NCBI GenBank assembly: GCA_949300385.1 | Contig: CASGDZ010000001.1 | Location: 1-64,000, forward strand | Direction of reading: 5' to 3' | DNA length: 64,000 nt | Source: an uncultured Christensenella sp. | GTDB taxonomy: Bacteria > Bacillota > Clostridia > Christensenellales > UBA1242 | Shown: positions 1 to 64,000 of the stretch, one piece after another | Position numbering within the stretch: the stretch's first letter is position 1 | Layout: each line of letters opens with the position of its first letter | Translations under genes and position numbers: made by a program | Notes under the pieces: model-generated | Seen by the model: the letters and a program-made list of their open reading frames with translations, nothing else | Databases searched by the model: none | What the model was told of the DNA's origin: nothing

Positions 1-277
1 CGTTTTTGTTTTGTTTAATTTCGCATTTTGTGTTTTTAATTTCTTCATTAAGATAATACAAGCTTTGTCTTATCTCATCTAAATTTGCTCTTTGGTCAAT
101 TTCATTATCTCCAAGCAGTTTCTCAGCACCAGTAACAGTGCAATAACGAATAAAGTCCGAAAGATTATCAAATCCAGATTTTGTTCTATTGTATGCTTTA
201 TCTAAAATATCTTTATCTTCTTGATTGTAAATTCGCAGTGTTAATTGTGATTTTAATGTTTGTTTTATTTTTGGCAT
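1..277 (-). CDS. Partial small protein, possible ribbon-helix-helix/MobC-like DNA-binding protein
   Basis: The reading frame starts at ATG 277-275 behind a clear AGGAGA ribosome-binding site and is still open at the left edge, so about 92 residues are visible and the C-terminus is missing. The N-terminus (MPKIKQTLKSQLTLRIYN) followed by a predicted helix-turn-helix (DKDILDKAYNRTKSGFDN, then LSDFIRYC) resembles ribbon-helix-helix proteins such as MobC-type relaxosome proteins. The following part is charged and probably coiled coil. The assignment rests on general resemblance only. A mobilisation function would fit the accessory character of the block up to 8.4 kb, but no relaxase is visible. 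Confidence 0.5.
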   Translation of the reverse strand, partial: MPKIKQTLKSQLTLRIYNQEDKDILDKAYNRTKSGFDNLSDFIRYCTVTGAEKLLGDNEIDQRANLDEIRQSLYYLNEEIKNTKCEIKQNKN

Positions 278-476
278 TTTGTTTTCTCCTTAACATAAAT
301 TTTTCTCCTTTTTAAAAATCTACATCTGTCTCTATATCTATATTTTTATGTTAGGCAACTTTCAGCATATTTGTTTTGCTAAGATAGGAAATAATCTCCT
401 TTTAGGTTGGGCAAATTAAAAAAAGTTATTTCATATACCTTAAAATATATCTTTGCTGGTTGCCATAAGCACAAAT

Positions 477-526
477 AAAAAAAGATAACAAAAAAGAATT
501 TAATTACTTTGATTGTTATCTTTTTT
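477..526. terminator. Hairpin with A/T tracts, probable bidirectional terminator
   Basis: Two arms of about 14 nt (AAAAAAGATAACAA and its complement TTGTTATCTTTTTT) flank a 21-nt loop, with A and T tracts at the two ends. It lies in the 421-bp gap between the left-edge gene and the HTH gene. The rest of that gap is AT-rich, and I see no gene in it. Confidence 0.5.
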
Positions 527-607
527 ACTAAAGGAAACATTATTTTGTCCCTTCACTTTATATAGGTTTTTCTTAAAATTTGTATTTTAAAATGAAAAAA
601 TTTATAA

Positions 608-664
608 AATAAAAAAAGTTTATGTCTATTTTATCCATAAATAAAGGATATTCAACATAAACTT
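608..664 (-). terminator. Rho-independent terminator after the HTH gene
   Basis: On the minus strand a 10-bp stem (AAGTTTATGT with ACATAAACTT) is followed by a run of seven T. An inner TATCC/GGATA stem extends the hairpin. It lies about 35 nt after the stop of the gene at 699-1568 and should end that transcript. Confidence 0.7.
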
Positions 665-698
665 AATTTTAAAGATTATACAATGTTAAATTTTTATT

Positions 699-1568
699 TC
701 ACCCCAAAATGTTATCTTTTATATATTTCAAACCTTTGTTTTGATTATGTGATCTTATTCTTCTTGGAGCAACATTTAGAGTTATCCATTTGTATCCAGA
801 GTTGCATTTAACCATTTCATTTAAAACAAATAAAGAAAAATAATCTTTTTCTTTCCACCACTCATTTTGTGTTTTACCATACTCATCTATTTCTTTAAAT
901 TTTCCTTTAATAATATTCGAGTTAACTATAGATTTATATTCATCTTTTAAATCTCTACTAAATATATCTTTTGCTATTGCAAAAGAAATTTTATCAATCT
1001 TTTTACTATTTTCTATTTTTATATTCGGTAACTCAAACTCAAAATCTTCAACTTTTTGACGATAGAATGTTTTATTCTTCTCACTATATTCTGTTTTTGT
1101 TAAAATATGATATTTATCATCTTTTTTAGTAATAAAAACAACAAAAAGAAATTGGTCATTAAGTTCTAAATCCTTTTCTTTGTTTTTATTTACAATATAT
1201 GAATTTTTTGTCATTCTACCAATATGTGTTTTATTCACTTTTCGTTCTATAAATCCATTATCCTCAAAAAATTTCAAGTCACTTTGTATTGTTCTTTCAG
1301 TAACAGCAAACTTCCAAGCTAAATCTCTAATTAAAACCTTTCTACCTTTTAAATATTTTAGATAAGCAAACAACTTTTCTCTTCGTAAATTCTTTGTAAA
1401 AACACACTTAATTGGTCTATCTTTTTCTTTATCATAAACTTCATCAAACCCTAATTCATCAAGTTTGTCATAGTCATAATATTTCCTCACACCTCGTTGT
1501 CCTTTAAGATAAATTCTACTCAATTTTCGATTTTTAAAATTTGTATGTTTATTATGATAATTTTCCAT
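699..1568 (-). CDS. Winged-helix/HTH protein of unknown function
   Basis: A 289-residue basic protein that I cannot assign to a named family. Residues about 60-120 look like a winged helix: a helix (REKLFAYLKYLKGRK), a turn, a recognition-like helix (VTERTIQSDLKFFEDNGFIERK) and a basic wing. The remainder is mixed alpha/beta with a conserved-looking EWWKEKDYFSLF segment. This layout resembles plasmid or phage replication-initiation proteins and some regulators, but no catalytic motif is visible. The gene lies downstream of the DGR/VWA cluster on the same strand, 90 bp after the VWA gene, and has its own terminator. A regulatory or replication role in the accessory block is only an inference. 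Confidence 0.6.
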   Translation of the reverse strand: MENYHNKHTNFKNRKLSRIYLKGQRGVRKYYDYDKLDELGFDEVYDKEKDRPIKCVFTKNLRREKLFAYLKYLKGRKVLIRDLAWKFAVTERTIQSDLKFFEDNGFIERKVNKTHIGRMTKNSYIVNKNKEKDLELNDQFLFVVFITKKDDKYHILTKTEYSEKNKTFYRQKVEDFEFELPNIKIENSKKIDKISFAIAKDIFSRDLKDEYKSIVNSNIIKGKFKEIDEYGKTQNEWWKEKDYFSLFVLNEMVKCNSGYKWITLNVAPRRIRSHNQNKGLKYIKDNILG

Positions 1569-1658
1569 AGAATTATTATAACATATTAAATTAGTAAAAT
1601 TTAATATTTATAAAAAAATATAATGACTTTACTCATTATACTTTTTTCTTAAAAATTT

Positions 1659-3179
1659 TTACATAAACAATTCATCTTCTTGTAAATCTCTTTCTGCATT
1701 GATCATATTTTGCAAATCTTTTGGATAAACATCAATAACCTTGCCACAGCATGGATGAAAATCCCTATTGCTATATACAAGCCAAATAACATTTGTTCCT
1801 TTCAAATCTTCTTTTGGCATAGTTCCCGGACAAGGCTCTCCATCTGTGAAAACGATTTTATTCACTTCTTGTTTTTTACTAAACGAACGAACTGCCAAAT
1901 CCCAATCTTCTGTCCAAGCAGAATGGCCACGAGCTGCTTGCGGAATTTTGAAATTATCGATATCTCTGTTTGATTTTATTTCCACCATTCCCCAAAATTT
2001 TTCATTAAAGCAACCAACTTTCAATTTGGACTCTTTAAGAATAGGTTTAAGTTGCCTTAAAAATGCTTTTACCATTTCAAGAGAAACTGAGCCAGAAACA
2101 TCAATCATAACTTCGGTTTCAGCTTCATCTTCAACATCATTTTCTTCAAGTCTATATGCATAGTTATTTTCTACAATCGACCTACGCTGCGACCAAATCG
2201 TTTCTGTTTTTTTAACTTCTCGCCTTAAAAGTAATTTCCAATCAAGAATAGGTTTTGCCTGCCCAACTTCGCCAAATTCAATATTCCCGCTCTGTGATTT
2301 TTTTAATTCCTGTTCCCGCAAACTTTCCATATTTCGTTTTGCACGTTCGCGTCTTTCTTGACGATTTTCTTGAAACTCAGTTTTCTCATCAAATTGAGCC
2401 TTATCAAATTCAGGAATTTGAGCATTAGGGTCTAACTTGCTATTTTCTGTAATATGGCTCGACTGTCCATTTTGTTCGGCTTTGTTCATTTGTTTATTGC
2501 CTTGTTTTTTGCTTTCTTCAAATGCTTTTTCCCAAAGGCTGTGGTCATCAGCGAATTGTTCACCACTATCAGTACCTTGTTTTTGCTCTTGATTATATTG
2601 GCTTTTTGGTTGTCCGTCAAAACTATCTTGGCCATTCTTTTCTTGACTTTCTTCGCCACTTTGGGCATTGCCTTGACCGTTTTGTTTATTTTGTTTTTCG
2701 TCACCATTTTGACTTTGATTTTGTTCATTCTTAGATTGCTGTTGCTGCTTGGTTTGTTTTTCTTTTAAAAGTTTATCATAAAACTCTTCAGCACTATAAT
2801 TCAAAGCTTCTGGCATATTGACATATCCATTCTTTATTTTAAAGCCATCTCTCTCTAAATTTGCATTTATAATTGCATCTGTTGCTATGTTCCAAACTTC
2901 TGGATCTCGCATTTTGCCATCTCTGCCAGCCATTCTATACATATGCTCAAATTTCACGTGCATAAGTTCGTGGGCAATAATGAATAATTTATCATCATCA
3001 CTTAAACTAGCTAGATAGTTTGGATCAAAATATATATTTTTTCCGTCAGTCGCAGCTGTATGATATGGTAAATCAGTTTTATATTCTAAGTTGGTTGCTG
3101 CTATCTCAGCACCAAAGCGAGGATACCTTGCAATCATCAATCTTTTGACATCTTGCAAAAGTTTTCTGTCATGTTCCAT
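1659..3179 (-). CDS. Putative metallopeptidase and VWA-like protein (DUF2201 family)
   Basis: A 506-residue protein with two recognisable domains. Residues 1-140 form the DUF2201 N-terminal putative metallopeptidase domain, with the zinc-binding HELMH at 70-74. Residues about 140-300 are a Gln/Asn/Glu-rich, low-complexity linker. Residues about 300-506 are a VWA-like domain with the MIDAS motif DVSGSVS (D360, S362, S364). Proteins of this type are commonly paired with MoxR AAA+ ATPases, which load or remodel the metal-dependent VWA partner. Here the MoxR ATPase is fused to the DGR target two genes upstream, with a 9-bp gap to the small gene between them. The likely role is effector or adaptor of the DGR-controlled ATPase. 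The linker is probably disordered. Confidence 0.85.
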   Translation of the reverse strand: MEHDRKLLQDVKRLMIARYPRFGAEIAATNLEYKTDLPYHTAATDGKNIYFDPNYLASLSDDDKLFIIAHELMHVKFEHMYRMAGRDGKMRDPEVWNIATDAIINANLERDGFKIKNGYVNMPEALNYSAEEFYDKLLKEKQTKQQQQSKNEQNQSQNGDEKQNKQNGQGNAQSGEESQEKNGQDSFDGQPKSQYNQEQKQGTDSGEQFADDHSLWEKAFEESKKQGNKQMNKAEQNGQSSHITENSKLDPNAQIPEFDKAQFDEKTEFQENRQERRERAKRNMESLREQELKKSQSGNIEFGEVGQAKPILDWKLLLRREVKKTETIWSQRRSIVENNYAYRLEENDVEDEAETEVMIDVSGSVSLEMVKAFLRQLKPILKESKLKVGCFNEKFWGMVEIKSNRDIDNFKIPQAARGHSAWTEDWDLAVRSFSKKQEVNKIVFTDGEPCPGTMPKEDLKGTNVIWLVYSNRDFHPCCGKVIDVYPKDLQNMINAERDLQEDELFM

Positions 3180-3188
3180 AGAGCACCC

Positions 3189-3572
3189 CTAAAAAGCCAC
3201 AACCGCAAAATGATATAGGTCTTGAGATATATTCTTTAAAGTAGACCTATCTTTCACTGTAAAAACTATAATACAATTCTTTGGAAGATAGTATCCATTT
3301 AGTTCTCTATCTTTAACAAGACTAACATATCTATTTTGTTGTTCAGTCGAAATTTCGTCAATTCCTTTAATTACGAAATAACATAATTTATTTTTTTTGC
3401 ATTTTTCATCAATCTTGTCTGCAAATGGTGGAATGCTTCCTGTGAGAAGAAATTTGTCGCTCACATTTGCTTTCATAGAAACGATTGGAGATAATTTTTC
3501 ACTATCTATATTTTCAATTACAACACAAGTAGCATTTGAATTGCGCTGCAGGTCTATTAATTCTTTTATCAT
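3189..3572 (-). CDS. Small AAA-like protein without a P-loop
   Basis: A 127-residue protein whose start overlaps the stop of the target gene in an ATGA arrangement, implying translational coupling. It resembles the second half of an AAA+ core: a strand ending in a Walker-B-like place (CYFVIKGIDEIS, about 83-94), a helix, then a sensor-1-like strand (NCIIVFTVKDRS). No GxxxxGKT is present, so it is unlikely to hydrolyse ATP alone. It may be a degenerate AAA subunit that assembles with the fused MoxR ATPase, or a specificity adaptor between that ATPase and the VWA protein. I do not recognise a named family. Confidence 0.6.
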   Translation of the reverse strand: MIKELIDLQRNSNATCVVIENIDSEKLSPIVSMKANVSDKFLLTGSIPPFADKIDEKCKKNKLCYFVIKGIDEISTEQQNRYVSLVKDRELNGYYLPKNCIIVFTVKDRSTLKNISQDLYHFAVVAF

Positions 3573-5887
3573 CTAATCATCCCTCCTTCATCTTCAAGCT
3601 GCATAGCCGAGATTTCTCTTAACTCTGCTATTTTTTCCATACGCTTTTCATCATTACCAGCCCAATAGATGTCGTAGACAGACAAATATTCTGGATCGCA
3701 ATGTTTGCGTATAAATTCTCTACAAACGCCAACTTGTTCGGGAGTTGCATTTAGAAGCCCTGCCATAGTTGCGAATTTTTCGTTAATATCAGTTGGAAGG
3801 TCTGCTTGAGTGTATCTCTTTTCAACTATTTCTTCAACGGTAAGGGTAGGGTGATTATAAAAATCAAAAAACTCTTCCGCCCATTCTTCACGCAGTTTTG
3901 AGCCAATTGAAGCCCTAAGTAGTGTTTCAACATCTTTTCCTACAAATTTGCCATTTTTTAAATCTTCTTCAAAGGCATAAAGAGTTCTTGAAATAGATTC
4001 CCAACCACGAGGGTCATTTGTTCTTCCACGGCAACCATTTCGGTCAAGATGATTTTCTCCAACTTCTGGTTCTTCATAGAAATATCCCATATCTTCTATT
4101 TCTTCACTACGTCGATTTTCTTGATATTTTGAGAAAATATAGCCAATAACAGAAGGGTGTATTTTTGAAGGAATTGCAAACTCGTATATCCATTCGCCAA
4201 CTTTTGGTTCCATATCTAAAATGTGGTCAAATCTCTTTTCAAGAGGCTCTGCCAAATCTTCGGCAACATTAGAATATTTTTTCTGGTTCCCTGTTGCAAC
4301 AACGACAGTATTTGCTGGAAGTTTTAGCCCCTTTCCCGTTTCAACAAGTTTGTTAAGAACAAGAGTGTAGACAAGTGATTGAACAGCAGGTTTAACGTTC
4401 AAAAGTTCATCAAGCATAATAACAACTTTGCCCTTCGCTGTTTTTGAACGCTCGTAAATTGTGTCAGCAAGGTCATAAAGATTTTGAATGTTCTCTTGAA
4501 TAAGTTTTCTTTCATCATCTGTTGCACAAGCCATAAGTGCTTGTTTGGCAAAATCTGGCGGAATAGATTGTCCCGTCTGTAAGTTCATAGAACCCACAAC
4601 CTTTTCAGGGAACATATTGTTTGTAAGTTTTATATAAATCAAGTCTGGATACAGCTTTTTAATTCTTTCGGTTTTACCAATTCCAGAAGGACCACGGAGC
4701 AAAACAGATTGCCCAGCGTCAATCCAACTTTCAATCATTTCGGTATCGGTCATTCTTCTGCGCTGATTTTGAGGAGTTTTATCTGGATTCAATTTTTCAA
4801 GCCTTGACCTGCGAACTTGTGGCTCAAATGTGAGTTCTTTTTCATCTTCTTGTGTGATAGCGGAAGAAATACTCAAAGAACTATCAAGCGCTTCTTGTAG
4901 AAATCCTTTACCTTTGAAACAATAATTTTTATCCGATTTATATCTTTTATTTCCGTTTCCCTTACTCAATTCTTCGTGTAAATCATAGCCATTAAAAATC
5001 GCACGCAATGGACTGTTTTGCCACATTGTATGTTCTGTTTTGCCATATTCTGGATAGAAAGGAATTCCTGACATAATTCCTTCTTCCGATTTTACATAAA
5101 TAGTTTTAGCAGTTCCATTTCCATTAGGATTGATAGACCTTGGAAGTTCATCCCAATTTTTTATTTTCCATTTGATTGGTTGAACTTTGGCCCACATAGG
5201 AGTTCCGTCTTCTGGTGCTTTTGTTTTGTCCTTATATTCAGAGTCATTATCATATTTTTTTGAAATAACTCTAACATACTTTTTGCCACCATATTCAAAC
5301 TCTTGGTTTTGTTCAAAACTGCCGTCTTCTTTCATATATCCGGTGTAGGTTTTACCGGTTGGAGTTAATTTACGCGCATTATATAATTTTTCTAATTCTC
5401 TACTATTTCTTGCTTTATCTTGTGGATAAGAGCCAAATTCAATAGTGTGATATAAAATTTTGCCACTTTTATCCTTAAAGGGCTCAATTTTAAAGTCGCG
5501 CGACGCGCTTCGCGCGGAGATTACAGATGAGAGATTAAGGTGTAAAGCTGGACACAGCCCAGCGCTCTTCTTGTATGCATCGTCATTGCCAAGCGAGCCA
5601 CCATGATTAACTCTGGACACAGTACTCAAAGTGTAGGCCGAGCGCAGCCAATACCAAGTCAATTGTCTATCCTTAGGACCTTTTCTTTGTCCGCCAAGGA
5701 AGGCCCCATTCATAACAGCGTAATCTGAAGCGTAAACATAACGTTCATCTGAATCTATGCCTTCCATTTCATCATAAGTTTCAAAGAACACATAATCTTG
5801 GGTATCAAACGCAGAGTTACCTGTTTTTTGATTTTCGTCAGTATTGTCAAGACGTGTTCTTACAATAAAATCTTTTAATTCTGCCAT
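3569..5887 (-). CDS. DGR target protein: DUF6273-like variable domain fused to MoxR-type AAA+ ATPase
   Basis: A 772-residue fusion starting at ATG 5887 behind AAAGGAG. Residues about 30-120 resemble the second half of a DUF6273 domain (SDYAVMNGAF, WYWLRSA at 78-84, PALHLN at 113-118). The DGR variable repeat encodes residues 80-114. Residues about 145-305 resemble the first half of such a domain (IEFGSYPQ, PIKW, NSPLRAIFNGYDL), so the halves are in swapped order. After a charged linker, residues about 380-772 form a MoxR-like AAA+ ATPase: Walker A GPSGIGKT (399-406), Walker B VVIMLDE, sensor 1 ATGN (531-534) and arginine-finger candidate R552. The variable surface probably recognises a ligand and the ATPase acts on the VWA protein encoded downstream. 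VR near the N-terminus is unusual; most DGR targets carry it at the C-terminus. Confidence 0.9.
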   Translation of the reverse strand: MAELKDFIVRTRLDNTDENQKTGNSAFDTQDYVFFETYDEMEGIDSDERYVYASDYAVMNGAFLGGQRKGPKDRQLTWYWLRSAYTLSTVSRVNHGGSLGNDDAYKKSAGLCPALHLNLSSVISARSASRDFKIEPFKDKSGKILYHTIEFGSYPQDKARNSRELEKLYNARKLTPTGKTYTGYMKEDGSFEQNQEFEYGGKKYVRVISKKYDNDSEYKDKTKAPEDGTPMWAKVQPIKWKIKNWDELPRSINPNGNGTAKTIYVKSEEGIMSGIPFYPEYGKTEHTMWQNSPLRAIFNGYDLHEELSKGNGNKRYKSDKNYCFKGKGFLQEALDSSLSISSAITQEDEKELTFEPQVRRSRLEKLNPDKTPQNQRRRMTDTEMIESWIDAGQSVLLRGPSGIGKTERIKKLYPDLIYIKLTNNMFPEKVVGSMNLQTGQSIPPDFAKQALMACATDDERKLIQENIQNLYDLADTIYERSKTAKGKVVIMLDELLNVKPAVQSLVYTLVLNKLVETGKGLKLPANTVVVATGNQKKYSNVAEDLAEPLEKRFDHILDMEPKVGEWIYEFAIPSKIHPSVIGYIFSKYQENRRSEEIEDMGYFYEEPEVGENHLDRNGCRGRTNDPRGWESISRTLYAFEEDLKNGKFVGKDVETLLRASIGSKLREEWAEEFFDFYNHPTLTVEEIVEKRYTQADLPTDINEKFATMAGLLNATPEQVGVCREFIRKHCDPEYLSVYDIYWAGNDEKRMEKIAELREISAMQLEDEGGMIR
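5496..5516 (-). other. GC-rich hairpin/palindrome downstream of VR
   Basis: Within the target gene and about 32 bp past the 3' end of VR there is an alternating C/G run unlike anything nearby. It contains the palindrome TCGCGCGA (5496-5503) and the stem CGCGC-GAA-GCGCG on the coding strand (5516-5504). GC-rich hairpins or cruciforms just downstream of VR are a known DGR feature that promotes retrohoming. The sequence also encodes target residues (SARSASR), so it is compatible with the frame. Its role here is inferred from position and from contrast with the AT-rich surroundings. Confidence 0.7.
5548..5651 (-). repeat. DGR variable repeat (VR)
   Basis: These 104 bp match the template repeat at 7199-7302 without gaps. 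There are 18 mismatches, and each lies where the TR coding strand has A. On the coding strand the 3' end (AGCGCTGGGCTGTGTCCAG) is identical in both copies and is the likely initiation-of-mutagenic-homing region. In the target frame 13 residues differ from the TR-encoded sequence: 85 N to Y, 87 K to L, 88 N to S, 89 N to T, 91 N to S, 92 K to R, 94 K to N, 95 N to H, 96 D to G, 100 N to G, 102 N to D, 103 N to D and 105 N to Y. Two further changes are silent. Confidence 0.97.
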
Positions 5888-5957
5888 ATTTTAACTCCTT
5901 TGATGAAACAAGTATAGCATAATTTTGTTATAAATGCAATACTAAAACATTGTAAAT

Positions 5958-6977
5958 TTATATTTTGTATTTTGTTCTAAGAGTTATAAGTAATTTTTTT
6001 GAATTTGAATGGCATAAATGCCCCTTAAAGGCATTTAATCTGACATCAATGTATTCTTTATCAACAAGGTTGTTATTACGTAGTTTTGACAGTGTTTTCA
6101 CATTTTTTCTTAACCTTAATTTTGCTTGTACGCGTAGAAATGTTTTAATTTTACCTTTTTCACAGAGTACATGTCTAAATCCTAAAAAATCAATTCCGTT
6201 TTTAAGCCTGCCAATTTGTGTTTTGCTGTTAAGGGATAAATCAAGTTCTTCCTTTACACATTTTTCGATTTCTTGTTTGCAGAATTTAAGATATTCTTTA
6301 TTGTTATGAACTAAAATCATGTCGTCCATATAGCGAACGTAATACTTTATTCGTAGTTTTTCTTTAATCAATCTATCAACCTTGTTCAGATAAAATAATG
6401 CAAACCATTGGCTTGTTTGATTTCCAATAGGAAGCCCAACTTTTGTGTCGTTGTTTTTGCTTTGTAATATGGTGTTTATAAACCATAAATCTTCTTCATC
6501 AAGTGATGTTTTTGCCAGATTTTTAAGTAAAATTTCGTGATTAATGCTTTGAAAATATTTTTTAATATCACATTTCAAAAAATATCCAGACTCGCCAAAT
6601 TTGTGATAATAATTCTTTAAAAATTTATGCAATCTTTGAATGCCAAAAAATGTTCCTTTGCCTTTTCGGCAAGCAACATTGTCATAAATTAAAGATTTTT
6701 CTAACTTTTTCTCAATTATATTCGAGCAAAACGCCATTAACACAACTCTATCCTTGTATGAAAGTGCTTCAATTATTCGTTCTTTTGGCTCAAATATTTT
6801 AAATATTTTATATTTGCCCGGTTTATATTTTTTACTAAAAATGTCTTTTGATAAACTAGTTAAATTTTGTGATATATTTATTTCAAAGGAGACTGTATCT
6901 TTCCTATGTTGCTTAGAAACTCTGCACTTTTTGTGTGCGTCAAATAATTTTTCAAATGTAAAAGCTTCTTCTAACAA
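5958..6977 (-). CDS. DGR reverse transcriptase
   Basis: A 339-residue reverse transcriptase that should copy TR RNA into adenine-mutagenised cDNA. Visible motifs are the first catalytic aspartate in KCDIKKYF (D137), the DGR-specific IGNQTSQ motif (184-190; group II intron enzymes have a different motif here), the active-site YMDD (216-219) and the FLGFRH thumb-side motif. No maturase or endonuclease domain follows, and the length is normal for DGR RTs. The best start is TTG at 6977, eight nt after GGAG; no ATG is suitably placed. The gene lies between TR and the target and is read in the same direction. Confidence 0.96.
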   Translation of the reverse strand: MLEEAFTFEKLFDAHKKCRVSKQHRKDTVSFEINISQNLTSLSKDIFSKKYKPGKYKIFKIFEPKERIIEALSYKDRVVLMAFCSNIIEKKLEKSLIYDNVACRKGKGTFFGIQRLHKFLKNYYHKFGESGYFLKCDIKKYFQSINHEILLKNLAKTSLDEEDLWFINTILQSKNNDTKVGLPIGNQTSQWFALFYLNKVDRLIKEKLRIKYYVRYMDDMILVHNNKEYLKFCKQEIEKCVKEELDLSLNSKTQIGRLKNGIDFLGFRHVLCEKGKIKTFLRVQAKLRLRKNVKTLSKLRNNNLVDKEYIDVRLNAFKGHLCHSNSKKLLITLRTKYKI

Positions 6978-7198
6978 ATTATATGCTCCTTTATATATTT
7001 AAAACGATGGTCATCTTCCTTTCGGTAAACTTTCAAAGATTTCTCGTTGATTGTCAAGATGACCGTATTCTTCTATCTCTTATAAAGAGAGTAGAAAAGA
7101 TAAGATTCCTTTGCCTTACACACTGTATTGTTTTACATAAAACAATCATAAACTGGCTGTTTTTTAACAAGCGGAAACTCGTTCTTCAAAGGCAAATC
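6978..7198 (-). ncRNA. Structured spacer between TR and RT, likely part of the DGR template RNA
   Basis: The 221 bp between TR and the RT start contain several potential stems: GGTCATCTT (7009-7017) with AAGATGACC (7056-7064), an imperfect TTCTATCTCTT/AAGAGAGTAGAA hairpin near 7070-7095, and TTGTTTT-ACAT-AAAACAA near 7128-7145. In the Bordetella phage DGR the RNA just downstream of TR is structured and is needed for priming cDNA synthesis. The same order (Avd, TR, spacer, RT) suggests the same role here. The boundaries are approximate. Confidence 0.5.
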
Positions 7199-7302
7199 TG
7201 GACACAGCCCAGCGCTCTTTTTGTTTGCATTGTTATTGTTAAGCGAGCCATCATTTTTAACTTTGTTTACATTATTCTTAGTGTTGGCCGAGCGCAGCCA
7301 AA
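7199..7302 (-). repeat. DGR template repeat (TR)
   Basis: A 104-bp non-coding copy of VR, between the avd-like gene and the RT. Read in the frame of the target it is rich in AAC, AAT and AAA codons, giving runs of Asn and Lys at the positions that vary in VR. This is the classical TR design, because randomising A in AAY codons reaches many amino acids without making stop codons. Flanks diverge at once outside the 104 bp: GCCAA is shared and the next base differs on one side, while at the other side CTGG is shared after an A-to-C change on the coding strand. Confidence 0.97.
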
Positions 7303-7360
7303 AGAGACCAGGTTAAACAACAATCTTATCTTAATTAAAGCGTCGCCGCTATAATCCAAT

Positions 7361-7930
7361 TTATTTGCAAAATCTATTGGCATCACTTTTACGCCAAGCA
7401 ACCAAAAGATTTATACAATCGGCCACTTGTAGAGAAATTTGTTCATACTGTTTTTTAAGTATGCACCCACTTTCTAATGATAAGAAGGACATATATCCAA
7501 GCAGCTTTAATTTTAAAAATGCTTGATGTTGACACTCTTTTCTTCTTTCTTTGTTTTTAATGTTATCTATCCGCATTGAGTTGGCTTCAATAAGATATTC
7601 AAGACAATCTAAACAGTAATTTTGTATTCTATTTACAAAAACAGCACGAAATTTTTTTGGGGATTTTTCTGTTATAGTTATCACATAGGCAGATAGTTTT
7701 TTAGTTTTCGTAATAACGAGTAATTCGCTTGAATTTTGCCTTATCTTTGTGTCTTTGTCAATATCTTCGAGTTCCTGTAAAAAAACTTTATTTTCTAAAA
7801 ATTTCTTTTCATTTCCTTTTGCAACTCCTTTAGCAGTTGCAATTTTATCTTCGTCACTTTCTTTTCTGTTATCGGCCATAGGAATGGTCATTTGAAGCTG
7901 GCTCCATTGATTTGTTCCTTGTTTATCCAT
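7361..7930 (-). CDS. avd: Avd-like DGR accessory protein (four-helix bundle)
   Basis: A 189-residue basic protein. Residues about 68-189 match the accessory variability determinant: TEKSPKKFRAVFVNRIQNYC, then helices ending in SLQVADCINLLVAWRK. Avd forms a pentameric four-helix barrel that binds the DGR RNA and reverse transcriptase and is needed for mutagenic retrotransposition. The position directly upstream of TR and RT agrees. The first ~65 residues (charged, with Gln and Thr) are an extension relative to the ~125-residue Avd proteins and have no domain I recognise. ATG 7930 follows GGAG at suitable spacing. Confidence 0.88.
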   Translation of the reverse strand: MDKQGTNQWSQLQMTIPMADNRKESDEDKIATAKGVAKGNEKKFLENKVFLQELEDIDKDTKIRQNSSELLVITKTKKLSAYVITITEKSPKKFRAVFVNRIQNYCLDCLEYLIEANSMRIDNIKNKERRKECQHQAFLKLKLLGYMSFLSLESGCILKKQYEQISLQVADCINLLVAWRKSDANRFCK

Positions 7931-8210
7931 AAAACTTAATCTCCATCATTTTTACAAGTCTATAGGTTTTATATAATTTATTTTTAAAATATTTTATCAT
8001 ATTTTATTTATTGTTTCAATAAATTTTTCAAGATAGAAATTTTAAACATTTATATAACTGTTCAAAAAAAACTATTAAAACTCAAATAAATTTATTCATT
8101 TTTAAAAAATATTATTTAACACATTATAACAAGACTTTTAACTATAAAATAAGAGATTTTAAGGGATTTGATAACACTAAAACAACTTGAAAAATAAATT
8201 TTATTTACAC

Positions 8211-8255
8211 CTCTTAATCAGTGGGTCCGGGGTTCGAGTCCCCGAGGGTCCACCA
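8211..8255 (+). pseudogene. 3' fragment of a tRNA-Lys(CTT)-like gene, possible attachment site
   Basis: The 45 nt begin in an anticodon loop (CTCTTAA) and run through the T arm (GGGGTTCGAGTCCCC) to GGGTCC-A-CCA, but the D arm and the 5' acceptor strand are absent. A 3' tRNA half ending in CCA is the usual scar left by tyrosine-recombinase elements, so this may be one end of the accessory block that carries the DGR. The matching intact tRNA is not in the window. Confidence 0.65.
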
Positions 8256-8295
8256 CGAAAACAAAAGCACTAGATAAGTCTAGTGTTTTTTATTA

Positions 8296-8446
8296 GGACC
8301 CACTGATTAGGGGTCCCCATAAGTTAATGAAGTAGACTTATGGAGTAAAGGCAAAAGCAAATGAAAAGGCGAATTTGCATAAAGCAAATCGCGAAGAATG
8401 AGACTTTTGTCGCGGGTCCGGGGTTCGAGTCCCTGAAGGTACATCA
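8296..8446 (+). repeat. tRNA-fragment insert: inverted and degenerate direct copies of the 8211-8255 tRNA
   Basis: GGACCCACTGATTAG (8296-8310) is the reverse complement of the anticodon-arm side of the fragment at 8215-8228. Then comes a structured insert with the stems CCATAAGT/ACTTATGG and GCGAATTTGC/GCAAATCGC. A direct copy of GGGTCCGGGGTTCGAGTCCC (8414-8433) follows, with a decayed acceptor end. The same architecture recurs beside tRNA-Arg, tRNA-Lys and two tRNA-Leu genes. The 550-bp gap 7931-8480 holds only this material and AT-rich sequence. Confidence 0.6.
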
Positions 8447-8480
8447 ACAAAAAATGAAAAATATTCGTTCTTTTTTATGA

Positions 8481-9035
8481 TTAAAAATTGTTATAAATAT
8501 TAAAGATTTTTATCTCTGCATTTTTAAAATTTCTTAAATGTTTAGGATTGTTAAAATCAATATCGACTTTAGATATTATATCGGCAAGAAAACTAGCAAT
8601 TACATTGTGAGTGACAATTAATACATTTTCATATTTGTTATTTGATATTATTTCATTTATAAAATTTTTAGCCCTTTTAAAAGCACTTTCGTACGATTCC
8701 ATTCCACAACTAGCACTACGCATAGATTTTAAAATTTTTTCTTCTTCGGTCAAACCTGCTTTTATTTTCCCTGAAAATATACCTTGGTCAATTTCAATTA
8801 GTCTATTATCTTTAATAATTTTAACATTATGATATTTATTCATAATATTTGCTGTCTGCATAGTTCGCATTAGGGGAGAAGAAAAAATAATGTCAAATTT
8901 TGTATTTTTGAATATATTAGCAGTTTGTTCTACCATGAATTTTCCTGTTTGACTCAATCTATTATTTCTATAGCCTTGTGTTATTCCCTTTTCGTTCCAA
9001 ATAGTCGTTCCGTGACGCAATATATATATTTTCAT
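8481..9035 (-). CDS. Histidine phosphatase family protein
   Basis: A 184-residue member of the phosphoglycerate-mutase-like histidine phosphatases. The phosphate-accepting RHG motif is at residues 7-9 (ILRHGTTIWN), the second arginine region is FSSPLMRTMQTA, and the second catalytic histidine is in VLIVTHNV. Such proteins dephosphorylate small sugar phosphates or related metabolites, and the substrate cannot be told from sequence. It is a single gene, the first chromosomal-looking one after the tRNA fragment. The start at 9035 puts the RHG motif at the expected place. Confidence 0.85.
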   Translation of the reverse strand: MKIYILRHGTTIWNEKGITQGYRNNRLSQTGKFMVEQTANIFKNTKFDIIFSSPLMRTMQTANIMNKYHNVKIIKDNRLIEIDQGIFSGKIKAGLTEEEKILKSMRSASCGMESYESAFKRAKNFINEIISNNKYENVLIVTHNVIASFLADIISKVDIDFNNPKHLRNFKNAEIKIFNIYNNF

Positions 9036-9193
9036 TTTTGCTCCAAAATAATAAAAGATTAAATAGTGTTATTTCATTGTATCATAAAATATAAAAATTG
9101 TAAATTTTATTGAAATTTTATATGATCAATTATCTAAAATTAATTCATTTTTAATAATTTTTGTAATATAATTGTTGTAAAGGTGGATTAAAT

Positions 9194-9715
9194 ATGCTTT
9201 GGTTTTGTATTGTAGGATTTTTATTTGTATCTATATTTGGAGCGCTTTCGCATTTTTTTTATAAGTGGAGTGGGGAGAATTATATCATTGGTATCATTTT
9301 CCCTGTAAACGAAAGCACATGGGAGCATTTAAAATTATCAATTTTTCCAACGCTTGTATATTTCTTAATAGGTGCAATTTTTTATAAAAATCCAAATTAT
9401 TTATTTGCATTTTTTATAACATTAATTACACCAATGGTTCTAATACCTTTAATATTTTATACAAATACTGTTTTTACTAAAAAATCAATACTTATAGTTG
9501 ACATATTGTCTTATTTTGTTTCAGTATTGACAGCATTTATATTCTGTTATTTTATATTGGCACATTCTGCCTTAAATTCTGCATTTAATATAATCGCAGT
9601 TGTTGGAATCTTGCTAGTAATGATCGCTTATTTAACCTTTACAATATTTACTCCAAAATTAGAGATATTTAAAGACCCAGTTACAAAAACATATGGCATT
9701 AAAAAATTAAGTTAA
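9194..9715 (+). CDS. DUF6512-like integral membrane protein
   Basis: A 173-residue hydrophobic protein with about five membrane segments. The N-terminal part has SHFFYKWSGEN and FPVNESTWEHLKL, which resemble the conserved start of DUF6512 proteins of Clostridia. Function is unknown. The start is ATG 9194, preceded by AAGGTGG. The gene stands alone between two oppositely oriented genes and ends in a strong hairpin. Confidence 0.75.
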   Translation: MLWFCIVGFLFVSIFGALSHFFYKWSGENYIIGIIFPVNESTWEHLKLSIFPTLVYFLIGAIFYKNPNYLFAFFITLITPMVLIPLIFYTNTVFTKKSILIVDILSYFVSVLTAFIFCYFILAHSALNSAFNIIAVVGILLVMIAYLTFTIFTPKLEIFKDPVTKTYGIKKLS

Positions 9716-9720
9716 AAAAT

Positions 9721-9751
9721 AAAAAAGTTAAAACTAATGTTTTAACTTTTT
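9721..9751. terminator. Bidirectional terminator
   Basis: AAAAAGTTAAAAC-TAAT-GTTTTAACTTTTT is a 13-bp stem with A and T tracts. It lies between converging genes (9194-9715 on plus, 9756-10238 on minus) and can serve both. Confidence 0.8.
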
Positions 9752-9755
9752 ACTA

Positions 9756-10238
9756 TTATTTACGCTTATTGTCAGTTATATTGTCTACTGCAATTACGAG
9801 TGCAATACAAAATGGAATATCTTCTTCATTTGCTTCAAGTTCAAAAGAATCTCTAATAAATGTAATTTCTCGGCGTATTTTACCTATAATCTTGCCATTT
9901 CTAACTATGTTACATGATAGTGAAAATATTTTACCATCCAATTTAATTTCATCTTTGTAACCTTCTATAAAATAGTCATTTTTAAAATTAAACCATTTAT
10001 CTTTAACTGTTGCTATCTTATTATTGTCATTGTCATAGATAAATGCTTTATGAACAAACCAATTAAACCATTTATTTCTAATAGTATATAATTTATTGCC
10101 TTGCAAATCATAGAGATATTTTTTTCTAGTGATAGAGAAGACTTTACCTTTTACTTCATAAACTGGATTCTTGTTTTCATCAACAACGGACGAACTTCCA
10201 CCTAATGAAATTAACTTATTTTTAATATAAACTTTCAT
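9756..10238 (-). CDS. LURP-one/tubby-C-like family protein
   Basis: A 160-residue beta-rich protein with the repeating hydrophobic/aromatic strands of the LURP-one-related (tubby C-terminal-like, scramblase-like) fold: YEVKGKVFSITRKKYLYD, KAFIYDNDNNKIATVKDKWF, and a final helix-forming segment (DIPFCIALVIAVDNI) that would sit inside the barrel. Bacterial members have no established reaction. It is the last gene of a three-gene minus-strand run (11192-9756) with short gaps and may share a promoter with the two membrane proteins. Confidence 0.7.
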   Translation of the reverse strand: MKVYIKNKLISLGGSSSVVDENKNPVYEVKGKVFSITRKKYLYDLQGNKLYTIRNKWFNWFVHKAFIYDNDNNKIATVKDKWFNFKNDYFIEGYKDEIKLDGKIFSLSCNIVRNGKIIGKIRREITFIRDSFELEANEEDIPFCIALVIAVDNITDNKRK

Positions 10239-10248
10239 TTATAACTCC

Positions 10249-10755
10249 TTAAAATGCTTTTCTTAAATAGACGATTAAAGCGATTATGATAGCAATCCAT
10301 ACAACGACTTTAAATAGTGTGTTAATTCTTTTTCGAGTTTTTGCTTGTTTATCTACAAAATATTCATTTTCTATCTCTTCAAATTCGTTTTGCGTTTCAA
10401 TTTCCAATACACGACCTTGTTGTTTTAATGGATTGTACCTTAATTTAATATCATTTGTTTCATTTAGTTTAAACTTAAATTGTGCTTTTATTGAAATACA
10501 TTTTTTATCATACCAAGGTTCAAATATGCCAAAAATACTAATGACAAAACTAATGAACGAATACAACCACCACAATTTACTCTTTAATTCAAGTTCTCTA
10601 TAAACGCTGACTACAATTTCGTCCTTTTCAGTTGAGTAATTAGTTTGATATGAACCATATGAATTCTTTTTTAATTTTTGATATTGTCCATCGACAGATA
10701 GGAGAGGTTTAATTTTTGAATTTGCACCAACTAATTTTATTTTAACAGTTTTCAT
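10249..10755 (-). CDS. Hypothetical protein with membrane segments
   Basis: A 168-residue protein that I do not recognise. An N-terminal soluble beta-rich part is followed by a hydrophobic stretch (WWLYSFISFVISIFGIF, about 63-79), another soluble part, and a C-terminal anchor (VVVWIAIIIALIVYL, about 149-163). It begins one base into the stop of the upstream gene (TAATG) with GGGGGTGA as ribosome-binding site, so the two are translationally coupled. Confidence 0.6.
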   Translation of the reverse strand: MKTVKIKLVGANSKIKPLLSVDGQYQKLKKNSYGSYQTNYSTEKDEIVVSVYRELELKSKLWWLYSFISFVISIFGIFEPWYDKKCISIKAQFKFKLNETNDIKLRYNPLKQQGRVLEIETQNEFEEIENEYFVDKQAKTRKRINTLFKVVVWIAIIIALIVYLRKAF

Positions 10756-11192
10756 TAAATCACCCCCAAAGCGATTATAATCGCAACTATTATTGCAAGG
10801 ACGACAACTATAGAGGATATGACAATTCTAGCGACTGGGCGTTCGCGTCTATCAACTAAAAGCAATATTAACGAAATGATAGACAATATGATAGTCAAAG
10901 TTATAAATAATGAAGCATGCTCCAAAAAGAAACTAGAAATCTCTGCCGATATTCGCGAAGCCGATGTTAATTTATCCCAATAATTTGGTACAAGAACAAA
11001 GATTGTACCAATTGTAACTAAAATTAAGGTTAATCCTATCAATAATATAATCGCGGTAGAAATAAAAGAAACAACCCCCACAAAGCATAACACTAAACAA
11101 ATAATGGACATGTTCGAAAATATTTTTCCCATTCTAATACAAAAAGATAAGAAGTCGTATTTAAATGTAGAAGGAATGTTTGAATTATCCAT
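10755..11192 (-). CDS. Hypothetical multi-span membrane protein
   Basis: I chose ATG 11192 (MDNSNIPSTFKY, 145 residues) because it directly follows AGGAGG; a start 20 codons upstream has no such site. About three membrane segments are visible (near residues 20-65, 90-110 and 120-145), the last ending in VVVLAIIVAIIIALGVI. It is the first gene of the 11192-9756 run. I do not recognise the family. Confidence 0.6.
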   Translation of the reverse strand: MDNSNIPSTFKYDFLSFCIRMGKIFSNMSIICLVLCFVGVVSFISTAIILLIGLTLILVTIGTIFVLVPNYWDKLTSASRISAEISSFFLEHASLFITLTIILSIISLILLLVDRRERPVARIVISSIVVVLAIIVAIIIALGVI

Positions 11193-11368
11193 AAGCCCTC
11201 CTATAAAATAATTTATTAATTTTATGATAGCATATAAAATATTATGTGTCAAATAATTTAATATATTAAAATGATATAATCTTTTCTATTTTTTAATACA
11301 TTTAATCGTATTCGCATTACATATAAAATCATGCTTATAAAATTTATATTATCGACATAAAATACAAT

Positions 11369-12421
11369 ATGAAAAAAATTGTATTTACAGGTGGCGGAAC
11401 TTTAGGGCATGTAATGCCAAATTTGTATTTGATTGAAGACCTTTCAAAAAAATATGAAATTAATTACATAGGTTCAAATGGTCTTGAAAAAAACATGGTC
11501 GGGAATAAAAATATTAATTTTTATGAAATACCGACTGTTAAACTTGTTAGAGGTAAAATATTAAAAAATCTTAAAATTCCTTTTGTTTTAATTAAATCAA
11601 TTTATAAAGCAAAAAAATTATTAAAAGAAATCAAGCCAGATATCATTTTTAGTAAGGGCGGGTATGTTTCGCTCCCTGTTTGTATTGCAGGACGAATGTT
11701 AAATATCCCTATTATTGCGCATGAGAGTGATTATTCATTTGGACTTAGTAACAAAATTATTTTAAAATTATGCAATAAAATGTGTGTTAATTTTGAGCAT
11801 TTAACAAATAAAGATAAAAAGATTATTTATACGGGTCCAATTTTTAGTCGCGAATATGAAATGACTGAAAAAGCAAAAAAACTTAAATTAGACAAAAATA
11901 AACAAACCCTTTTAATTGTTGGCGGGTCATTAGGTTCAAAAAAAATTAATGAATTGATTTATTCCATTTTGAACGATTTGTTAAAAAATTTTAATGTCAT
12001 TCATATTACAGGAAAAGGAAATAAAAAATACGATTCTTTCGATAATTACAATGCCTTTGAATCTTTTAATAATATGGTTGAATTATATAATTCGTGTGAT
12101 ATAGTAATTGGAAGAAGTGGAGCAGGTGTTACAAGTGAGAGTTTTTACAAGAAAAAGCCAATGTTACTTATTCCACTTGAAAATAGTGCTACGCGTGGCG
12201 ACCAACTATTGAACGCAAAATTCTACGAAAATTTAGGTGTGGCAGAAATATTGCGTGAACCTGACTTGAATGCAAATAAATTATTGACGACTATAAAAAA
12301 TATAAGTAAAAATTTAGTAAAATATAAAGATAATTATTCACATATAAAATTAGTTAATGGTCGTCAAACAATTTTAAAGTTAATAGATGAAATGTTATCA
12401 AATAATTCATTGATTAAATAA
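11369..12421 (+). CDS. murG: UDP-GlcNAc:undecaprenyl-PP-MurNAc-pentapeptide GlcNAc transferase
   Basis: A 350-residue GT28-family glycosyltransferase that makes lipid II from lipid I at the inner face of the membrane. The N-terminal glycine loop is GGGTLGHVMP (8-17; most MurG have GGGTGGH), a second loop is SKGGYVSLP, and the C-terminal UDP-GlcNAc site has GRSGAGVTSESF and IPLENSATRGDQLLNA. A TAAAAT box ends five nt before the ATG and no Shine-Dalgarno is present, so the mRNA may be leaderless. It stands apart from other cell-wall genes. The Leu in the first loop is a mild deviation; a YjiC-like relative is possible but less likely. Confidence 0.85.
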   Translation: MKKIVFTGGGTLGHVMPNLYLIEDLSKKYEINYIGSNGLEKNMVGNKNINFYEIPTVKLVRGKILKNLKIPFVLIKSIYKAKKLLKEIKPDIIFSKGGYVSLPVCIAGRMLNIPIIAHESDYSFGLSNKIILKLCNKMCVNFEHLTNKDKKIIYTGPIFSREYEMTEKAKKLKLDKNKQTLLIVGGSLGSKKINELIYSILNDLLKNFNVIHITGKGNKKYDSFDNYNAFESFNNMVELYNSCDIVIGRSGAGVTSESFYKKKPMLLIPLENSATRGDQLLNAKFYENLGVAEILREPDLNANKLLTTIKNISKNLVKYKDNYSHIKLVNGRQTILKLIDEMLSNNSLIK

Positions 12422-12523
12422 TACTAAACGATTAATAGATTAGTTATTAACATAAAAAATAATTTTATTATAAATTAATAAATTTTAATTTTGATTCGTT
12501 AACAAATTAGAACCCTGATAAAT

Positions 12524-12557
12524 AAAAAATGATAACCAGATTTAGATTATCATTTTA
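12524..12557. terminator. Hairpin between murG and the downstream convergent gene
   Basis: AAAAAATGATAA and TTATCATTTTA form a stem across a loop of about 11 nt, with A/T tracts on both sides. It lies between converging genes. Confidence 0.6.
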
Positions 12558-12568
12558 TTATGTTTATG

Positions 12569-13111
12569 TTAATCGTCATTAAGGGTGTTTTCGTTCGTTT
12601 TTTCTTCGTTTTCTAAATTAGTTCCCGTTATTACGACCTTTTTATTTTCTTTAATCATTCGTGCTATTAAAGGTAGAGCATCGCCTAAACGCTCAACATT
12701 GCTTTCTTCTTGCTCATCGTCAATTAAGGTTATATTTACTTGTGGTTCTTTTTTGTTGTTTCTTTTTAATGCAGCTCGATAATCCATTTCCGCCATTTTG
12801 ATTTTGTAGGAAGAATCACTAACTGTTTCAATTAAATCTTCTTTAAATTTTTCAGTTTCAAATTCTTTTTTCTTTATATTGAAGTCATTTGAATTTTCGA
12901 AAACCTTTAAATAAGCTTTGACATCTTCTATTTTTCCTTTCTTTTTTATAAGTTTATAAAGGTATTTATTAATTTTTTCTTCTGGAGATTTTTTTAAAAA
13001 TAAAAGTCCCGCACCGATACAACATACAGGAACTATTAATAAAAACAATCCCCACAAAGTTTTCAAACTTATAGCAATGGTCATTAAAAGACTGAGAAGT
13101 GAAGTCCACAT
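12569..13111 (-). CDS. Hypothetical membrane-anchored protein
   Basis: A 180-residue protein with two adjoining hydrophobic segments at the N-terminus (SLLSLLMTIAIS, then LWGLFLLIVPVCCIGAGLLF, up to about residue 39). A long, charged, mostly helical cytoplasmic part rich in Lys and Glu follows. I do not recognise a domain. No clear Shine-Dalgarno precedes ATG 13111. The gene lies 13 bp after the small gene at 13125-13307 on the same strand. Confidence 0.55.
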   Translation of the reverse strand: MWTSLLSLLMTIAISLKTLWGLFLLIVPVCCIGAGLLFLKKSPEEKINKYLYKLIKKKGKIEDVKAYLKVFENSNDFNIKKKEFETEKFKEDLIETVSDSSYKIKMAEMDYRAALKRNNKKEPQVNITLIDDEQEESNVERLGDALPLIARMIKENKKVVITGTNLENEEKTNENTLNDD

Positions 13112-13124
13112 AATTGATAAGAAA

Positions 13125-13307
13125 TCATAAAAAAAAATTTGATTTTAATCGTTCATGTACATTAATAACATTTTTTAATTTATCATAATTTTGATAAGTT
13201 AAATTTTTTAATGTTGAATCGAGATGATATTTGATAATGTCTTCAATTTTATTGTACTCTCTATATTCTTCTGCACTAAAACTATTGATATTTTTATCTA
13301 TGTTCAT
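13125..13307 (-). CDS. Small hypothetical protein (60 aa)
   Basis: A 60-residue acidic/basic helical protein that starts at ATG 13307 after TTTAGGAG at good spacing. That ribosome-binding site is the main evidence that it is real. It lies 13 bp upstream of the membrane-anchored gene and is probably cotranscribed with it. No domain is recognised. Confidence 0.5.
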   Translation of the reverse strand: MNIDKNINSFSAEEYREYNKIEDIIKYHLDSTLKNLTYQNYDKLKNVINVHERLKSNFFL

Positions 13308-13513
13308 AAAATACTCCTAAAAAGTTAATTAGGAGAATTATAACATAAATTTACAATTTGTCGATATTAAATTTAAATTTATTTAGTAGATTAGGTTTGT
13401 TTTGTACGACTAAATTATATTATTTAACTAATTGATTAAATTTTTTTCTAATTATATAGTTGCTTAATATTTACGTCAATAACAAAATATGTTGATTAGA
13501 TTAGCCCTTTTAA

Positions 13514-14398
13514 CTAATTTGAAGCGATATTTTGGATTAATTTTTCTGCAATCACAAATATTTGTTTGCTTTCAGAAGTGGAGCAGGTTTTTAATTTCTT
13601 TTTTGTAGGTTGTCCACATATGTTAAAGATTTTTGGGCCTATCCATTCGTGATAATCGCACGAACTATAAATTCCTTTTAATACATTCAATGTCGCTTTT
13701 TCTACATTTGGGAAAAGTAGTTTTATTCCAATTTTCACTAACCAATTTATTGCTTTCGGATAATGATTTGTCATATTTGTCAGTGTGACGCCAGGGTGGA
13801 CGATAGACAATTTAACTTTTTTTTCTCGTTTAAATAACTCATATAAACTAAACATCAAGAAGCGCTTTGAATTTCCATAAATTTTGCTTGATTTTTTTTC
13901 ATTAGAGAAATCAATATCATTTTTGTTTATCTTCGAATAATTGTGAGCAATACTACCGAGTGCAATAACATGTCCGTTTGTTTGTTGTAAATTTTTAAAC
14001 AAATTTTTTACCATGATATATTGCGATAAAAAATTAATTTGAAATATATTGTTGTATCCCAATTCTGTTTTGTATATAGGTACATTGTATACACCGGCGT
14101 TTAAGATAAGTATGTCAATAGAAAAACTTTTTAATTTTTCAATTGCATTATTTAAAGACGATATATTTGATAAATCACATTCAATTATATGGATTTTGAT
14201 TTTTTCATTATTATTTTTTAAATCATGTGCTTGTTTTTCAGCCTTATTCATATCTCGATCAATCAAAATAAGGTTTGCGTTTAATTTTGCGAGATATCTG
14301 CATACACAATTTCCAATACCGCCTGTTGACCCAGTTATTGCAATTGTTTTATTAGATAAATCGCTACAATTATCATCTATCCACTTATTTATATTCAT
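13514..14398 (-). CDS. Short-chain dehydrogenase/reductase (SDR)
   Basis: A 294-residue classical-type SDR oxidoreductase. It has the nucleotide-binding TGSTGGIG (22-29), LNAG (99-102), a catalytic Ser in ALGSIAH (S149), and the YxxxK pair Y174/K178 in YGNSKRF. The following VHPGVTLTNM matches the PG motif region of SDRs. The length and the C-terminal extension resemble retinol-dehydrogenase/WWOX-like SDRs. Cofactor is NAD(P); the substrate is unknown. It is a single gene, with no operon partner visible. Confidence 0.85.
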   Translation of the reverse strand: MNINKWIDDNCSDLSNKTIAITGSTGGIGNCVCRYLAKLNANLILIDRDMNKAEKQAHDLKNNNEKIKIHIIECDLSNISSLNNAIEKLKSFSIDILILNAGVYNVPIYKTELGYNNIFQINFLSQYIMVKNLFKNLQQTNGHVIALGSIAHNYSKINKNDIDFSNEKKSSKIYGNSKRFLMFSLYELFKREKKVKLSIVHPGVTLTNMTNHYPKAINWLVKIGIKLLFPNVEKATLNVLKGIYSSCDYHEWIGPKIFNICGQPTKKKLKTCSTSESKQIFVIAEKLIQNIASN

Positions 14399-14458
14399 GC
14401 TTCAATTATAATACAAAAACATGAAGAAATAAAGCGAACTATTAGGATAAATAAAAAA

Positions 14459-14586
14459 TGGTGCGTCAAGAGGGGTGAGCGCGTAAAGAAAACAGTTAAT
14501 AACTGTTTTTAGCTAGCGAACGGGAGCAATCTATGATTGCGGTCCGCCCGACAAGGGTCGAACCCGAAAGAGGGGGTTCGAATCCC
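14459..14586. pseudogene. Rearranged tRNA-Arg fragment with 72-bp structured insert
   Basis: Bases 14459-14474 repeat the 3' end of the neighbouring tRNA-Arg (14607-14622) in direct orientation. Then comes a 72-bp core (14475-14546) found again at 16273-16344, then GGGGGTTCGAATCCC (14572-14586), which is the reverse complement of the adjoining tRNA-Arg segment (14620-14634). The core holds a strong AAAACAGTT-AAT-AACTGTTTT hairpin and a second stem GCAATC-TAT-GATTGC. The segment cannot form a functional tRNA. Confidence 0.7.
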
Positions 14587-14606
14587 AAATCTATATAATA
14601 AAAAAA

Positions 14607-14683
14607 TGGTGCGTCAAGAGGGATTCGAACCCCCGACCCCCGCCTTAGAAGGGCGATGCTCTATCCAACTGAGCTATTGACGC
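14607..14683 (-). tRNA. tRNA-Arg(TCT)
   Basis: A 77-nt cloverleaf on the minus strand: acceptor GCGTCAA/TTGACGC, D arm TAGCTCAGTTGGATAGAGC, anticodon loop CTTCTAA (TCT), T arm GGGGGTTCGAATCCC and encoded CCA. Confidence 0.95.
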
Positions 14684-14899
14684 ATACCAAATACACAATA
14701 TTTTACCATTATAAAATATCTTTGTCAATAATTTCGTGTAAAATTTACAAATTTTTATATTTTATTGTAAGTTTATATGTTTAATTTATATAAAATTCAA
14801 TTATTGTGTTTTCATTTAAATATGGATTTTAAAAATCTGATATTGACAATTTGAATGTTAATGTTATAATATTAACAAAATTTAAAAATAGGAGAGAAT

Positions 14900-15769
14900 A
14901 TGGAAGAATTTAAGAAAAATGACAAATATGATGAGGCAATTTTAAAAAGTAATGATCGATTCAAATATTTTGTTAAAGAAGTTGAAAATATGAATTTAAG
15001 TACTATTTTAAATTTTCAAATTCCTTTAGAAATATCAAAACAATTAAATGAACAAAATATTCAAATTGTAAATTGGTTTAAATTATTTGAAAGTTTTGAT
15101 ATTTGTTCAGTAAGTGATTTATCAGAAAAAATGGATCGAGTTTTTGTAAAATTCGTTTTTGATAAGAATACAAATCAATGCAAAGCATTAAAATTATTAT
15201 CAAAAGATAAACTTAATGAAATAGTAATAGAAGGAGAAGAATTAACGGATTTAATAAATGTATTGAACTTAAATGGAGTAGATGTTAATGTACCATATCG
15301 CCGATATACTATAAATGATTATATTCGATTAGATATGTTTGATAAAAACTTTCAAACAAATTCACATGAAGAAATTTTAAAAAATTTACAAAAAATGAGT
15401 TGCCAATTATTCAAACAAGATAGCTTTACCTTATTTTATATTAAGCAAATGATTAAAGAAAAGATCATGCCACTAATAGAAGAATTGAAATCTATACAAA
15501 AAGCATGTGACATTAGTGAGAAGCAAAGAGAAATTAATAAATTAATTTCATGTTATAAAGAAATTTTAGAAACTAAACAATACGAGTATAAGTTATATCA
15601 AAGAGCGCAAGATCTTAAAAATGGAGGATATGGCGCATATGTAAAATATTTAACTAGTATGTTGGATAAATTCCACCACAATAGAATTGATGATACAATT
15701 GTTAACAAAAATGAAATTAAGGCAAAAAATTGCGAACAATTAATGAACGATTTTAATAATAATTTATAG
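14900..15769 (+). CDS. Hypothetical coiled-coil-rich protein
   Basis: A 289-residue soluble, Lys/Glu/Asn-rich protein, with ATG 14900 behind AGGAGAG. Helical, coiled-coil-like segments predominate in the second half (about residues 155-245). No signal peptide, membrane span or catalytic motif is visible. I do not recognise a family. It is monocistronic between tRNA-Arg and tRNA-Gly; the upstream 200 bp contain a plausible TTGACA/TATAAT promoter near 14842-14875. Confidence 0.6.
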   Translation: MEEFKKNDKYDEAILKSNDRFKYFVKEVENMNLSTILNFQIPLEISKQLNEQNIQIVNWFKLFESFDICSVSDLSEKMDRVFVKFVFDKNTNQCKALKLLSKDKLNEIVIEGEELTDLINVLNLNGVDVNVPYRRYTINDYIRLDMFDKNFQTNSHEEILKNLQKMSCQLFKQDSFTLFYIKQMIKEKIMPLIEELKSIQKACDISEKQREINKLISCYKEILETKQYEYKLYQRAQDLKNGGYGAYVKYLTSMLDKFHHNRIDDTIVNKNEIKAKNCEQLMNDFNNNL

Positions 15770-15881
15770 AATTTAGGTAAGATAACACAAAAATACAAGG
15801 AATTATCTTAAAACTTTAATATTTTTTAGTAGATTGCTATAAATTCAAAAAATTAATAAAAACAATATATTGACATAAAAC

Positions 15882-15912
15882 AAAAAATCCGCTTTTAAAT
15901 CGGCGGATTTTT
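15882..15912 (-). terminator. Terminator of tRNA-Gly
   Basis: On the minus strand an AAAATCCGC/GCGGATTTT stem followed by a T tract lies directly after the CCA end of tRNA-Gly. Confidence 0.8.
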
Positions 15913-15915
15913 ATA

Positions 15916-15989
15916 TGGAGCGGGTGAAGAGAATCGAACCCTCGTAACTAGCTTGGAAGGCTAGCGCTCTACCATTGAGCTACACCCGC
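15916..15989 (-). tRNA. tRNA-Gly(TCC)
   Basis: A 74-nt cloverleaf: acceptor GCGGGTG, D arm with AATGGT, anticodon stem CTAGC/GCTAG around CTTCCAA (TCC), T loop GGTTCGATTC and encoded CCA. Confidence 0.95.
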
Positions 15990-16229
15990 ACGATGAATAC
16001 AAGTATATTATCATATTTTTTTCGTAGTTGTCAAGATAATTTATTATGTTTTTCAAAAATATTTAAGTCTTAATAATAATTTTATTTAAAATTTTTTAAA
16101 AATTTTGTAAAATTCACTTGTTTTTTTCATTTCTATGTTGTATAATACAAAAGTCGCAAACATAAAAGAGTTGTTCACTCATATAAAATCATTTATTCAA
16201 ACACAAAAATTTAATATACCAAATAATAT

Positions 16230-16377
16230 GGTTCATTAGCTTTAGGTGAGAGCACATGACTTTTAATCATGGGTGAGCGCGTAAAGAAAACAATTGATAA
16301 TTGTTTTTAGCGAGCGAACGGGAGCAATCTATGATTGCGGTCCGGTTCCGACAGGAGATCCCGGTTCCCTGGGACAC
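16230..16377 (+). pseudogene. Rearranged tRNA-Lys 5' half with 72-bp structured insert
   Basis: Bases 16230-16272 copy the 5' half of the neighbouring tRNA-Lys through the anticodon arm, with a damaged D arm. The 72-bp core (16273-16344) then matches the tRNA-Arg-linked copy with four differences. Two of these (G to A and C to T) preserve a base pair in the AT-rich hairpin, one is in its loop, and one is outside. The tail ends with GGGACAC (16371-16377), complementary to the GTGTCCC that continues the real tRNA; this seven-base match is weak alone. Confidence 0.65.
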
Positions 16378-16404
16378 AAATATCTTAATATATCAAACTA
16401 ATAT

Positions 16405-16480
16405 GGTTCATTAGCTCAGTTGGTAGAGCACATGACTTTTAATCATGGTGTCCCGGGTTCAAGTCCCGGATGAGCCACCA
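16405..16480 (+). tRNA. tRNA-Lys(TTT)
   Basis: A 76-nt cloverleaf: acceptor GGTTCAT/ATGAGCC with one G-U pair, D arm TAGCTCAGTTGGTAGAGC, anticodon loop CTTTTAA, T arm CCGGGTTCAAGTCCCGG and encoded CCA. Confidence 0.95.
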
Positions 16481-16513
16481 TTTTATTTTAAGTGGCATTT
16501 AATAATGTCATAT

Positions 16514-16652
16514 GCGGATGTGGCGAAATTGGCAGACGCGCGCGTCATAATGCGCTTTTTAGTCAATTTGCTAAGCGCAAATATAGACCTTTCGGCGATT
16601 ATTCCTTTCCCCATTAGACTTTTGTCTAACGTGGACCCCGAAAGTCTAGCGC
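16514..16652 (+). pseudogene. Rearranged tRNA-Leu 5' fragment with structured insert
   Basis: Bases 16514-16541 are identical to the first 28 nt of tRNA-Leu(TAG), which starts 187 bp downstream. A structured insert follows, with a TTAGAC-TTTT-GTCTAA hairpin between CCCC and GTGGACCCCG. Then comes AGTCTAGCGC (16643-16652), the reverse complement of the tRNA segment at 16725-16734 where the direct copy stops. The tRNA-Leu-linked copy near 51.6 kb has the same plan. Confidence 0.65.
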
Positions 16653-16700
16653 TAATATAGTCCATAGTATAATGACGATAAACTTATATACAACAAAAAT

Positions 16701-16783
16701 GCGGATGTGGCGAAATTGGCAGACGCGCTAGACTTAGGATCTAGTGGGTGACCGTGGGGGTTCAAGTCCCTTCATCCGCACCA
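16701..16783 (+). tRNA. tRNA-Leu(TAG)
   Basis: An 83-nt class II tRNA: acceptor GCGGATG/CATCCGC, anticodon stem CTAGA/TCTAG around CTTAGGA (TAG), a variable arm, T arm GGGGGTTCAAGTCCC and encoded CCA. Confidence 0.95.
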
Positions 16784-16792
16784 TACAAGAAT

Positions 16793-16826
16793 AAAACGAA
16801 CCTTGAGAACTCAAAGTTTGTTTTTT
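16793..16826 (+). terminator. Terminator after tRNA-Leu
   Basis: An 11-bp stem (CGAACCTTGAG with CTCAAAGTTTG, with wobble) followed by six T, ten nt after the CCA of tRNA-Leu. Confidence 0.75.
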
Positions 16827-16861
16827 AATATAATTAAATTCGACATATTTTTGTATTTTAG

Positions 16862-16890
16862 TTGCATCTATTTCAAGTATATTATATTAT
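16862..16890 (+). promoter_or_regulatory. Promoter for the YgjV-like gene
   Basis: TTGCAT, 17 bp and TATTAT, followed by 12 nt to ATG 16903 with no Shine-Dalgarno. The transcript would have a leader of only about five nt. Confidence 0.5.
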
Positions 16891-16902
16891 ATTATTATTT
16901 AC

Positions 16903-17199
16903 ATGTATATCACGTCGCAAATTCTAGTTTTTATAGGATTAATCATTGATTTAATAGGTAAGTGCTTAAAAAGGAAAGGTCAAGTTTTAACTTTCAATAT
17001 TATAGCATCAATTTTTTATACTCTAAGTTATGTATTTTTAATAAGTTGGTTAGGAGTGATTGTAAATTTCCTAAATCTTGTTAGAAGTTTATGGTTTGTT
17101 TATTTGACGAAGAAAGATAGCGGATATAAAAAATACATTTTTTCCAATTTTTTGCATTTTATTCATTTTTATAATAAATATGTTTATCTTTTGGAATAA
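16903..17199 (+). CDS. YgjV-like membrane protein, N-terminal part (frameshift-split)
   Basis: 98 residues with about three membrane segments. The pattern (IGLIIDLIGKCLKRKGQVLTFN, then LISWLGVIVNFLNLVRSLWFV) matches the first half of YgjV-type inner membrane proteins of ~170-180 residues. After residue ~75 the frame reads an implausible tail (HFIHFYNKYVYLLE) and stops, while the second half of the family continues in the next frame from 17180 with a 20-bp overlap. T and A homopolymers at 17128-17170 are likely sites for the one-base shift. Function of the family is unknown. Confidence 0.65.
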   Translation: MYITSQILVFIGLIIDLIGKCLKRKGQVLTFNIIASIFYTLSYVFLISWLGVIVNFLNLVRSLWFVYLTKKDSGYKKYIFSNFLHFIHFYNKYVYLLE

Positions 17200-17470
17200 T
17201 GCATTAGATTTAATACTTTTAGCATCAATATCAATATCAACTATTGGTTTTTCTTTAAAAAATATGTTTCATGTTAGAATTTCAATGCTTATAAATGGAT
17301 TTTTATTTATTGTCTATAATTTTACATTACAAGGATATGTTAATATGTTCTGTGATTTGACCGGTATAATTATATCTATAACATTTATAATTATTTACGA
17401 TATCATACCTTATATTAAAAATAAAAAATCAATTAAAAACTCTAATAATAAAATGGAAGAAAAAACTTAA
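17180..17470 (+). CDS. YgjV-like membrane protein, C-terminal part (frameshift-split)
   Basis: 96 residues with three membrane segments. ASISISTIGFSLKNMFHVR and INGFLFIVYNFTLQGYVN match the second half of YgjV-type proteins. The apparent start at 17180 has no ribosome-binding site, so this is best read as the continuation of the gene at 16903 after a frameshift. Either the gene is broken, the sequence has a homopolymer error, or a programmed shift joins the halves. Confidence 0.65.
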   Translation: MFIFWNNALDLILLASISISTIGFSLKNMFHVRISMLINGFLFIVYNFTLQGYVNMFCDLTGIIISITFIIIYDIIPYIKNKKSIKNSNNKMEEKT

Positions 17471-17578
17471 ATAATATTTAAGATTTTTAAGTTTTTTGAT
17501 TTTATTTGTTAAAAATAATTGACTTTTTTGTTTTTTATGCTAATATTATCTAGTACACTTTTAAAAATTGTACTTTAT

Positions 17579-17653
17579 TGGGGTATCGCCAAGCGGTAAG
17601 GCACAAGACTTTGACTCTTGCATGCGGTAGTTCGAATCTACCTACCCCAGCCA
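17579..17653 (+). tRNA. tRNA-Gln(TTG)
   Basis: A 75-nt cloverleaf: acceptor TGGGGTA/TACCCCA, anticodon stem CAAGA/TCTTG around CTTTGAC (TTG), T loop AGTTCGAATCT, discriminator G and encoded CCA. Confidence 0.95.
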
Positions 17654-17734
17654 TATAACATATTCGTAAACTAGTTAGGTTTTGATTATTCTAATGGTTT
17701 AGAGTGTGCTATTTATTCTTATCAAGATTCGTAT

Positions 17735-17811
17735 GGTGGCTATAGTTCAGTTGGTAGAGCGCCAGATTGTGGATCTGGTTGTCGTGGGTTCGAGTCCCTC
17801 TAGCCACCCCA
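17735..17811 (+). tRNA. tRNA-His(GTG)
   Basis: A 77-nt tRNA including the extra G(-1) paired with C73: acceptor GTGGCTA/TAGCCAC, anticodon stem CCAGA/TCTGG around TTGTGGA (GTG), T loop GGTTCGAGTCC and encoded CCA. Confidence 0.95.
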
Positions 17812-17813
17812 TT

Positions 17814-17841
17814 AAGTCGTGTTTTATACACGATTTTTTTT
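17814..17841 (+). terminator. Terminator after tRNA-His
   Basis: TCGTGT-TTTAT-ACACGA followed by eight T, directly after tRNA-His. Confidence 0.75.
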
Positions 17842-17978
17842 ATTTATAAGTAAAATTAAAACACAAAAAATTAAATTTAATAGAAAATATTTAGGATAAA
17901 AATTTCTTAAAATGATAAAAAAGATTTTAAGTTTTGTTTATTTATGATATAATAAATTTATCAATAAATAGGAAATAA

Positions 17979-20354
17979 ATGATAGGGGTATTTATGGATA
18001 AATTTTCAACTAATGAATATTTGACAAAACTTGACGGATATTGGCGGGCTACAAATTATCTTTCACTAGCACAATTATATTTACTTGATAATCCGCTAAT
18101 GCGTGATCACGAACTGTGCATGGACGACATTAAGAAAAAACTTGTTGGACATTGGGGAACTGTGCCGGGGCAAAATTTTATTTATGCGCATTGCAACAGA
18201 GTTATTAACAAGTATAATCTTGATATGATATTATTGTCAGGGCCGGGACATGGTGGCAATTTTTTGACATCTAACTGTTATTTGGAAGGAACATATAGCG
18301 AGTACTATCCCAATATTTCGCGTGATAAAGAGGGAATGAATCGCTTTTGCAAGCAATTTTCTTTCCCAGGTGGAATAGGCTCGCATTGTGTGCCTGAAAC
18401 GCCAGGCTCTATTCATGAAGGCGGAGAGTTGGGATATGTGTTAGCGCACGCATATGGTGCGATTTTAGATAATCCAAATTTAATATCAGTTGCGATTGTT
18501 GGCGATGGAGAAGCAGAGACAGGTCCGCTGGCGACTTCGTGGCACAGCAACAAGTTCATTAATCCAAAGACGGATGGCGCAGTTTTGCCTATACTTCATT
18601 TAAATGGATATAAGATAAGCAATCCAACTATTTTGTCGCGTTTAAGCAAAAAAGAATTGACTGACTTATTTAAAGGATATGGGTACAATCCATATTTTGT
18701 TGAGGGGTGTGATCCCATGAAAATGCACGCGCTTATGGCACAAACGATGGATAAATGTATTGAAGAGATTAAGTCAATACAGACTATCGCGCGTGAAAAT
18801 AAGGAATATGTGCGCAAACCTTTCCCTATGATAATACTCCGAACACCAAAGGGGTGGACATGTCCAAAAATGTTAGATGGAAAACAAATAGAAGGAAGTT
18901 TCCGCGCACATCAAATCCCGCTAACACAGGACAATAAAGACTTCTTAGCTATATTAAAAAATTGGTTAAATTCATACAAACCAAATGAACTTTTTGACAA
19001 AAATTATCGTTTAAAGCGTGAATATTTTAGCATTGTTCCAAAACCTGAAAAACGCATATGCGCTAGTCCATATGCAAATGGTGGCAGATTATTAAAACCG
19101 CTAAAAACACCTAATATTGACGATTATGCTGTTAAATTTAAAGGTCATGGCACGATCAAGGCGCAAGACATGCTTGAATTAGGTGGATATATTCGCGACA
19201 TATTTAAATTAAATAAACGCAATAAAAATTATAGGATATTTAGTCCAGATGAGGCGATGAGCAACCGATTGTATAAAGTTTTTGAAACAGAGAATAGAGA
19301 CTTTAATGCAACAATTTTACCGACGGACGACAAACTTTCGCCAAATGGCAGAATCATGGATTCATTTTTAAGCGAACACGCGTGTGAAGGCTGGTTAGAA
19401 GGATATTTGCTTACAGGTAGACATGGAATGTTCAATAGTTATGAGGCGTTTATTCGCGTTGTAGATAGTATGGTTGCGCAACACGCTAAATGGCTAAAAG
19501 TTTGCAACGAAATACCATGGCGCGCGCCAATATCATCGTTAAATTTGATTTTGACTAGCAATGTATGGCAACAAGACCACAATGGATTTACTCATCAAGA
19601 CCCAGGATTTTTGGACCATATGGCAAATAAAAAAGCAGATGTAGTTCGAATATATCTCCCTGCGGATGCAAACTGCTTGTTGTCCTGCTATGACCATTGC
19701 GCAAATAGCAAAAATTATGTCAATTTAATAGTCGCTTCAAAGCACCCGACATATCAATGGCTAAGCATGAAAGAGGCAAAAGTTCATTGCAAGAAAGGGG
19801 CTAGCGAATGGAAATGGGCGTCCGTTGGTGATAGCAAAAATCCTGATGTTGTGATTGCGTCATGCGGAGATACGGCGACAATTGAAAGTTTAGCTACCAT
19901 TAGTCTAATCAAAAAATATTTACCTGAATTAAATGTAAAATTTGTCAATGTAGTTGATTTGATGAAATTAGTACCGAGCGACTCGCACCCACATGGTATG
20001 ACGGACAAAGAATATGATGAACTTTTCACCACAAATAGTCCTATTCTATTTAATTTCCACGGATATCCTCAACTAATTCACATGTTGACATATAAACGCC
20101 ATAATCATAATAATTTGCATGTCGCTGGATATATGGAAGAAGGCTCAATAACTACTTCATTTGATATGCGCGTTAGAAATCATATTGATAGATATCATCA
20201 AATTTTAAAATTATTGAACTATATAAATGTTGATGAAAGTAAAAAGAAAGAGTTAAAATCGCTTATGGAGCAAAAGTTAAAAGAACATCATGACTATATT
20301 GTTGAATATGGGGTAGATATGCCAGAGGTGGCGGATTGGTATTGGAACAATTAA
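17979..20354 (+). CDS. xfp: Phosphoketolase (xylulose-5-P/fructose-6-P type)
   Basis: A 791-residue thiamine-diphosphate enzyme that splits xylulose 5-phosphate (and often fructose 6-phosphate) with phosphate into acetyl-phosphate and a shorter sugar phosphate. Signatures include LLSGPGHGGNFL, GSHCVPETPGSIHEGGELGY, the ThDP-binding GDGEAETGPLA and HQDPGFLDHM. The length is that of the family. Two starts are possible: ATG 17979, after AGGAAAT, and ATG 17994 (MDKFSTNEYL), five nt after AGGGG; the second may be the true one. Pta (56184) and AckA (57404) in the window would turn the product into acetate and ATP. Confidence 0.95.
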   Translation: MIGVFMDKFSTNEYLTKLDGYWRATNYLSLAQLYLLDNPLMRDHELCMDDIKKKLVGHWGTVPGQNFIYAHCNRVINKYNLDMILLSGPGHGGNFLTSNCYLEGTYSEYYPNISRDKEGMNRFCKQFSFPGGIGSHCVPETPGSIHEGGELGYVLAHAYGAILDNPNLISVAIVGDGEAETGPLATSWHSNKFINPKTDGAVLPILHLNGYKISNPTILSRLSKKELTDLFKGYGYNPYFVEGCDPMKMHALMAQTMDKCIEEIKSIQTIARENKEYVRKPFPMIILRTPKGWTCPKMLDGKQIEGSFRAHQIPLTQDNKDFLAILKNWLNSYKPNELFDKNYRLKREYFSIVPKPEKRICASPYANGGRLLKPLKTPNIDDYAVKFKGHGTIKAQDMLELGGYIRDIFKLNKRNKNYRIFSPDEAMSNRLYKVFETENRDFNATILPTDDKLSPNGRIMDSFLSEHACEGWLEGYLLTGRHGMFNSYEAFIRVVDSMVAQHAKWLKVCNEIPWRAPISSLNLILTSNVWQQDHNGFTHQDPGFLDHMANKKADVVRIYLPADANCLLSCYDHCANSKNYVNLIVASKHPTYQWLSMKEAKVHCKKGASEWKWASVGDSKNPDVVIASCGDTATIESLATISLIKKYLPELNVKFVNVVDLMKLVPSDSHPHGMTDKEYDELFTTNSPILFNFHGYPQLIHMLTYKRHNHNNLHVAGYMEEGSITTSFDMRVRNHIDRYHQILKLLNYINVDESKKKELKSLMEQKLKEHHDYIVEYGVDMPEVADWYWNN

Positions 20355-20386
20355 TATAAATTATTAATATTTATAAGGAGGCTGAT

Positions 20387-22993
20387 ATGTTAGAATTAAA
20401 ATCAATTAGTAAGAACTATGTTTTAAAAGACCAGTCAGTTATGGCGTTAAATCAAGTTAGCGTTTGTTTCCGTCGAAATGAGTTCGTATCAATTTTAGGA
20501 CCAAGCGGATGTGGTAAAACTACACTTTTAAACATAATAGGCGGACTAGATAGATATAGCGATGGTGATTTAATTATTGACGGAGTTTCAACAAAAAAAT
20601 ACAAAGATAAAGATTGGGATAACTATCGAAATCATAGAGTAGGTTTTGTATTCCAAAACTATAATTTAATTCAGCATTTGACAGTGTTGGAGAATGTTGA
20701 ACTTGCTCTCACTTTGTCTGGCATAAAGCCGAAAGAGAGAAAAGCACGTGCGACAGAAGTTTTGAACCAAGTGGGATTGGGAGACAAATTACATTCACGC
20801 CCAAATCAGTTGTCTGGTGGTCAAATGCAAAGGGTTGCAATAGCGCGTGCGTTAGTAAATGACCCTGAAATCATTTTAGCCGATGAACCAACAGGTGCGC
20901 TTGATAGTAAAACAAGTGTGCAAATCATGGATCTATTGAAAGAAGTTAGCAATGACCGTCTTGTTATTATGGTAACACACAATCCAGACTTAGCAGAAAA
21001 GTATTCAACTCGTATTGTGCGCTTGCTAGACGGAGAGTTGATCGCAGATTCTATGCCTTATAGCGAAAAGGAGAGCAAGAAAGAAGTAAAAAATCATAAT
21101 AAACAATTAGAAGAAAAACTAAAAAAAGAAGAAAAAATTGCTTCAAAATCACAAGGACGCTTTAAAAAGACAGAGAAAAAGAAATCCATGTCATTATTTA
21201 CTGCACTTTCTTTAAGTTTTAAAAACTTATTGACTAAGAAAGGGCGAACAACAATGGTCGCATTTGCAGGAAGCATAGGAATTATAGGTATCGCACTTAT
21301 CCTTGCCGTTAGTGCCGGTATGACCAATTACATAAATAACATGCAAGGGGAGTCGTTAGCCAATTATCCAGTGGCAGTTTCTACTGTCTCGCTTGACTTG
21401 AGTGGAGCAGTAGACTCAATCATGTCATCAGTTGTAGTTGGTGGAGATAGCGACGATGCAATTAATGTTAATGATGAGTCTACACAATTAATGCGTTTAG
21501 GACGAATTAACTACTTAAATGATGACTTTGTGAGTTATGTTTTAAATTATTATAAAGACGAAGATAACGCAAAAAATATTAATGCTTTATCAATTAGTTA
21601 CGCAACAAACCTTAAATTAATAAGCAAAACGACTAACGCGAACGATTCAGATATATATAAGAAAATTTATAGTGAATTAACTTTGGATGCAACATCAGGT
21701 GTATATAGTTCATTGTTCTTTGAAGGATTTAGTGAAGAGTATACTGATTATGTGCTATCAATGTACGATGTAGTTGGAGGAGATGAAGCACATTTTCCTA
21801 ATAATAAAAATGAAGTTGCATTAGTAGTCAATTCATCATCAATTTCAAAAAAACTACTTGATAATTTAGATATAAAATACGATGTTGAATATGGTATTGT
21901 AAAACCTGTTGAATATTCCAGTATCATTGGGAAAACATATCGTCTGTTATTAAATGATGGTTATTATGATGAAACAGGCAAGCCATATTATAATTTTAAA
22001 GGAGAAGTAGAGCAAACTGCATTGCAAGATTTGTATAATAATACGAGCGAAGAGAACTATATTGATTTGATCATTAGTTGTATTTTAATTCAAAAAGAAG
22101 ATAGTTCGGGAGATTTATTTAATGACGGAATTATGTACACGCACGAGTTGGCAGAATTTTATCATAATAATGCAACGCAATCTGATGCAGTCGCAGGGGT
22201 AAAATCAAAATATCTTAATGACGGCGTGCTAATAAATAATGGTGATATTTTATTTGATGAACCTTATGTTTTAAATATAGGTGAATTATCATTATTGGAA
22301 TATGACAAAGATATGTTTACTTATGAAACACCTAACGAGATGAAGAGTGCTATATCAAATGATTTGTTTGAATTAGATTTAACTGATGAAGAATTGATAG
22401 ATTTCTATTTGCAGATGTATGGAGCTAGTAGTATTCCTATAGGTGTCTATTTATACGCAAAAGACTTTGATTCAAAAGATAGCATCGTTTCTATGTTAAA
22501 CGCTTACAATGAAAATCCGGATCATAGAGCGATAACTTATAGTGATAATAGTGCATTTATAACAAGTATTCTCGGTGATTTGGTTAACATTATTTCATAT
22601 GTACTTATCGCGTTTGCTGGAATATCGCTAGTAGTATCTAGCATTATGATAGGTATAATAACATATACTTCAGTTATTGAAAGAACGAAAGAAATTGGAG
22701 TATTACGAAGTATCGGTGCTGCAAAACGCGATGTTTCGCGCGTGTTCAATGCGGAGACTATCATCATTGGATTATTTGCTGGAATTATTGGTATTATTAT
22801 GTCTGGCTTGTTTAGTCTATTGATAAGTTTAATATTGAAATCTTTAACAGGTATAGCATGCTTGGCTACTATGGAAGTTTGGTCTAGTTTGATATTGATT
22901 ATCGTAAGCGTCGTTTTAACATTTGTTGCGGGACTAATTCCTGCTCGAATCGCTTCTAAAAAAGACCCTGTTATTGCACTTCGAAGTGAATAA
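20387..22993 (+). CDS. ABC transporter, ATPase fused to FtsX/MacB-type permease
   Basis: An 868-residue fusion. Residues 1-225 are a MacB/LolD-like ATPase: Walker A GPSGCGKTT, Q-loop QNYNL, signature LSGGQMQR and Walker B IILADEPTGALDS. A charged linker (about 230-270) leads to the first membrane span (about 290-313), a large extracytoplasmic domain (about 315-720), and three C-terminal spans with the FtsX-like SVIERTKEIGVLRSIGAAKRDV cytoplasmic loop. Such proteins export peptides or lipids, or signal across the membrane in antimicrobial-peptide resistance. GAGG precedes ATG 20387. No cognate two-component system is nearby, so the substrate is unknown. Alternating ATPase-first order is typical of Gram-positive fusions. 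Confidence 0.88.
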   Translation: MLELKSISKNYVLKDQSVMALNQVSVCFRRNEFVSILGPSGCGKTTLLNIIGGLDRYSDGDLIIDGVSTKKYKDKDWDNYRNHRVGFVFQNYNLIQHLTVLENVELALTLSGIKPKERKARATEVLNQVGLGDKLHSRPNQLSGGQMQRVAIARALVNDPEIILADEPTGALDSKTSVQIMDLLKEVSNDRLVIMVTHNPDLAEKYSTRIVRLLDGELIADSMPYSEKESKKEVKNHNKQLEEKLKKEEKIASKSQGRFKKTEKKKSMSLFTALSLSFKNLLTKKGRTTMVAFAGSIGIIGIALILAVSAGMTNYINNMQGESLANYPVAVSTVSLDLSGAVDSIMSSVVVGGDSDDAINVNDESTQLMRLGRINYLNDDFVSYVLNYYKDEDNAKNINALSISYATNLKLISKTTNANDSDIYKKIYSELTLDATSGVYSSLFFEGFSEEYTDYVLSMYDVVGGDEAHFPNNKNEVALVVNSSSISKKLLDNLDIKYDVEYGIVKPVEYSSIIGKTYRLLLNDGYYDETGKPYYNFKGEVEQTALQDLYNNTSEENYIDLIISCILIQKEDSSGDLFNDGIMYTHELAEFYHNNATQSDAVAGVKSKYLNDGVLINNGDILFDEPYVLNIGELSLLEYDKDMFTYETPNEMKSAISNDLFELDLTDEELIDFYLQMYGASSIPIGVYLYAKDFDSKDSIVSMLNAYNENPDHRAITYSDNSAFITSILGDLVNIISYVLIAFAGISLVVSSIMIGIITYTSVIERTKEIGVLRSIGAAKRDVSRVFNAETIIIGLFAGIIGIIMSGLFSLLISLILKSLTGIACLATMEVWSSLILIIVSVVLTFVAGLIPARIASKKDPVIALRSE

Positions 22994-23022
22994 AAATTAA
23001 TTAAATAATAAATTGTAAATTC

Positions 23023-23078
23023 AAAAAAAATGATTTTTAATATAAAATTAATACCTTTTGTTAAAAATCATTTTTTTA
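23023..23078. terminator. Terminator after the ABC transporter gene
   Basis: A long stem (AAAAAATGATTTTTAA with TTAAAAATCATTTTTTT) around a loop of about 21 nt, ending in seven T. Confidence 0.7.
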
Positions 23079-23102
23079 TTTATATTTTATACATATAAAT
23101 TT

Positions 23103-23131
23103 TTGACAATATTTTATTTTTAATATAAAAT
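23103..23131 (+). promoter_or_regulatory. Promoter of the M16 peptidase gene, leaderless arrangement
   Basis: TTGACA (23103-23108), 17 bp and TAAAAT (23126-23131), then seven nt to ATG 23139. No Shine-Dalgarno is present. Transcription would start at or next to the start codon. Confidence 0.75.
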
Positions 23132-23138
23132 TATAAGC

Positions 23139-24446
23139 ATGAGAATTTATAAAAAATATAAGAAAATAAATTTAATTAATGGTGGTGTTTTGTACTACAC
23201 TAAAAATACTATAAGCAAAACTACTAAAGTTAGCCTTGCTTTTGATTGCGGTTCAAGAGTTGAAAAAATACCCGGATTAGCGCATTTTACTGAGCATATG
23301 TTTTTTGCAGGTACAGACGAGTTACGCACTAAACAAGAGGTGGCGGATAAATATTTCAAATTTATTGGGGCTAATGCCTTCACCAACATTTATAAGATTA
23401 ATTTTGCAGGGAATATATTTACAGAAGAATTAGAGGATTATGTTAAACTTGTATCGCATTTAATTACGCATAGTACCTTTAATAAAAAAGCTGTAGAAAG
23501 TGAAATAAAGGTTGTCCAACAAGAAATTGCTAATAGTATAGACAATAATAGACAAATGGTTGGATATATTGATGATTACAATGTTTTTAAACATGAAACA
23601 TTTAAAAATACTATTTTGGGTTCAGCAAAATCAGTTGCTACAATTAAAAGTAAAGATGTTAAAGATTATGTTAAAAAATATTTTGTTGCCAACAATTTAG
23701 ATGCTTTTGTAGTGTCGCCTTTATCGTTAAAAAAAGTCAAGAAAATTATAGAAAATAATTTATCAAATAATTTGCCTGTAAATGAAAATTTTGAACGCTT
23801 AGATTACAACTTCTTAGATATAAAGGATAATAATTTTTATTCAATTACTACTAAAAAAATTGGTAAAGCGTATGTTTACATTCATTTTAGTTTAAATAAA
23901 ACAATGAATGACCGCAAATATATTAATAAATTTTTTCTAGTAATGGATATGATGAATGATTTTTCACACGGAATGAATAAAGAATTACGCTTAGATAAAA
24001 ATCTTGTTTATGGTTCTAGTATATCATTCTCTGCATTTAAAAATAGCGGATATTTAACATTCAAAACAGAGTGTGATAACGAAAATGTAAATCAAGTTAT
24101 AACAGCACTATCTAATTATATTAAAAAAGTGCTAACTAATGGATTTAGTCAAGAAGAATTGACTAATGTTAAACGATATTTTAGATTTACTGATAAGAAT
24201 AACGAACCGCGTACAAATAACTTAAATAATAAGTTGTTCTTTTACAAGAGACACGGTTACATTGAGAGATATAAAGATATTAAAAAATTATGTTTATCGA
24301 CTACTTTAGATGAATGTAACCGAATGTTTAAAGAAGTATTTACTTCCCCTAAAGTTAGTTTAACATTAGTGAGCGATTTGGATAAAAAATCAGTTATGAC
24401 GAAGAAAGAATTTAATAAATTATTTGACAATACGAATATTGATTAA
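23139..24446 (+). CDS. M16 family zinc peptidase (insulinase-like)
   Basis: A 435-residue M16-family protein. The inverted zinc motif HFTEH (H49, E52, H53) is intact, and a glutamate-rich helix (KKAVESEIKVVQQEI) supplies the likely third ligand. The fold continues with the inactive C-terminal half typical of the family (LRLDKNLVYGSSISF). Members degrade small peptides or process leader peptides; the substrate is unknown. Translation appears leaderless. The gene has its own promoter and terminator. Confidence 0.85.
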   Translation: MRIYKKYKKINLINGGVLYYTKNTISKTTKVSLAFDCGSRVEKIPGLAHFTEHMFFAGTDELRTKQEVADKYFKFIGANAFTNIYKINFAGNIFTEELEDYVKLVSHLITHSTFNKKAVESEIKVVQQEIANSIDNNRQMVGYIDDYNVFKHETFKNTILGSAKSVATIKSKDVKDYVKKYFVANNLDAFVVSPLSLKKVKKIIENNLSNNLPVNENFERLDYNFLDIKDNNFYSITTKKIGKAYVYIHFSLNKTMNDRKYINKFFLVMDMMNDFSHGMNKELRLDKNLVYGSSISFSAFKNSGYLTFKTECDNENVNQVITALSNYIKKVLTNGFSQEELTNVKRYFRFTDKNNEPRTNNLNNKLFFYKRHGYIERYKDIKKLCLSTTLDECNRMFKEVFTSPKVSLTLVSDLDKKSVMTKKEFNKLFDNTNID

Positions 24447-24527
24447 TGAAAATTTTTTAAATATTGCAATGGAAAAAATAAAAATTTGAAATTTAATAAA
24501 AATTAAATTATCTTTACAAAAAATTAT

Positions 24528-24558
24528 AAAAAATAGAGCAAACAATGCTCTATTTTTT
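24528..24558 (+). terminator. Terminator after the M16 peptidase gene
   Basis: AATAGAGC/GCTCTATT stem followed by six T. The gap 24447-24779 holds this terminator and the RNase J promoter. Confidence 0.75.
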
Positions 24559-24593
24559 GTATTTTTGTCGAATTGAAAAATTCTTATTAAATA

Positions 24594-24621
24594 CTTGACT
24601 TATCTCTAAATTCATGTATAA
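24594..24621 (+). promoter_or_regulatory. Promoter of RNase J gene
   Basis: TTGACT, 16 bp and TATAAT near 24595-24622, followed by a leader of about 150 nt that contains an AAGTG-GCTGTT-CACTT hairpin. A long 5' leader is consistent with post-transcriptional control, but no known riboswitch is recognised. Confidence 0.6.
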
Positions 24622-24779
24622 TAAGAATAAGTTATTAATTAAGTGGCTGTTCACTTACTGATTTCAATGTAGCAAAGACATATTTGTTTTTGTAACATTT
24701 TGTGTATGGGGAAAATACGAAATTTAAGGTTAATGCCTTTTTAATAATTTTCAAATATATTTTAAATTAAGGAGAAATT

Positions 24780-26636
24780 ATGGATAATTTAATGACGAGT
24801 GAAGAATTCGATTCAAGCATTGTAAATAATGCAGATTTAAACACAAATATAAATAATAAAGTTACGAAGCCTAGACAAAAATCGGTCAAATTAAAACCTA
24901 TTGACGCACCTATTGATGCAACAGTTGAAGAAGATTTAAGCAAAAACGAGGTAGTTATTTCAAAGGGTAGGACGCGAGCAAATAATTTAAAAGTTATGTT
25001 TTTAGGCGGTATTGGCGAAATTGGTAAAAACATGACCGTTTTAGAGTATGGCAATGATATTATTGTTATTGATTGTGGTGTAATGTTCCCATCTGTTGAT
25101 ATGCTAGGTATTGATTTGGTCGTACCTGATATAACTTATTTGGTAGAGAATAAAGATAAGATTCGCGGATTTTTAATCACACACGGGCATGAAGATCATA
25201 TTGGTAGCGTACCATATGTGATGAATGAGATTAAAGCGCCTATATACGCTAGTAAAATGACATGTGGTCTTATAAAGAAAAAGATGGAAGAGCACAAGAA
25301 AATAGAGTATAAGACAATTGCTGTTAAAGCAAAGCAAAAGATTAAATTAGGTTGTTTTGAAATAGAGTTTATACATGTCAATCATGCTATACCTGGAGCG
25401 TTCGCGCTTGCAATAAAGACACCTGTCGGCATGGTAGTTCATACTGGTGATTTTAAGATTGATTTAACGCCTATCTATGATGAAAAATTTGATTTCCATA
25501 CCTTTGCAGAATTAGGTAAGCAAGGCGTTTTGCTATACATGAGTGATTCAACGAATGCGGAGCGTGAGGGATATTCATTATCTGAGCGCGTTGTTGGCGA
25601 TACGCTTGAAAAACTATTTATTGAGAATAAGGATAGACGAATAATAGTTGCGGCTTTTGCGTCAAATGTTGACAGGGTGCAAGAAGTAATGAATTTGGCT
25701 GAGAAATATAAGCGTAAAGTTGTATTGACTGGTCGAAGCATGGTTAATGTTACAGATGTAGCATGCGAAATAGGTGAAATGAAAATTAATCGCGACAATA
25801 TCATTGAAGTAGAGAAGATGAAGAACTATAACGACAGTGAATTGTTAATTTTGTCTACTGGTAGTCAAGGCGAACCACATAGCGCATTATCGCGCATGTC
25901 CACTGGCGAATTTAAAGGTATTGAAATAGGAGATAACGACACAGTTATATTCTCAAGTAGTCCAATCCCTGGAAATGAAAAATCAGTTAATAACATTATA
26001 AATAAACTTATCATACTTGGTGCTAAGGTTATATATAGTCAGTTGGAGCAAGTTCATGCATCTGGTCATGCTTGCAAGGAAGAGATGAAGATAATGTTAA
26101 ACCTTGTTCGACCTAAATACTTTATACCAGTACATGGCGAACAAAAACATCTACTTGCACAGCGCGACACTGCTGTTATGGTCGGTATGGACAAACATAA
26201 TGTATTGTTACCTACATTGGGTATGCGCGTTGAAGTTAATAAAAATTATTTAAAAGCAACAGGTACAGTTCCGTTTGGAAGTAGGCTTGTTGACGGTGCA
26301 GGGATAGGCGACATTGAGAGCAATGTACAAAAAGAGCGTAAACAACTTAGCGAAGATGGTTTATGCATTGTAATTTTGAATGTAAATACTAAACGCGGAG
26401 AGTTAAATTCGCGACCAGAGATAGTTTCGCGTGGATTTACTTACATGGGAGAAGCACAAACATGGCTTGATGATGCACGAAATACAATAATTAATAGCAT
26501 TGACCATGATAGTTTGCGTGCGCGTGATTATGTAAATGTTAAAATTGCATTAAGGAAGGCATTGTCTAACTATTTAAATAAAAAATTAAAACGCAGACCA
26601 ATGATAATTCCTATCATAATTGAAAGTAATGATTAA
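24780..26636 (+). CDS. rnj: Ribonuclease J
   Basis: A 618-residue metallo-beta-lactamase/beta-CASP ribonuclease with endonuclease and 5'-3' exonuclease activity in mRNA decay and rRNA maturation. The zinc motif THGHEDH is at 134-140, GDFKID supplies the next ligand, and the beta-CASP motifs follow (SDSTNAEREGYS, STGSQGEPHSALSRM, HASGHAC, PVHGE). The first ~65 residues are an acidic/polar extension before the conserved core (KVMFLGGIGEIGKN). AGGAG lies before the ATG. The trmR reading frame starts inside its last codons. Confidence 0.95.
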   Translation: MDNLMTSEEFDSSIVNNADLNTNINNKVTKPRQKSVKLKPIDAPIDATVEEDLSKNEVVISKGRTRANNLKVMFLGGIGEIGKNMTVLEYGNDIIVIDCGVMFPSVDMLGIDLVVPDITYLVENKDKIRGFLITHGHEDHIGSVPYVMNEIKAPIYASKMTCGLIKKKMEEHKKIEYKTIAVKAKQKIKLGCFEIEFIHVNHAIPGAFALAIKTPVGMVVHTGDFKIDLTPIYDEKFDFHTFAELGKQGVLLYMSDSTNAEREGYSLSERVVGDTLEKLFIENKDRRIIVAAFASNVDRVQEVMNLAEKYKRKVVLTGRSMVNVTDVACEIGEMKINRDNIIEVEKMKNYNDSELLILSTGSQGEPHSALSRMSTGEFKGIEIGDNDTVIFSSSPIPGNEKSVNNIINKLIILGAKVIYSQLEQVHASGHACKEEMKIMLNLVRPKYFIPVHGEQKHLLAQRDTAVMVGMDKHNVLLPTLGMRVEVNKNYLKATGTVPFGSRLVDGAGIGDIESNVQKERKQLSEDGLCIVILNVNTKRGELNSRPEIVSRGFTYMGEAQTWLDDARNTIINSIDHDSLRARDYVNVKIALRKALSNYLNKKLKRRPMIIPIIIESND

Positions 26637-27213
26637 AATTGATGAAAATTTAAAATTATATGGACAAAAAAGTAATGTGCCAATAAGTCTTGATGACACA
26701 TTGGTATTTTTGTGTGATACAATTAATAAAAACAACTGTAAAGAGATTTTAGAGATAGGCACAGCGATAGGTTTTGGCAGTATAACAATGACAGAGAATA
26801 CTAATCTATCACATATTGACACAGTCGAGATTGACGAAAATAGGTACAAATTAGCAGTTGAGAATATTTCTAATCATGGGCTAAATGATAAAATTTCAAT
26901 CTTTCACACTGATGCTATGGATTATTTAAAATCTAATACAAAAAAATACGATTTTATTTATCTAGATGGGCCGAAAGGTCAGTATATAAATTATTTACCC
27001 TACATTAAAAAATCATTGAACAAAGGTGGAATAATAGTTGCTGATAATTTATATTTTCATGGTATGGTAACAGGTAAAATACTTGTTTCTAAAGGTTGTA
27101 GGGCTATGATTAAAGGATTAAAAAAATATATTGATGCAATAGTGACTGACGATGAACTAGATAGTAAAATTTTAGATATTGGTGATGGATTAGGCATATC
27201 TATAAAAAAATGA
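26629..27213 (+). CDS. trmR: tRNA 5-hydroxyuridine methyltransferase, TrmR-like
   Basis: I chose ATG 26629, which overlaps the RNase J stop (ATGATTAA); a TTG three codons upstream is less likely. The 194-residue protein is a class I SAM-dependent O-methyltransferase of the YrrM/TrmR type: ILEIGTAIGFGSITM is the SAM loop, and DTVEIDE and FIYLDGPKGQY follow. TrmR methylates 5-hydroxyuridine at tRNA position 34 to mo5U. The nearby U32-family gene at 28050 (TrhP type) would make the hydroxyuridine, which supports the call. Confidence 0.85.
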   Translation: MIKIDENLKLYGQKSNVPISLDDTLVFLCDTINKNNCKEILEIGTAIGFGSITMTENTNLSHIDTVEIDENRYKLAVENISNHGLNDKISIFHTDAMDYLKSNTKKYDFIYLDGPKGQYINYLPYIKKSLNKGGIIVADNLYFHGMVTGKILVSKGCRAMIKGLKKYIDAIVTDDELDSKILDIGDGLGISIKK

Positions 27214-27239
27214 AAAAGTGAGATTATTCTCACTTTTTT
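27213..27239 (+). terminator. Terminator after trmR
   Basis: AAAAAGTGAGA and TCTCACTTTTTT form a stem with a T tract, directly overlapping the trmR stop. Confidence 0.8.
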
Positions 27240-27271
27240 ATATTAATAAAGTCACATAATGTTTGGATTTT

Positions 27272-27841
27272 TTATGCTTTAATGGTCATATTTGTTTCAA
27301 GCGATACATTTTCATCAATGCTTTGGTTAATATTTTTCTCTAACTTTATTATACAAAAATGGTCATTAAATAATTTGTTTGCATCAAATTCTTTAGTATT
27401 GAATTTTTGTAGCGCGATCCATGTAAAATATTGACATTTTATACTTAGTGAGCAAGCGCCTAAATCATGCCTTGTGTTTGTTTCATCAAATATTTGTTTA
27501 TGATTAAATTTTACGGACAAAGCATATATTGTTCTTGAATTATGAGGTATACAAATCATGTATTTGTTTTCTTCTTTAGGTAATTGTATTTTGATATATT
27601 CATCATTATTTAAATATTTGTCAATTTGATCAATATTAACTGACTTTATACAGCCATTTTTTATATTTTGTTTATCTTTGTCAACATAAAAACTATTGCA
27701 TTGCGATAATTTTTTCCTATCATCATGTTTGCTATTGTATAAAATTTTGTTTGGTATTGCCCCATAGTTTTCTTGCAAATCGCTGTCGTATGCATAAAAA
27801 TTACAAATGTTTTTGTCCGTACTATAAATTATATATTTCAT
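27272..27841 (-). CDS. Hypothetical protein
   Basis: A 189-residue, Asn/Lys/Tyr-rich soluble protein, start ATG 27841 behind AAAGGA. It begins MKYIIYSTDKNICNFYAYDSD and shows alternating strands with no catalytic motif or membrane span. I do not recognise it. It is oriented against its neighbours, between trmR and the U32 peptidase-like gene, so it interrupts what is a contiguous cluster in many Bacillota. Confidence 0.55.
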   Translation of the reverse strand: MKYIIYSTDKNICNFYAYDSDLQENYGAIPNKILYNSKHDDRKKLSQCNSFYVDKDKQNIKNGCIKSVNIDQIDKYLNNDEYIKIQLPKEENKYMICIPHNSRTIYALSVKFNHKQIFDETNTRHDLGACSLSIKCQYFTWIALQKFNTKEFDANKLFNDHFCIIKLEKNINQSIDENVSLETNMTIKA

Positions 27842-28049
27842 AAATTCCTTTTATTAAATCAATTATATTTTATATTCGCACTAATATTATTATACTTTCT
27901 AATTATAAGTTTTCTTTAATTAAAATGAGAAAAATTTTTTCAGTGCGATTGTGATTTTATCACAAATTGGTCATTTTTTCAAGTCTTTTTAACAAAATGG
28001 TTGAAAAAAAGATTCAATTGTTTTATAATGTGTAAATAAAGGAGAAAGT

Positions 28050-29246
28050 ATGGAGTTACTCGCGCCTGCTGGAGATAAAGACAAATTAATAATGGCGATA
28101 AATTATGGCGCAGACGCGGTGTATTTAGCATCGACGCGCTTTGGTTTGCGCTCATTCGCAGGCAATTTTGACCTTGACGGACTGAAATGGGCGGTTGAAT
28201 ATGCACATGCTCACAATGTTAAAGTACATGTTACTGTCAACATTATACCACACGAAAGTGATTTAAGTGACTTGCCTAGTTATATCGAATATTTATCAAA
28301 AATTCATGTTGATGCGATTATATGCGCGGATTTAGGTGTTATAAGTATTGCAAAGCGCGTGGCACCAAACTTGCCAATACATGTCAGCACACAAGCCAAT
28401 ATTACGAATAGTGAATCAGCGCTTATCTACATCGGATTAGGTGTAAAAAGGCTTATTCTTGCTCGCGAAATGACCATTGATGAGATTGCCGAGTTGCGCT
28501 CTAAAATACCGAATGATATTGAATTAGAGGCATTTGTACATGGTGCAATGTGTATCAGTTATTCAGGTAGATGTTTGCTCTCTAACTTTTTTACAGGAAG
28601 AGATGCCAATCGTGGGGCGTGCGTGCAGGCGTGCAGATGGAACTATGCAATTCGTGAAATAAACAAAGAACAAGAATATCCTATTGAAGAAGATGCACAT
28701 GGTACATATATATTAAATAGCAAAGATTTATGTATGATTGACCACTTGGATAAACTTGAAAAAGCAGGTGTGAATTCTATCAAAATTGAAGGTAGAATGA
28801 AAACGGAATATTATGTAGCGAATGTAGTAAATGCCTATCGCTTAGCGCTAGACTACCTTAAAACACATAAAGAATATAATCTTCCTGATTTTATAAGGAA
28901 CGAAATTTATAAATCTAGTCATAGGGACTATTCATTCGGTTTCTATTTTGGAGATCCAAAAGAAAGTTTAGACTCTAGTTTGCCTGTTAGTGAATATGAA
29001 TTTATTGCTGTCGTTTTAGAAGACAGTATAGACGGAAAGACAAAAGTTGAAATGCGCAATAGATTTGCAAGCAATACTGACCTTGAACTCCTATCAAGGT
29101 TAAAAAATAATGAAATAGTACATATAGATAGTATAGAAGATGAAGAGGGTAATGTTTTATCAGAATGTAAAATTCCAAAACAACAAGTTTATATCTATAC
29201 ATCAACACCATTAAAAAAATATGAAATATTAAGAAGGAAAAAGTGA
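28050..29246 (+). CDS. trhP: Peptidase U32 family protein, TrhP-like tRNA hydroxylation protein
   Basis: A 398-residue U32-family protein: MELLAPAGDKDKLIMAINYGADAVYL at the N-terminus is the family hallmark; EAFVHGAMCISYSGRCLLSNF, RGACVQACRWNY and SIKIEGRMKTEYYVA follow. In spite of the peptidase name, members of this type make 5-hydroxyuridine at U34 of tRNAs. The conserved cysteines probably hold an iron-sulphur cluster. It fits with trmR upstream. AGGAG precedes the ATG. The next gene overlaps its stop by four bases (GTGA). Confidence 0.88.
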   Translation: MELLAPAGDKDKLIMAINYGADAVYLASTRFGLRSFAGNFDLDGLKWAVEYAHAHNVKVHVTVNIIPHESDLSDLPSYIEYLSKIHVDAIICADLGVISIAKRVAPNLPIHVSTQANITNSESALIYIGLGVKRLILAREMTIDEIAELRSKIPNDIELEAFVHGAMCISYSGRCLLSNFFTGRDANRGACVQACRWNYAIREINKEQEYPIEEDAHGTYILNSKDLCMIDHLDKLEKAGVNSIKIEGRMKTEYYVANVVNAYRLALDYLKTHKEYNLPDFIRNEIYKSSHRDYSFGFYFGDPKESLDSSLPVSEYEFIAVVLEDSIDGKTKVEMRNRFASNTDLELLSRLKNNEIVHIDSIEDEEGNVLSECKIPKQQVYIYTSTPLKKYEILRRKK

Positions 29247-30133
29247 ATAATCCTAGCAGTTTATTAGTTATATATAACCCACAGGCGATGCGCGGTAAAA
29301 TTGATAAATTTTTACCTATAATTAAGCAGCGCTTATCTTTGCGCTATTCAACTGTGGATTTAATGACGAGTTTATCTGATAATGGGGCAGAAGAATTAGC
29401 CTACAAATTTGCTAGTAAATACGATATAATTATATCGTGTGGCGGAGATGGAACGCTTCATCAAGTTATAAATGGTGTGATAAAAAGTGGATCTGACCCT
29501 ATTGTTGGTATACTTCCTTTTGGCACATGTAACGATGTCTCTCGAACATTAGGTATACATCGCGACCTTAATTTAGCGATAGATTCAATATTAAGGTTAA
29601 ACACAACTAAATATGATATTATGACGGACGGAAAAGATTATATATCATATACTTTAGCAACAGGATTTCTTACGAATGTATCTTTTGAAACAAGTAGTAC
29701 AAAAAAAAGAAGATTAGGTAGGTTTGCATATGTAATGTCGGCACTAAAAGGTCTATTTAATTTTAAATCATTACCTATGACCATTAAACTTAAAGATGAA
29801 CGGATACATGATAAATTCATATACCTAATGCTATTTAATGGTAAATATGCGGGAGGATTTAAATTAGATTCTAGTGAGCAAGTGGACAATTCGCATTTTA
29901 AGTTTATTGCTATTAAGAAAGGCAAACGATTAAAAAGTTATTTTGATATGTTAAATTTGTTTTTGTATGGGGTAAAGGCAGTTAGAAAGAGTAAAAATGT
30001 AATTATTCGTGATGTAAAATCAATTGAAATAGAGAATCATTCTAATGAACCATTTACAGTAGATGGAGAAAAATATGCATTTTTAAAGCAAAAATTTGTA
30101 GTTAATAAGCAAATTACAATGATAAAGAATTAA
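29243..30133 (+). CDS. Diacylglycerol/lipid kinase family protein (YegS/BmrU-like)
   Basis: A 296-residue lipid kinase: IYNPQAMRGK at the N-terminus, the nucleotide-binding CGGDGTLHQVINGV, and LPFGTCNDVSRTL, then a beta-sandwich C-terminal domain with FTVDGE. The DgkB-type enzymes phosphorylate diacylglycerol to phosphatidate. The GTG start overlaps the stop of trhP, so translation is probably coupled. The exact lipid substrate cannot be fixed from sequence. Confidence 0.88.
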   Translation: MNNPSSLLVIYNPQAMRGKIDKFLPIIKQRLSLRYSTVDLMTSLSDNGAEELAYKFASKYDIIISCGGDGTLHQVINGVIKSGSDPIVGILPFGTCNDVSRTLGIHRDLNLAIDSILRLNTTKYDIMTDGKDYISYTLATGFLTNVSFETSSTKKRRLGRFAYVMSALKGLFNFKSLPMTIKLKDERIHDKFIYLMLFNGKYAGGFKLDSSEQVDNSHFKFIAIKKGKRLKSYFDMLNLFLYGVKAVRKSKNVIIRDVKSIEIENHSNEPFTVDGEKYAFLKQKFVVNKQITMIKN

Positions 30134-30157
30134 TGCTCATATTTGGGCATTTTTTTT
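30132..30157 (+). terminator. Terminator after the lipid kinase gene
   Basis: ATGCTCA-TATT-TGGGCAT followed by seven to eight T, directly after the stop. Confidence 0.7.
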
Positions 30158-30180
30158 GTACTAAATTAATAATATAATTT

Positions 30181-30405
30181 ATGAGTCTATATGATGTAAA
30201 ATTAAACACAAAATGTATAGTTAAAGATATTGCAATAGAAGAAAAAACAAAACTTCGACTGATGGAACTCGGAATAATTGAGGGTAGTGTGATAATAGTT
30301 AAAAGTAAAAGTCTATTAAAACATACGCTTTTAATTTCATTTAATTACTCATGTTTTACAATAAAGGACAACCTTGCAAAATCTATAGAGGTGAACTATG
30401 TATAA
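30181..30405 (+). CDS. feoA: Ferrous iron transport protein A
   Basis: A 74-residue SH3-like FeoA protein (LRLMELGIIEGSVIIVKS is the family core) that helps the FeoB transporter. Its end overlaps the feoB start by eight bases. No Shine-Dalgarno precedes the ATG; a TAATAT box lies five nt upstream, so this mRNA may also be leaderless, though no good -35 box is visible. Confidence 0.85.
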   Translation: MSLYDVKLNTKCIVKDIAIEEKTKLRLMELGIIEGSVIIVKSKSLLKHTLLISFNYSCFTIKDNLAKSIEVNYV

Positions 30406-32557
30406 AGTTGCATTAATAGGAAATCCAAATGTGGGGAAATCTACACTATTTAATTCATTAACAAAATCAAGCGAGCATACAGGAAATTTTCATGGAGTAA
30501 CAGTTGAAGAAAAAAGGAAAATTATAAATTTCGAAAACGAAAAGTATGAATTTATTGACTTGCCAGGTATGTATTCATTGAATAGTTATACTTTTGAAGA
30601 AGAAGTGTCGCGAGATATAGTTTTAAATGAAGATGCTTATAGACTGATGATAGTGGACGCCAACTCTATTAGAAGGAATTTATATCTCTGTTTGCAACTA
30701 GACGAATTAAATCTTGATTATAAAATTCTAATAAATAATTATGATTATTTTAGTAAAAATAAAAATTCTATAAATATAGAAAAATTATCACAAAAATTAA
30801 ATAGAGAAGTAGAAATAATAAATGCAAAGAAAATAAAATTAAATAAAAATTTATTAAAAAATGTAAAAAATATTAAAAATAATAGCAAAAATATAATAAA
30901 AAACGATAAAAAAATAAAAAATTATGAAAATTTTAATAATTTTGAAAATAATAATTATATTTTTTATGAAAAACAAATTAAAAATGATTATAAAAATTTA
31001 AATAAAATAAATTCATATTTAATTCCAATTATTAATAAAGTTTTAGCTAAAACAAACATAGATATCGATAAAATAATTTATGTATTAAATGGAATAAAAA
31101 CAGAAATAAAAGATGATGATAAAAAAATAGTTGAAGGGTTTATACAAGAGGCAGTTAAAGCTAGATATGATTATATAGATTCGGTATTGCGCGAATGTAT
31201 AAAGGTAGACAAAAACTATGTATATGGGCAGTCGCGTGCAGACAAAATTTTACTCAATCCATTCGTGATGACTATAGGTTTTGTCTCTTGTTTTTTGCTT
31301 AGCATATATATAATATTTTTCCTTTTAGGACCCCTTATTAGTGATGGATTAAATTTTGTTATTGATAAATTAATTTATACTCCCTTTATGAATTTTTTAT
31401 ATCTTAAAACTGAGAACATTTGGCTTATCGAATTTTTTAAAGGAGGATTTTTTTCTGCCTTTTCAATTGTCGTAAGTTTTTTGCCACAAGTCGTTTTGTT
31501 ATTCATATTTTTAACACTGATAGAAGACAGCGGAATTATTGCACGCATGGCATATGTGTTCGATGATTTGTTATCGTATTTTGGCTTAAGTGGGAAAGCG
31601 ATTTATATAATGCTCTTAGGTATTGGGTGCAACACAATGTCATCTATGGCTAGCAGAAACATGAATAGCAAAAATTTAAAAATCAAGACGCTTATTTTAA
31701 ATCCATTTATCAGTTGTATGGCGAGATTGCCTGTGCTTGTTTTGATTGCATCTGCATTCTTTTCTTCTAAGGCATTTTTCGTAATCGCAGGTCTATATCT
31801 ATTAGGTATTATTCTATTGCTTATAGTTGCTAAAATTTTAAACAAAACAATTTTGCCGACAAGTTCTAGTTCTTTACTACTTGAATTTCCGCCACTTCGC
31901 GCTCCCGATTTTAAGCATATATTAGTTGTTGCGAAAGTAAATGCAATAGATATGTTAAAAAGAGTATTCTCGATTGTTTTATCAGTGGGAATCATAGTCT
32001 GGATATTAACTCATACAACATTTAATTTTCATTATGCTGACATCATAACTAATAGCATTTTGTTTATAATAGCGGACAAAATATCATTCCTTTTTGCGCC
32101 TATTGGTTTAAATTCTGCGGGAATCGTATGTGCACTTATAGTTGGTATACTTGCAAAAGAAATGATTTTATCTACAATTTCAATTTGCAATAATGTACTA
32201 GACAACGCAGGACTTATTGCGTCATTATCGCTTGCTACAAGTGTCATTCATTTCAATAATGCGACTGCTGTTTCGTTTTTAATCTTTACACTAATTTATG
32301 CACCATGTGTGTCCACATTATCGGTCATTAAAGCAGAGGCGGGCAGATTCTATATGTGGCTCGGTTTGCTAATTGAATTTACTATCGCGTATTTGCTATC
32401 TTTCGTTGTATATCAGTCAATTTTAAACGGAATAACATTTGCTTTAATTTGTATAGTAGTTATAGCGCTGATAATGCTGGCTATTACTTACATATCAAAG
32501 AATATTAAAAATAAAAAATTGGCATGCCTGTTTTGTAACAAGTGTAATAAAAAGTAA
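30398..32557 (+). CDS. feoB: Ferrous iron transport protein B
   Basis: A 719-residue Fe(II) transporter. The N-terminal G domain has G1 GNPNVGKST (8-16), the switch/G2 segment HGVTVEEK, G3 DLPGMYSL (54-61) and an unusual G4 NNYD (113-116). Residues about 117-205 are a Lys/Asn-rich segment encoded by extremely AT-rich DNA; it replaces the usual compact helical insertion domain. The membrane part (from about residue 285) has the two Gate-motif regions (LGIGCNTMSSMASRN and GILAKEMILST) and about eight spans. GTGAACT just before the start includes a weak ribosome-binding site, and coupling to feoA is likely. It ends with a Cys-rich tail (LACLFCNKCNKK), seen in other clostridial FeoB. Confidence 0.95.
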   Translation: MYKVALIGNPNVGKSTLFNSLTKSSEHTGNFHGVTVEEKRKIINFENEKYEFIDLPGMYSLNSYTFEEEVSRDIVLNEDAYRLMIVDANSIRRNLYLCLQLDELNLDYKILINNYDYFSKNKNSINIEKLSQKLNREVEIINAKKIKLNKNLLKNVKNIKNNSKNIIKNDKKIKNYENFNNFENNNYIFYEKQIKNDYKNLNKINSYLIPIINKVLAKTNIDIDKIIYVLNGIKTEIKDDDKKIVEGFIQEAVKARYDYIDSVLRECIKVDKNYVYGQSRADKILLNPFVMTIGFVSCFLLSIYIIFFLLGPLISDGLNFVIDKLIYTPFMNFLYLKTENIWLIEFFKGGFFSAFSIVVSFLPQVVLLFIFLTLIEDSGIIARMAYVFDDLLSYFGLSGKAIYIMLLGIGCNTMSSMASRNMNSKNLKIKTLILNPFISCMARLPVLVLIASAFFSSKAFFVIAGLYLLGIILLLIVAKILNKTILPTSSSSLLLEFPPLRAPDFKHILVVAKVNAIDMLKRVFSIVLSVGIIVWILTHTTFNFHYADIITNSILFIIADKISFLFAPIGLNSAGIVCALIVGILAKEMILSTISICNNVLDNAGLIASLSLATSVIHFNNATAVSFLIFTLIYAPCVSTLSVIKAEAGRFYMWLGLLIEFTIAYLLSFVVYQSILNGITFALICIVVIALIMLAITYISKNIKNKKLACLFCNKCNKK

Positions 32558-32584
32558 TTAAAACATTTTTAAATGTAAAAACTA

Positions 32585-32613
32585 TTGAATATTGAAAAAA
32601 AATTTGTTATAAT
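32585..32613 (+). promoter_or_regulatory. Promoter of der, leaderless arrangement
   Basis: TTGAAT (32585-32590), 17 bp and TATAAT (32608-32613), then seven nt to ATG 32621. No Shine-Dalgarno is present. Confidence 0.75.
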
Positions 32614-32620
32614 AAGCATT

Positions 32621-33937
32621 ATGAAGAAACCATTAGTTGCAATAGTAGGCAAACCAAATGTCGGGAAATCGACCTTTTTCAATAAGATTGCGGGCGAAAA
32701 GATTAGTATAGTTGAAGATATCCCAGGGGTTACAAGGGATAGAATTTTTGCCAACGCAGAATGGTGCGGATATTCATTTCAAATTGTTGATACGGGCGGA
32801 TTAGATTTTAATAAGGAAGACGAGATTAATAAACGCATTATAGAACAGGCAAATCTTGCGATTGACTTAGCTGATGTCATAGTATTTTTTGTAGACGGGA
32901 AAGAGGGATTAACTTCGCAGGATATGGAAGTCGCAAATCATCTGCGTAGAGCAAAAGCGCCCAAGATTGTCGCAGTAAATAAACTGGATAACTACGAGAG
33001 AGAAAAAGCGTACGAGTTTTATGAATTAGGTTTAGGTGAACCTATTCCAATTTCGGCTGAGCAAAGTAAAGGTATCGGTGACCTATTAGATGAAATTGTA
33101 AAGAACATAAAGAAGATTGAGAAGAATGATGAAACGGAAGATATTAAAATAGCGATAGTCGGTAAACCAAATGCAGGTAAATCATCTATTACAAATAGAC
33201 TTTTAGGCGAAGATAGAGTAGTGGTAAGTTCGGTGGCGGGAACTACGCGTGACGCAATAGATAGTCCGTTTAGGTGGAATAATAAGGATTATTGTCTAAT
33301 AGATACAGCAGGACTTAGACGAAAATCAAAAATTGAACCTGATAGTATAGAGCGATATAGTGTAATACGAAGTTTAAATGCTATTGAGCGTTGTGATGTT
33401 GCGCTTTTAGTTATAGACGCCGACGCTGGTATAACTGAGCAAGATGTGCGAATCGCAGGACTTATTCACGAACAGGGCAAGCCGAGCGTCATTGTAGTCA
33501 ATAAATGGGATTTAATCGAGAATAGCGAAGAGAAGAGAAAGGCGTTTGAAAAGCAATTTGAAATAGACCTTGCTTTCATGAAATACTATGTAACAATTTA
33601 TGTTTCTAGTTTAACTGGTCAGCGAGTTAGTAAAATCATGGAAATGGTAGATTATGTTTTATCCAATGCTAAACGCGAAATACCGATGGCACTATTCAAT
33701 AATGTACTTACAAATGCAATAAGTGTGACAGAACCGCCGTCTAAAAATGGTAAACGATTAAAAATAATTTTCGGAAAACAAGTTTCAACCTGTCCTCCAA
33801 CATTTAATATCTATTGCAACAATTCGGCATTAGTCGAAAATTCGTATATTAGATATATTGAAAATAGTCTTCGTCGGGCGTTCGATTTTAAAGGAACACC
33901 TATTAAAGTACAATTTAAAAATAAAAATGAAGATTAA
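32621..33937 (+). CDS. der: Ribosome biogenesis GTPase Der (EngA)
   Basis: A 438-residue protein with two tandem GTPase domains followed by a KH-like domain, needed for 50S subunit assembly. The first P-loop is GKPNVGKST and the second GKPNAGKSS; NKxD motifs are NKLD and NKWD. I chose ATG 32621 (MKKPLVAIVG), since the next upstream start would be a TTG inside the -35 box. The gene precedes plsY in the conserved der-plsY neighbourhood, here interrupted by two small genes. Confidence 0.96.
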   Translation: MKKPLVAIVGKPNVGKSTFFNKIAGEKISIVEDIPGVTRDRIFANAEWCGYSFQIVDTGGLDFNKEDEINKRIIEQANLAIDLADVIVFFVDGKEGLTSQDMEVANHLRRAKAPKIVAVNKLDNYEREKAYEFYELGLGEPIPISAEQSKGIGDLLDEIVKNIKKIEKNDETEDIKIAIVGKPNAGKSSITNRLLGEDRVVVSSVAGTTRDAIDSPFRWNNKDYCLIDTAGLRRKSKIEPDSIERYSVIRSLNAIERCDVALLVIDADAGITEQDVRIAGLIHEQGKPSVIVVNKWDLIENSEEKRKAFEKQFEIDLAFMKYYVTIYVSSLTGQRVSKIMEMVDYVLSNAKREIPMALFNNVLTNAISVTEPPSKNGKRLKIIFGKQVSTCPPTFNIYCNNSALVENSYIRYIENSLRRAFDFKGTPIKVQFKNKNED

Positions 33938-33987
33938 TATGTATAGAATATTTATCTAAAAAATCATCATGTTTTAAAAAATCCCTA

Positions 33988-34015
33988 TTGACAATTACAT
34001 TTTTTGTTGTATAAT
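33988..34015 (+). promoter_or_regulatory. Promoter of the sigma-like gene
   Basis: TTGACA (33988-33993), 16 bp and TATAAT (34010-34015), a near-consensus SigA-type promoter. Unlike the leaderless genes, this one is followed by AAGGA before ATG 34035. Confidence 0.7.
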
Positions 34016-34034
34016 TTTGTCAAAAGGATTAATT

Positions 34035-34784
34035 ATGAATACAAATAAACTTGAAGTTAATAGCAAAGAAATATCTTTAGTTAAAATGGCAGAATTGATG
34101 AGTCAATATTGCAAAATTTATACAAAATATTATCCTTCAATGCGTAAATTGACAAATAAAGAATATAAAGTTTTTTTAGAAAAAGCAGATTTAAGTGATA
34201 AAAATGCTAGAATCAAACTTTTAAATTCAATGATTATAAATATTTATGAAGTCATGGCTAAAATCTATGTAAAATATGATATGGTCATACCTTTTGAAGA
34301 TAATATGAGTACTATGTATGAAATAGCTTATATATACATTATAAATAAAGATGAACTCCCTAAATATATATCGCATTTGTTGGCAGAAGTTATGTGGATT
34401 GCGACAAATAAATTAAAAGTTAAAGAAATAAATTATAAATTACATAACATCGATGTTAACTATAGCGATATATCTAGAGATGTAGATAATATTGCAGTAA
34501 ATGAAAATAATGAATATTATGATGAAGTATATCAACATGAATTAAATCAAATATTAAAAGACCAAATCCATGAATTATGCAAAAGATATAGGCGCAGTGA
34601 TATTGAAAAAATTATTTTAGATTATTTTGGTTTTCTTGATAGAAATAGTAAGAAATCATATAAAACACTATCAGAAGAATGTGAAATTTCATCAGAGCGA
34701 ATTAGGCAAATAATTACAAAATATTTAAGGATTTTAAGACATCCGTACAATTCTATGTATACAAAAGATTTCCTATACGAATAA
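34035..34784 (+). CDS. Divergent sigma-70-like protein
   Basis: A 249-residue protein, ATG 34035 seven nt after AAGGA. The C-terminal part (about residues 180-245) closely follows sigma-70 region 4: SDIEKIILDYFGF, then YKTLSEECEISSERIRQIITKYLRILRHPYN, including the ERIRQI recognition-helix signature of RpoD. Residues about 50-100 (ARIKLLNSMIINIYEVMAKIY) look like a degraded region 2. Lacking a clear region 1.2 and the canonical aromatic melting residues, it may be an alternative sigma factor, an anti-sigma decoy or a sigma-like regulator. I do not recognise a named sigma. Confidence 0.65.
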   Translation: MNTNKLEVNSKEISLVKMAELMSQYCKIYTKYYPSMRKLTNKEYKVFLEKADLSDKNARIKLLNSMIINIYEVMAKIYVKYDMVIPFEDNMSTMYEIAYIYIINKDELPKYISHLLAEVMWIATNKLKVKEINYKLHNIDVNYSDISRDVDNIAVNENNEYYDEVYQHELNQILKDQIHELCKRYRRSDIEKIILDYFGFLDRNSKKSYKTLSEECEISSERIRQIITKYLRILRHPYNSMYTKDFLYE

Positions 34785-34812
34785 AAAAATCTCGCTATAT
34801 GCGAGGTTTTTT
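34784..34812. terminator. Bidirectional terminator after the sigma-like gene
   Basis: AAAAAATCTCGC-TATAT-GCGAGGTTTTTT between converging genes. Confidence 0.8.
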
Positions 34813-34824
34813 ATTATTTGTTAT

Positions 34825-35067
34825 TTATATATGAATGCAGTAACTTTTATTTAAATTTTTTGAAAACACAGACCATTTTTTAGTTAAAATTTTATCAAAT
34901 ACATCATTAATAAAAATACTATCATTAATTATGTCTAGTTTTATATCACAATCATTCTTCTTGAATTTTACGGATATTAAATCTTTTGTTGAAGAAAATG
35001 AGTAAAAGTCAACACCAAATTCTTGAAAAACAAATTTTTGAACATCAATCATACTTATTTCGTTCAT
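34825..35067 (-). CDS. Small hypothetical protein (80 aa)
   Basis: An 80-residue protein with a strong ribosome-binding site (AAAGGAG, seven nt before ATG 35067). Its pattern (IDVQKFVFQEFGVDFYSF, then LISVKFKKNDCDIKLDIINDSIFIND) suggests a small alpha/beta fold. The family is not recognised. It is a single gene with a terminator shared with the sigma-like gene. Confidence 0.55.
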   Translation of the reverse strand: MNEISMIDVQKFVFQEFGVDFYSFSSTKDLISVKFKKNDCDIKLDIINDSIFINDVFDKILTKKWSVFSKNLNKSYCIHI

Positions 35068-35133
35068 AATTACTCCTTTTTATAATTGTATCATATTAAT
35101 TTTGTTTGTCAATACTAACTTTGATAAAATTTG

Positions 35134-35162
35134 TTGATTTATTTTTTATTAAGTGATAAAAT
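35134..35162 (+). promoter_or_regulatory. Promoter of plsY, leaderless arrangement
   Basis: TTGATT (35134-35139), 17 bp and TAAAAT (35157-35162), then six nt to ATG 35169. No Shine-Dalgarno is present. Confidence 0.65.
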
Positions 35163-35168
35163 TCTTAA

Positions 35169-35903
35169 ATGCAGTATTTATATTATGTGCTTTTAGCAGT
35201 AATAAGTTATTTTATTGGCAATGTGAACTTTGCTCGTGTTATTTCACACGCAAAACATGGAGATATTACAAAATCGGGTAGTGGCAATCCGGGTACGCTC
35301 AATATGTGGCGAACATATGGTTTTTGGCCTGGGGTTTTAACTTTTATCTTAGATATGATTAAAGGCATAATACCTACACTCATTGCTTATTTGTTGTTTG
35401 ATTTTATAGGTTGTAATTCTGAAATTGCAGTATATGTTGCAGGATTTAGCGTAATATTAGGTCATGTATTCCCTATTGTATCAAAATTTAAAGGTGGTAA
35501 AGGTATTGCTACTTCTATTGGCGTATTTTTAGTTGCTAATTGGTGGGTGACATTAATCGTTTTTCTAGTAATGATTATAGGAATGATTTTTATAAAATAC
35601 GCTTCAATTTTGACCATAGGTTTTGTAATTGCAATGTCTATTGTCGAAATGTGTTTAACAAATCCTATTAATTGGGTTAATTATATATTAATTAGCGGAA
35701 TATTGTTATTAGTTTTGTACGCTCATAGAAAAAATATATATCGATTATTTACTGGGAAAGAAAATAAGACAGAATTACTCGCCATGTTAAAAGGTATAGC
35801 AAGCCACAAAACAAAAAATAATAATCAACCCTTAGATAACGCTGATTTAAACAACGAAAAGGATAATCAAAATAACGAGAATAAAAGCACAACTCAGGAA
35901 TAA
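35169..35903 (+). CDS. plsY: Glycerol-3-phosphate acyltransferase PlsY
   Basis: A 244-residue membrane acyltransferase that moves acyl groups from acyl-phosphate (made by PlsX, encoded at 59793) to glycerol 3-phosphate. Three conserved motifs are visible: GSGNPGTLNMWRTYG, KFKGGKGIATSIG and the third near YAHRKN. About five spans are predicted. The last ~40 residues, rich in Asn and Lys, are an extension beyond the core. The tatD gene starts two bases after the stop. Confidence 0.93.
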   Translation: MQYLYYVLLAVISYFIGNVNFARVISHAKHGDITKSGSGNPGTLNMWRTYGFWPGVLTFILDMIKGIIPTLIAYLLFDFIGCNSEIAVYVAGFSVILGHVFPIVSKFKGGKGIATSIGVFLVANWWVTLIVFLVMIIGMIFIKYASILTIGFVIAMSIVEMCLTNPINWVNYILISGILLLVLYAHRKNIYRLFTGKENKTELLAMLKGIASHKTKNNNQPLDNADLNNEKDNQNNENKSTTQE

Positions 35904-35905
35904 AA

Positions 35906-36679
35906 ATGATTGATTCGCATTGTCATTTAAATGACTTACAATATAAAGACGACTTAAAATTTGTCGTCAATAATTTTTTATCTTACGGAATAGAAAAAGC
36001 AATATGCGTCGGTTGGGATTATGAATTTAGCCTGAAAGCAAAAGAAATTGCCAACACATATCCGTGTGTGTATTATTCAATAGGAGTACATCCAGACGAT
36101 TGTGCGAACTATAACGAAAAAGAGATAGAAGAATTAATAAAGTCTAGCATATTAGATAAAAATTCTAAACTTGTAGCAATAGGGGAGATAGGACTAGATT
36201 ATTTTCATAATGAACAGAATAAAGACGAGCAAAAACGCGTATTTATATCGCAAATTGAACTTGCAAAAAAATACAATCTACCAATAATTATTCATTGTAG
36301 GGACGCATATGGTGACACTTTGGATATTTTAAAGCAATGTTCATCATATCTTACAAAAGTCGTATTCCATTGCTATAGTGGAAGCCTAGAATATGCAAAA
36401 GTTTTGATAAAAATGGGTATTAAAATTTCTTTTACAGGCACTGTTACATATAAAAATGCAGTAAATATTCAAAATGTTGCAAAAAATATACCACTTGATA
36501 GCATGTTTTTTGAGACTGATAGTCCATACTTGACTCCTGTTCCTAATCGGGGTAAAAGGAATGAGCCAAAAAATGTGGCAGATATAATAAAGTTTGTGGC
36601 AGATTTACGCGGAATTAGCGCAGATGAATTGATAGCAATAAGCGACAAAAATGCCAAAGAATTTTTTAAACTTGATTAA
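35906..36679 (+). CDS. tatD: TatD family metal-dependent hydrolase
   Basis: A 257-residue TatD-type DNase/hydrolase with a TIM-barrel metal site: HCHLND (N-terminal HxH), AIGEIGLDYFH, the later histidines in PIIIHCRDA and VVFHCYSG, and ETDSPYLTP. Members are 3'-5' exonucleases or general metal hydrolases. It follows plsY closely and is probably cotranscribed. The C-terminus is complete. Confidence 0.92.
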   Translation: MIDSHCHLNDLQYKDDLKFVVNNFLSYGIEKAICVGWDYEFSLKAKEIANTYPCVYYSIGVHPDDCANYNEKEIEELIKSSILDKNSKLVAIGEIGLDYFHNEQNKDEQKRVFISQIELAKKYNLPIIIHCRDAYGDTLDILKQCSSYLTKVVFHCYSGSLEYAKVLIKMGIKISFTGTVTYKNAVNIQNVAKNIPLDSMFFETDSPYLTPVPNRGKRNEPKNVADIIKFVADLRGISADELIAISDKNAKEFFKLD

Positions 36680-36712
36680 ATGTACATTACAAAAATGCAA
36701 TATTTAATATAT

Positions 36713-36744
36713 AAAAAATGATACCTAATAATGGTATCTTTTTT
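36713..36744 (+). terminator. Terminator after tatD
   Basis: GATACC-TAATAAT-GGTATC followed by six T. Confidence 0.75.
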
Positions 36745-36753
36745 CTGTAAAAC

Positions 36754-36787
36754 AAAAAATGAAGAATGAGTCATATCTCATTCTTCA
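36754..36787 (-). terminator. Terminator of RNase P RNA
   Basis: On the minus strand TGAAGAATGAG and CTCATTCTTCA form an 11-bp stem followed by TTTTTTGTTTT, just beyond the 3' end of rnpB. Confidence 0.8.
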
Positions 36788-36807
36788 CCATCCAAAATGG
36801 ATGAAAG

Positions 36808-37161
36808 CATTTAGGTAGCAGTTTGGTCTATAAGCCGAGTTCTGTATTTGACGGTCATCTATCTAGTACATAGATTGCTCTATGTATCAAGCGGTGTTTA
36901 TGTCCTGGCGAGCAACCGTAACGGACATTTTACCTTGCTTCGGGTGGGGTTTACATGGACCAAGTTTGTCGCCAAACTCGCGGTGAGCTCTTGCCTCGCC
37001 TTTTCATCCTTACTAACCACTCAGGGGTATAGCGGTTATTTTCTGTTGCACTTTCCTTCTAGTTGCCTAGACTTGCCGTTAGCAAGCACCCTGCTCTGTG
37101 AAGCTCGGACTTTCCTCAAACTGAGTTTGCACTCAACTTGCGACCATCTGACCAAGCTGAC
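36808..37161 (-). ncRNA. rnpB: RNase P RNA
   Basis: The minus strand carries the universal core: GAGGAAAGTCCGAGCTTC near the 5' part, CAGGGTGC, GAAGGAAAGTGCAACAGAAA and AACCGCTATACCCC in the middle, and the closing CAGAACTCGGCTTATAGACC. The 5' GTCAGCTTGGTC pairs with the 3' end to form P1. RNase P RNA is the catalytic part of the enzyme that removes 5' leaders from pre-tRNA. The ends are estimated from the promoter and the terminator and may be off by ~10 nt. Confidence 0.95.
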
Positions 37162-37167
37162 AATCAT

Positions 37168-37195
37168 ATTGTAGCATGTTTTGAAGATTTGTCAA
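37168..37195 (-). promoter_or_regulatory. Promoter of rnpB
   Basis: On the minus strand TTGACA (37195-37190), 16 bp and TACAAT (37173-37168). Transcription should start about 6-7 nt downstream. Confidence 0.75.
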
Positions 37196-37285
37196 TACCA
37201 AAATTAAAATTTTTTTAATTTTTGTCAAACTATTTTACTTTACACCAAAAATAACAAAATCATTACAATTTATTATTTTTATAGT

Positions 37286-37990
37286 TTAAGGGTCGATATT
37301 AAACTCTTTAAACTCGTTTTTTAATAGTGATATTGCTTTGCCTTCTATTCGTGATATGTAACTTCTGCTTATTTTCATAATTTTTGCCACTTCTTGTTGA
37401 GTATGTTCGACTCCGTCTATCATTCCATAACGCAGTGCTATTATTTTATATTCACGCTCATCAAGAAGTTTTTCCATTTTTTCTTTAATTTCTTCCATGT
37501 ACACCCGTTTTATAACGATTCTATCTGGGTCATCTTCTTCTTTTTGTGGTATAATATCGCGAATTGTTAATTCGCTTCCGTCTTTGTCTGTTCCTATGCA
37601 TTCATCAATGCTCATGCAAACCTTATGTTTTTTGTTTGCGCGTAGAAGCATCAATATTTCGTTCTCAATACATCTGCTTGCATAAGTAGAGAGTTGTGAG
37701 CCCTTTTCTGCTTTAAATGAATCGATTGCTTTAATAAGTCCAATTGAACCAACCGAAATTAAATCGTCCGCTTCTGCTGACTGACTGTACTTTTTTGCTA
37801 CATGAACAACTAATCTTAAATTGTGGTTAATAAGTTTGTCACGAGCATCTTTATCTCCAGCACGCATTTTTTCAACTAAATCCTGTTCTTCATCGCGCTT
37901 TAATGGTTTAGGAAAGCATCCTGCTTCATTGACATAACCATGGAAGAACATCAATTTTGACATGAATTGCCCTAATGATTCAAATACCAT
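37286..37990 (-). CDS. sigK: Sporulation-type sigma factor SigK
   Basis: A 234-residue sigma-70 family protein. I chose ATG 37990 (MVFESLGQFM) because TTGGAGT lies just upstream; a longer frame extends 54 codons without a ribosome-binding site. Region 2 shows NHNLRLVVHVAKKY, DDLISVGSIGLIKAIDSF and ASRCIENEILMLLR; region 4 shows DEREYKIIALRYGM and QQEVAKIMKISRSYISRIEGKAISLL. The order and the N-terminal FFHGYVNEAGCFPKPL match SigK, the late mother-cell factor. The frame is intact, with no sign of a skin-type insertion. Confidence 0.85.
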   Translation of the reverse strand: MVFESLGQFMSKLMFFHGYVNEAGCFPKPLKRDEEQDLVEKMRAGDKDARDKLINHNLRLVVHVAKKYSQSAEADDLISVGSIGLIKAIDSFKAEKGSQLSTYASRCIENEILMLLRANKKHKVCMSIDECIGTDKDGSELTIRDIIPQKEEDDPDRIVIKRVYMEEIKEKMEKLLDEREYKIIALRYGMIDGVEHTQQEVAKIMKISRSYISRIEGKAISLLKNEFKEFNIDP

Positions 37991-38157
37991 ATTTTTACTC
38001 CAATAGTTTATATGCTGAAATATGTCGCATTTTGTCTGTCCTATTGAAATAAACACGCGTATAAGATGATAAAAATTAAATTTAAAGATTATAGATTTAA
38101 AATTTTGATTCTGGATAATACTAAAAATCATGAAATGAGCGATAGTCTTCAATTATT

Positions 38158-38186
38158 TTGACAATATAACTATAGTTTGATATAAT
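38158..38186 (+). promoter_or_regulatory. Promoter of lepA, leaderless arrangement
   Basis: Consensus TTGACA (38158-38163), 17 bp and TATAAT (38181-38186), then seven nt to ATG 38194. No Shine-Dalgarno is present. Confidence 0.8.
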
Positions 38187-38193
38187 TAACTTT

Positions 38194-39993
38194 ATGGAAA
38201 GACAAGACAAGATACGCAATTTTTGTATAGTGGCACATATAGACCATGGCAAGTCAACACTCGCCGACCGAATTATGGAATATACTGGGGCGGTTAGTTC
38301 GCGTGATATGGAAGATCAGTTGTTAGATAGCATGGATATTGAACGCGAAAGGGGTATTACCATTAAACTTACGCCTGCTACTATGAAATACAATTATAAT
38401 GGGGAAGAATATACATTAAATTTGATAGATACACCCGGGCATGTAGATTTTTCGTATGAAGTGAGCAGATCTTTAGCGGCATGTGAGGGTGCGCTTTTAG
38501 TTGTCGACGCCAGTCAAGGCGTACAAGCACAAACCATTGCGAATGTATATTTAGCGCTTGACGCCAATTTAGAGATTATACCCGTACTTAATAAAATTGA
38601 TTTGCCGAGTGCGGATATAGAAGGTACGAAAAAAGAGATTGAAGATATAATTGGAATTCCGTGCGATAATGCGTGCGAAATCAGTGCTAAGACAGGACTT
38701 AATATAGATTCTGTTTTAAAATCAATAGTTGAATATATACCAGCACCAAAAGGCAATATTGATTCTCCGCTTAAAGCGTTGATATTTGATAGTTTTTATG
38801 ATTCCTATAAAGGTGCAGTCAGTATGGTGCGTGTATTTGACGGAAGGGTCAAAGCAGGCGACGAAATCTTGTTCATGCAGACAAATAAAAGTTTTATTGT
38901 CACAGAAGTTGGCATATTCGCACCACAACAGCAACCTATAGATGAATTAAGAGCGGGAGATGTAGGATATATATGTGCTTCAATCAAGACAGTGAGCGAC
39001 ACAAAGGTAGGAGATACTATCACATTAAAGAATAATCCTGTAGACAAGGCATTAGAAGGTTATAAGGAAGCGACAAGCGTAGTATTCTGTGGCATATTCC
39101 CACTCGATGGCGATAAATATCAAGAACTTAATGATGCACTAGAAAAACTAAAGTTAAATGACGCAAGTCTGCATTTCACAAAGGAAACTTCGCTGGCGTT
39201 AGGCCATGGGTTTAGATGTGGCTTCTTAGGTTTGCTCCATATGGAGATAATAACTGAGCGATTAGAGCGCGAATTTAATTTGGAGATTATCACTACCGCG
39301 CCAAGTGTAGAATATAAAATTTACGACAATAAAGGTAAAGAATATGATGTAACTAATCCAAGTGAAATGCCACCTATGGCAACAATCTCTAAAATGGAAG
39401 AACCTATTGTAAAAATGGAGATTATTACACCAAAAGATTATTTGGGCGGAATAATGGATTTATGTTCGGATAGAAGGGGCATATTCCATGATATGCAATA
39501 CATTGACGCAAATAGAACGCGACTGATTTATACAATGCCACTTAATGAAATCGTCTACGACTTTTTTGACAAAATTAAGTCAATAAGTAAGGGTTACGCT
39601 AGCATGGACTATGAACTCAATGGATACCAAGAGAGCGACCTTGTAAAATTGGATATTTTGTTAAATGGCGAGATCTGTGACGCACTATCATTAATTGTCC
39701 ATAAAGACAAGGCATATAATCGTGGGCGTGCACTATGCGAGAAACTTAAAAAAGTCATTCCGCGTCATTTATTTGAAATACCTATTCAAGCGGTTATAGG
39801 TGGTAAGGTAATAGCGCGTGAGACGATCTCTGCTATGCGAAAAGATGTCCTTGCTAAATGTTATGGCGGAGATGTTACGCGTAAGCGCAAACTTTTAGAA
39901 AAACAGAAAGAAGGGAAAAAACGCATGCGTAGGTTAGGAAGTGTCGAATTGCCTAGTGAAGCATTTGTAACTATATTAAAACTTGATGATTAA
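38194..39993 (+). CDS. lepA: Elongation factor 4 (LepA)
   Basis: A 599-residue translational GTPase. G1 is AHIDHGKST, followed by [16 protein letters not shown] and NKID. It then has the EF-G-like domain [17 protein letters not shown] in domain V, and a LepA-specific C-terminal domain ([22 protein letters not shown]). It back-translocates or remodels stalled ribosomes. Synteny with hemW and hrcA-grpE-dnaK-dnaJ downstream is the usual order in Bacillota. The mRNA appears leaderless. Confidence 0.97.
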
Positions 39994-40039
39994 TCAAAAT
40001 AATTAAAATGTCAAAGTGCGATTAAATCCAATCAGCCCT

Positions 40040-40067
40040 TTGACTTTTTCAATAATAGAAATATAAT
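40040..40067 (+). promoter_or_regulatory. Promoter of hemW, leaderless arrangement
   Basis: TTGACT (40040-40045), 16 bp and TATAAT (40062-40067), then seven nt to GTG 40075. No Shine-Dalgarno is present. Confidence 0.7.
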
Positions 40068-40074
40068 AAGAGTA

Positions 40075-41208
40075 GTGAACAATTTAGGTTTATACATACA
40101 CATACCATTCTGTTTGTCAAAGTGCGATTATTGCGACTTTGTATCTTTTTGCATGAATGAAAGTGAGCAACGAAAATATCTCGACGCGTTAAAGACGGAA
40201 GTTGAATTGCGCGCTATTGAATTTAAAGATAAAGTTTTTGATAGTATTTTCATAGGTGGTGGGACGCCTACTGCTGTATTTAACGGCTTTTTATCTGAAT
40301 TGATGAATAAAGTTTACGATTGTTTCAATTTTTCTCGTCAAACTGAATTTACTATTGAGGTTAATCCTTCATCCTTTAATGAAACAAAACTAAATGAATT
40401 CAAATCAATAAAAGTTAATCGAATTAGCATGGGCGTGCAATCTTTAGATGATGACCTTTTGAAATTTATTTCTCGTAAACAATGTAGGAGTGATGTCGAA
40501 AAGGCTGTAGATATTTTACAAAAATCAAATTTTGATAACATAAGTGCAGATGTTATGCTTGGTCTACCTAAGCAAACCATTAAATCTATAGATGAAACTA
40601 TTGAATTTTTAATCAACAATAAATTTAAACATTTATCAGTATATACTCTGCAAATCGAAGAGAAAACACCATTATTTCAAAAAATGCAATCAGGAACTTT
40701 AAAAGCACTAGATGACGATATTATCGCTAACATGTATAATCATGTATATAAAAAGCTAAAGAAATCAGGATATATTCGCTATGAACTTTCAAACTTTGCG
40801 CTACCAGGATATGAATGTAGGCATAATATTAAATATTGGGACGATACTCAATATTTGGGCTTAGGATTGTCCGCTCATAGTTATATTGACGGAGTGAGAT
40901 TTTGGAATACAAGCAATTTTAGTAAATATATTGCACTATTAAATTCACAAAAACTTGCTATTGAAAATAGTGAGATACTAGATATGCCCACTAAACGAAC
41001 AGAAAAAATAATGCTTTCATTACGAAGAGAAGACGGATTAAATTTAAAAAATTTTGAAAAGGAATTCAATGAAAATTTGTTAATGAGTCATGCCGATGCT
41101 ATAAAAAATCTTGAAGAAATGGGATTAATTGAAATAAAAAATGACTATTTAAAAATTAAGGAAGATAAATTCGAGTTATTAAATTCAATAATATTAGAAT
41201 TACTATAA
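40075..41208 (+). CDS. hemW: HemW-like radical SAM protein
   Basis: A 377-residue radical-SAM protein of the HemN/HemW group. The 4Fe-4S motif CLSKCDYC gives C13, C17 and C20, and FIGGGTPTAV is the glycine-rich SAM-binding segment. The C-terminal HemN-like domain is present (YELSNFALPGYECRHNIKYW). HemW is a heme chaperone rather than a coproporphyrinogen oxidase; HemN-specific N-terminal residues are not visible. The start is GTG 40075. It sits between lepA and hrcA, as in many Bacillota. Confidence 0.9.
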   Translation: MNNLGLYIHIPFCLSKCDYCDFVSFCMNESEQRKYLDALKTEVELRAIEFKDKVFDSIFIGGGTPTAVFNGFLSELMNKVYDCFNFSRQTEFTIEVNPSSFNETKLNEFKSIKVNRISMGVQSLDDDLLKFISRKQCRSDVEKAVDILQKSNFDNISADVMLGLPKQTIKSIDETIEFLINNKFKHLSVYTLQIEEKTPLFQKMQSGTLKALDDDIIANMYNHVYKKLKKSGYIRYELSNFALPGYECRHNIKYWDDTQYLGLGLSAHSYIDGVRFWNTSNFSKYIALLNSQKLAIENSEILDMPTKRTEKIMLSLRREDGLNLKNFEKEFNENLLMSHADAIKNLEEMGLIEIKNDYLKIKEDKFELLNSIILELL

Positions 41209-41331
41209 AATTTTATAAAAATATATTGACAAAATTAAAATAAGTATTAATATATATTATACGAAATTTTAAATGACCGAAAAGAAAATGTATCGGTCAT
41301 TTTATAATCTAAAAATATAAATGGAGGGAAA

Positions 41332-41742
41332 ATGAATATATTTGATAGGATTAGTGCTAAAAATTTTGCCACAGAGTTAAAAGATAAAGGATTGATAGCA
41401 AAGAAAGTTTATAGCAATATATTAAATAGTTTTAATAATTATAAACATCTATCAACATTTTATAGGGACTTAATTATCGAAAATAACATTGCATATAAAG
41501 ATTTGCTAGAATACAACCCTAGATTGTACATTAAATTGGTAAAAGATATTTGTCTTGATCGTAATGAATATTTAATTCAAATTCGTGACATCGATTTACA
41601 AATGTATTATTCAATTATAAATAATCTAACAACAACAGAAATAGATAATTTGACAGATAAAGTTAGACGAAAAGTTGTAAAAGATATACGCAAAGTAAAT
41701 AATTCAAATAGTGAAATGAAATCTACAATTAAAAATACTTAA
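41332..41742 (+). CDS. Hypothetical protein (136 aa)
   Basis: A 136-residue helical, Asn/Lys/Ile-rich protein starting at ATG 41332 behind GGAGGG. No domain is recognised, and there is no signal peptide or membrane span. It has its own terminator and lies between hemW and the heat-shock operon. Confidence 0.55.
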   Translation: MNIFDRISAKNFATELKDKGLIAKKVYSNILNSFNNYKHLSTFYRDLIIENNIAYKDLLEYNPRLYIKLVKDICLDRNEYLIQIRDIDLQMYYSIINNLTTTEIDNLTDKVRRKVVKDIRKVNNSNSEMKSTIKNT

Positions 41743-41774
41743 AATGGCATTTATTAATCAATGTCATTTTTTTA
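41743..41774 (+). terminator. Terminator after the 136-aa gene
   Basis: AATGGCATT and AATGTCATT form a stem with one wobble pair, followed by seven T. From here to 42040 the sequence is AT-rich and I see nothing else. Confidence 0.6.
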
Positions 41775-42041
41775 TTTTAAATTTATAGTTTGAATAATAA
41801 ATAATCTAACTATTAATCTAATAAGTAAATATATAATCAATTAGATTAAATTATAACATATTTACAATATATTATAGTCATTATGTATAATAATATATTT
41901 TCTATTGGAGTATATACTTATTTTAAGTGTATATTGATAATAAAAATAGTGCTATTATTTTAAAAATTAAAGTAAATAAAGGAATTATCCAGAAATTATT
42001 TTTATAAATTTAAAAAAATTAAAAAAAATTTGCAATTTTAG

Positions 42042-42070
42042 TTGACTTTTGTTAGCAGTCTGCATAGAAT
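42042..42070 (+). promoter_or_regulatory. Promoter of the hrcA heat-shock operon
   Basis: TTGACT (42042-42047), 17 bp and TAGAAT (42065-42070), directly upstream of the CIRCE operator. Confidence 0.75.
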
Positions 42071-42074
42071 ATAG

Positions 42075-42101
42075 TTAGCAATCTAAATAAAAGAGTGCTA
42101 A
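42075..42101 (+). promoter_or_regulatory. CIRCE operator (HrcA binding site)
   Basis: TTAGCAATC, nine bases and GAGTGCTAA. The right arm is perfect; the left arm differs from the consensus TTAGCACTC at two positions. The site covers the transcription start region, so HrcA binding would repress the hrcA-grpE-dnaK-dnaJ operon and provides autoregulation. A further TTAGCAGTC half-site lies at 42052-42060, inside the promoter spacer. Confidence 0.85.
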
Positions 42102-42123
42102 AAATATATTAAAAGGAAGAAAA

Positions 42124-43167
42124 GTGAACATTGACGATAAGAACAAACGCAAGCATGATATTTTAATCTATGCGGTTGATGAATATATAAAAACTGCGCA
42201 ACCGGTTACAAGTGGTGGGCTTAATAATCATTTTAAAGATATAAGTTCAGCGACTATTAGAAATGAACTTAATGCTTTGGAGAGTATGGGATATTTAAAA
42301 CAACTTCACACTTCAGGCGGGCGAGTTCCGACAGCGCTTGCTTATAAAGAATATGTAAATTCGTTGTTGGCAGACGATAAACTAGATTATGAGTCAATCA
42401 AGCAAGTGGTAACATCATATGAAGACCGCTCAGTTAGTCTTATAAGTACATTATCAGCATTGGCTAAGCGATTAAGTCGTGTAACTAATTGTCCAACCGT
42501 TCTAGTACAGCATGGCTTGCAAAATTTGACCATCGAAAACATTCAGATTATTCCGCTAATAAACAAAGACGCTTTATTATTGGTTGAAACGAATGCGGGG
42601 ATAATTGACGATAGCATGTCGCTTGATAGCAACATAGATAGGCGCGCGTGCCAAGAAGCGAGCGATTATCTTATAAAGCACTTTAAAGGTAAAACGATTG
42701 AATACATGATAGATAATATCAATTCAGTTTGTTTAAAAGCTGGCGGACAGATAATCAAATTTAAAGAGTTGATAGATAGTGTAGCGGGTGCTTTAGTTGA
42801 AGTTATTCAAACGAGATGTGATGTATCTAACGAAAATCCTACAAAATTGCTAGCAGGATTGGATAGATCAGATATAGACGATGCTAAAAATGTGTTGGAA
42901 TTTTTAGAGAATGCTGATAATGTAATAGATGTAGTCACTAACGAAAATGAAGGAGAACTCAATTTCACAATCGGAGAAGCGGGCGAAAATAGCAAACTAA
43001 AAGGTGGTATGATGATGAGTGCACCTATCGTTATAAATGGTGTTCCAATAGCAAGTTTAGCCCTTGTAGGTCCTAAACGAATTGATTATGCCAATGTTGC
43101 AGCAGCGCTAAAGTTTATTGTCAATCAAATAGATAATCAGAAAGGAGGCGGAAGTGAAAAAACATAA
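42124..43167 (+). CDS. hrcA: Heat-inducible transcription repressor HrcA
   Basis: A 347-residue repressor: N-terminal winged helix (KRKHDILIYAVDEYIKTAQPV, then SSATIRNELNALESMGYL and HTSGGRVPT) and a GAF-like dimerisation domain ending in GPKRIDYANVAAALKFI. It binds the CIRCE element just upstream. The GTG start follows AAGGAAG. Its end overlaps the grpE start by 14 bases. Confidence 0.95.
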   Translation: MNIDDKNKRKHDILIYAVDEYIKTAQPVTSGGLNNHFKDISSATIRNELNALESMGYLKQLHTSGGRVPTALAYKEYVNSLLADDKLDYESIKQVVTSYEDRSVSLISTLSALAKRLSRVTNCPTVLVQHGLQNLTIENIQIIPLINKDALLLVETNAGIIDDSMSLDSNIDRRACQEASDYLIKHFKGKTIEYMIDNINSVCLKAGGQIIKFKELIDSVAGALVEVIQTRCDVSNENPTKLLAGLDRSDIDDAKNVLEFLENADNVIDVVTNENEGELNFTIGEAGENSKLKGGMMMSAPIVINGVPIASLALVGPKRIDYANVAAALKFIVNQIDNQKGGGSEKT

Positions 43168-43813
43168 AGATACTGAGCAAGATTGCAATTGCAAAAACGA
43201 ATGTGGTTGCAAAGACGAATGCAAATGTGAAAACGAATCTACTTATCAAAGCGAATGTAATTGCGAAAGTGATTGCCATTGTGGAGGCGATTGCAACTGC
43301 GATAATTGTGAATGTGACAAAGACGAACAAAATTGCACATGCCACGAAGATAAAACAAAAGATCATGAGCAATCAGATAGCGAGAGTCAATCAGACAGCG
43401 ACGCAAAATCTAATGACTATTTAACAGATTTGATGAGATTGCAAGCCGAATTCGACAATTATCGAAAACGAATGCAGAGTGCTTTATCCGACTCCCGAAC
43501 GGACGGATTTATAGACGCGATTGAGCAGTTCCTTCCCGCACTTGATAGTTTCAAAATGGCGACCGATATGATAACAGACAAAAATACACTTATGGGTATT
43601 AAATTCATAGAGAAAGGTATTTTGGATACATTAAGGAAAATGGGGGTAGAACCTATTGATTGCACTGGAAAGTTCGATCCAGAATTGCATCAGGCGATAG
43701 ACACTGATAACTCAGCAGATGTCGAGTTAGGCATGATCGTAAAGGAGGCGTATAAAGGTTTCACATATAAAGGGAAAGTTATTCGCTACGCACAAGTTAT
43801 AGTTAAAAAGTAG
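43154..43813 (+). CDS. grpE: GrpE nucleotide exchange factor with Cys-rich N-terminal tail
   Basis: A 219-residue GrpE. Residues about 85-219 are a normal core: long coiled coil (LMRLQAEFDNYRKRMQSAL), FLPALDSF, then the beta-wing domain (FDPELHQAI, AYKGFTYKGKVIRYAQVIV). It releases ADP from DnaK. The first ~65 residues are exceptional: 16 cysteines, mostly as repeated CxC pairs spaced by three residues and mixed with Asp, Glu, Asn and Lys. This resembles a small metal-binding or thiol-redox tail and is not part of usual GrpE. The start is GTG 43154, five nt after GGAGG, inside the hrcA end. The tail may give metal or redox control of the chaperone system. Confidence 0.93.
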   Translation: MKKHKDTEQDCNCKNECGCKDECKCENESTYQSECNCESDCHCGGDCNCDNCECDKDEQNCTCHEDKTKDHEQSDSESQSDSDAKSNDYLTDLMRLQAEFDNYRKRMQSALSDSRTDGFIDAIEQFLPALDSFKMATDMITDKNTLMGIKFIEKGILDTLRKMGVEPIDCTGKFDPELHQAIDTDNSADVELGMIVKEAYKGFTYKGKVIRYAQVIVKK

Positions 43814-43819
43814 GTCAAA

Positions 43820-44452
43820 ATGGTAGAGAGCATTAAAACATTTTGGAAATCTAATGAACTAAAACAAAATACGCATTTACTGATATTTGAAAATGGCTGT
43901 ATTGTGATTGACGCAGGGTGTCCAATAAGTGAGATAAAAAGTGTATGCGATAAGCCGATAGTGGCATGTTTCATAACACACGGACATTATGACCATATAA
44001 AGCATATTGAAGAGTATGACAAATTAAATATTCCGATATATGCAAATAAAAATATAGTCTGTTTGTTAGAATCTCCATGGCTTAATACAAGTGAGATTTT
44101 CGCTAAACCTACGAAATATAATGTTAACAATTTATATTTTGTTGATGACGGCGATGAGATTGATGTATTAGGCAAGACGATTAAATGTTACTATACACCG
44201 GGACATTCATTTGATAGCATGTGCTACTTATGTGATGGCAATTTGTTCTCTGGCGACACACTATTCTCAGTCGCAATTGGTAGAGTTGATTTACCAACAG
44301 CGAATGTAGAGCAGATGATGACTAGTCTAAGCAAATTAAACAATATAAAATATTCGACGATGTATACGGGACATTGGCGAACAAGCACAAAACAAGAGCA
44401 AAATTCAAATATAGCATACTATAAAAACATATTACAAAAAGAATTAAATTAA
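43820..44452 (+). CDS. MBL-fold metallohydrolase (glyoxalase II-like)
   Basis: A 210-residue metallo-beta-lactamase-fold hydrolase: zinc motif THGHYDH, then YYTPGHSFDSM, SGDTLF and GHW as later ligands. The size and motif layout match the YcbL-like glyoxalase II-type enzymes that hydrolyse thioesters or related substrates. It is inserted between grpE and dnaK in the operon, six bp after grpE, so it should be co-regulated by HrcA. AGGTC before the ATG is a weak ribosome-binding site. Confidence 0.82.
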   Translation: MVESIKTFWKSNELKQNTHLLIFENGCIVIDAGCPISEIKSVCDKPIVACFITHGHYDHIKHIEEYDKLNIPIYANKNIVCLLESPWLNTSEIFAKPTKYNVNNLYFVDDGDEIDVLGKTIKCYYTPGHSFDSMCYLCDGNLFSGDTLFSVAIGRVDLPTANVEQMMTSLSKLNNIKYSTMYTGHWRTSTKQEQNSNIAYYKNILQKELN

Positions 44453-44471
44453 ATAAAAAGGAGTAAAAATT

Positions 44472-46289
44472 ATGTCAAAAATTATTGGTATTGATTTAGG
44501 TACAACTAATAGTTGTGTAGCTGTTATGGAAGGTGGTCAACCTACTGTTATCCCTAATAGCGAAGGTGGAAGAACTACACCTAGTGTAGTTGGATTTAAA
44601 GATGGAGAACGCTTGATAGGTCAAGTGGCTAAGCGTCAAGCAGTCGCTAACCCAGAAAAGACTGTTATATCAATTAAGCGTGAAATGGGTACTCACTATA
44701 AGGTTAATATTGATAGTAAATCATATAGCCCAGAAGAGATCAGTGCTATGATTTTATCAAAATTAAAACAAGACGCGGAAGCATATCTTGGTCAAAAGGT
44801 AACACAAGCAGTTATCACTGTCCCTGCATACTTTAACGATTCACAGCGTCAAGCAACTAAGAATGCAGGTAAAATTGCAGGACTTGAGGTTCTTCGTATA
44901 ATCAACGAACCAACAGCAGCAGCACTTGCATACGGACTTGATAAACAAGATAGAAAAAATCAAAAGATTCTAGTATACGATTTGGGTGGCGGCACATTCG
45001 ATGTATCAATTCTTGAAATAGGTGACGGTGTATTTGAAGTATTGTCTACTAATGGTAATACTCGTCTAGGTGGCGATGACTTTGATAATCGTATTATGGA
45101 CCTTTTAATTTCAGAGTTTAAGAAAGAAACAGGTATTGATTTATCAAATGATAGATTAGCAAAACAGCGTTTAAAAGAAGCAAGTGAGAAGGCAAAAATC
45201 GAATTAAGCACATTATCTCAAACAACAATTAGTTTGCCATTCATCACAGCAGACGCAACTGGTCCTAAACACCTTGAATATACTTTAACTCGTGCGAAAT
45301 TTGAGAACATGATTGCCGATCTTGTAGAGCAAACACTTGTATGTACTCGTAATGCATTAAAGGACGCAGGACTTAGCAAGAATGATATTTCAAATGTAGT
45401 ATTGGTTGGTGGTTCAACTCGTGTACCATGTGTTGTAGATGCGCTTTCTAAAGAAATCCCTGTTACACCATTTAAAGGTATCAACCCTGACGAATGCGTT
45501 GCAATCGGTGCTGCAATTCAAGCAGGAGTATTAGGCGGAGAAGTTAAAGATGTATTGCTTCTTGATGTAACTCCATTGTCATTAGGTATTGAAACTTTGG
45601 GTGGAGTATGCACAAAACTTATTCCAAGAAATACTACAATCCCTACTAAGAAATCTCAAATATTTAGTACTGCACAAGACAATCAACCAGGTGTTGAAAT
45701 CAATGTATTACAAGGTGAGCGTGAGTTTGCCGCACAAAATAAATCACTCGGTAGATTCCAACTAACAGGTATTCCACCAGCTCCAAGAGGTGTTCCACAA
45801 ATTGAAGTTACATTTGATATAGACGCAAATGGTATCGTAAATGTTAGCGCTAAAGACTTAGGCACAAATAAAGAGCAAAAAATCACTATTACTGCTAGCA
45901 CAAATCTAAGTGAAGATGAAATCAATAAAGCAGTTAAAGAAGCAGAGCAATTTGCAGAAGAAGATAAGAAGAAGCGTGAAGTAATCGACGCTAGAAATAA
46001 CCTTGATGGTATGACAATGAATATCGAAAAGGTTATGAAAGAGAATGGCGACAAGTTAAGCGAAGAAGATAAAAAAGCGCTTACTGACGCTGTTGAAGAG
46101 GCTAAAAAGCATATCGCTAGCGAAAGCATGGATGAGATAAAGAAAGCAACAGACGATTTAACAAAAGTTTCTAACGAAGTGTTTACTAAGATGTATCAAA
46201 ACATGTCTAGCCAAGCACAAACTAATGGTCAAAATCCTACAGGCGACAAGCCAAAAGATGACGGCGATCCAGAAGTTGTAGTTGAATAA
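44472..46289 (+). CDS. dnaK: Chaperone protein DnaK (Hsp70)
   Basis: A 605-residue Hsp70: [18 protein letters not shown] at the N-terminus, [14 protein letters not shown], and [14 protein letters not shown] in the ATPase; the substrate domain has [14 protein letters not shown]. The Gln-rich end terminates with [10 protein letters not shown]. The short lid segment near residue 80 and the length match Gram-positive DnaK. AAGGAG lies before the ATG. Confidence 0.98.
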
Positions 46290-46297
46290 AGGTAATT

Positions 46298-47422
46298 ATG
46301 GCAAATAACGATTATTATGCAACCTTAGGGGTGAGCAAGTCGGCGACTGATGACGAGATTAAATCGGCATATAGAAGCCTTGCAAAAAAATATCATCCCG
46401 ACCTTAATAAAACCCCTGAGGCGGCAGAAAAATTTAAAGAAATAAATGAAGCCTACTCTGTCTTAGGAGATAAGCAAAAGCGTGCTAACTATGATCAATA
46501 TGGGAGTGCGGACGGCCCACAAAGTTTTGGCGGAGGTGGCCAAGGTTTTTCAGGCGGTTTTTCTAGCGATGGCTTTGGCGGATTTGAGGATATATTCAAT
46601 ATATTTTCAAATTTTGGCTCACGCTCAAATGCTCGAGCAAGGGAAGAAGGCGACGATGTAAATATCAACCTTGTAATATCTTTTACTGAGGCGGCTTTTG
46701 GTTGTGAAAAGGAAGTTACTGTCACACGAAAGGAGCGTTGTCCAGATTGCAATGGCACTGGTGCAAAATCTAGTAGCGATTATGTAACATGTACTGAGTG
46801 TAATGGAACTGGTAGAATGACCTACACTCAACAGACTTTGTTTGGTATGACGCGAACGGTTGGCACATGTAGAACATGTGGCGGTAAAGGTAAAATCGTT
46901 AAAAATAAATGTCCTAATTGCCATGGCACAGGACTTAAGACAACTACTAGCAAAATCAAGGTAAAGATCCCTGCAGGTATTGACAACGAACAAGTCATTC
47001 GCCTAAATGGAGAGGGTAACCAAACCGCTTCACCAGATGGAATCGCGGGAGATTTGAGAATCGCAATAACTGTAACACCGCATTCATTGTTAGTCAGAAA
47101 AGGATTTGATCTATATGTAGATGTGTATGTCCCTATAACTACATTAATGCTAGGTGGCAAAGTTAAAGTTCCTACGTTAAAAGGTACTACTACGATCGAT
47201 GTCGCACCACTTACACAATCTAATACAAAATACACTTTGAAAGGCAAAGGCGTAAAATACCTTAAATCAATTGGAAGTGGCAATTTGATCGTTACTTTAA
47301 AGGGTGAAATGCCTAAAGATATAGATAAAAACACAATAAAATTAATTAAAGAGTTAGAAAGTTCTATTAGTGAAAAATCTTATCCAAAAACTATTAATTA
47401 TAACAATAAATTAGACAAATAA
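46298..47422 (+). CDS. dnaJ: Chaperone protein DnaJ
   Basis: A 374-residue type I DnaJ: J domain with HPD (KKYHPDLNK), a Gly/Phe-rich linker, and four CxxCxGxG zinc repeats ([32 protein letters not shown]). The C-terminal substrate-binding domain is complete. It stimulates DnaK ATPase and is the last gene of the operon; a strong terminator follows at once. Confidence 0.98.
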
Positions 47423-47449
47423 AATGGCAGATATTTCTGCCATTTTTTG
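47421..47449 (+). terminator. Terminator of the heat-shock operon
   Basis: AAAATGGCAG and CTGCCATTTTTT form a 10-bp stem with a T tract. The 300 bp that follow (to 47743) are AT-rich; I see no gene in them. Confidence 0.85.
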
Positions 47450-47743
47450 TATAAAGTAATATCTATACATATAAAAACAAAAAATAGTTTTAAATATGGT
47501 AAACTAAATAAAACATTGGCATATGAAAGATAAGATAGCAACGGCTACTTAAATTTTAAAAGAATGATTTATTATTTACTATTTTCCTATATAATAGACA
47601 CTCTTTTTAAACAATAATTTTATTAACGGAGATAATATCTTAGGCATTTTAAAACAATATATTTTCATATTACATTATACTATTATTTAATAAATTTTGT
47701 TATTATGCTTACAATTACATTTATAAATTAAATAATTTAGCAC

Positions 47744-47773
47744 AAAAAAAGAGACTATTTAGTCTCTTTTTTC
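47744..47773 (-). terminator. Terminator of rpmB
   Basis: AAAAAGAGACTA and TAGTCTCTTTTT form a stem with A/T tracts. On the minus strand it overlaps the rpmB stop codon and the last codons. Confidence 0.75.
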
Positions 47774-47940
47774 ATAGTTTTTAAACATTTAGCGCAAATA
47801 TTTTTCTTACCTTTCTTTCCGTCTAATTCAACATTAACTTTTTGTATATTAGGATCGAAAGTAGTTTTAGTATGGCGCATGCTGTGACTAACATTGTTTC
47901 CTGATGTGCGACCTTTACCGCAAATTTCACAAACTTTCAT
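47755..47940 (-). CDS. rpmB: 50S ribosomal protein L28
   Basis: A 61-residue L28 of the zinc-ribbon (C+) type: CEICGKG at the N-terminus and CAKCLK near the C-terminus, with SHSMRHTKTTF between. GGAGG precedes the ATG. It diverges from the gls24-fakA pair, the usual arrangement in Bacillota. Confidence 0.95.
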   Translation of the reverse strand: MKVCEICGKGRTSGNNVSHSMRHTKTTFDPNIQKVNVELDGKKGKKNICAKCLKTMKKETK

Positions 47941-48174
47941 GATTTTACCTCCGTTAAAATTTCAATTGCTTGTAAATAATATCATAAATTTAAAGAAAAT
48001 GCAAGTATTTTATTAAAATTTACTAAATCATATATTAAACTAAGACAAATAACATACAATACCAATATCGAACCTTTGTCTAAGTAAAATATTTTCATAT
48101 AAAATAAAAGTTTGTCATTTTTTATATTTTAAACGCTAAATATGAGAAATTTTAGCAAACTATCAAAAAAACAT

Positions 48175-48203
48175 TTGCTAAAATATAATTTATGTTATAT
48201 AAT
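48175..48203 (+). promoter_or_regulatory. Promoter of the gls24-fakA operon
   Basis: TTGCTA (48175-48180), 17 bp and TATAAT (48198-48203), then a short leader with AGGAGAG before ATG 48220. Confidence 0.65.
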
Positions 48204-48219
48204 AACATAGGAGAGTGAA

Positions 48220-48567
48220 ATGAACTTAACCACTTTTAACTCATTTGGGAAGATAAGCATCAGCAAGCGCGCTATCAGCAAGGTCGCTGCTGTTTCTGTT
48301 ATGGAGTGTGTGGGGGTTGTTGGTTTGGTATCACAACGCAGTTTTTTTAAAGGCAATGCACTAACCACAGCACATAAAGGGGTCGTTGTCACTAACCTAG
48401 AAAATGATAGTATGAAGATAGATGTCTATGTGATAATGCGTCACTGCGGTGTTTCAGCGTCTGCTGTTGCCGAATCTATCAGACAAAGCGTGAAATATTC
48501 AGTTGAGCGCTTTGCTGGAATGATAGTTAAAGATGTGACTGTACATATCGTAGACGTGAAGATATAG
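48220..48567 (+). CDS. Asp23/Gls24 family protein (YloU-like)
   Basis: A 115-residue Asp23/Gls24 protein: GKISISKRAISKVAAVSVMECVGVVGL, then DVYVIMRHCGVSASAVAESIRQSV and VKDVTVHIVDVKI. The family is alkaline-shock or membrane-associated; YloU, encoded next to FakA in many Bacillota, is the best match by context. It lies 14 bp upstream of fakA. Confidence 0.88.
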   Translation: MNLTTFNSFGKISISKRAISKVAAVSVMECVGVVGLVSQRSFFKGNALTTAHKGVVVTNLENDSMKIDVYVIMRHCGVSASAVAESIRQSVKYSVERFAGMIVKDVTVHIVDVKI

Positions 48568-48581
48568 GAGTTTAATTTAAT

Positions 48582-50216
48582 ATGATAAAAACAATTAACG
48601 GATCTGCGTTGAGGAAGATGTTTTCTAACGCGTTCTCATTGGTTGAAGAGAATAAAAAGACTATTGATGCACTAAATGTTTTTCCTGTGCCGGATGGAGA
48701 TACTGGTACAAATATGAGCCTAACCTTAAAAAGTGCGACTAGCGAAATGAATGCTTGTGAGAGCAATACAATTGAATCTATTTGTATAGCATTTAATCGT
48801 GGAGCATTGAAGGGTGCAAGAGGCAATAGCGGGGTTATTACATCTCAAATCATTAAAGGTATTTGTACTTGTTTAATGAATTGTCAAACAGAGATAACTA
48901 TCAAAGATTTTGCTAAGGCTATTCAGAATGGTGCTGAGATGGCATATAAAGCCGTTACTGTGCCGAAAGAAGGAACAATACTTACTGTTATCAAAGCTAT
49001 GGCGGACAAGTCTAAACAAGCAGCGAAATCTGCCAAGACCTTTGAAGATTTTTTGAATGAAATCATTACTCATGGCGAAGCGACTTTACAAATGACACCT
49101 GATATGTTGCCAGTTTTGAAGAAAGCAGGAGTTGTTGACGCTGGTGGTCGTGGTCTTATCTTCATTTTTAGCGGTTTTTATAAGGCTTTAACTGGTGAAA
49201 TGACCGAGGTTGCTTTTATCGATAATGTAGAGAAAGATATCACGAGCGAGGATTTACATGTAAATTATGAATCGCTTGCAGATATAAAATATGCATATTG
49301 TACAGAATTCTTTGTAATAAACATTTACGAAAAGACGACTGACGCGGATATTAACACCTTGCGCTCAAGACTTATGGAGATAGGTGATTGTGTGCTTTGT
49401 ATAGGTGATTTGCAATTAATTAAGGTGCATGTACATACTAATGAACCAAATCGTGCGCTTGGCTATGCATTGCAATTAGGCGAACTTAATGGCGTTAAAA
49501 TTGAAAATATGTTAGAGCAAAATCGTCAATTAAGGAAACAAAAAGAGAAAGAACCTGAAAAAGAATTCGGAATGATAGCAGTTGCAGCGGGAGATGGTCT
49601 TAGCAGTGTCTTTAAAGATATTGATGTAGATTATATTATAAGCGGTGGTCAAACAATGAATCCAAGCGCTAATGATATAGCCACTGCTGCTGATAAAGTT
49701 AATGCAAAGAATATATTTGTATTCCCAAATAACAAAAATATTGTTATGTCTGCTGAGCAAGCTAATGATATAACGGATAAAAATTTAATCGTTATTCCTA
49801 CTAGAAGCGTACCAGAGGGTATAAGCGCTGTATTAGCATTCGATTCTACAGCCTCTCTTGATGAAAATAAACAAAACATGATGGATATGATTTGTAATGT
49901 AAAGTCAGGTTCAGTTACTTATGCTGTAAGGACAACAAATGTAGACGGAATTGATGTTAAAGTCGGCGACATTATGGGACTAGATGAACATTCAGTTTTG
50001 ACAACAGGCAAAGAAGTTTGTGATACTACAATTGAGTTGATAGAAAAATTAATTTCAAATGATAGTAGCAATATTACACTTTTCTATGGCGAAGGAGTCA
50101 CAGAGGAAGATAGTGCTAAACTTCAATCAAAACTTGAAGAGCGTTTCCCTGATATTGATATTTCGATGGTATATGGAGGTCAACCTGTATACTATTATAT
50201 AGTTTCAGTTGAGTAA
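48582..50216 (+). CDS. fakA: Fatty acid kinase catalytic subunit FakA (DAK2 domain)
   Basis: A 544-residue protein: N-terminal DAK2/DhaL kinase domain with the metal-binding PDGDTGTNMS and GARGNSGVITSQI, a middle domain with IGDLQLIKVHVHTNEP, and a C-terminal YloV-type DegV-like domain. FakA phosphorylates fatty acids carried by FakB (DegV family), making acyl-phosphate for PlsX/PlsY. A FakB gene is not in the window. AGGAG precedes the start; its terminator follows. Confidence 0.93.
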   Translation: MIKTINGSALRKMFSNAFSLVEENKKTIDALNVFPVPDGDTGTNMSLTLKSATSEMNACESNTIESICIAFNRGALKGARGNSGVITSQIIKGICTCLMNCQTEITIKDFAKAIQNGAEMAYKAVTVPKEGTILTVIKAMADKSKQAAKSAKTFEDFLNEIITHGEATLQMTPDMLPVLKKAGVVDAGGRGLIFIFSGFYKALTGEMTEVAFIDNVEKDITSEDLHVNYESLADIKYAYCTEFFVINIYEKTTDADINTLRSRLMEIGDCVLCIGDLQLIKVHVHTNEPNRALGYALQLGELNGVKIENMLEQNRQLRKQKEKEPEKEFGMIAVAAGDGLSSVFKDIDVDYIISGGQTMNPSANDIATAADKVNAKNIFVFPNNKNIVMSAEQANDITDKNLIVIPTRSVPEGISAVLAFDSTASLDENKQNMMDMICNVKSGSVTYAVRTTNVDGIDVKVGDIMGLDEHSVLTTGKEVCDTTIELIEKLISNDSSNITLFYGEGVTEEDSAKLQSKLEERFPDIDISMVYGGQPVYYYIVSVE

Positions 50217-50234
50217 TCGTATTATTATAAAAAT

Positions 50235-50264
50235 AAAGCACACTATAAAAGTGTGCTTTATTTT
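50235..50264 (+). terminator. Terminator after fakA
   Basis: AAAGCACACT-ATAAA-AGTGTGCTTT followed by a T-rich stretch. Confidence 0.85.
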
Positions 50265-50405
50265 GTGTGTTATGTATTTGTAATACGCTATATGTTGATA
50301 TTAATAATATAATTTAATAACATAAAAATTGTTTATATCATGAATTAAAATGAAAAAATTTCACATAATAATTGTGTAGTTATAATCTACATAAAAGGAG
50401 ATATT

Positions 50406-50657
50406 ATGTTTGGAAGAAAGAACAAAGCATCTAGCGTAAGTACAAAAAACTGCTCTAACTCATATGATTCTCAGTCTATGACAAACGAGTCAACTAAATC
50501 ATGTGGAGGTAAATGTACTTCAAACTCAACTAGTACAAAGGCATGCAATTCTACAAAAAATTGTGGCTCTAAAAATGAGAGTGCAAAGTCTGCGTCTGTT
50601 AAGTCTAGTTCAGCAAAAGGATGCGGAGCGTGTGCGAACACTAAGTCATCTAAATAA
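50406..50657 (+). CDS. Small Ser/Thr/Lys/Cys-rich protein
   Basis: An 83-residue low-complexity protein with a clear AAAGGAG before ATG 50406 and a strong terminator after its stop, so it is likely a real monocistronic gene. It is mostly Ser, Thr, Asn and Lys with eight spaced Cys (for example SCGGKC and GCGACAN at the C-terminal end). There is no hydrophobic signal peptide. It may be a metal-binding, coat-like or precursor peptide; no modifying enzymes are nearby. The family is unknown. Confidence 0.6.
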   Translation: MFGRKNKASSVSTKNCSNSYDSQSMTNESTKSCGGKCTSNSTSTKACNSTKNCGSKNESAKSASVKSSSAKGCGACANTKSSK

Positions 50658-50670
50658 AATAATCCGTATA

Positions 50671-50698
50671 AAAAATCTCAGATAAACTGAGATTTTTT
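50671..50698 (+). terminator. Terminator of the Cys/Ser-rich gene
   Basis: AAAAATCTCAG-ATAAA-CTGAGATTTTTT. The region from here to 51124 is very AT-rich; apart from a tandem TTGTACACAA repeat (51029-51050) I see nothing in it. Confidence 0.85.
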
Positions 50699-51124
50699 AT
50701 GTAATCAATTAAATAAAACTTTATTAATGTAAAATTAAGAATTTTTATATAAAATATAATGCTTTTAAAATTTATATTTATAATATTATTCTTGCCAACT
50801 TGAAAGATAAATAGAGTAAACATATAAAAATTTTTTATTTTATAACTAAAAATATAAATAAAAATTAATAGATAATAAGACAATAATATATACTAATAAA
50901 ATTCATTATAGAGATTTAACAGAATTAAAAAGATACAATAGACTTCGAGATATAATTGTTATTATAAGATAAAATGCTTACAACAATTAATATGTTAGTC
51001 AATATAAATATTAAAATGTTTTATAAAAATTGTACACAAATTGTACACAATAAAAAAAATGACCCAAAATAACTATACAAAATATAGTGTTTAAGTCATT
51101 TGTTTACTACAAAATGTAGTATTA

Positions 51125-51199
51125 TGGAGCGGAAGACGAGATTCGAACTCGCGACATTTGCCTTGGCAAGGCAACGCTCTACCACTGAGCCACTCCCGC
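51125..51199 (-). tRNA. tRNA-Gly(GCC)
   Basis: A 75-nt cloverleaf: acceptor GCGGGAG, D arm GGCTCAGTGGTAGAGC, anticodon stem TTGCC/GGCAA around TTGCCAA (GCC), T loop AGTTCGAATCT and encoded CCA. Confidence 0.95.
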
Positions 51200-51267
51200 A
51201 AATTTTAATGAATAATATAATATATTCATTTTTTCATTATCCTGTTATAAAGCAAAATGCAATCTAG

Positions 51268-51343
51268 TGGTGGGAGATATAGGACTCGAACCTATGACCC
51301 TCTGCTTGTAAGGCAGGTACTCTACCAACTGCGCTAATCTCCC
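51268..51343 (-). tRNA. tRNA-Val(TAC)
   Basis: A 76-nt cloverleaf: acceptor GGGAGAT/ATCTCCC, D arm TAGCGCAGTTGGTAGAGT, anticodon loop CTTACAA (TAC), T arm TAGGTTCGAGTCCTA and encoded CCA. Confidence 0.95.
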
Positions 51344-51483
51344 ATACGCGATTGCACTATAAATATATCATATTATGAAAATTATGTCAACAATTTTTTT
51401 ATAGATTTTAAAAAATATTTTTAATGTTTAAAAATGCGAATGAATGATGATAAGAAAAAATGAACAAAAATTTGTTCATTCTC

Positions 51484-51571
51484 TGGTGCCGGTGGTCGGG
51501 GTCGAACCGACACGTCCTTTTACGGACCCAGGATTTTAAGTCCTGTGCGTCTGCCATTTCGCCACACCGGC
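51484..51571 (-). tRNA. tRNA-Leu(TAA)
   Basis: An 88-nt class II tRNA: acceptor GCCGGTG/CACCGGC, anticodon stem CAGGA/TCCTG around CTTAAAA (TAA), long variable arm GTCCGTAAAAGGAC, T loop CGGTTCGACCCCG and encoded CCA. Confidence 0.95.
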
Positions 51572-51611
51572 AAATTAAGATAGTTAAAATTTATACAATA
51601 TAAGTCGTAGT

Positions 51612-51760
51612 GCTAAAGGCGCACAGGACGGGGACCCCGCAAATATTTATATTTGAAGGGGAAGAGGAGTAATCTTACTATAAATATTATTGCGAGTGTG
51701 GCGAGCAATATATAAAGATTGCTGATTACGACGAGCGTCTGCCATTTCGCCACACCGGCA
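51612..51760 (-). pseudogene. Rearranged tRNA-Leu 5' fragment with structured insert
   Basis: On the minus strand the 5' 25 nt of tRNA-Leu(TAA) are repeated (51760-51735), 188 bp from the intact copy. A structured insert follows, with AGCAAT/ATTGCT and CAAATA-TAAA-TATTTG stems flanked by CCCC and GGGGTCCCCG. It ends in GTCCTGTGCG, which is the reverse complement of the next part of the tRNA (51629-51620 against 51540-51549). A GTCGTA/TACGAC inverted repeat bounds the insert. It matches the plan of the copy at 16514-16652. Confidence 0.65.
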
Positions 51761-51764
51761 TAAT

Positions 51765-51839
51765 TGGAGGCACCAACCAGATTTGAACTGGTGAATAAAG
51801 GTTTTGCAGACCTTTGCCTTACCACTTGGCGATGGTGCC
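51765..51839 (-). tRNA. tRNA-Cys(GCA)
   Basis: A 75-nt cloverleaf: acceptor GGCACCA/TGGTGCC, D arm TCGCCAAGTGGTAAGGC, anticodon loop CTGCAAA (GCA), T arm ACCAGTTCAAATCTGGT and encoded CCA. The 378 bp upstream of it (51840-52217) are AT-rich with no gene that I can see. Confidence 0.94.
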
Positions 51840-52217
51840 ATATTGCGCAACATATTATGTTGTTTAACAATTGAGTTTTATGGTAGACATATTGCAAAAC
51901 TTTACAAAAATGCCTTATATGTTAAAACTCTATTATTATATATGAAAATTTTAAAAATTGCAACATATTTTTACTATTTTTTTTAATTTTATTTTTTTAT
52001 GATACAAATATATTATATTTTCATTAATACAAGTAAATTTAATATATATTGATTAATATAATTTTAAGTTTATAAATAATGACATATAGATAAATATAAA
52101 ACTCAAAACTAATTATTAAACTTATTTTACTATTTAAAGAAATGTTAAACGCAATTGGAAATAAAAGGAAATATACTGCTTTATTTAATAAGATAAAAAA
52201 ATACCTAAATAGGCATT

Positions 52218-52907
52218 TTATTCAAAACATTCTTCTAGTGACATATATGCTGGTTTTGTTTTTTTGTTAATTCTTGAAAAATAATCAAGTGCAATCATTA
52301 ATGAATAAACTAATTTTTTGTCATTTTGTTCGCTCGCTAAATATAGAGAGTTGAGTAACATTGTAAATTCTTCTTTTTCATTCATCTTTAATTTATAATT
52401 GTCTATGTTTCTCGCAATTAACTTAACAGTTGTCATAATCTTATTGTAGTAATTTTTCTGATAATCATCTGTTTCAACAATTATGTGTCGTTTTGAATAT
52501 ATAGAATTTATGGCTTGTTTAAATGGTATTATTATTGCATTAGCAAAATTATAAAATTCTTTACCCGGCAAGTCACTATCAACTTTGTAAAATTGAGATA
52601 TAAAATCGTAAAAATTGATATCTTTATTATCTAATTTATAGAGCAGAGAGAAGGCAAACGCAATAATTTCCTTTTCATTTGTTGGAACATCTAAAACATA
52701 ACCATTGCCCTTTGAGTGAATGGAATGAGTAAACTTGTCATTAAAATCGTATGATTCTAAGCATGAAGACACTATATCTTTTAATTTTTCATCTTCAGCA
52801 ATTATTCTTAGTATAGAAGCAATCTTTATATCCGCTAAAATATATTTGCCTGATATGAACTCGTCACATGCGTTATTAAAAGGAATTAATTCTGCAATTT
52901 GTGCCAT
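52218..52907 (-). CDS. Hypothetical protein (229 aa)
   Basis: A 229-residue, mostly helical acidic protein, start ATG 52907 behind TGAGGAG. No transmembrane segment, signal peptide or catalytic motif is apparent. The Lys/Asn/Tyr-rich composition resembles the other unassigned genes of the window (14900, 27272). No family is recognised, and it diverges from the DUF4364 gene at 53051. Confidence 0.58.
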   Translation of the reverse strand: MAQIAELIPFNNACDEFISGKYILADIKIASILRIIAEDEKLKDIVSSCLESYDFNDKFTHSIHSKGNGYVLDVPTNEKEIIAFAFSLLYKLDNKDINFYDFISQFYKVDSDLPGKEFYNFANAIIIPFKQAINSIYSKRHIIVETDDYQKNYYNKIMTTVKLIARNIDNYKLKMNEKEEFTMLLNSLYLASEQNDKKLVYSLMIALDYFSRINKKTKPAYMSLEECFE

Positions 52908-53050
52908 AAATACTCCTCATATTAAAAAAAATATACTAAAAATATTATATCAAATAAAAATTTTATTCGCAAGTCTTTTTATACCTTTTAAAAAACTTGT
53001 AATTTTGTCGAAATTGATATATAATTATACGGAGTAAGAGGGAAAGATTT

Positions 53051-53587
53051 ATGGATTTTGTACCGGATAACACTATTAACAAGTTAATTCTTTTGTATGT
53101 ATTGGATAAGATGGAAATACCATTGACGGAAAATTCAATTTTGGAAATATGTTCAAGTCAAAATAATTGGGTCAACTGGATGGATTGTAAGGATTTGTTA
53201 TCTCAATTGCTTTCATCAAAATTTGTTTATAAGCCAAACACAGACAACAATGAAAATCGTTACAATATAACGGTTGCTGGGAGAGAGTGCTTAAGTCAAT
53301 TTTATACCCGCATTCCTGCAAGTTTGCGTGAGCAAATAGCGACTTTTGCGCAAGATAACAAAATGCAATTTAAGCGAAATCAAGAATATGTAGCCAAATC
53401 GTACAAAAATGAAGATGGCAGTTATACGGTTGAATTAAATATACTTGAACCACTTACAACAGAATCTATATTTTCGTTATCCATAAAATCAGACACACGC
53501 CATAATGCAACAATAGCATGTAAAAGGTGGAGAGAGCTTGCAGCAAATATATATGAATATGTTTATAGCAAAATCATTGATAATTAG
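53051..53587 (+). CDS. DUF4364 family protein
   Basis: A 178-residue DUF4364 protein typical of Clostridia: it starts with an N-terminal winged-helix-like region (NKLILLYVLDKMEIPLTENSI, then WVNWMDCKDLLSQLLSSKFV), followed by YNITVAGRECLSQFYTRIPASLREQI and a C-terminal beta-rich part. It is probably DNA-binding; function is unknown. GAGGGAAAG precedes the ATG. Confidence 0.85.
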   Translation: MDFVPDNTINKLILLYVLDKMEIPLTENSILEICSSQNNWVNWMDCKDLLSQLLSSKFVYKPNTDNNENRYNITVAGRECLSQFYTRIPASLREQIATFAQDNKMQFKRNQEYVAKSYKNEDGSYTVELNILEPLTTESIFSLSIKSDTRHNATIACKRWRELAANIYEYVYSKIIDN

Positions 53588-53676
53588 ATTAAAATTTTAA
53601 TATACTAAATCTTATGATACAATATAAATAATAAATAAATGAATATAAATATATTTGAAACTAATTAAATAAACAT

Positions 53677-53710
53677 AAAAGGAACTTTACAGATAGTAAA
53701 GTTCCTTTTT
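53677..53710 (+). terminator. Terminator after the DUF4364 gene
   Basis: AAGGAACTTTAC-agata-GTAAAGTTCCTT followed by T residues, a 12-bp stem. Confidence 0.8.
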
Positions 53711-53746
53711 TATAACTTTTATTAGATATATATAATAAAAGTATTT

Positions 53747-54295
53747 TTAATATATACTATTAAATTCTTGAACTGATTTTACTGTATTTATTTCATTGCT
53801 GATGTGATATACGCAATTAAAACCAGTAAGCGATATTACAAATAAAATCGGTAAATAATATGATACATTAGAGTAGTATATTATTTCTAAAACGAACATA
53901 GTGATTCCACACGACAAAACAGCAATCATCGCGATAACTATAATAAAGTTTATGATATAATAAAGCTTAGCAAAACTATTTTTTTCAATACCGAATACGG
54001 GGGTCAATGGTCGGATTGCTTTTCCTCTTTGTCTAATTTGATTAAGAATTTTTACATCTCTAACCGCAAACAATAGTGAGATTAGTCCCATTATTAAACT
54101 AAATACCATTACAAAGATTGTTGAACCAATTGTTAGAGCGGTAATCTCTTGCTCATTTGCGAACATGAAGAAACACATAATCGTCTGCCAAAAAAATACA
54201 ATAAAGAAGAGTACAGAGAATAAGACTCTAACGGAAGTATCTTTCCTTAAAGTAGGCACATCTTTGTAATGATATTCAAATTTTTTAGTTAGCAT
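53747..54295 (-). CDS. Hypothetical membrane protein with four spans
   Basis: A 182-residue protein with four hydrophobic segments (about 26-48, 55-78, 113-135 and 138-157) and short loops. Between spans two and three is a cytoplasmic segment (RDVKILNQIRQRGKAIRPLTPVFGI). I do not recognise the family. It is on the minus strand, 69 bp after ylbJ, and may share its transcript. Confidence 0.6.
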   Translation of the reverse strand: MLTKKFEYHYKDVPTLRKDTSVRVLFSVLFFIVFFWQTIMCFFMFANEQEITALTIGSTIFVMVFSLIMGLISLLFAVRDVKILNQIRQRGKAIRPLTPVFGIEKNSFAKLYYIINFIIVIAMIAVLSCGITMFVLEIIYYSNVSYYLPILFVISLTGFNCVYHISNEINTVKSVQEFNSIY

Positions 54296-54364
54296 AAATT
54301 ACCTCGTTAATATTTTACCTAATAGTCTAGCAAAAAGTCAAATATTTTAGTGAAAATAATAAAT

Positions 54365-55357
54365 TTATAAAAATAATGAACTCAATATTATAGCAATTAT
54401 TAAAGTAAGTATAGATTGCGTAAACTTTTGTTTAAACATGTTTTTTATGGGCAGATTAAGTTTATTTAAAAACGATATTGATTGCATCATTACGCTTATT
54501 CCACCAAAAGAGATTAGTGCACTTGATATAATTGTCATAATTTGAATTGAGCAATTTGTATGTGATAATTCTAAAATACCCCTTGTCATTTCAAAACAAC
54601 CTATTATAGTTGATTGCACAATATCATGACTATTATTCAAATTAAATACCCAACATATAGTATTAGTTACAAATTCAAATATTTTAATATTTTTTAGTAT
54701 GTCAATAAGTAGAAAACTAAGTACAATATATGCCCCAACCATAAGTATTGAGATAAGAGAATCATACACAGAATCGGATAAGATATTAGTATTTTTTCTT
54801 TCAACAAATTTTGGAGTATATATGTTATTATTTGATTTTCCTCTATATAAAAGACCATTTAATAGACTACCAATGATATTTGAGATTAGTATAATAATCC
54901 CAGCGAAATAATTTTTTAGGAAAGCAACTCCAACTGTTCCAACAATAAACATCGGTCCGCTTACTGAACAAAACGAAAGCATTCTATTCGCGTCCGTTCT
55001 ATCTATTGCGTCTGTATCAAATAAAGTGCAAATCAATTTCGCACCCATTGGATATCCAGACAATATGGATAAAAAATAGATAAAGAAACTCGGCGATGGG
55101 GTATGATATGCTTTACTAAAAAACTTGTCCATACGATTAGGTTTTAGACTAATTAAATTCACAATCAATCTAGTGAAGATAAAGAAAGGGAACATGACAG
55201 GTAAGACATTAAGCACCCAAACGGATATAGCGTTCAAACATGATGACGCATAAAAGCTGGGATTAGTTATAAATATTACACAAATTGATAATAATAAAAA
55301 AATAGTTATAATGCGACTAAGACTTGTTTTTTTATTTGCTTTATTGCGATTAATCAT
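54365..55357 (-). CDS. ylbJ: YlbJ-like sporulation integral membrane protein
   Basis: A 330-residue membrane protein with about eight spans and the nucleoside-recognition/gate-like motifs of YlbJ: VLPVMFPFFIFTRLIV, LSGYPMGAKL and FCSVSGPMFIVGTVG. In Bacillus, ylbJ lies near ylbK (patatin-like) and rpmF; here a patatin-like gene diverges from it and rpmF is 4 kb away. With SigK it supports a sporulating ancestry. Confidence 0.82.
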   Translation of the reverse strand: MINRNKANKKTSLSRIITIFLLLSICVIFITNPSFYASSCLNAISVWVLNVLPVMFPFFIFTRLIVNLISLKPNRMDKFFSKAYHTPSPSFFIYFLSILSGYPMGAKLICTLFDTDAIDRTDANRMLSFCSVSGPMFIVGTVGVAFLKNYFAGIIILISNIIGSLLNGLLYRGKSNNNIYTPKFVERKNTNILSDSVYDSLISILMVGAYIVLSFLLIDILKNIKIFEFVTNTICWVFNLNNSHDIVQSTIIGCFEMTRGILELSHTNCSIQIMTIISSALISFGGISVMMQSISFLNKLNLPIKNMFKQKFTQSILTLIIAIILSSLFL

Positions 55358-55387
55358 ATATAATTATATTAAATATTGAGGGTTATT

Positions 55388-56218
55388 ATGAGGAATAAAA
55401 AATTTGTATTAGTTTTAGGTGGAGGTGCATCTAAGGGCTATGCGCATATTGGCGTTCTTCGTGTTTTAGAGTCACAAGGAATAATTCCTGACCTTATTGT
55501 TGGGACATCAATGGGTGCGCTTGTCGGTGGTTTGTATGCAGTAGGCAAGACTGTAGATGAATTGGAAAAATTGGCGCTAAATTTTAATTATTTAGGAACT
55601 TTTAGTCTTATCAATATGATTTTTAAAGACAACATATTAGACACTAGTCGAGTAAAAAAGATTATCAAACGCGAAGTAGGTGAAAAGACTTTCGAAGAGA
55701 CTAAAATTAAATTTATAGCAGTTGCTACTGAAATTGATACTGGTAAAGAAAAACATTTTGATAGTGGGCCGTTGATTGATGGTATAACAGCGAGCATATC
55801 AGTACCTGGACTATTTGCGCGTGTCAAAATAGGCGAACACTATTATGTAGACGGCGGATTATTAAACAACTTGCCTGAAGATGTTGCGCGCGAGATAATG
55901 CCAGATGCGGTTATTGTATCATTAGATCCAATAGGCGAGTACACTAAACAACTTGACCGCTCACGAAACAAGACAATGCAATCGCTAATTAATTCAATCA
56001 CGCTTATGACGCAAAAAATTGTTGAAGCTAAACCTGTTAATGCTGATTTAAGAATATTGTTAACACAACCGCATGTCAGTCAAACGGACTTTACGAAGCA
56101 AACGGCAATCAAATCAATTAAGCGAGGAGAAAGAGTTGCAAAAACATATTTGCCACAAATAAAAAAATTACTGAGGATAAAAGATGAAAATAATAAAAGA
56201 ACTAAAAAGACGGGCTAA
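55388..56218 (+). CDS. Patatin-like phospholipase family protein (RssA/YlbK-like)
   Basis: A 276-residue patatin-domain protein. The oxyanion loop is GGGASKGYAHIG, the nucleophile elbow is GTSMG and the catalytic Asp motif is DGG (YYVDGGLLNNLPED). I chose ATG 55388, after GAGGG, instead of a TTG four codons upstream. The substrate (phospholipid or other acyl ester) is unknown. The end overlaps the pta start by 35 bases, so the two are probably cotranscribed. Confidence 0.87.
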   Translation: MRNKKFVLVLGGGASKGYAHIGVLRVLESQGIIPDLIVGTSMGALVGGLYAVGKTVDELEKLALNFNYLGTFSLINMIFKDNILDTSRVKKIIKREVGEKTFEETKIKFIAVATEIDTGKEKHFDSGPLIDGITASISVPGLFARVKIGEHYYVDGGLLNNLPEDVAREIMPDAVIVSLDPIGEYTKQLDRSRNKTMQSLINSITLMTQKIVEAKPVNADLRILLTQPHVSQTDFTKQTAIKSIKRGERVAKTYLPQIKKLLRIKDENNKRTKKTG

Positions 56219-57149
56219 GGCAATAGATTCAACCATCATATTACCCGAAGCGAATTTGGACGCGCGAGTGATGAATGCTTGTGAGATAATAGTTAAGAGA
56301 AAATTATCTAAAATTATTGTTTTTGGTAAGTATAGCGACTTTCCTAGTTTACTCAAAAATAGCGATTTATGCACAATTATTGATATTGAAAAATATAAAG
56401 ACATAAATACACTGGCAAAAAGGTTATATCAATTAAGAAAACATAAAGGAATGACTTTAGAACAAGCGCAAGAATTGATAAAAGAGCCAGCATATTTAGC
56501 ATGTATGATGTTAAAATATAATTTAGCAGACGGAATGGTAGCAGGGGCAAAATGGACTACTGCAAACACCCTAAGACCGGCATTGCAAATTATAAAAACT
56601 AAACCTAATAAGTCCGTAGTAACAGGCATTATGCTTATGTTAAAGCAAAGCAAGGAACCAAGAGTATTTGCAGATATTTCATTAAATGAAAATCCAACGA
56701 GTGAAGAGCTCAGTGAAATAGCAATTTCTAGTGCAGAGTTTATGCAAAATGTTGTAGGTATAGAGCCAAAAGTGGCGATGCTTAGTTATTCTACGCATGG
56801 AAGTGCAAAGAGCGATATGGTCGCTAAAGTACAAAATGCTACAAATTTAGCAAAACTTTCAAAATTTAATGTAGACGGAGAAATGCAGGCAGATAGTGCA
56901 TTGAATCCCGCCACCGCAAAGAAGAAGGGAATAACGAGCGTTGTAGGTGGTCATGCAAATGTGCTAGTGTTCCCAGATTTAAATGCTGGCAATATAGGTT
57001 ATAAACTTGTATCGTATTTTGGAGAATATCGCGCTATTGGTCCTATTATGCTGAACTTTAATAAACCAGTTAACGACCTAAGTCGTGGCTGTACAGTAGA
57101 TGAAATAATAGATACTGTCTGCATAACCAAGATATTATCAAAAATATAG
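56184..57149 (+). CDS. pta: Phosphate acetyltransferase
   Basis: A 321-residue Pta: STIILPEANLDARVMNAC at the N-terminus, AKWTTANTLRPALQIIKT, SYSTHGSAKSDMV, DGEMQADSALNP and FPDLNAGNIGYKL are conserved. It exchanges acetyl between CoA and phosphate, and with AckA it makes ATP from acetyl-CoA or from phosphoketolase product. The start lies inside the patatin-like gene. A butyryl specificity cannot be excluded, but Pta is the better match. Confidence 0.93.
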   Translation: MKIIKELKRRAKAIDSTIILPEANLDARVMNACEIIVKRKLSKIIVFGKYSDFPSLLKNSDLCTIIDIEKYKDINTLAKRLYQLRKHKGMTLEQAQELIKEPAYLACMMLKYNLADGMVAGAKWTTANTLRPALQIIKTKPNKSVVTGIMLMLKQSKEPRVFADISLNENPTSEELSEIAISSAEFMQNVVGIEPKVAMLSYSTHGSAKSDMVAKVQNATNLAKLSKFNVDGEMQADSALNPATAKKKGITSVVGGHANVLVFPDLNAGNIGYKLVSYFGEYRAIGPIMLNFNKPVNDLSRGCTVDEIIDTVCITKILSKI

Positions 57150-57403
57150 AATATAGAAGGATAATATATTTAATATATCGAAAATATAAAAAGTATATAA
57201 AAGTGATAATATAAAATATAAAGTTAAAAGTATATTATATTATTTCTATTATTATAAATATTGACGATAGACAAAAATCTTTACAATCAAATCAATTATA
57301 AATTTAGCAAAACTAATACAATATAATTAAATTATATTTAAAATTGTTTTGCTTTTTTATTTAAATATCGTATAATATTCATTATAAATTTATAGGAGAA
57401 AAT

Positions 57404-58588
57404 ATGAAAGTTTTAGTAATTAATTCAGGCAGTAGTTCATTAAAAGCACAATTAATGGAAACAGATAATGGCAAAGTTTTAGCAAAAGCGTATTGCCAGC
57501 GAATAGGTTTAGACAAGTCTTTTATGGAATATAAGACAAGTGAAAAACATGTTATCGAACATGATATGCCTAGCCATAAACAGGCCTTCCAACTTGTATT
57601 AGACACATTGACAGATAAAAAAATCGGTGTCATTTCTTCACTCGATGAGATTAAAGCCATAGGACATAGAATGGTGAACTTCGGTGAGAAATATAATAAG
57701 TCTATTGTTGTTACAAAGGAAGTTTACGAAGATTTAAAAAATTATATTCATTTTGCACCATTGCACAATCCGGCTGCACTTTTGGGTATCGGAATTTGTA
57801 TGGAAATTATGCCAAAGATTAAAAATGTGGCAGTTTTTGACACGGCATTCCATTCTACAATGCCAGAAAAAGCATACATGTATGCAATACCTTATGAATT
57901 TTATGAGAAAAACAAAATCCGTAGATATGGTGCGCATGGTACAAGTCATAGATATATCGCTTTAAAGTGTGCTGAACTATTTGGCGATTTAAAAGGCAAG
58001 AAAATCATTTCATGCCATATTGGTAGCGGAAGCAGTGTATGTGCCATTAAAGACGGAAAATGTATAGACACATCTATGGGATATACGCCACTAGCAGGTC
58101 TTGTTATGGGTACACGCTCAGGAGATATTGACCCTAGCGTATTAAAAGACATTATGGAAATAAAAAATATTGACATAAGTCAAGCAATTGACCTTTTGAA
58201 CAAACAAAGTGGTCTTGCTGGAATTACTGGCGGATTGAGTGATTTAAGAGATATAGATGAAAATCTTGATAAGCCGAGAGTAAAACTTGCTTTTGATATG
58301 TTAGTCTATTCTATTAAAAAATACATCGGATCATATGCCGCTGCAATGAATGGAGTTGATTATATCATATTTACGGCAGGAGTGGGCGAGAACGACGCTT
58401 TAGTAAGAGAAGCAGTATGTAAAGACATGGAATATTTAGGTATTGACTTTGATACAGAATTAAATATGAATGCACCTAGAGGAACTATACAAGAATTTAC
58501 GAAAAAAGATAGTAAAACAAAAGTTTATCGTATTCCAACGGACGAAGAATATATGATAGCAATGGATACTGCTAGTTTGATTAAATAA
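57404..58588 (+). CDS. ackA: Acetate kinase
   Basis: A 394-residue ASKHA-fold kinase that makes acetate and ATP from acetyl-phosphate and ADP. The phosphate-1 motif is VINSGSSSLKAQLM; FDTAFHSTMP, GAHGTSHRYI and CHIGSGSSVCAIKDGK follow, and FTAGVGEND closes the active site. TAGGAG precedes the ATG. The 254 bp gap after pta has no clear terminator, so pta and ackA may still share a transcript. Confidence 0.97.
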   Translation: MKVLVINSGSSSLKAQLMETDNGKVLAKAYCQRIGLDKSFMEYKTSEKHVIEHDMPSHKQAFQLVLDTLTDKKIGVISSLDEIKAIGHRMVNFGEKYNKSIVVTKEVYEDLKNYIHFAPLHNPAALLGIGICMEIMPKIKNVAVFDTAFHSTMPEKAYMYAIPYEFYEKNKIRRYGAHGTSHRYIALKCAELFGDLKGKKIISCHIGSGSSVCAIKDGKCIDTSMGYTPLAGLVMGTRSGDIDPSVLKDIMEIKNIDISQAIDLLNKQSGLAGITGGLSDLRDIDENLDKPRVKLAFDMLVYSIKKYIGSYAAAMNGVDYIIFTAGVGENDALVREAVCKDMEYLGIDFDTELNMNAPRGTIQEFTKKDSKTKVYRIPTDEEYMIAMDTASLIK

Positions 58589-58616
58589 TAAATATAACAA
58601 CATTATTAATTTTAAT

Positions 58617-58655
58617 AAAAAAAGAGAGTTAATGGTTTAATCATGCTCTCTTTTT
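58617..58655. terminator. Bidirectional terminator after ackA
   Basis: AAAAAGAGAG and CTCTCTTTTT form a stem between the convergent ackA and 58663 genes, with A/T tracts on both sides. Confidence 0.65.
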
Positions 58656-58662
58656 AAATCAT

Positions 58663-59043
58663 TTAGATTTCACTTTTTATAAAATTTCGTCTAAATTGAT
58701 TATCTAATGTATACTTTACAGATAAGCAAGATGCTCTTAAATTAAACAATTTATTTAGACATGAATTAATGCTTGATCTATCCTTTAATTCGTTATCGTT
58801 GTCAATAATAGCATAATATATGTCGTTATTTTCTTTTCTAATTCGTTTAACAAGCGAAAGAATAGAACTACATTCTGGGCTTATTACATAGACTGAATCT
58901 TTAGCACGCGACAAAATTCCTTCTGCTTCGTCTCGAATTTCTGAATAAACATCGGACAATTCTTGTTCAACATCGTCTATTTGTATTTTTTCTATTTTTA
59001 CATCTTTATCTTTTGTAATTAATTTTGAAATTAATGTTTTCAT
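58663..59043 (-). CDS. Hypothetical protein (126 aa)
   Basis: A 126-residue, charged and mostly helical protein with a central ESSILSLVKRIRKEN-like segment (residues about 57-73). GTGAGG precedes ATG 59043. No domain is recognised. It lies in the position where many Bacillota have the DUF177 (YceD) gene upstream of rpmF, but it is on the opposite strand and does not resemble DUF177. Confidence 0.55.
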   Translation of the reverse strand: MKTLISKLITKDKDVKIEKIQIDDVEQELSDVYSEIRDEAEGILSRAKDSVYVISPECSSILSLVKRIRKENNDIYYAIIDNDNELKDRSSINSCLNKLFNLRASCLSVKYTLDNQFRRNFIKSEI

Positions 59044-59108
59044 ATTTTACCTCACACGCGTATTCTATCACAAATATCTAATTTGTCAATACAAATTTTA
59101 AAATCTAG

Positions 59109-59137
59109 TTGACAAATAAATTTAATTGTGATAAAAT
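59109..59137 (+). promoter_or_regulatory. Promoter of rpmF
   Basis: TTGACA (59109-59114), 17 bp and TAAAAT (59132-59137), followed by a leader of about 95 nt that ends in GGAGG before ATG 59238. The leader could fold but I see no known riboswitch or ribosomal-protein site. Confidence 0.7.
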
Positions 59138-59237
59138 CTTTTCATATTTTGTCGAGTGTTCGTTTGATTTGGTCAAAAAGACTATTATTTATTACTAAAA
59201 TTAGAATTACGAGCACGAATAATTATGGAGGTATAAA

Positions 59238-59429
59238 ATGGCAGTTCCAAAAGGTAAAGTGTCAAAATCACGCCGTGATAAGCGTCGTGCAAACTGGAAA
59301 GCATCTGTTCCAACATTAGTTGAATGTCCACATTGCCACGAGAAAAAGGTGGCTCACCAAGTATGTAAGAATTGTGGTTATTATGATGGAGCAGAAGTTA
59401 TTTCACAAGAAAAGAAAGAAAATAAATAA
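59238..59429 (+). CDS. rpmF: 50S ribosomal protein L32
   Basis: A 63-residue L32: MAVPKGKVSKSRRDKRRANW is the family N-terminus, and CPHC...CKNCGYY forms a zinc ribbon. GGAGG precedes the ATG. The plsX-rnc genes follow, which is the conserved order of Bacillota. Confidence 0.97.
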   Translation: MAVPKGKVSKSRRDKRRANWKASVPTLVECPHCHEKKVAHQVCKNCGYYDGAEVISQEKKENK

Positions 59430-59441
59430 TTTAATTAAATT

Positions 59442-59467
59442 GGCGAGTTTAACTCGTCTTTTTTTTA
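59442..59467 (+). terminator. Terminator after rpmF
   Basis: GGCGAGTT-T-AACTCGTC followed by eight T. The gap to 59735 is AT-rich; I see nothing else in it. Confidence 0.75.
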
Positions 59468-59735
59468 CCAAATCATAAAACAATCATTTTATTAATAACA
59501 AAATTCGAATAGTTGTTAATATATTTATATATTATAAACATATATAAAATATTACAATTTATATAAACTTATTTAATTGAAATAACATTTACATAATATT
59601 TGTAAATTATATCAAGTCAATCAAAATTAAAAAATTTATTCAATAAACTGCAAAATATTAAATTAAATATATAAATCAATTAATTATGTAAAAATTTTCT
59701 AATTTTGTCTTAAATCTTAAATATGCGAAAATCTT

Positions 59736-59764
59736 TTTACATTTTTTTCCTATTATTGTATAAT
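59736..59764 (+). promoter_or_regulatory. Promoter of plsX
   Basis: TTTACA (59736-59741), 17 bp and TATAAT (59759-59764), then a short leader with GGGAGA before ATG 59793. Confidence 0.65.
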
Positions 59765-59792
59765 ATTATTATAAACTGATAATGGGAGAATT

Positions 59793-60803
59793 ATGATGAA
59801 AATAGTAGTAGATGCTTTTGGTGGGGATTATGCACCTAGCGAAATAGTAGCGGGCACAATAAAAGCACTTCAAGCAAATCAAGATTTAAATATTGTTTTG
59901 GTTGGAGATAAGGATAAAATTACGGAGTTATTGCAACAATTAGTCTTTGTCAGTGATAGATTAGAGATAGTGCACGCACCTGATGTTATCGGCATGGACG
60001 AAGTGCCTACTATCGCGATTAGGACAAAGAAAACTTCAAGTATTGTAGTCGCTTACGATTATTTAAAGCAAAATGACGATGCTGTTGCTCTAGTTAGTGC
60101 GGGCAGTACAGGTGCTACATTGACAGGTGCGGTACTGAAATTGGGTAGAATACCAAACATTAGCAGACCGGCGCTCGCTCCAATTTTACCTACAGTTAAT
60201 GATAGGGGTGTAATGCTTCTAGATTGTGGTGCAAACGCTGATTGTAAATCTGAAAACTTATTAGACTTTGCAATAATGGGTGCTGAGTACATGAAAGCCA
60301 TGGGAGTCAAAAAACCACGAATTGGTTTACTCAATATTGGCACAGAAGAAGAAAAAGGCAACGAAATGGTTAAGCGCGCACATGAGTTAATTAAATCTTC
60401 TAAACTAAATTTTGTTGGAAATATTGAGGCGCGTGATGTATTAAGAGGCAATGTAGATGTTGTTGTATGCGACGGATTTTCAGGAAATGTTTGTTTAAAA
60501 ACTATAGAAGGTACTGCGGAAATTTTGTTTGGGGAATTAAAGGATATTACACATTCTTCTTTAAAAGCAAAATTGGGCGCATTAATGCTTAAGAAAAATC
60601 TATATGGTTTAAAAAAGAAATATGACTATAAAAAAGTTGGTGGAGCGCCACTTCTTGGTGTAAATAAAATTGTTATAAAATGCCATGGAAATAGTAAAGC
60701 AGATAACATCGCTTCATCAATAGAACAAGCATATACTTTGGCTAAAAACAAACTAGTTGAAAAGGTAAAAAAACAAGTAGAGAAAGAAGAGAATGAAAAA
60801 TAA
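59793..60803 (+). CDS. plsX: Phosphate acyltransferase PlsX
   Basis: A 336-residue enzyme that makes acyl-phosphate from acyl-ACP for PlsY. Conserved segments are VVDAFGGDYAPSEIV, SAGSTGATLTGAV, GTEEEKGNEMVK and DGFSGNVCLKTIEGT. GGGAGA precedes a double ATG. Its end overlaps rnc by 11 bases. Together with FakA and PlsY in this window it completes acyl-phosphate use for phosphatidic acid. Confidence 0.96.
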   Translation: MMKIVVDAFGGDYAPSEIVAGTIKALQANQDLNIVLVGDKDKITELLQQLVFVSDRLEIVHAPDVIGMDEVPTIAIRTKKTSSIVVAYDYLKQNDDAVALVSAGSTGATLTGAVLKLGRIPNISRPALAPILPTVNDRGVMLLDCGANADCKSENLLDFAIMGAEYMKAMGVKKPRIGLLNIGTEEEKGNEMVKRAHELIKSSKLNFVGNIEARDVLRGNVDVVVCDGFSGNVCLKTIEGTAEILFGELKDITHSSLKAKLGALMLKKNLYGLKKKYDYKKVGGAPLLGVNKIVIKCHGNSKADNIASSIEQAYTLAKNKLVEKVKKQVEKEENEK

Positions 60804-61449
60804 TTTTATTCAACTTTTTGAAAAATGTGATGATGAATTGAAAGCTTTAGCGTTCACTCATTCTTCATATGCACATGACAAAAACATTATGAGCAATGAG
60901 AGAATAGAGTTTTTAGGCGATAGTGTATTGTCAACTATTGTCAGCGATTATCTATATAAACATGCGAAAGCACCTGAAGGGAAAATGAGTAAGATTAGGG
61001 CGAGTCTAGTCTGTACTGAAAATTTAAGTGAACTTGCAAAATCACTAAAAATAGAAGATAGAATAAAGTTAGGTAAAAGTTTTAAATCGCACGATATATC
61101 AAACGCAATACTTGCAGATACAATTGAAAGTATGATTGGCGTAATGTATTTATCCTTTGGATTATCTTCAATATCTAGTGCAGTATTGGACGCATTAGAT
61201 GTAAAAAACAAACTAAAAGCAGGCTTTAAACCCGCGGACTTTAAAAGTGAACTTCAAGAATTAATACAAGATAAAAAGCAAAAATTAGTTTATACTACAG
61301 AGAAATACGAGACAAAGGGCGGACAAGAAAATTTCCGCGCTACAGTATTTATCAATGGAGAATTTATCGCTTATGGTCAGGGCTCAACAAAACGCGAAGC
61401 AGAGCAAAACGCCGCGCATTTGGCACTTGATAAATTGCAAAATAAATGA
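60793..61449 (+). CDS. rnc: Ribonuclease III
   Basis: A 218-residue RNase III: the catalytic signature ERIEFLGDSVL at about residues 36-46, ADTIESMIGVMYL as the second acidic cluster, then a double-stranded-RNA-binding domain with KREAEQNAAHLAL near the end. The start lies inside plsX (ATGAAAAATAAT), indicating coupling. It processes rRNA precursors and other structured RNA. Confidence 0.97.
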   Translation: MKNNFIQLFEKCDDELKALAFTHSSYAHDKNIMSNERIEFLGDSVLSTIVSDYLYKHAKAPEGKMSKIRASLVCTENLSELAKSLKIEDRIKLGKSFKSHDISNAILADTIESMIGVMYLSFGLSSISSAVLDALDVKNKLKAGFKPADFKSELQELIQDKKQKLVYTTEKYETKGGQENFRATVFINGEFIAYGQGSTKREAEQNAAHLALDKLQNK

Positions 61450-61507
61450 TATAATTATATTTGACAAAACATATAAATTTTTATAACATGAAAAAGGGTA
61501 GGTAATT

Positions 61508-62041
61508 ATGGAAGATAAAGATCTATTTTCACAGATTCTAGATAGTGATGAACAAATCATAAAAACATTTCGTCCGCTCAGAAGTAGAGCATATGTTTCA
61601 ACAATATTTAGTATTTTGTTTATGACAATCATTTTAGTAATATGGTTTGTGGCAGTATTTTATGACACGACGGCTGGTGTGATTGCTTGGATTGTACCTA
61701 TATTTATTGAATTGATATATATTATTTTTTCAATAATTTTTATCGAATTATGGTGCAACAAAACTGTGTATGCCGTTACTAACAAACGCGTTTTAATTAG
61801 GACGGGTTATATTGGAGTAGATTATAAAAGCCTCAATTATGATATGTTAGGGGCAATGACTGTAAATGTTAATTGGATTGATAAATTGACAGGAAAAGAT
61901 ACTGGTACTATCTCATTTGGCAGTATGTCTAGTCCATTAACTTCACAAGGTGTGGCTAAATTTATGTTCCAATATATCAAAGCACCATATGAAATTAATC
62001 GCGAAGTAAAAGCGATAATTGACTCAAATAAGAAAAATTAA
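61508..62041 (+). CDS. PH-domain (bPH2/YdbS-like) membrane protein
   Basis: A 177-residue protein with two membrane spans (about residues 32-56 and 59-81) followed by a bacterial PH-like domain: YAVTNKRVLIRTGYIGVDYKS, then LTGKDTGTISFGSM. The N-terminus has the typical DEQIIKTFRPL start. Function is unknown. AGGTAATT precedes the ATG. Confidence 0.8.
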   Translation: MEDKDLFSQILDSDEQIIKTFRPLRSRAYVSTIFSILFMTIILVIWFVAVFYDTTAGVIAWIVPIFIELIYIIFSIIFIELWCNKTVYAVTNKRVLIRTGYIGVDYKSLNYDMLGAMTVNVNWIDKLTGKDTGTISFGSMSSPLTSQGVAKFMFQYIKAPYEINREVKAIIDSNKKN

Positions 62042-62100
62042 TTTGACATTTTTTACATTTTATTTTATAATATAACTATAATTTAATTGAAGGAGTAAAT

Positions 62101-62298
62101 ATGCTATTTGAACCACCTATTGATTTATTAGTAAGCATCGCAGGTTGCAGATATGCGGTTGCTGTTATTGTGGGCGCTCGTGCTAAAGATTTGGAAAATA
62201 AAATCCCTGCACTTTTAAACGGAAGTGCTAACCTTGCTATTGATTATGCTGCGGGCGAATTAGTTAGAGGCGAGGTTATAGGCGTTCAATCTAAATAA
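62101..62298 (+). CDS. rpoZ: RNA polymerase omega subunit
   Basis: A 65-residue omega subunit: EPPIDLLVSIAGCRYAVAVIVGARAKDLE matches the family, and a helical part follows. It helps assemble RNA polymerase. AAGGAG precedes the ATG. priA starts one base into its stop codon (TAATG), as in other Bacillota. Confidence 0.9.
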   Translation: MLFEPPIDLLVSIAGCRYAVAVIVGARAKDLENKIPALLNGSANLAIDYAAGELVRGEVIGVQSK

Positions 62299-64000
62299 TG
62301 TATGCACAAGTAATTGTCGATATATCAAACGATGCTCTTGATAGAGTGTTTGACTATATCGCGCTACCTGATACAGAAGTTGGTATGCGAGTGCGTGTGC
62401 CATTTGCAAATCGTACGATATTGGGTTATGTTATTAAACTCAGTGAAACGACTGACTTCGATGAGACTAAAATTAAGCCTATTATTAAAAATCTAGAGAG
62501 TGTCCCTAAATTGAAGCCCGAAATTTTAGAGGTTTGTAGATTTTTGTGCGGACGCTTTTTTTTGCGTTTGTCGGATGCGATTAAGTTAGTTTTGCCTTCA
62601 TGCGTTAGATTGGATAAATCTAAGGAGCAATATTCTTCATATGTTCGACCACTTTTAGATATTGATACTGCTATCAATATAATAGGCAAACGCGCAAAAT
62701 CTCAATTATCAGTTGTTGCATTTTTATGTGAGCAAGGAGAATCGGATTATACAAAACTATGCGAAATGTTTTCGCGCTCAAGTGTTAACGCGCTGATAGA
62801 TAAAGGTATTATAGAACGCACATATACTAGAAAATTGCGTTCGCCAGAGAGTAGCGAAGCGAGTGTAGAGAAAAATGTTTTAACCGATTTACAACAAAAA
62901 GCGGTTGATACAATTGCAAATAATGATGATATATTTTTATTAAAAGGCGTTACTGGTAGTGGTAAAACTGAAGTATATATGACCATTATTGAGAAGGCAC
63001 TTTTACAAGGTAAAACTGCCATAATGTTAGTACCAGAAATATCGCTTACTCCACAGATGATGTCGCGATTTAATTCGCGTTTTCCGTCATTGGTTGCAGT
63101 TTTACATAGCGGACTAAGTGAGGGAGAAAGGTATGATGAATGGGATAGAATTTTTACAGGTCAAGCACGCGTCGTTCTAGGCGCAAGATCTGCGATTTTT
63201 GCCCCTGTCGAAAACTTAGGTGTTATCGTTATAGATGAAGAGCATGATAGTTCATACACAAGCGAAACAAACCCTAGATATTTTACACATGATGTCGCTC
63301 AGTTTAGAGCAAGGTATAATCATTGTCCGCTGATTTTAGGGAGTGCAACGCCTAGTATTGAAAGTTATAAAAAGGCAATGGATGGCGTTTATAAATTAGT
63401 CGAACTACCCGAGCGTATAAACAATATTGCAATGCCTAAAATCGAAATTGTAGATATGTTGTCCGAATTAATGGAAGGCAACACATCTCCATATAGTAAA
63501 AAACTAATTGCGAAATTAGATGAATGTATTGCAAATAAAAAGCAAGCAATTTTGTTTATAAACAGGCGCGGTTTTGCTTCGTTTGTACTTTGCCGTGAAT
63601 GCGGATATAGGGCTAAATGCGACGATTGCGAAGTGAGTTTGGTGTACCATAAAGAAGATAATGAATTAAAATGTCATTTTTGTGGTAAGCGTTATCGCGC
63701 ACTCACAAATTGTCCGAACTGCCATAGCACAAATATAAAATATGGTGCTTTGGGGACAGAACGCGTTTGCGAAGATTTAAAAAAGATGTTTAATGTATCA
63801 ATTTTTAGAATGGATAATGACACGACGCGTGTTAAAAATGGACATAAGCATATATTAGAGCAATTTGCGAATACAACACCAAGCATATTAGTAGGAACGC
63901 AGATGATAGCAAAAGGTCATGACTATCCAAATGTGGCGTTTGTTGGAATACTCGATGCAGATGTGAGTTTATACAATAGCGATTATAAGTCGAACGAACG
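62298..64000 (+). CDS. priA: Primosomal protein N' (PriA helicase), partial
   Basis: The frame starts at ATG 62298 and is still open at the right edge, so about 567 residues are visible. The N-terminal DNA-binding part is present (VIVDISNDALDRVFDY), then the helicase core: Walker A GVTGSGKTEVY, DEEH box VIDEEHDSSY, LGSATPSIES, and the zinc-binding cysteines (CRECGYRAKCDDC and CHFCGKRYRALTNCPNC). The helicase motif V/VI region (GTQMIAKGHDYPNV) is reached just before the edge. It restarts stalled replication forks. The start overlaps the rpoZ stop by one base. Confidence 0.96.
   Translation, partial: MYAQVIVDISNDALDRVFDYIALPDTEVGMRVRVPFANRTILGYVIKLSETTDFDETKIKPIIKNLESVPKLKPEILEVCRFLCGRFFLRLSDAIKLVLPSCVRLDKSKEQYSSYVRPLLDIDTAINIIGKRAKSQLSVVAFLCEQGESDYTKLCEMFSRSSVNALIDKGIIERTYTRKLRSPESSEASVEKNVLTDLQQKAVDTIANNDDIFLLKGVTGSGKTEVYMTIIEKALLQGKTAIMLVPEISLTPQMMSRFNSRFPSLVAVLHSGLSEGERYDEWDRIFTGQARVVLGARSAIFAPVENLGVIVIDEEHDSSYTSETNPRYFTHDVAQFRARYNHCPLILGSATPSIESYKKAMDGVYKLVELPERINNIAMPKIEIVDMLSELMEGNTSPYSKKLIAKLDECIANKKQAILFINRRGFASFVLCRECGYRAKCDDCEVSLVYHKEDNELKCHFCGKRYRALTNCPNCHSTNIKYGALGTERVCEDLKKMFNVSIFRMDNDTTRVKNGHKHILEQFANTTPSILVGTQMIAKGHDYPNVAFVGILDADVSLYNSDYKSNE

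What the first reader, a model, noticed from the sequence alone, without database searches (positions are those of the whole stretch)
3569..7930. Complete diversity-generating retroelement with an adenine-only TR/VR signature
Seen: an Avd-like gene, a 104-bp TR, a DGR-type RT (IGNQTSQ, YMDD) and a target gene with a 104-bp VR, all on the minus strand in one compact order. TR and VR align without gaps. All 18 differences fall on A of the TR coding strand, and the 3' 19 nt on the coding strand are identical. Known: these are the defining features of DGRs. Inference: the element has been active, since VR has diverged from TR at so many A sites while the non-A positions and both ends are kept.
Basis: partly seen in the sequence, partly recalled or inferred. 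Interest (0 to 1): 0.95.

Follow-up and report, generated by a model that had tools for sequence, protein, structure and literature searches.

The report
Retroelement that rewrites a protein motor's sensor
A bacterium with a very small genome carries a mutation-making genetic element that has been rewriting the likely recognition tip of an internal ATP-driven protein machine, which may act as an adaptable sensor inside the cell.

Summary
In detail: a complete diversity-generating retroelement (DGR) lies on the minus strand, and all 18 TR/VR differences over 104 nt are at template adenines. VR lies near the N-terminus (aa 79-114 of 772) of a predicted cytosolic protein: a DUF6273 domain, a second domain of similar look, and a C-terminal MoxR-like AAA+ motor. 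Two conserved genes follow: a 127-aa degenerate AAA+ protein and a metallopeptidase-vWA protein. The fused target was found in 63 of 75 related loci, titled Clostridia, Bacilli and (two) Alphaproteobacteria among others; 20 of 22 loci with a full-length RT have a TR/VR pair. A 97%-identical relative differs from the window at 22 of 39 template-adenine sites but at 1-4% of other sites. Fourteen RTs of fused-target loci form one clade; a second tree rejects joining them with cyanobacterial MoxR-linked DGR RTs (AU p 2.6e-47), so DGR and MoxR-type ATPases probably came together at least twice. The locus borders half of a tRNA-Lys, probably as an integrated island. Best reading: an adaptable intracellular sensor driving an AAA+/protease machine; function untested. 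New variant of a known kind.

The parts
7361..7930 (-). avd (DGR accessory protein), 189 aa
   Evidence: phrog_3206 Avd 7.9e-20; bAvd 4.7e-4 and DivGenRetAVD 1.8e-10, both below cut-off
7198..7301 (-). TR, template repeat (ungapped homology to VR extends to 7194)
7067..7211 (-). structured 3' part of the template RNA: TR 3' end pairs with the TR-RT spacer, plus two further hairpins
   Evidence: covariation over 23 sequences: 18 of 32 pairs change on both sides, 97.1% of cells paired vs 84.1% shuffled; model R1 133.5 bits, window being a training row
5958..6977 (-). DGR reverse transcriptase, 339 aa (TTG start as called mechanically)
   Evidence: RVT_1 6e-20; phrog_1423 3.1e-104; PDB 8ub7 1.4e-35; trees
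3569..5887 (-). DGR target, 772 aa: N-terminal DUF6273 domain (aa 3-118; C-type-lectin-like by recall), a second domain that I read as DUF6273-like (about aa 149-325; no Pfam hit of its own), C-terminal MoxR-like AAA+ (about aa 380-760)
   Evidence: DUF6273 2.8e-6 and AAA_5 8.5e-6; phrog_1297 ATPase 2.8e-31; own profiles; AF2 pLDDT 85.3, pTM 0.48, AAA+ part best matches NorQ-NorD and CbbQ in the PDB
5548..5651 (-). VR, variable repeat, aa 79-114 of the target
5497..5516 (-). GC-rich inverted repeat CGCGCGAAGCGCGTCGCGCG, 27 nt after the end of VR homology, inside the coding region; candidate DGR target hairpin
   Evidence: 3 of 200 shuffles as good; same repeat in L010, L075, L076, L124; not in the other lineages tested
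3189..3572 (-). 127-aa degenerate AAA+ protein (matches the core between Walker A and the lid; no P-loop), overlaps the target's end by 4 nt
   Evidence: profile of 28 members hits the AAA+ core of 36 of 36 targets (E 3.5e-9 to 0.016 in a 72-sequence set; shuffles >=0.45); AF2 pLDDT 90.5, Foldseek AAA+ best E 6e-5; no Pfam, PHROG, PADLOC or NCBIfam hit
1659..3179 (-). metallopeptidase (DUF2201_N) - vWA-like protein, 506 aa
   Evidence: DUF2201_N 3e-30; vWA-like DUF2201 1.4e-3, below cut-off; homologue in L134 passes both; patterns HExxH in 56 and DxSxS in 57 of 57 homologous ORFs
8211..8255 (+). 3' half of tRNA-Lys(CTT), split in the anticodon loop; probable right end of the island. The 5' half is on contig C4 of the same genome
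   Evidence: contiguous core absent from this genome, present in 16 of 34 of the genus

Best explanation
Shown from sequence: a cellular DGR has copied an adenine-mutagenised TR into the N-terminal DUF6273 domain of a predicted cytosolic protein that is itself a MoxR-like AAA+ ATPase. Immediately behind it lie genes for a small AAA+-like protein without a P-loop and for a metallopeptidase-vWA protein, and these recur together in relatives. Inferred: the AAA+ target forms a ring, perhaps with the small protein, engages the vWA protein as MoxR/vWA pairs such as NorQ-NorD do, and uses the hypervariable domains around the ring to recognise a protein ligand. Recognition then drives unfolding or cleavage by the metallopeptidase, or triggers it. 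The likeliest role is an adaptable intracellular sensor against invaders (phages, mobile elements), carried on an integrative island.
For: A-only TR/VR differences in the window. VR changed at 22 of 39 template-A sites in a 96.9%-identical relative while other regions change 1-4%. Fused target in 63 of 75 loci, metallopeptidase-vWA in 56, small protein in 55, with many contigs cut short. RT full-length in 22 of 75; 20 of those 22 have a TR/VR pair with VR in the sensor. Motifs by simple pattern: Walker A 81 of 85, HExxH 56 of 57, DxSxS 57 of 57. No 19-residue stretch with mean hydropathy >=1.6 in 69 of 69 fused targets. AAA+ fold closest in the PDB to NorQ-NorD(VWA) and CbbQ. Sensor and motor exchange as modules: L136 is 86% nt identical to the window over the first 1011 nt of the target but carries the other AAA+ class. 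Four loci diversify two fused targets from one TR. A different RT lineage in cyanobacterial plasmids lies beside MoxR/AAA and FGE genes, a layout read as a sensor system in PMC7159879 and PMC10907252. The relative L073 has MobL relaxase and tyrosine integrase behind the module.
Against: No experiment. Neighbours are mostly housekeeping genes: of 107 flanking ORFs, nine PADLOC families match at 1e-20, each in one to three ORFs (mads_3 in three, one AbiQ), with no control set. PADLOC names no module protein apart from general RT models for the RT and a weak DolB match of the AAA+ (1.4e-5). The nearest predicted viral folds of the target are phage ATPases, with better E-values than the PDB ones. 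MoxR-vWA pairs also do ordinary protein maturation. Many relatives have lost or broken the RT, TR or target. The complex was not modelled, and the DUF6273 fold was not compared on its own.
Confidence: 0.5

Rival explanations
1. A diversified protein-maturation chaperone: like NorQ-NorD, RavA-ViaA or CbbQ-CbbO, the ring remodels host or island-encoded clients, and the variable domain tunes which client is bound; not defence.
For: Closest PDB folds are MoxR chaperones with vWA partners; neighbours are mostly housekeeping genes; no defence-island context (no control).
Against: I know of no chaperone that needs a randomised client-binding face (recall). Island traits and patchy presence (five other genomes with long target hits of 396 searched; this search missed the divergent target of G055) fit a conflict system better.
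Confidence: 0.25
2. The DGR is recently dead or dying: a relic of past diversification with a frozen VR.
For: Relatives show shortened or split RTs (L073, L077, L078, L083, L094, L118; also L050 with a stop), lost avd/TR (L073, L074) or broken targets (L010, L049, L051). The window RNA folded alone is only modestly stable (z -1.91) and its minimum-energy fold lacks the second conserved hairpin.
Against: In the window all ORFs are open, the 104-nt TR/VR pair has no non-A difference, and the spacer fits the RNA model (133.5 bits, a training row).
Confidence: 0.15
3. A phage-derived virion-assembly module (MoxR + metallopeptidase-vWA of jumbo phages) captured with a phage DGR.
For: AAA+ and metallopeptidase-vWA match phage families phrog_1297 and phrog_1314; 156 and 320 of 50,697 phage records have distant homologues; best predicted viral fold is Bacillus phage G Gp566 at 1e-15; the nearest other RTs in the tree are gut-phage DGR RTs; PMC7824862 passages describe the pair in group 2.2 jumbo phages.
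Against: In the 20 of 156 rows shown, phage matches cover only the AAA+ part at 22-26% identity. All 54 IMG/VR hits start at residue 392 or later, <=30%. Among the 25 commonest of 72 PHROG families in 107 flanking ORFs I see no virion structural family, though two integrase-type families occur.
Confidence: 0.05
4. An ordinary cellular DGR target: a surface adhesin whose VR binds external ligands.
For: Most cellular targets in a large survey are predicted membrane-anchored (PMC8144416 passages).
Against: No hydrophobic segment in 69 of 69 targets; fused to an AAA+ motor with Walker motifs.
Confidence: 0.04

Closest known systems
Bordetella phage BPP-1 DGR (mtd-avd-TR-brt)
   Same: Avd, TR, RT with GxxxSQ and YMDD; hairpin after VR (PMC3240598 passages) and a structured TR-RT spacer that recruits RT-Avd (PMC12875486 passages)
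   Different: VR at the C-terminus of a tail protein; target before avd; 29% RT identity; the spacer model R1 does not match it at E<=1
DGR-associated VMAP/MoxR-vWA ternary systems, described mainly from cyanobacteria and gammaproteobacteria (PMC7159879, PMC10907252)
   Same: DGR with MoxR AAA+ and vWA; lectin-type variable domain; proposed sensor logic
   Different: There MoxR is a separate gene, other domains precede the FGS domain, which is fused in most cases to vWA, and a VMAP is present. Here VR is near the N-terminus of the AAA+ protein and the vWA is on a metallopeptidase. RTs are rejected as one clade (AU p 2.6e-47) and my AAA+, peptidase-vWA and sensor profiles score the seven proteins of three cyanobacterial loci no better than E 0.017
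Jumbo-phage MoxR + metallopeptidase-vWA pair (PMC7824862 passages)
   Same: MoxR-type AAA+ with a vWA protein carrying an N-terminal metallopeptidase
   Different: No fused sensor in the rows seen, phage context, 22-26% AAA+ identity
NorQ-NorD / CbbQ MoxR chaperones
   Same: Closest solved folds of the AAA+ part; vWA partner in NorQ-NorD
   Different: No variable domain, peptidase or DGR (recall)
DGRs of phage-like loci in the same order (L012, L014, L015)
   Same: TR/VR with A-only differences; L012 and L014 near the window's RT clade
   Different: Targets lie among genes that I read as phage genes, by eye; the RNA model R1 does not match

Membership tests
Diversity-generating retroelement | RT of the SQ type ((I/V/L)GxxxSQ, YxDD) | tested here: met
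   IGNQTSQ and YMDD; definition from PMC3521204 passages
Diversity-generating retroelement | TR/VR pair differing at template adenines | tested here: met
   18 of 18 at A; 300 of 310 in 24 pairs of relatives, by a scan whose scoring favours A
Diversity-generating retroelement | RT falls with DGR RTs in a tree | tested here: met
   25 DGR-type RTs against 3 group II intron RTs, 100/100; one of six outgroup RTs joined a DGR on long branches
Diversity-generating retroelement | Accessory protein (Avd) | tested here: met
   phrog_3206 7.9e-20
Diversity-generating retroelement | Directional boundary and hairpin near the 3' end of VR | tested here: inconclusive
   GAT/GCT difference in 24 of 28 pairs; GC-rich repeat in the window's close group only
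Diversity-generating retroelement | Demonstrated mutagenic retrohoming | not testable with these tools
   no experiment; indirect: 22 of 39 A sites differ in L073
VMAP-type MoxR-vWA ternary conflict system | MoxR AAA+ and vWA genes together | tested here: met
   AAA+ in the target, vWA-like domain downstream
VMAP-type MoxR-vWA ternary conflict system | VMAP as third component | tested here: inconclusive
   no Pfam hit of that kind in the module or in 699-1568, but no VMAP profile was run and the contig ends at 1
VMAP-type MoxR-vWA ternary conflict system | Variable FGS domain behind other domains (C-terminal), usually on the vWA protein | tested here: not met
   VR is at aa 79-114 of the AAA+ protein; 18 of 18 VRs that could be placed in an AAA+-fused ORF end within its first 19%
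VMAP-type MoxR-vWA ternary conflict system | RT lineage shared with the known ones | tested here: not met
   AU test rejects one clade, p 2.6e-47, three cyanobacterial RTs; the 2024 paper's own clade-5 RTs other than cyanobacterial ones were not available
MoxR AAA+ ATPases | Walker A/B AAA+ with MoxR-like fold | tested here: met
   Walker A 81 of 85, hhDE 84 of 85 ORFs by pattern; best PDB matches NorQ, CbbQ
MoxR AAA+ ATPases | Insert in helix 2 | not tested
   definition from PMC7159879 section 5; not measured on the model
Jumbo-phage MoxR/metallopeptidase-vWA virion module | Phage genome context | tested here: not met
   (25 commonest families of each listing seen)

The most novel reading that the evidence does not exclude
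A self-randomising AAA+ protease: an RNA-templated mutator rewrites the substrate- or antigen-recognition domain of a cytosolic ATP-driven unfolding/proteolysis machine, giving a gut bacterium with a reduced genome an adaptive, receptor-like intracellular immune system that evolved independently of the cyanobacterial MoxR-vWA ternary systems. In part of this lineage (10 of 23 usable loci, not the window itself) the template carries an in-frame stop codon in its mutable core, so an unmutated copy switches the machine off and only mutated copies switch it on.
Probability: 0.3. Interest if true: 0.9.

Novelty: new variant of a known kind. Interest (0 to 1): 0.7.

Why it matters
In the survey passages that I read, DGR variable regions sit at the C-termini of mostly surface, tail or (in ternary systems) vWA proteins. 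Here VR sits near the N-terminus of the ATPase itself, beside a metallopeptidase-vWA partner. A second, phylogenetically separate pairing of a DGR with a MoxR-type ATPase suggests that an ATP-driven machine with a randomised recognition face is a repeated solution and not an accident of multicellular cyanobacteria. It makes the open question of what cellular DGR targets do testable: a compact module (avd, RT, target, small AAA+, metallopeptidase-vWA), with natural two-target and motor-swapped versions, can be reconstituted in a laboratory strain.

Tried and rejected
Prophage hypothesis: not the main reading. All 54 IMG/VR hits match only the AAA+ part at <=30% identity; the 20 of 156 phage records shown do likewise; no virion structural family among the 25 commonest neighbours listed. 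Against me: predicted viral folds score better than PDB ones. A same-genus genome carries a phage-like DGR (L012), whose RT lies outside the window's clade.

First-guess profile PF05635 for Avd found nothing, and nothing in its 14 control genomes, so it shows nothing.

Small protein versus AAA+: the iterated profile could have absorbed AAA+ sequences, so I rebuilt it from 28 chosen small proteins alone with shuffled controls.

TR/VR rows dropped: of 28 scan pairs in 75 loci I dropped four (L081, L089, L101, L145), none of which has an RT on the DNA held, leaving 24. The scan's scoring favours A; the same scan with T, G or C as template base found 6, 2 and 1 pairs. In one search the script reported 11 of 24 loci with TR stops; I dropped L076 because its VR is frame-shifted, leaving 10 of 23. 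L107 and L108 share one TR, and other rows are near copies, so independent cases are fewer. Reassigned stop codons were not tested (TGA in L104 and L130). L016 was listed as a control there but had no frame set, so it was not assessed.

Defence-island enrichment: not found, and no control set was run. Of 113 flanking ORFs from 29 loci I scanned 107; six were left out by hand (very long, or overlapping module genes).

Wider phylum search (398 genomes): 32 matched, the window's own among them; the other matches shown cover the AAA+ part or short stretches, with no fused target.

(396 genomes of the order) scored only the best two candidates of a genome and missed the module target of G055 that one search shows, so its counts are lower bounds. 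One search is capped: 200 pattern matches, 87 confirmed, best 80 kept, 75 loci.

Rfam: nothing in 5400-8600 at E<=0.1.

GC-rich hairpin after VR as a general feature of this clade: rejected; only the window's close group has it.

Literature (held open-access library only): searches. In what I saw no paper describes a DGR target fused to AAA+ with an N-terminal VR, or natural template-encoded stop codons. Seen: PMC7159879 (passages; section 5, part 1 of 12), PMC10907252 (abstract; section 11, part 1 of 2), PMC8144416 (abstract; passages), PMC7824862, PMC6642488, PMC7517822, PMC3521204, PMC3240598, PMC12386605, PMC12875486, PMC8008677 (passages); the rest as listings. PMC12875486 says that AAC/AAT codons avoid stops and that BPP-1 RT turns only about 1% of AAA/AAG codons into stops; its reporter uses an engineered template with stop codons. 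Paul et al. 2017 on CPR DGRs is not held, and supplements were not readable, so prior mention cannot be excluded.

Full report
OBSERVATION. On the minus strand, in order, lie avd (7930-7361), TR (7301-7198), RT (6977-5958) and a 772-aa target (5887-3569) with VR at 5651-5548. TR and VR differ at 18 of 104 positions, all at A (18 of 39 adenines; chance 9.4e-10). Ungapped homology runs to 108 nt with one more A>C, at a boundary that reads TR GAT / VR GCT in 24 of 28 TR/VR pairs examined, window included.

WHAT IS DIVERSIFIED. The target begins with a DUF6273 domain (2.8e-6, aa 3-118) that holds VR (aa 79-114), then a second domain that I read as DUF6273-like (no Pfam hit of its own), then an AAA+ domain. 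That DUF6273 is a C-type-lectin-type DGR target domain is recalled; its fold was not compared on its own. The predicted structure (pLDDT 85.3, pTM 0.48) has its AAA+ part closest in the PDB to NorQ-NorD(VWA) and CbbQ, best E 3.8e-9; in the viral library phage ATPases score better (best 1e-15). No hydrophobic stretch suggests export in 69 of 69 fused targets. Roux et al. describe targets as multi-domain with VR at the C-termini (PMC8144416, passages), and Kaur et al. state that in cyanobacteria other domains always precede the FGS domain (PMC7159879, passages). The order here is the reverse.

PARTNERS OUTSIDE THE GIVEN COORDINATES. A 127-aa gene overlaps the target's end. A profile of 28 such proteins finds the AAA+ core behind Walker A in 36 of 36 targets tested (E 3.5e-9 to 0.016, shuffles >=0.45); its model is confident (pLDDT 90.5) and resembles AAA+ cores (best E 6e-5). 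It has no P-loop, so it may be an ATPase-dead ring subunit (inference). Next is a metallopeptidase (DUF2201_N 3e-30) with a C-terminal vWA-like domain (1.4e-3, below cut-off in the window, above it in L134). By pattern HExxH is present in 56 and DxSxS in 57 of 57 homologous ORFs.

HOW WIDESPREAD. A pattern-based scan of one genome for each of 84,980 species gave 75 loci (200 pattern matches, 87 confirmed, best 80 kept). By script the AAA+ is fused to the sensor domains in 63 of 75, the metallopeptidase-vWA is present in 56, the small protein in 55, any RT in 29, a full-length RT in 22, avd in 21; many contigs end inside the module. Twenty of the 22 full-RT loci have a TR/VR pair (not L074, L113). 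Two further script hits (L089, L101) have no RT and were dropped. The 24 kept pairs differ at 310 positions, 300 at A; the scan favours A, and the same scan with T, G or C as template base found 6, 2 and 1 pairs against 28 with A. Record titles name uncultured Clostridia (including Candidatus Caccovivens), Bacilli, Tenericutes and Alphaproteobacteria (L134 and L147 with RT, L145 without), many from animal guts. L141 and L143 keep AAA+, small and metallopeptidase-vWA without the sensor, so sensor and DGR may be additions, or may have been lost there. G332 (L054) has the same DGR and sensor in front of a different C-terminus, on an element with integrase and MobL relaxase. In 398 genomes drawn across the phylum no further fused target was seen.

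ACTIVITY. L073's target is 96.9% identical to the window's, yet 22 of 39 template-A sites in VR differ, against 2 of 65 non-A VR sites, 9 of 236 upstream, 24 of 700 downstream and 16 of 1276 in the AAA+ part; L074: 23 of 39 against 2 of 65. L075, L076 and L124 share an identical 104-nt TR but have three different VRs. Where TRs of relatives differ at non-A sites, VRs match their own TR in 564 of 574 comparisons (comparisons are not independent, and VRs were found by similarity to their own TR). Against: 12 of 356 differences in 28 pairs are not at A; L073 and L074 have lost TR and avd on the DNA held, L073 also part of the RT; several other relatives have broken targets or RTs.

RNA. Behind TR a conserved structure joins the TR end to the spacer and adds two hairpins: 97.1% of cells paired (shuffled 84.1%), 18 of 32 pairs changed on both sides (shuffled 11.2), slid controls 45-55% paired. 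Folded alone, the window RNA forms the joining stem and the third helix, but not the second hairpin in its minimum-energy fold (z -1.91). A structured spacer is known for BPP-1 (PMC12875486, passages). A model from 18 rows finds the element in 11 of 30 sources at E<=1.8e-14, seven of them not training rows but mostly near copies; not in BPP-1, FP_Brigit, Anabaena, L012, L014 or L015, and not in L113 or L050, which also carry an RT. Rfam has no match.

RT PHYLOGENY. Fourteen RTs of fused-target loci, together with that of L054, form one clade (100/100), including both Alphaproteobacteria with RT; one of six outgroup RTs there joined the DGR of L016 on long branches. A second tree used 11 of these RTs plus L054 and three cyanobacterial RTs: Nostoc and Acaryochloris, whose loci are annotated with a peptidase, an AAA/MoxR ATPase and FGE proteins, and Fischerella, placed with them by its similar gene order alone. 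Holding both sets together costs 135.6 log units (AU p 2.6e-47; the test supposes that the group was named beforehand). My profiles score the cyanobacterial MoxR, target and other proteins no better than E 0.017, which does not exclude distant kinship. So a DGR and a MoxR-type ATPase probably came together at least twice. The nearest other RTs are those of gut-phage-type DGRs.

ISLAND. The 3' half of a tRNA-Lys(CTT) lies at 8211-8255 and its 5' half on contig C4, next to an intact tRNA-Lys and a gene that I read as an IS3-type transposase. Joined, the halves are read as tRNA-Lys(ctt). The contiguous tRNA core (up to 2 mismatches) is in 16 of 34 genomes of the genus and not in the window's, which is about 90% complete. 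Among 17 such copies the window's right flank matched none, its left flank one (L211, 68% over 842 nt), and the island end 8077-8200 one (L218, 85% over 124 nt, beside the tRNA). So an empty site was not shown. L073 has MobL relaxase, tyrosine integrase and tRNA-Lys behind the module.

TEMPLATE STOP CODONS (relatives only). In 10 of 23 usable loci TR has an in-frame stop in its mutable core. In six VRs it has become Y, W, S, C, V or C; in four there is still a stop, so the target is cut before the motor (L107 and L108 share a TR; code reassignment not tested). Of five comparison DGRs (L012, L014, L015, L058, BPP-1) none has one in the mutable core; L015 has one at the 3' edge. The window TR has none; its AAA/AAG codons could give stops (0.32 at 40% even mutation per A), which is an upper figure if this RT avoids stops as the BPP-1 RT does. 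This may be an on/off gate or a way to reach T-first codons; both are inference.

MECHANISM. Shown: targeted A mutagenesis of the N-terminal domain of an AAA+ protein with conserved partners. Inferred: ring assembly, ligand binding, coupling to the peptidase, and the conflict role. Neighbours do not mark a defence island. I put the sensor reading at 0.5 and a client-remodelling chaperone at 0.25.

VERDICT. The DGR itself is a known kind. The N-terminal variable domain on a MoxR-like motor with a metallopeptidase-vWA partner, its own RT clade and its RNA element make it a new variant that I did not find described in what I saw of the literature.

Noticed in passing
L104, L107, L108, L112, L115, L119, L130, L140, L147, L011: Template repeats carry an in-frame stop codon in the mutable core; in four loci (L104, L107, L108, L119) the VR still has a stop, truncating the target before the AAA+ motor.
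   Followed up: partly
L091, L092, L095, L096: One TR serves two tandem sensor-AAA+ targets, which may give mixed rings with two sensors.
   Followed up: no
L136 and L138 versus window 3569-5887: Sensor halves close to the window's (86% and 76.5% nt identity over about 1 kb) are joined to the other AAA+ class: sensor/motor swapping.
   Followed up: partly
L012:7165-10650: A same-genus genome carries an unrelated DGR among genes that look phage-like (TR 7598, VR 9560, 18 of 18 at A) and a second VR-like ORF near 13113-13517.
   Followed up: no
L056 (G055:C3): A very long open frame (6558 aa) with several copies of the middle domain.
   Followed up: no
window 8414-8452: A second, diverged tRNA-like 3' fragment (85% to 8223-8261) next to the island end, suggesting a reused integration site.
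   Followed up: no
L132, L133: Tandem AAA+ domains in one protein, without the sensor, beside the small protein and metallopeptidase-vWA.
   Followed up: no
L054:5062-7989: DGR target with the same sensor but a different C-terminal half (LRR_5 hit; PcfJ-like by my reading, no profile hit), on an element with MobL relaxase and integrase.
   Followed up: partly
L050:11873-12074: Repeats of about 30 bp (GTCTCACCCCACANGGGGTGAGCGAATTGAAAC) that look like a CRISPR array.
   Followed up: no
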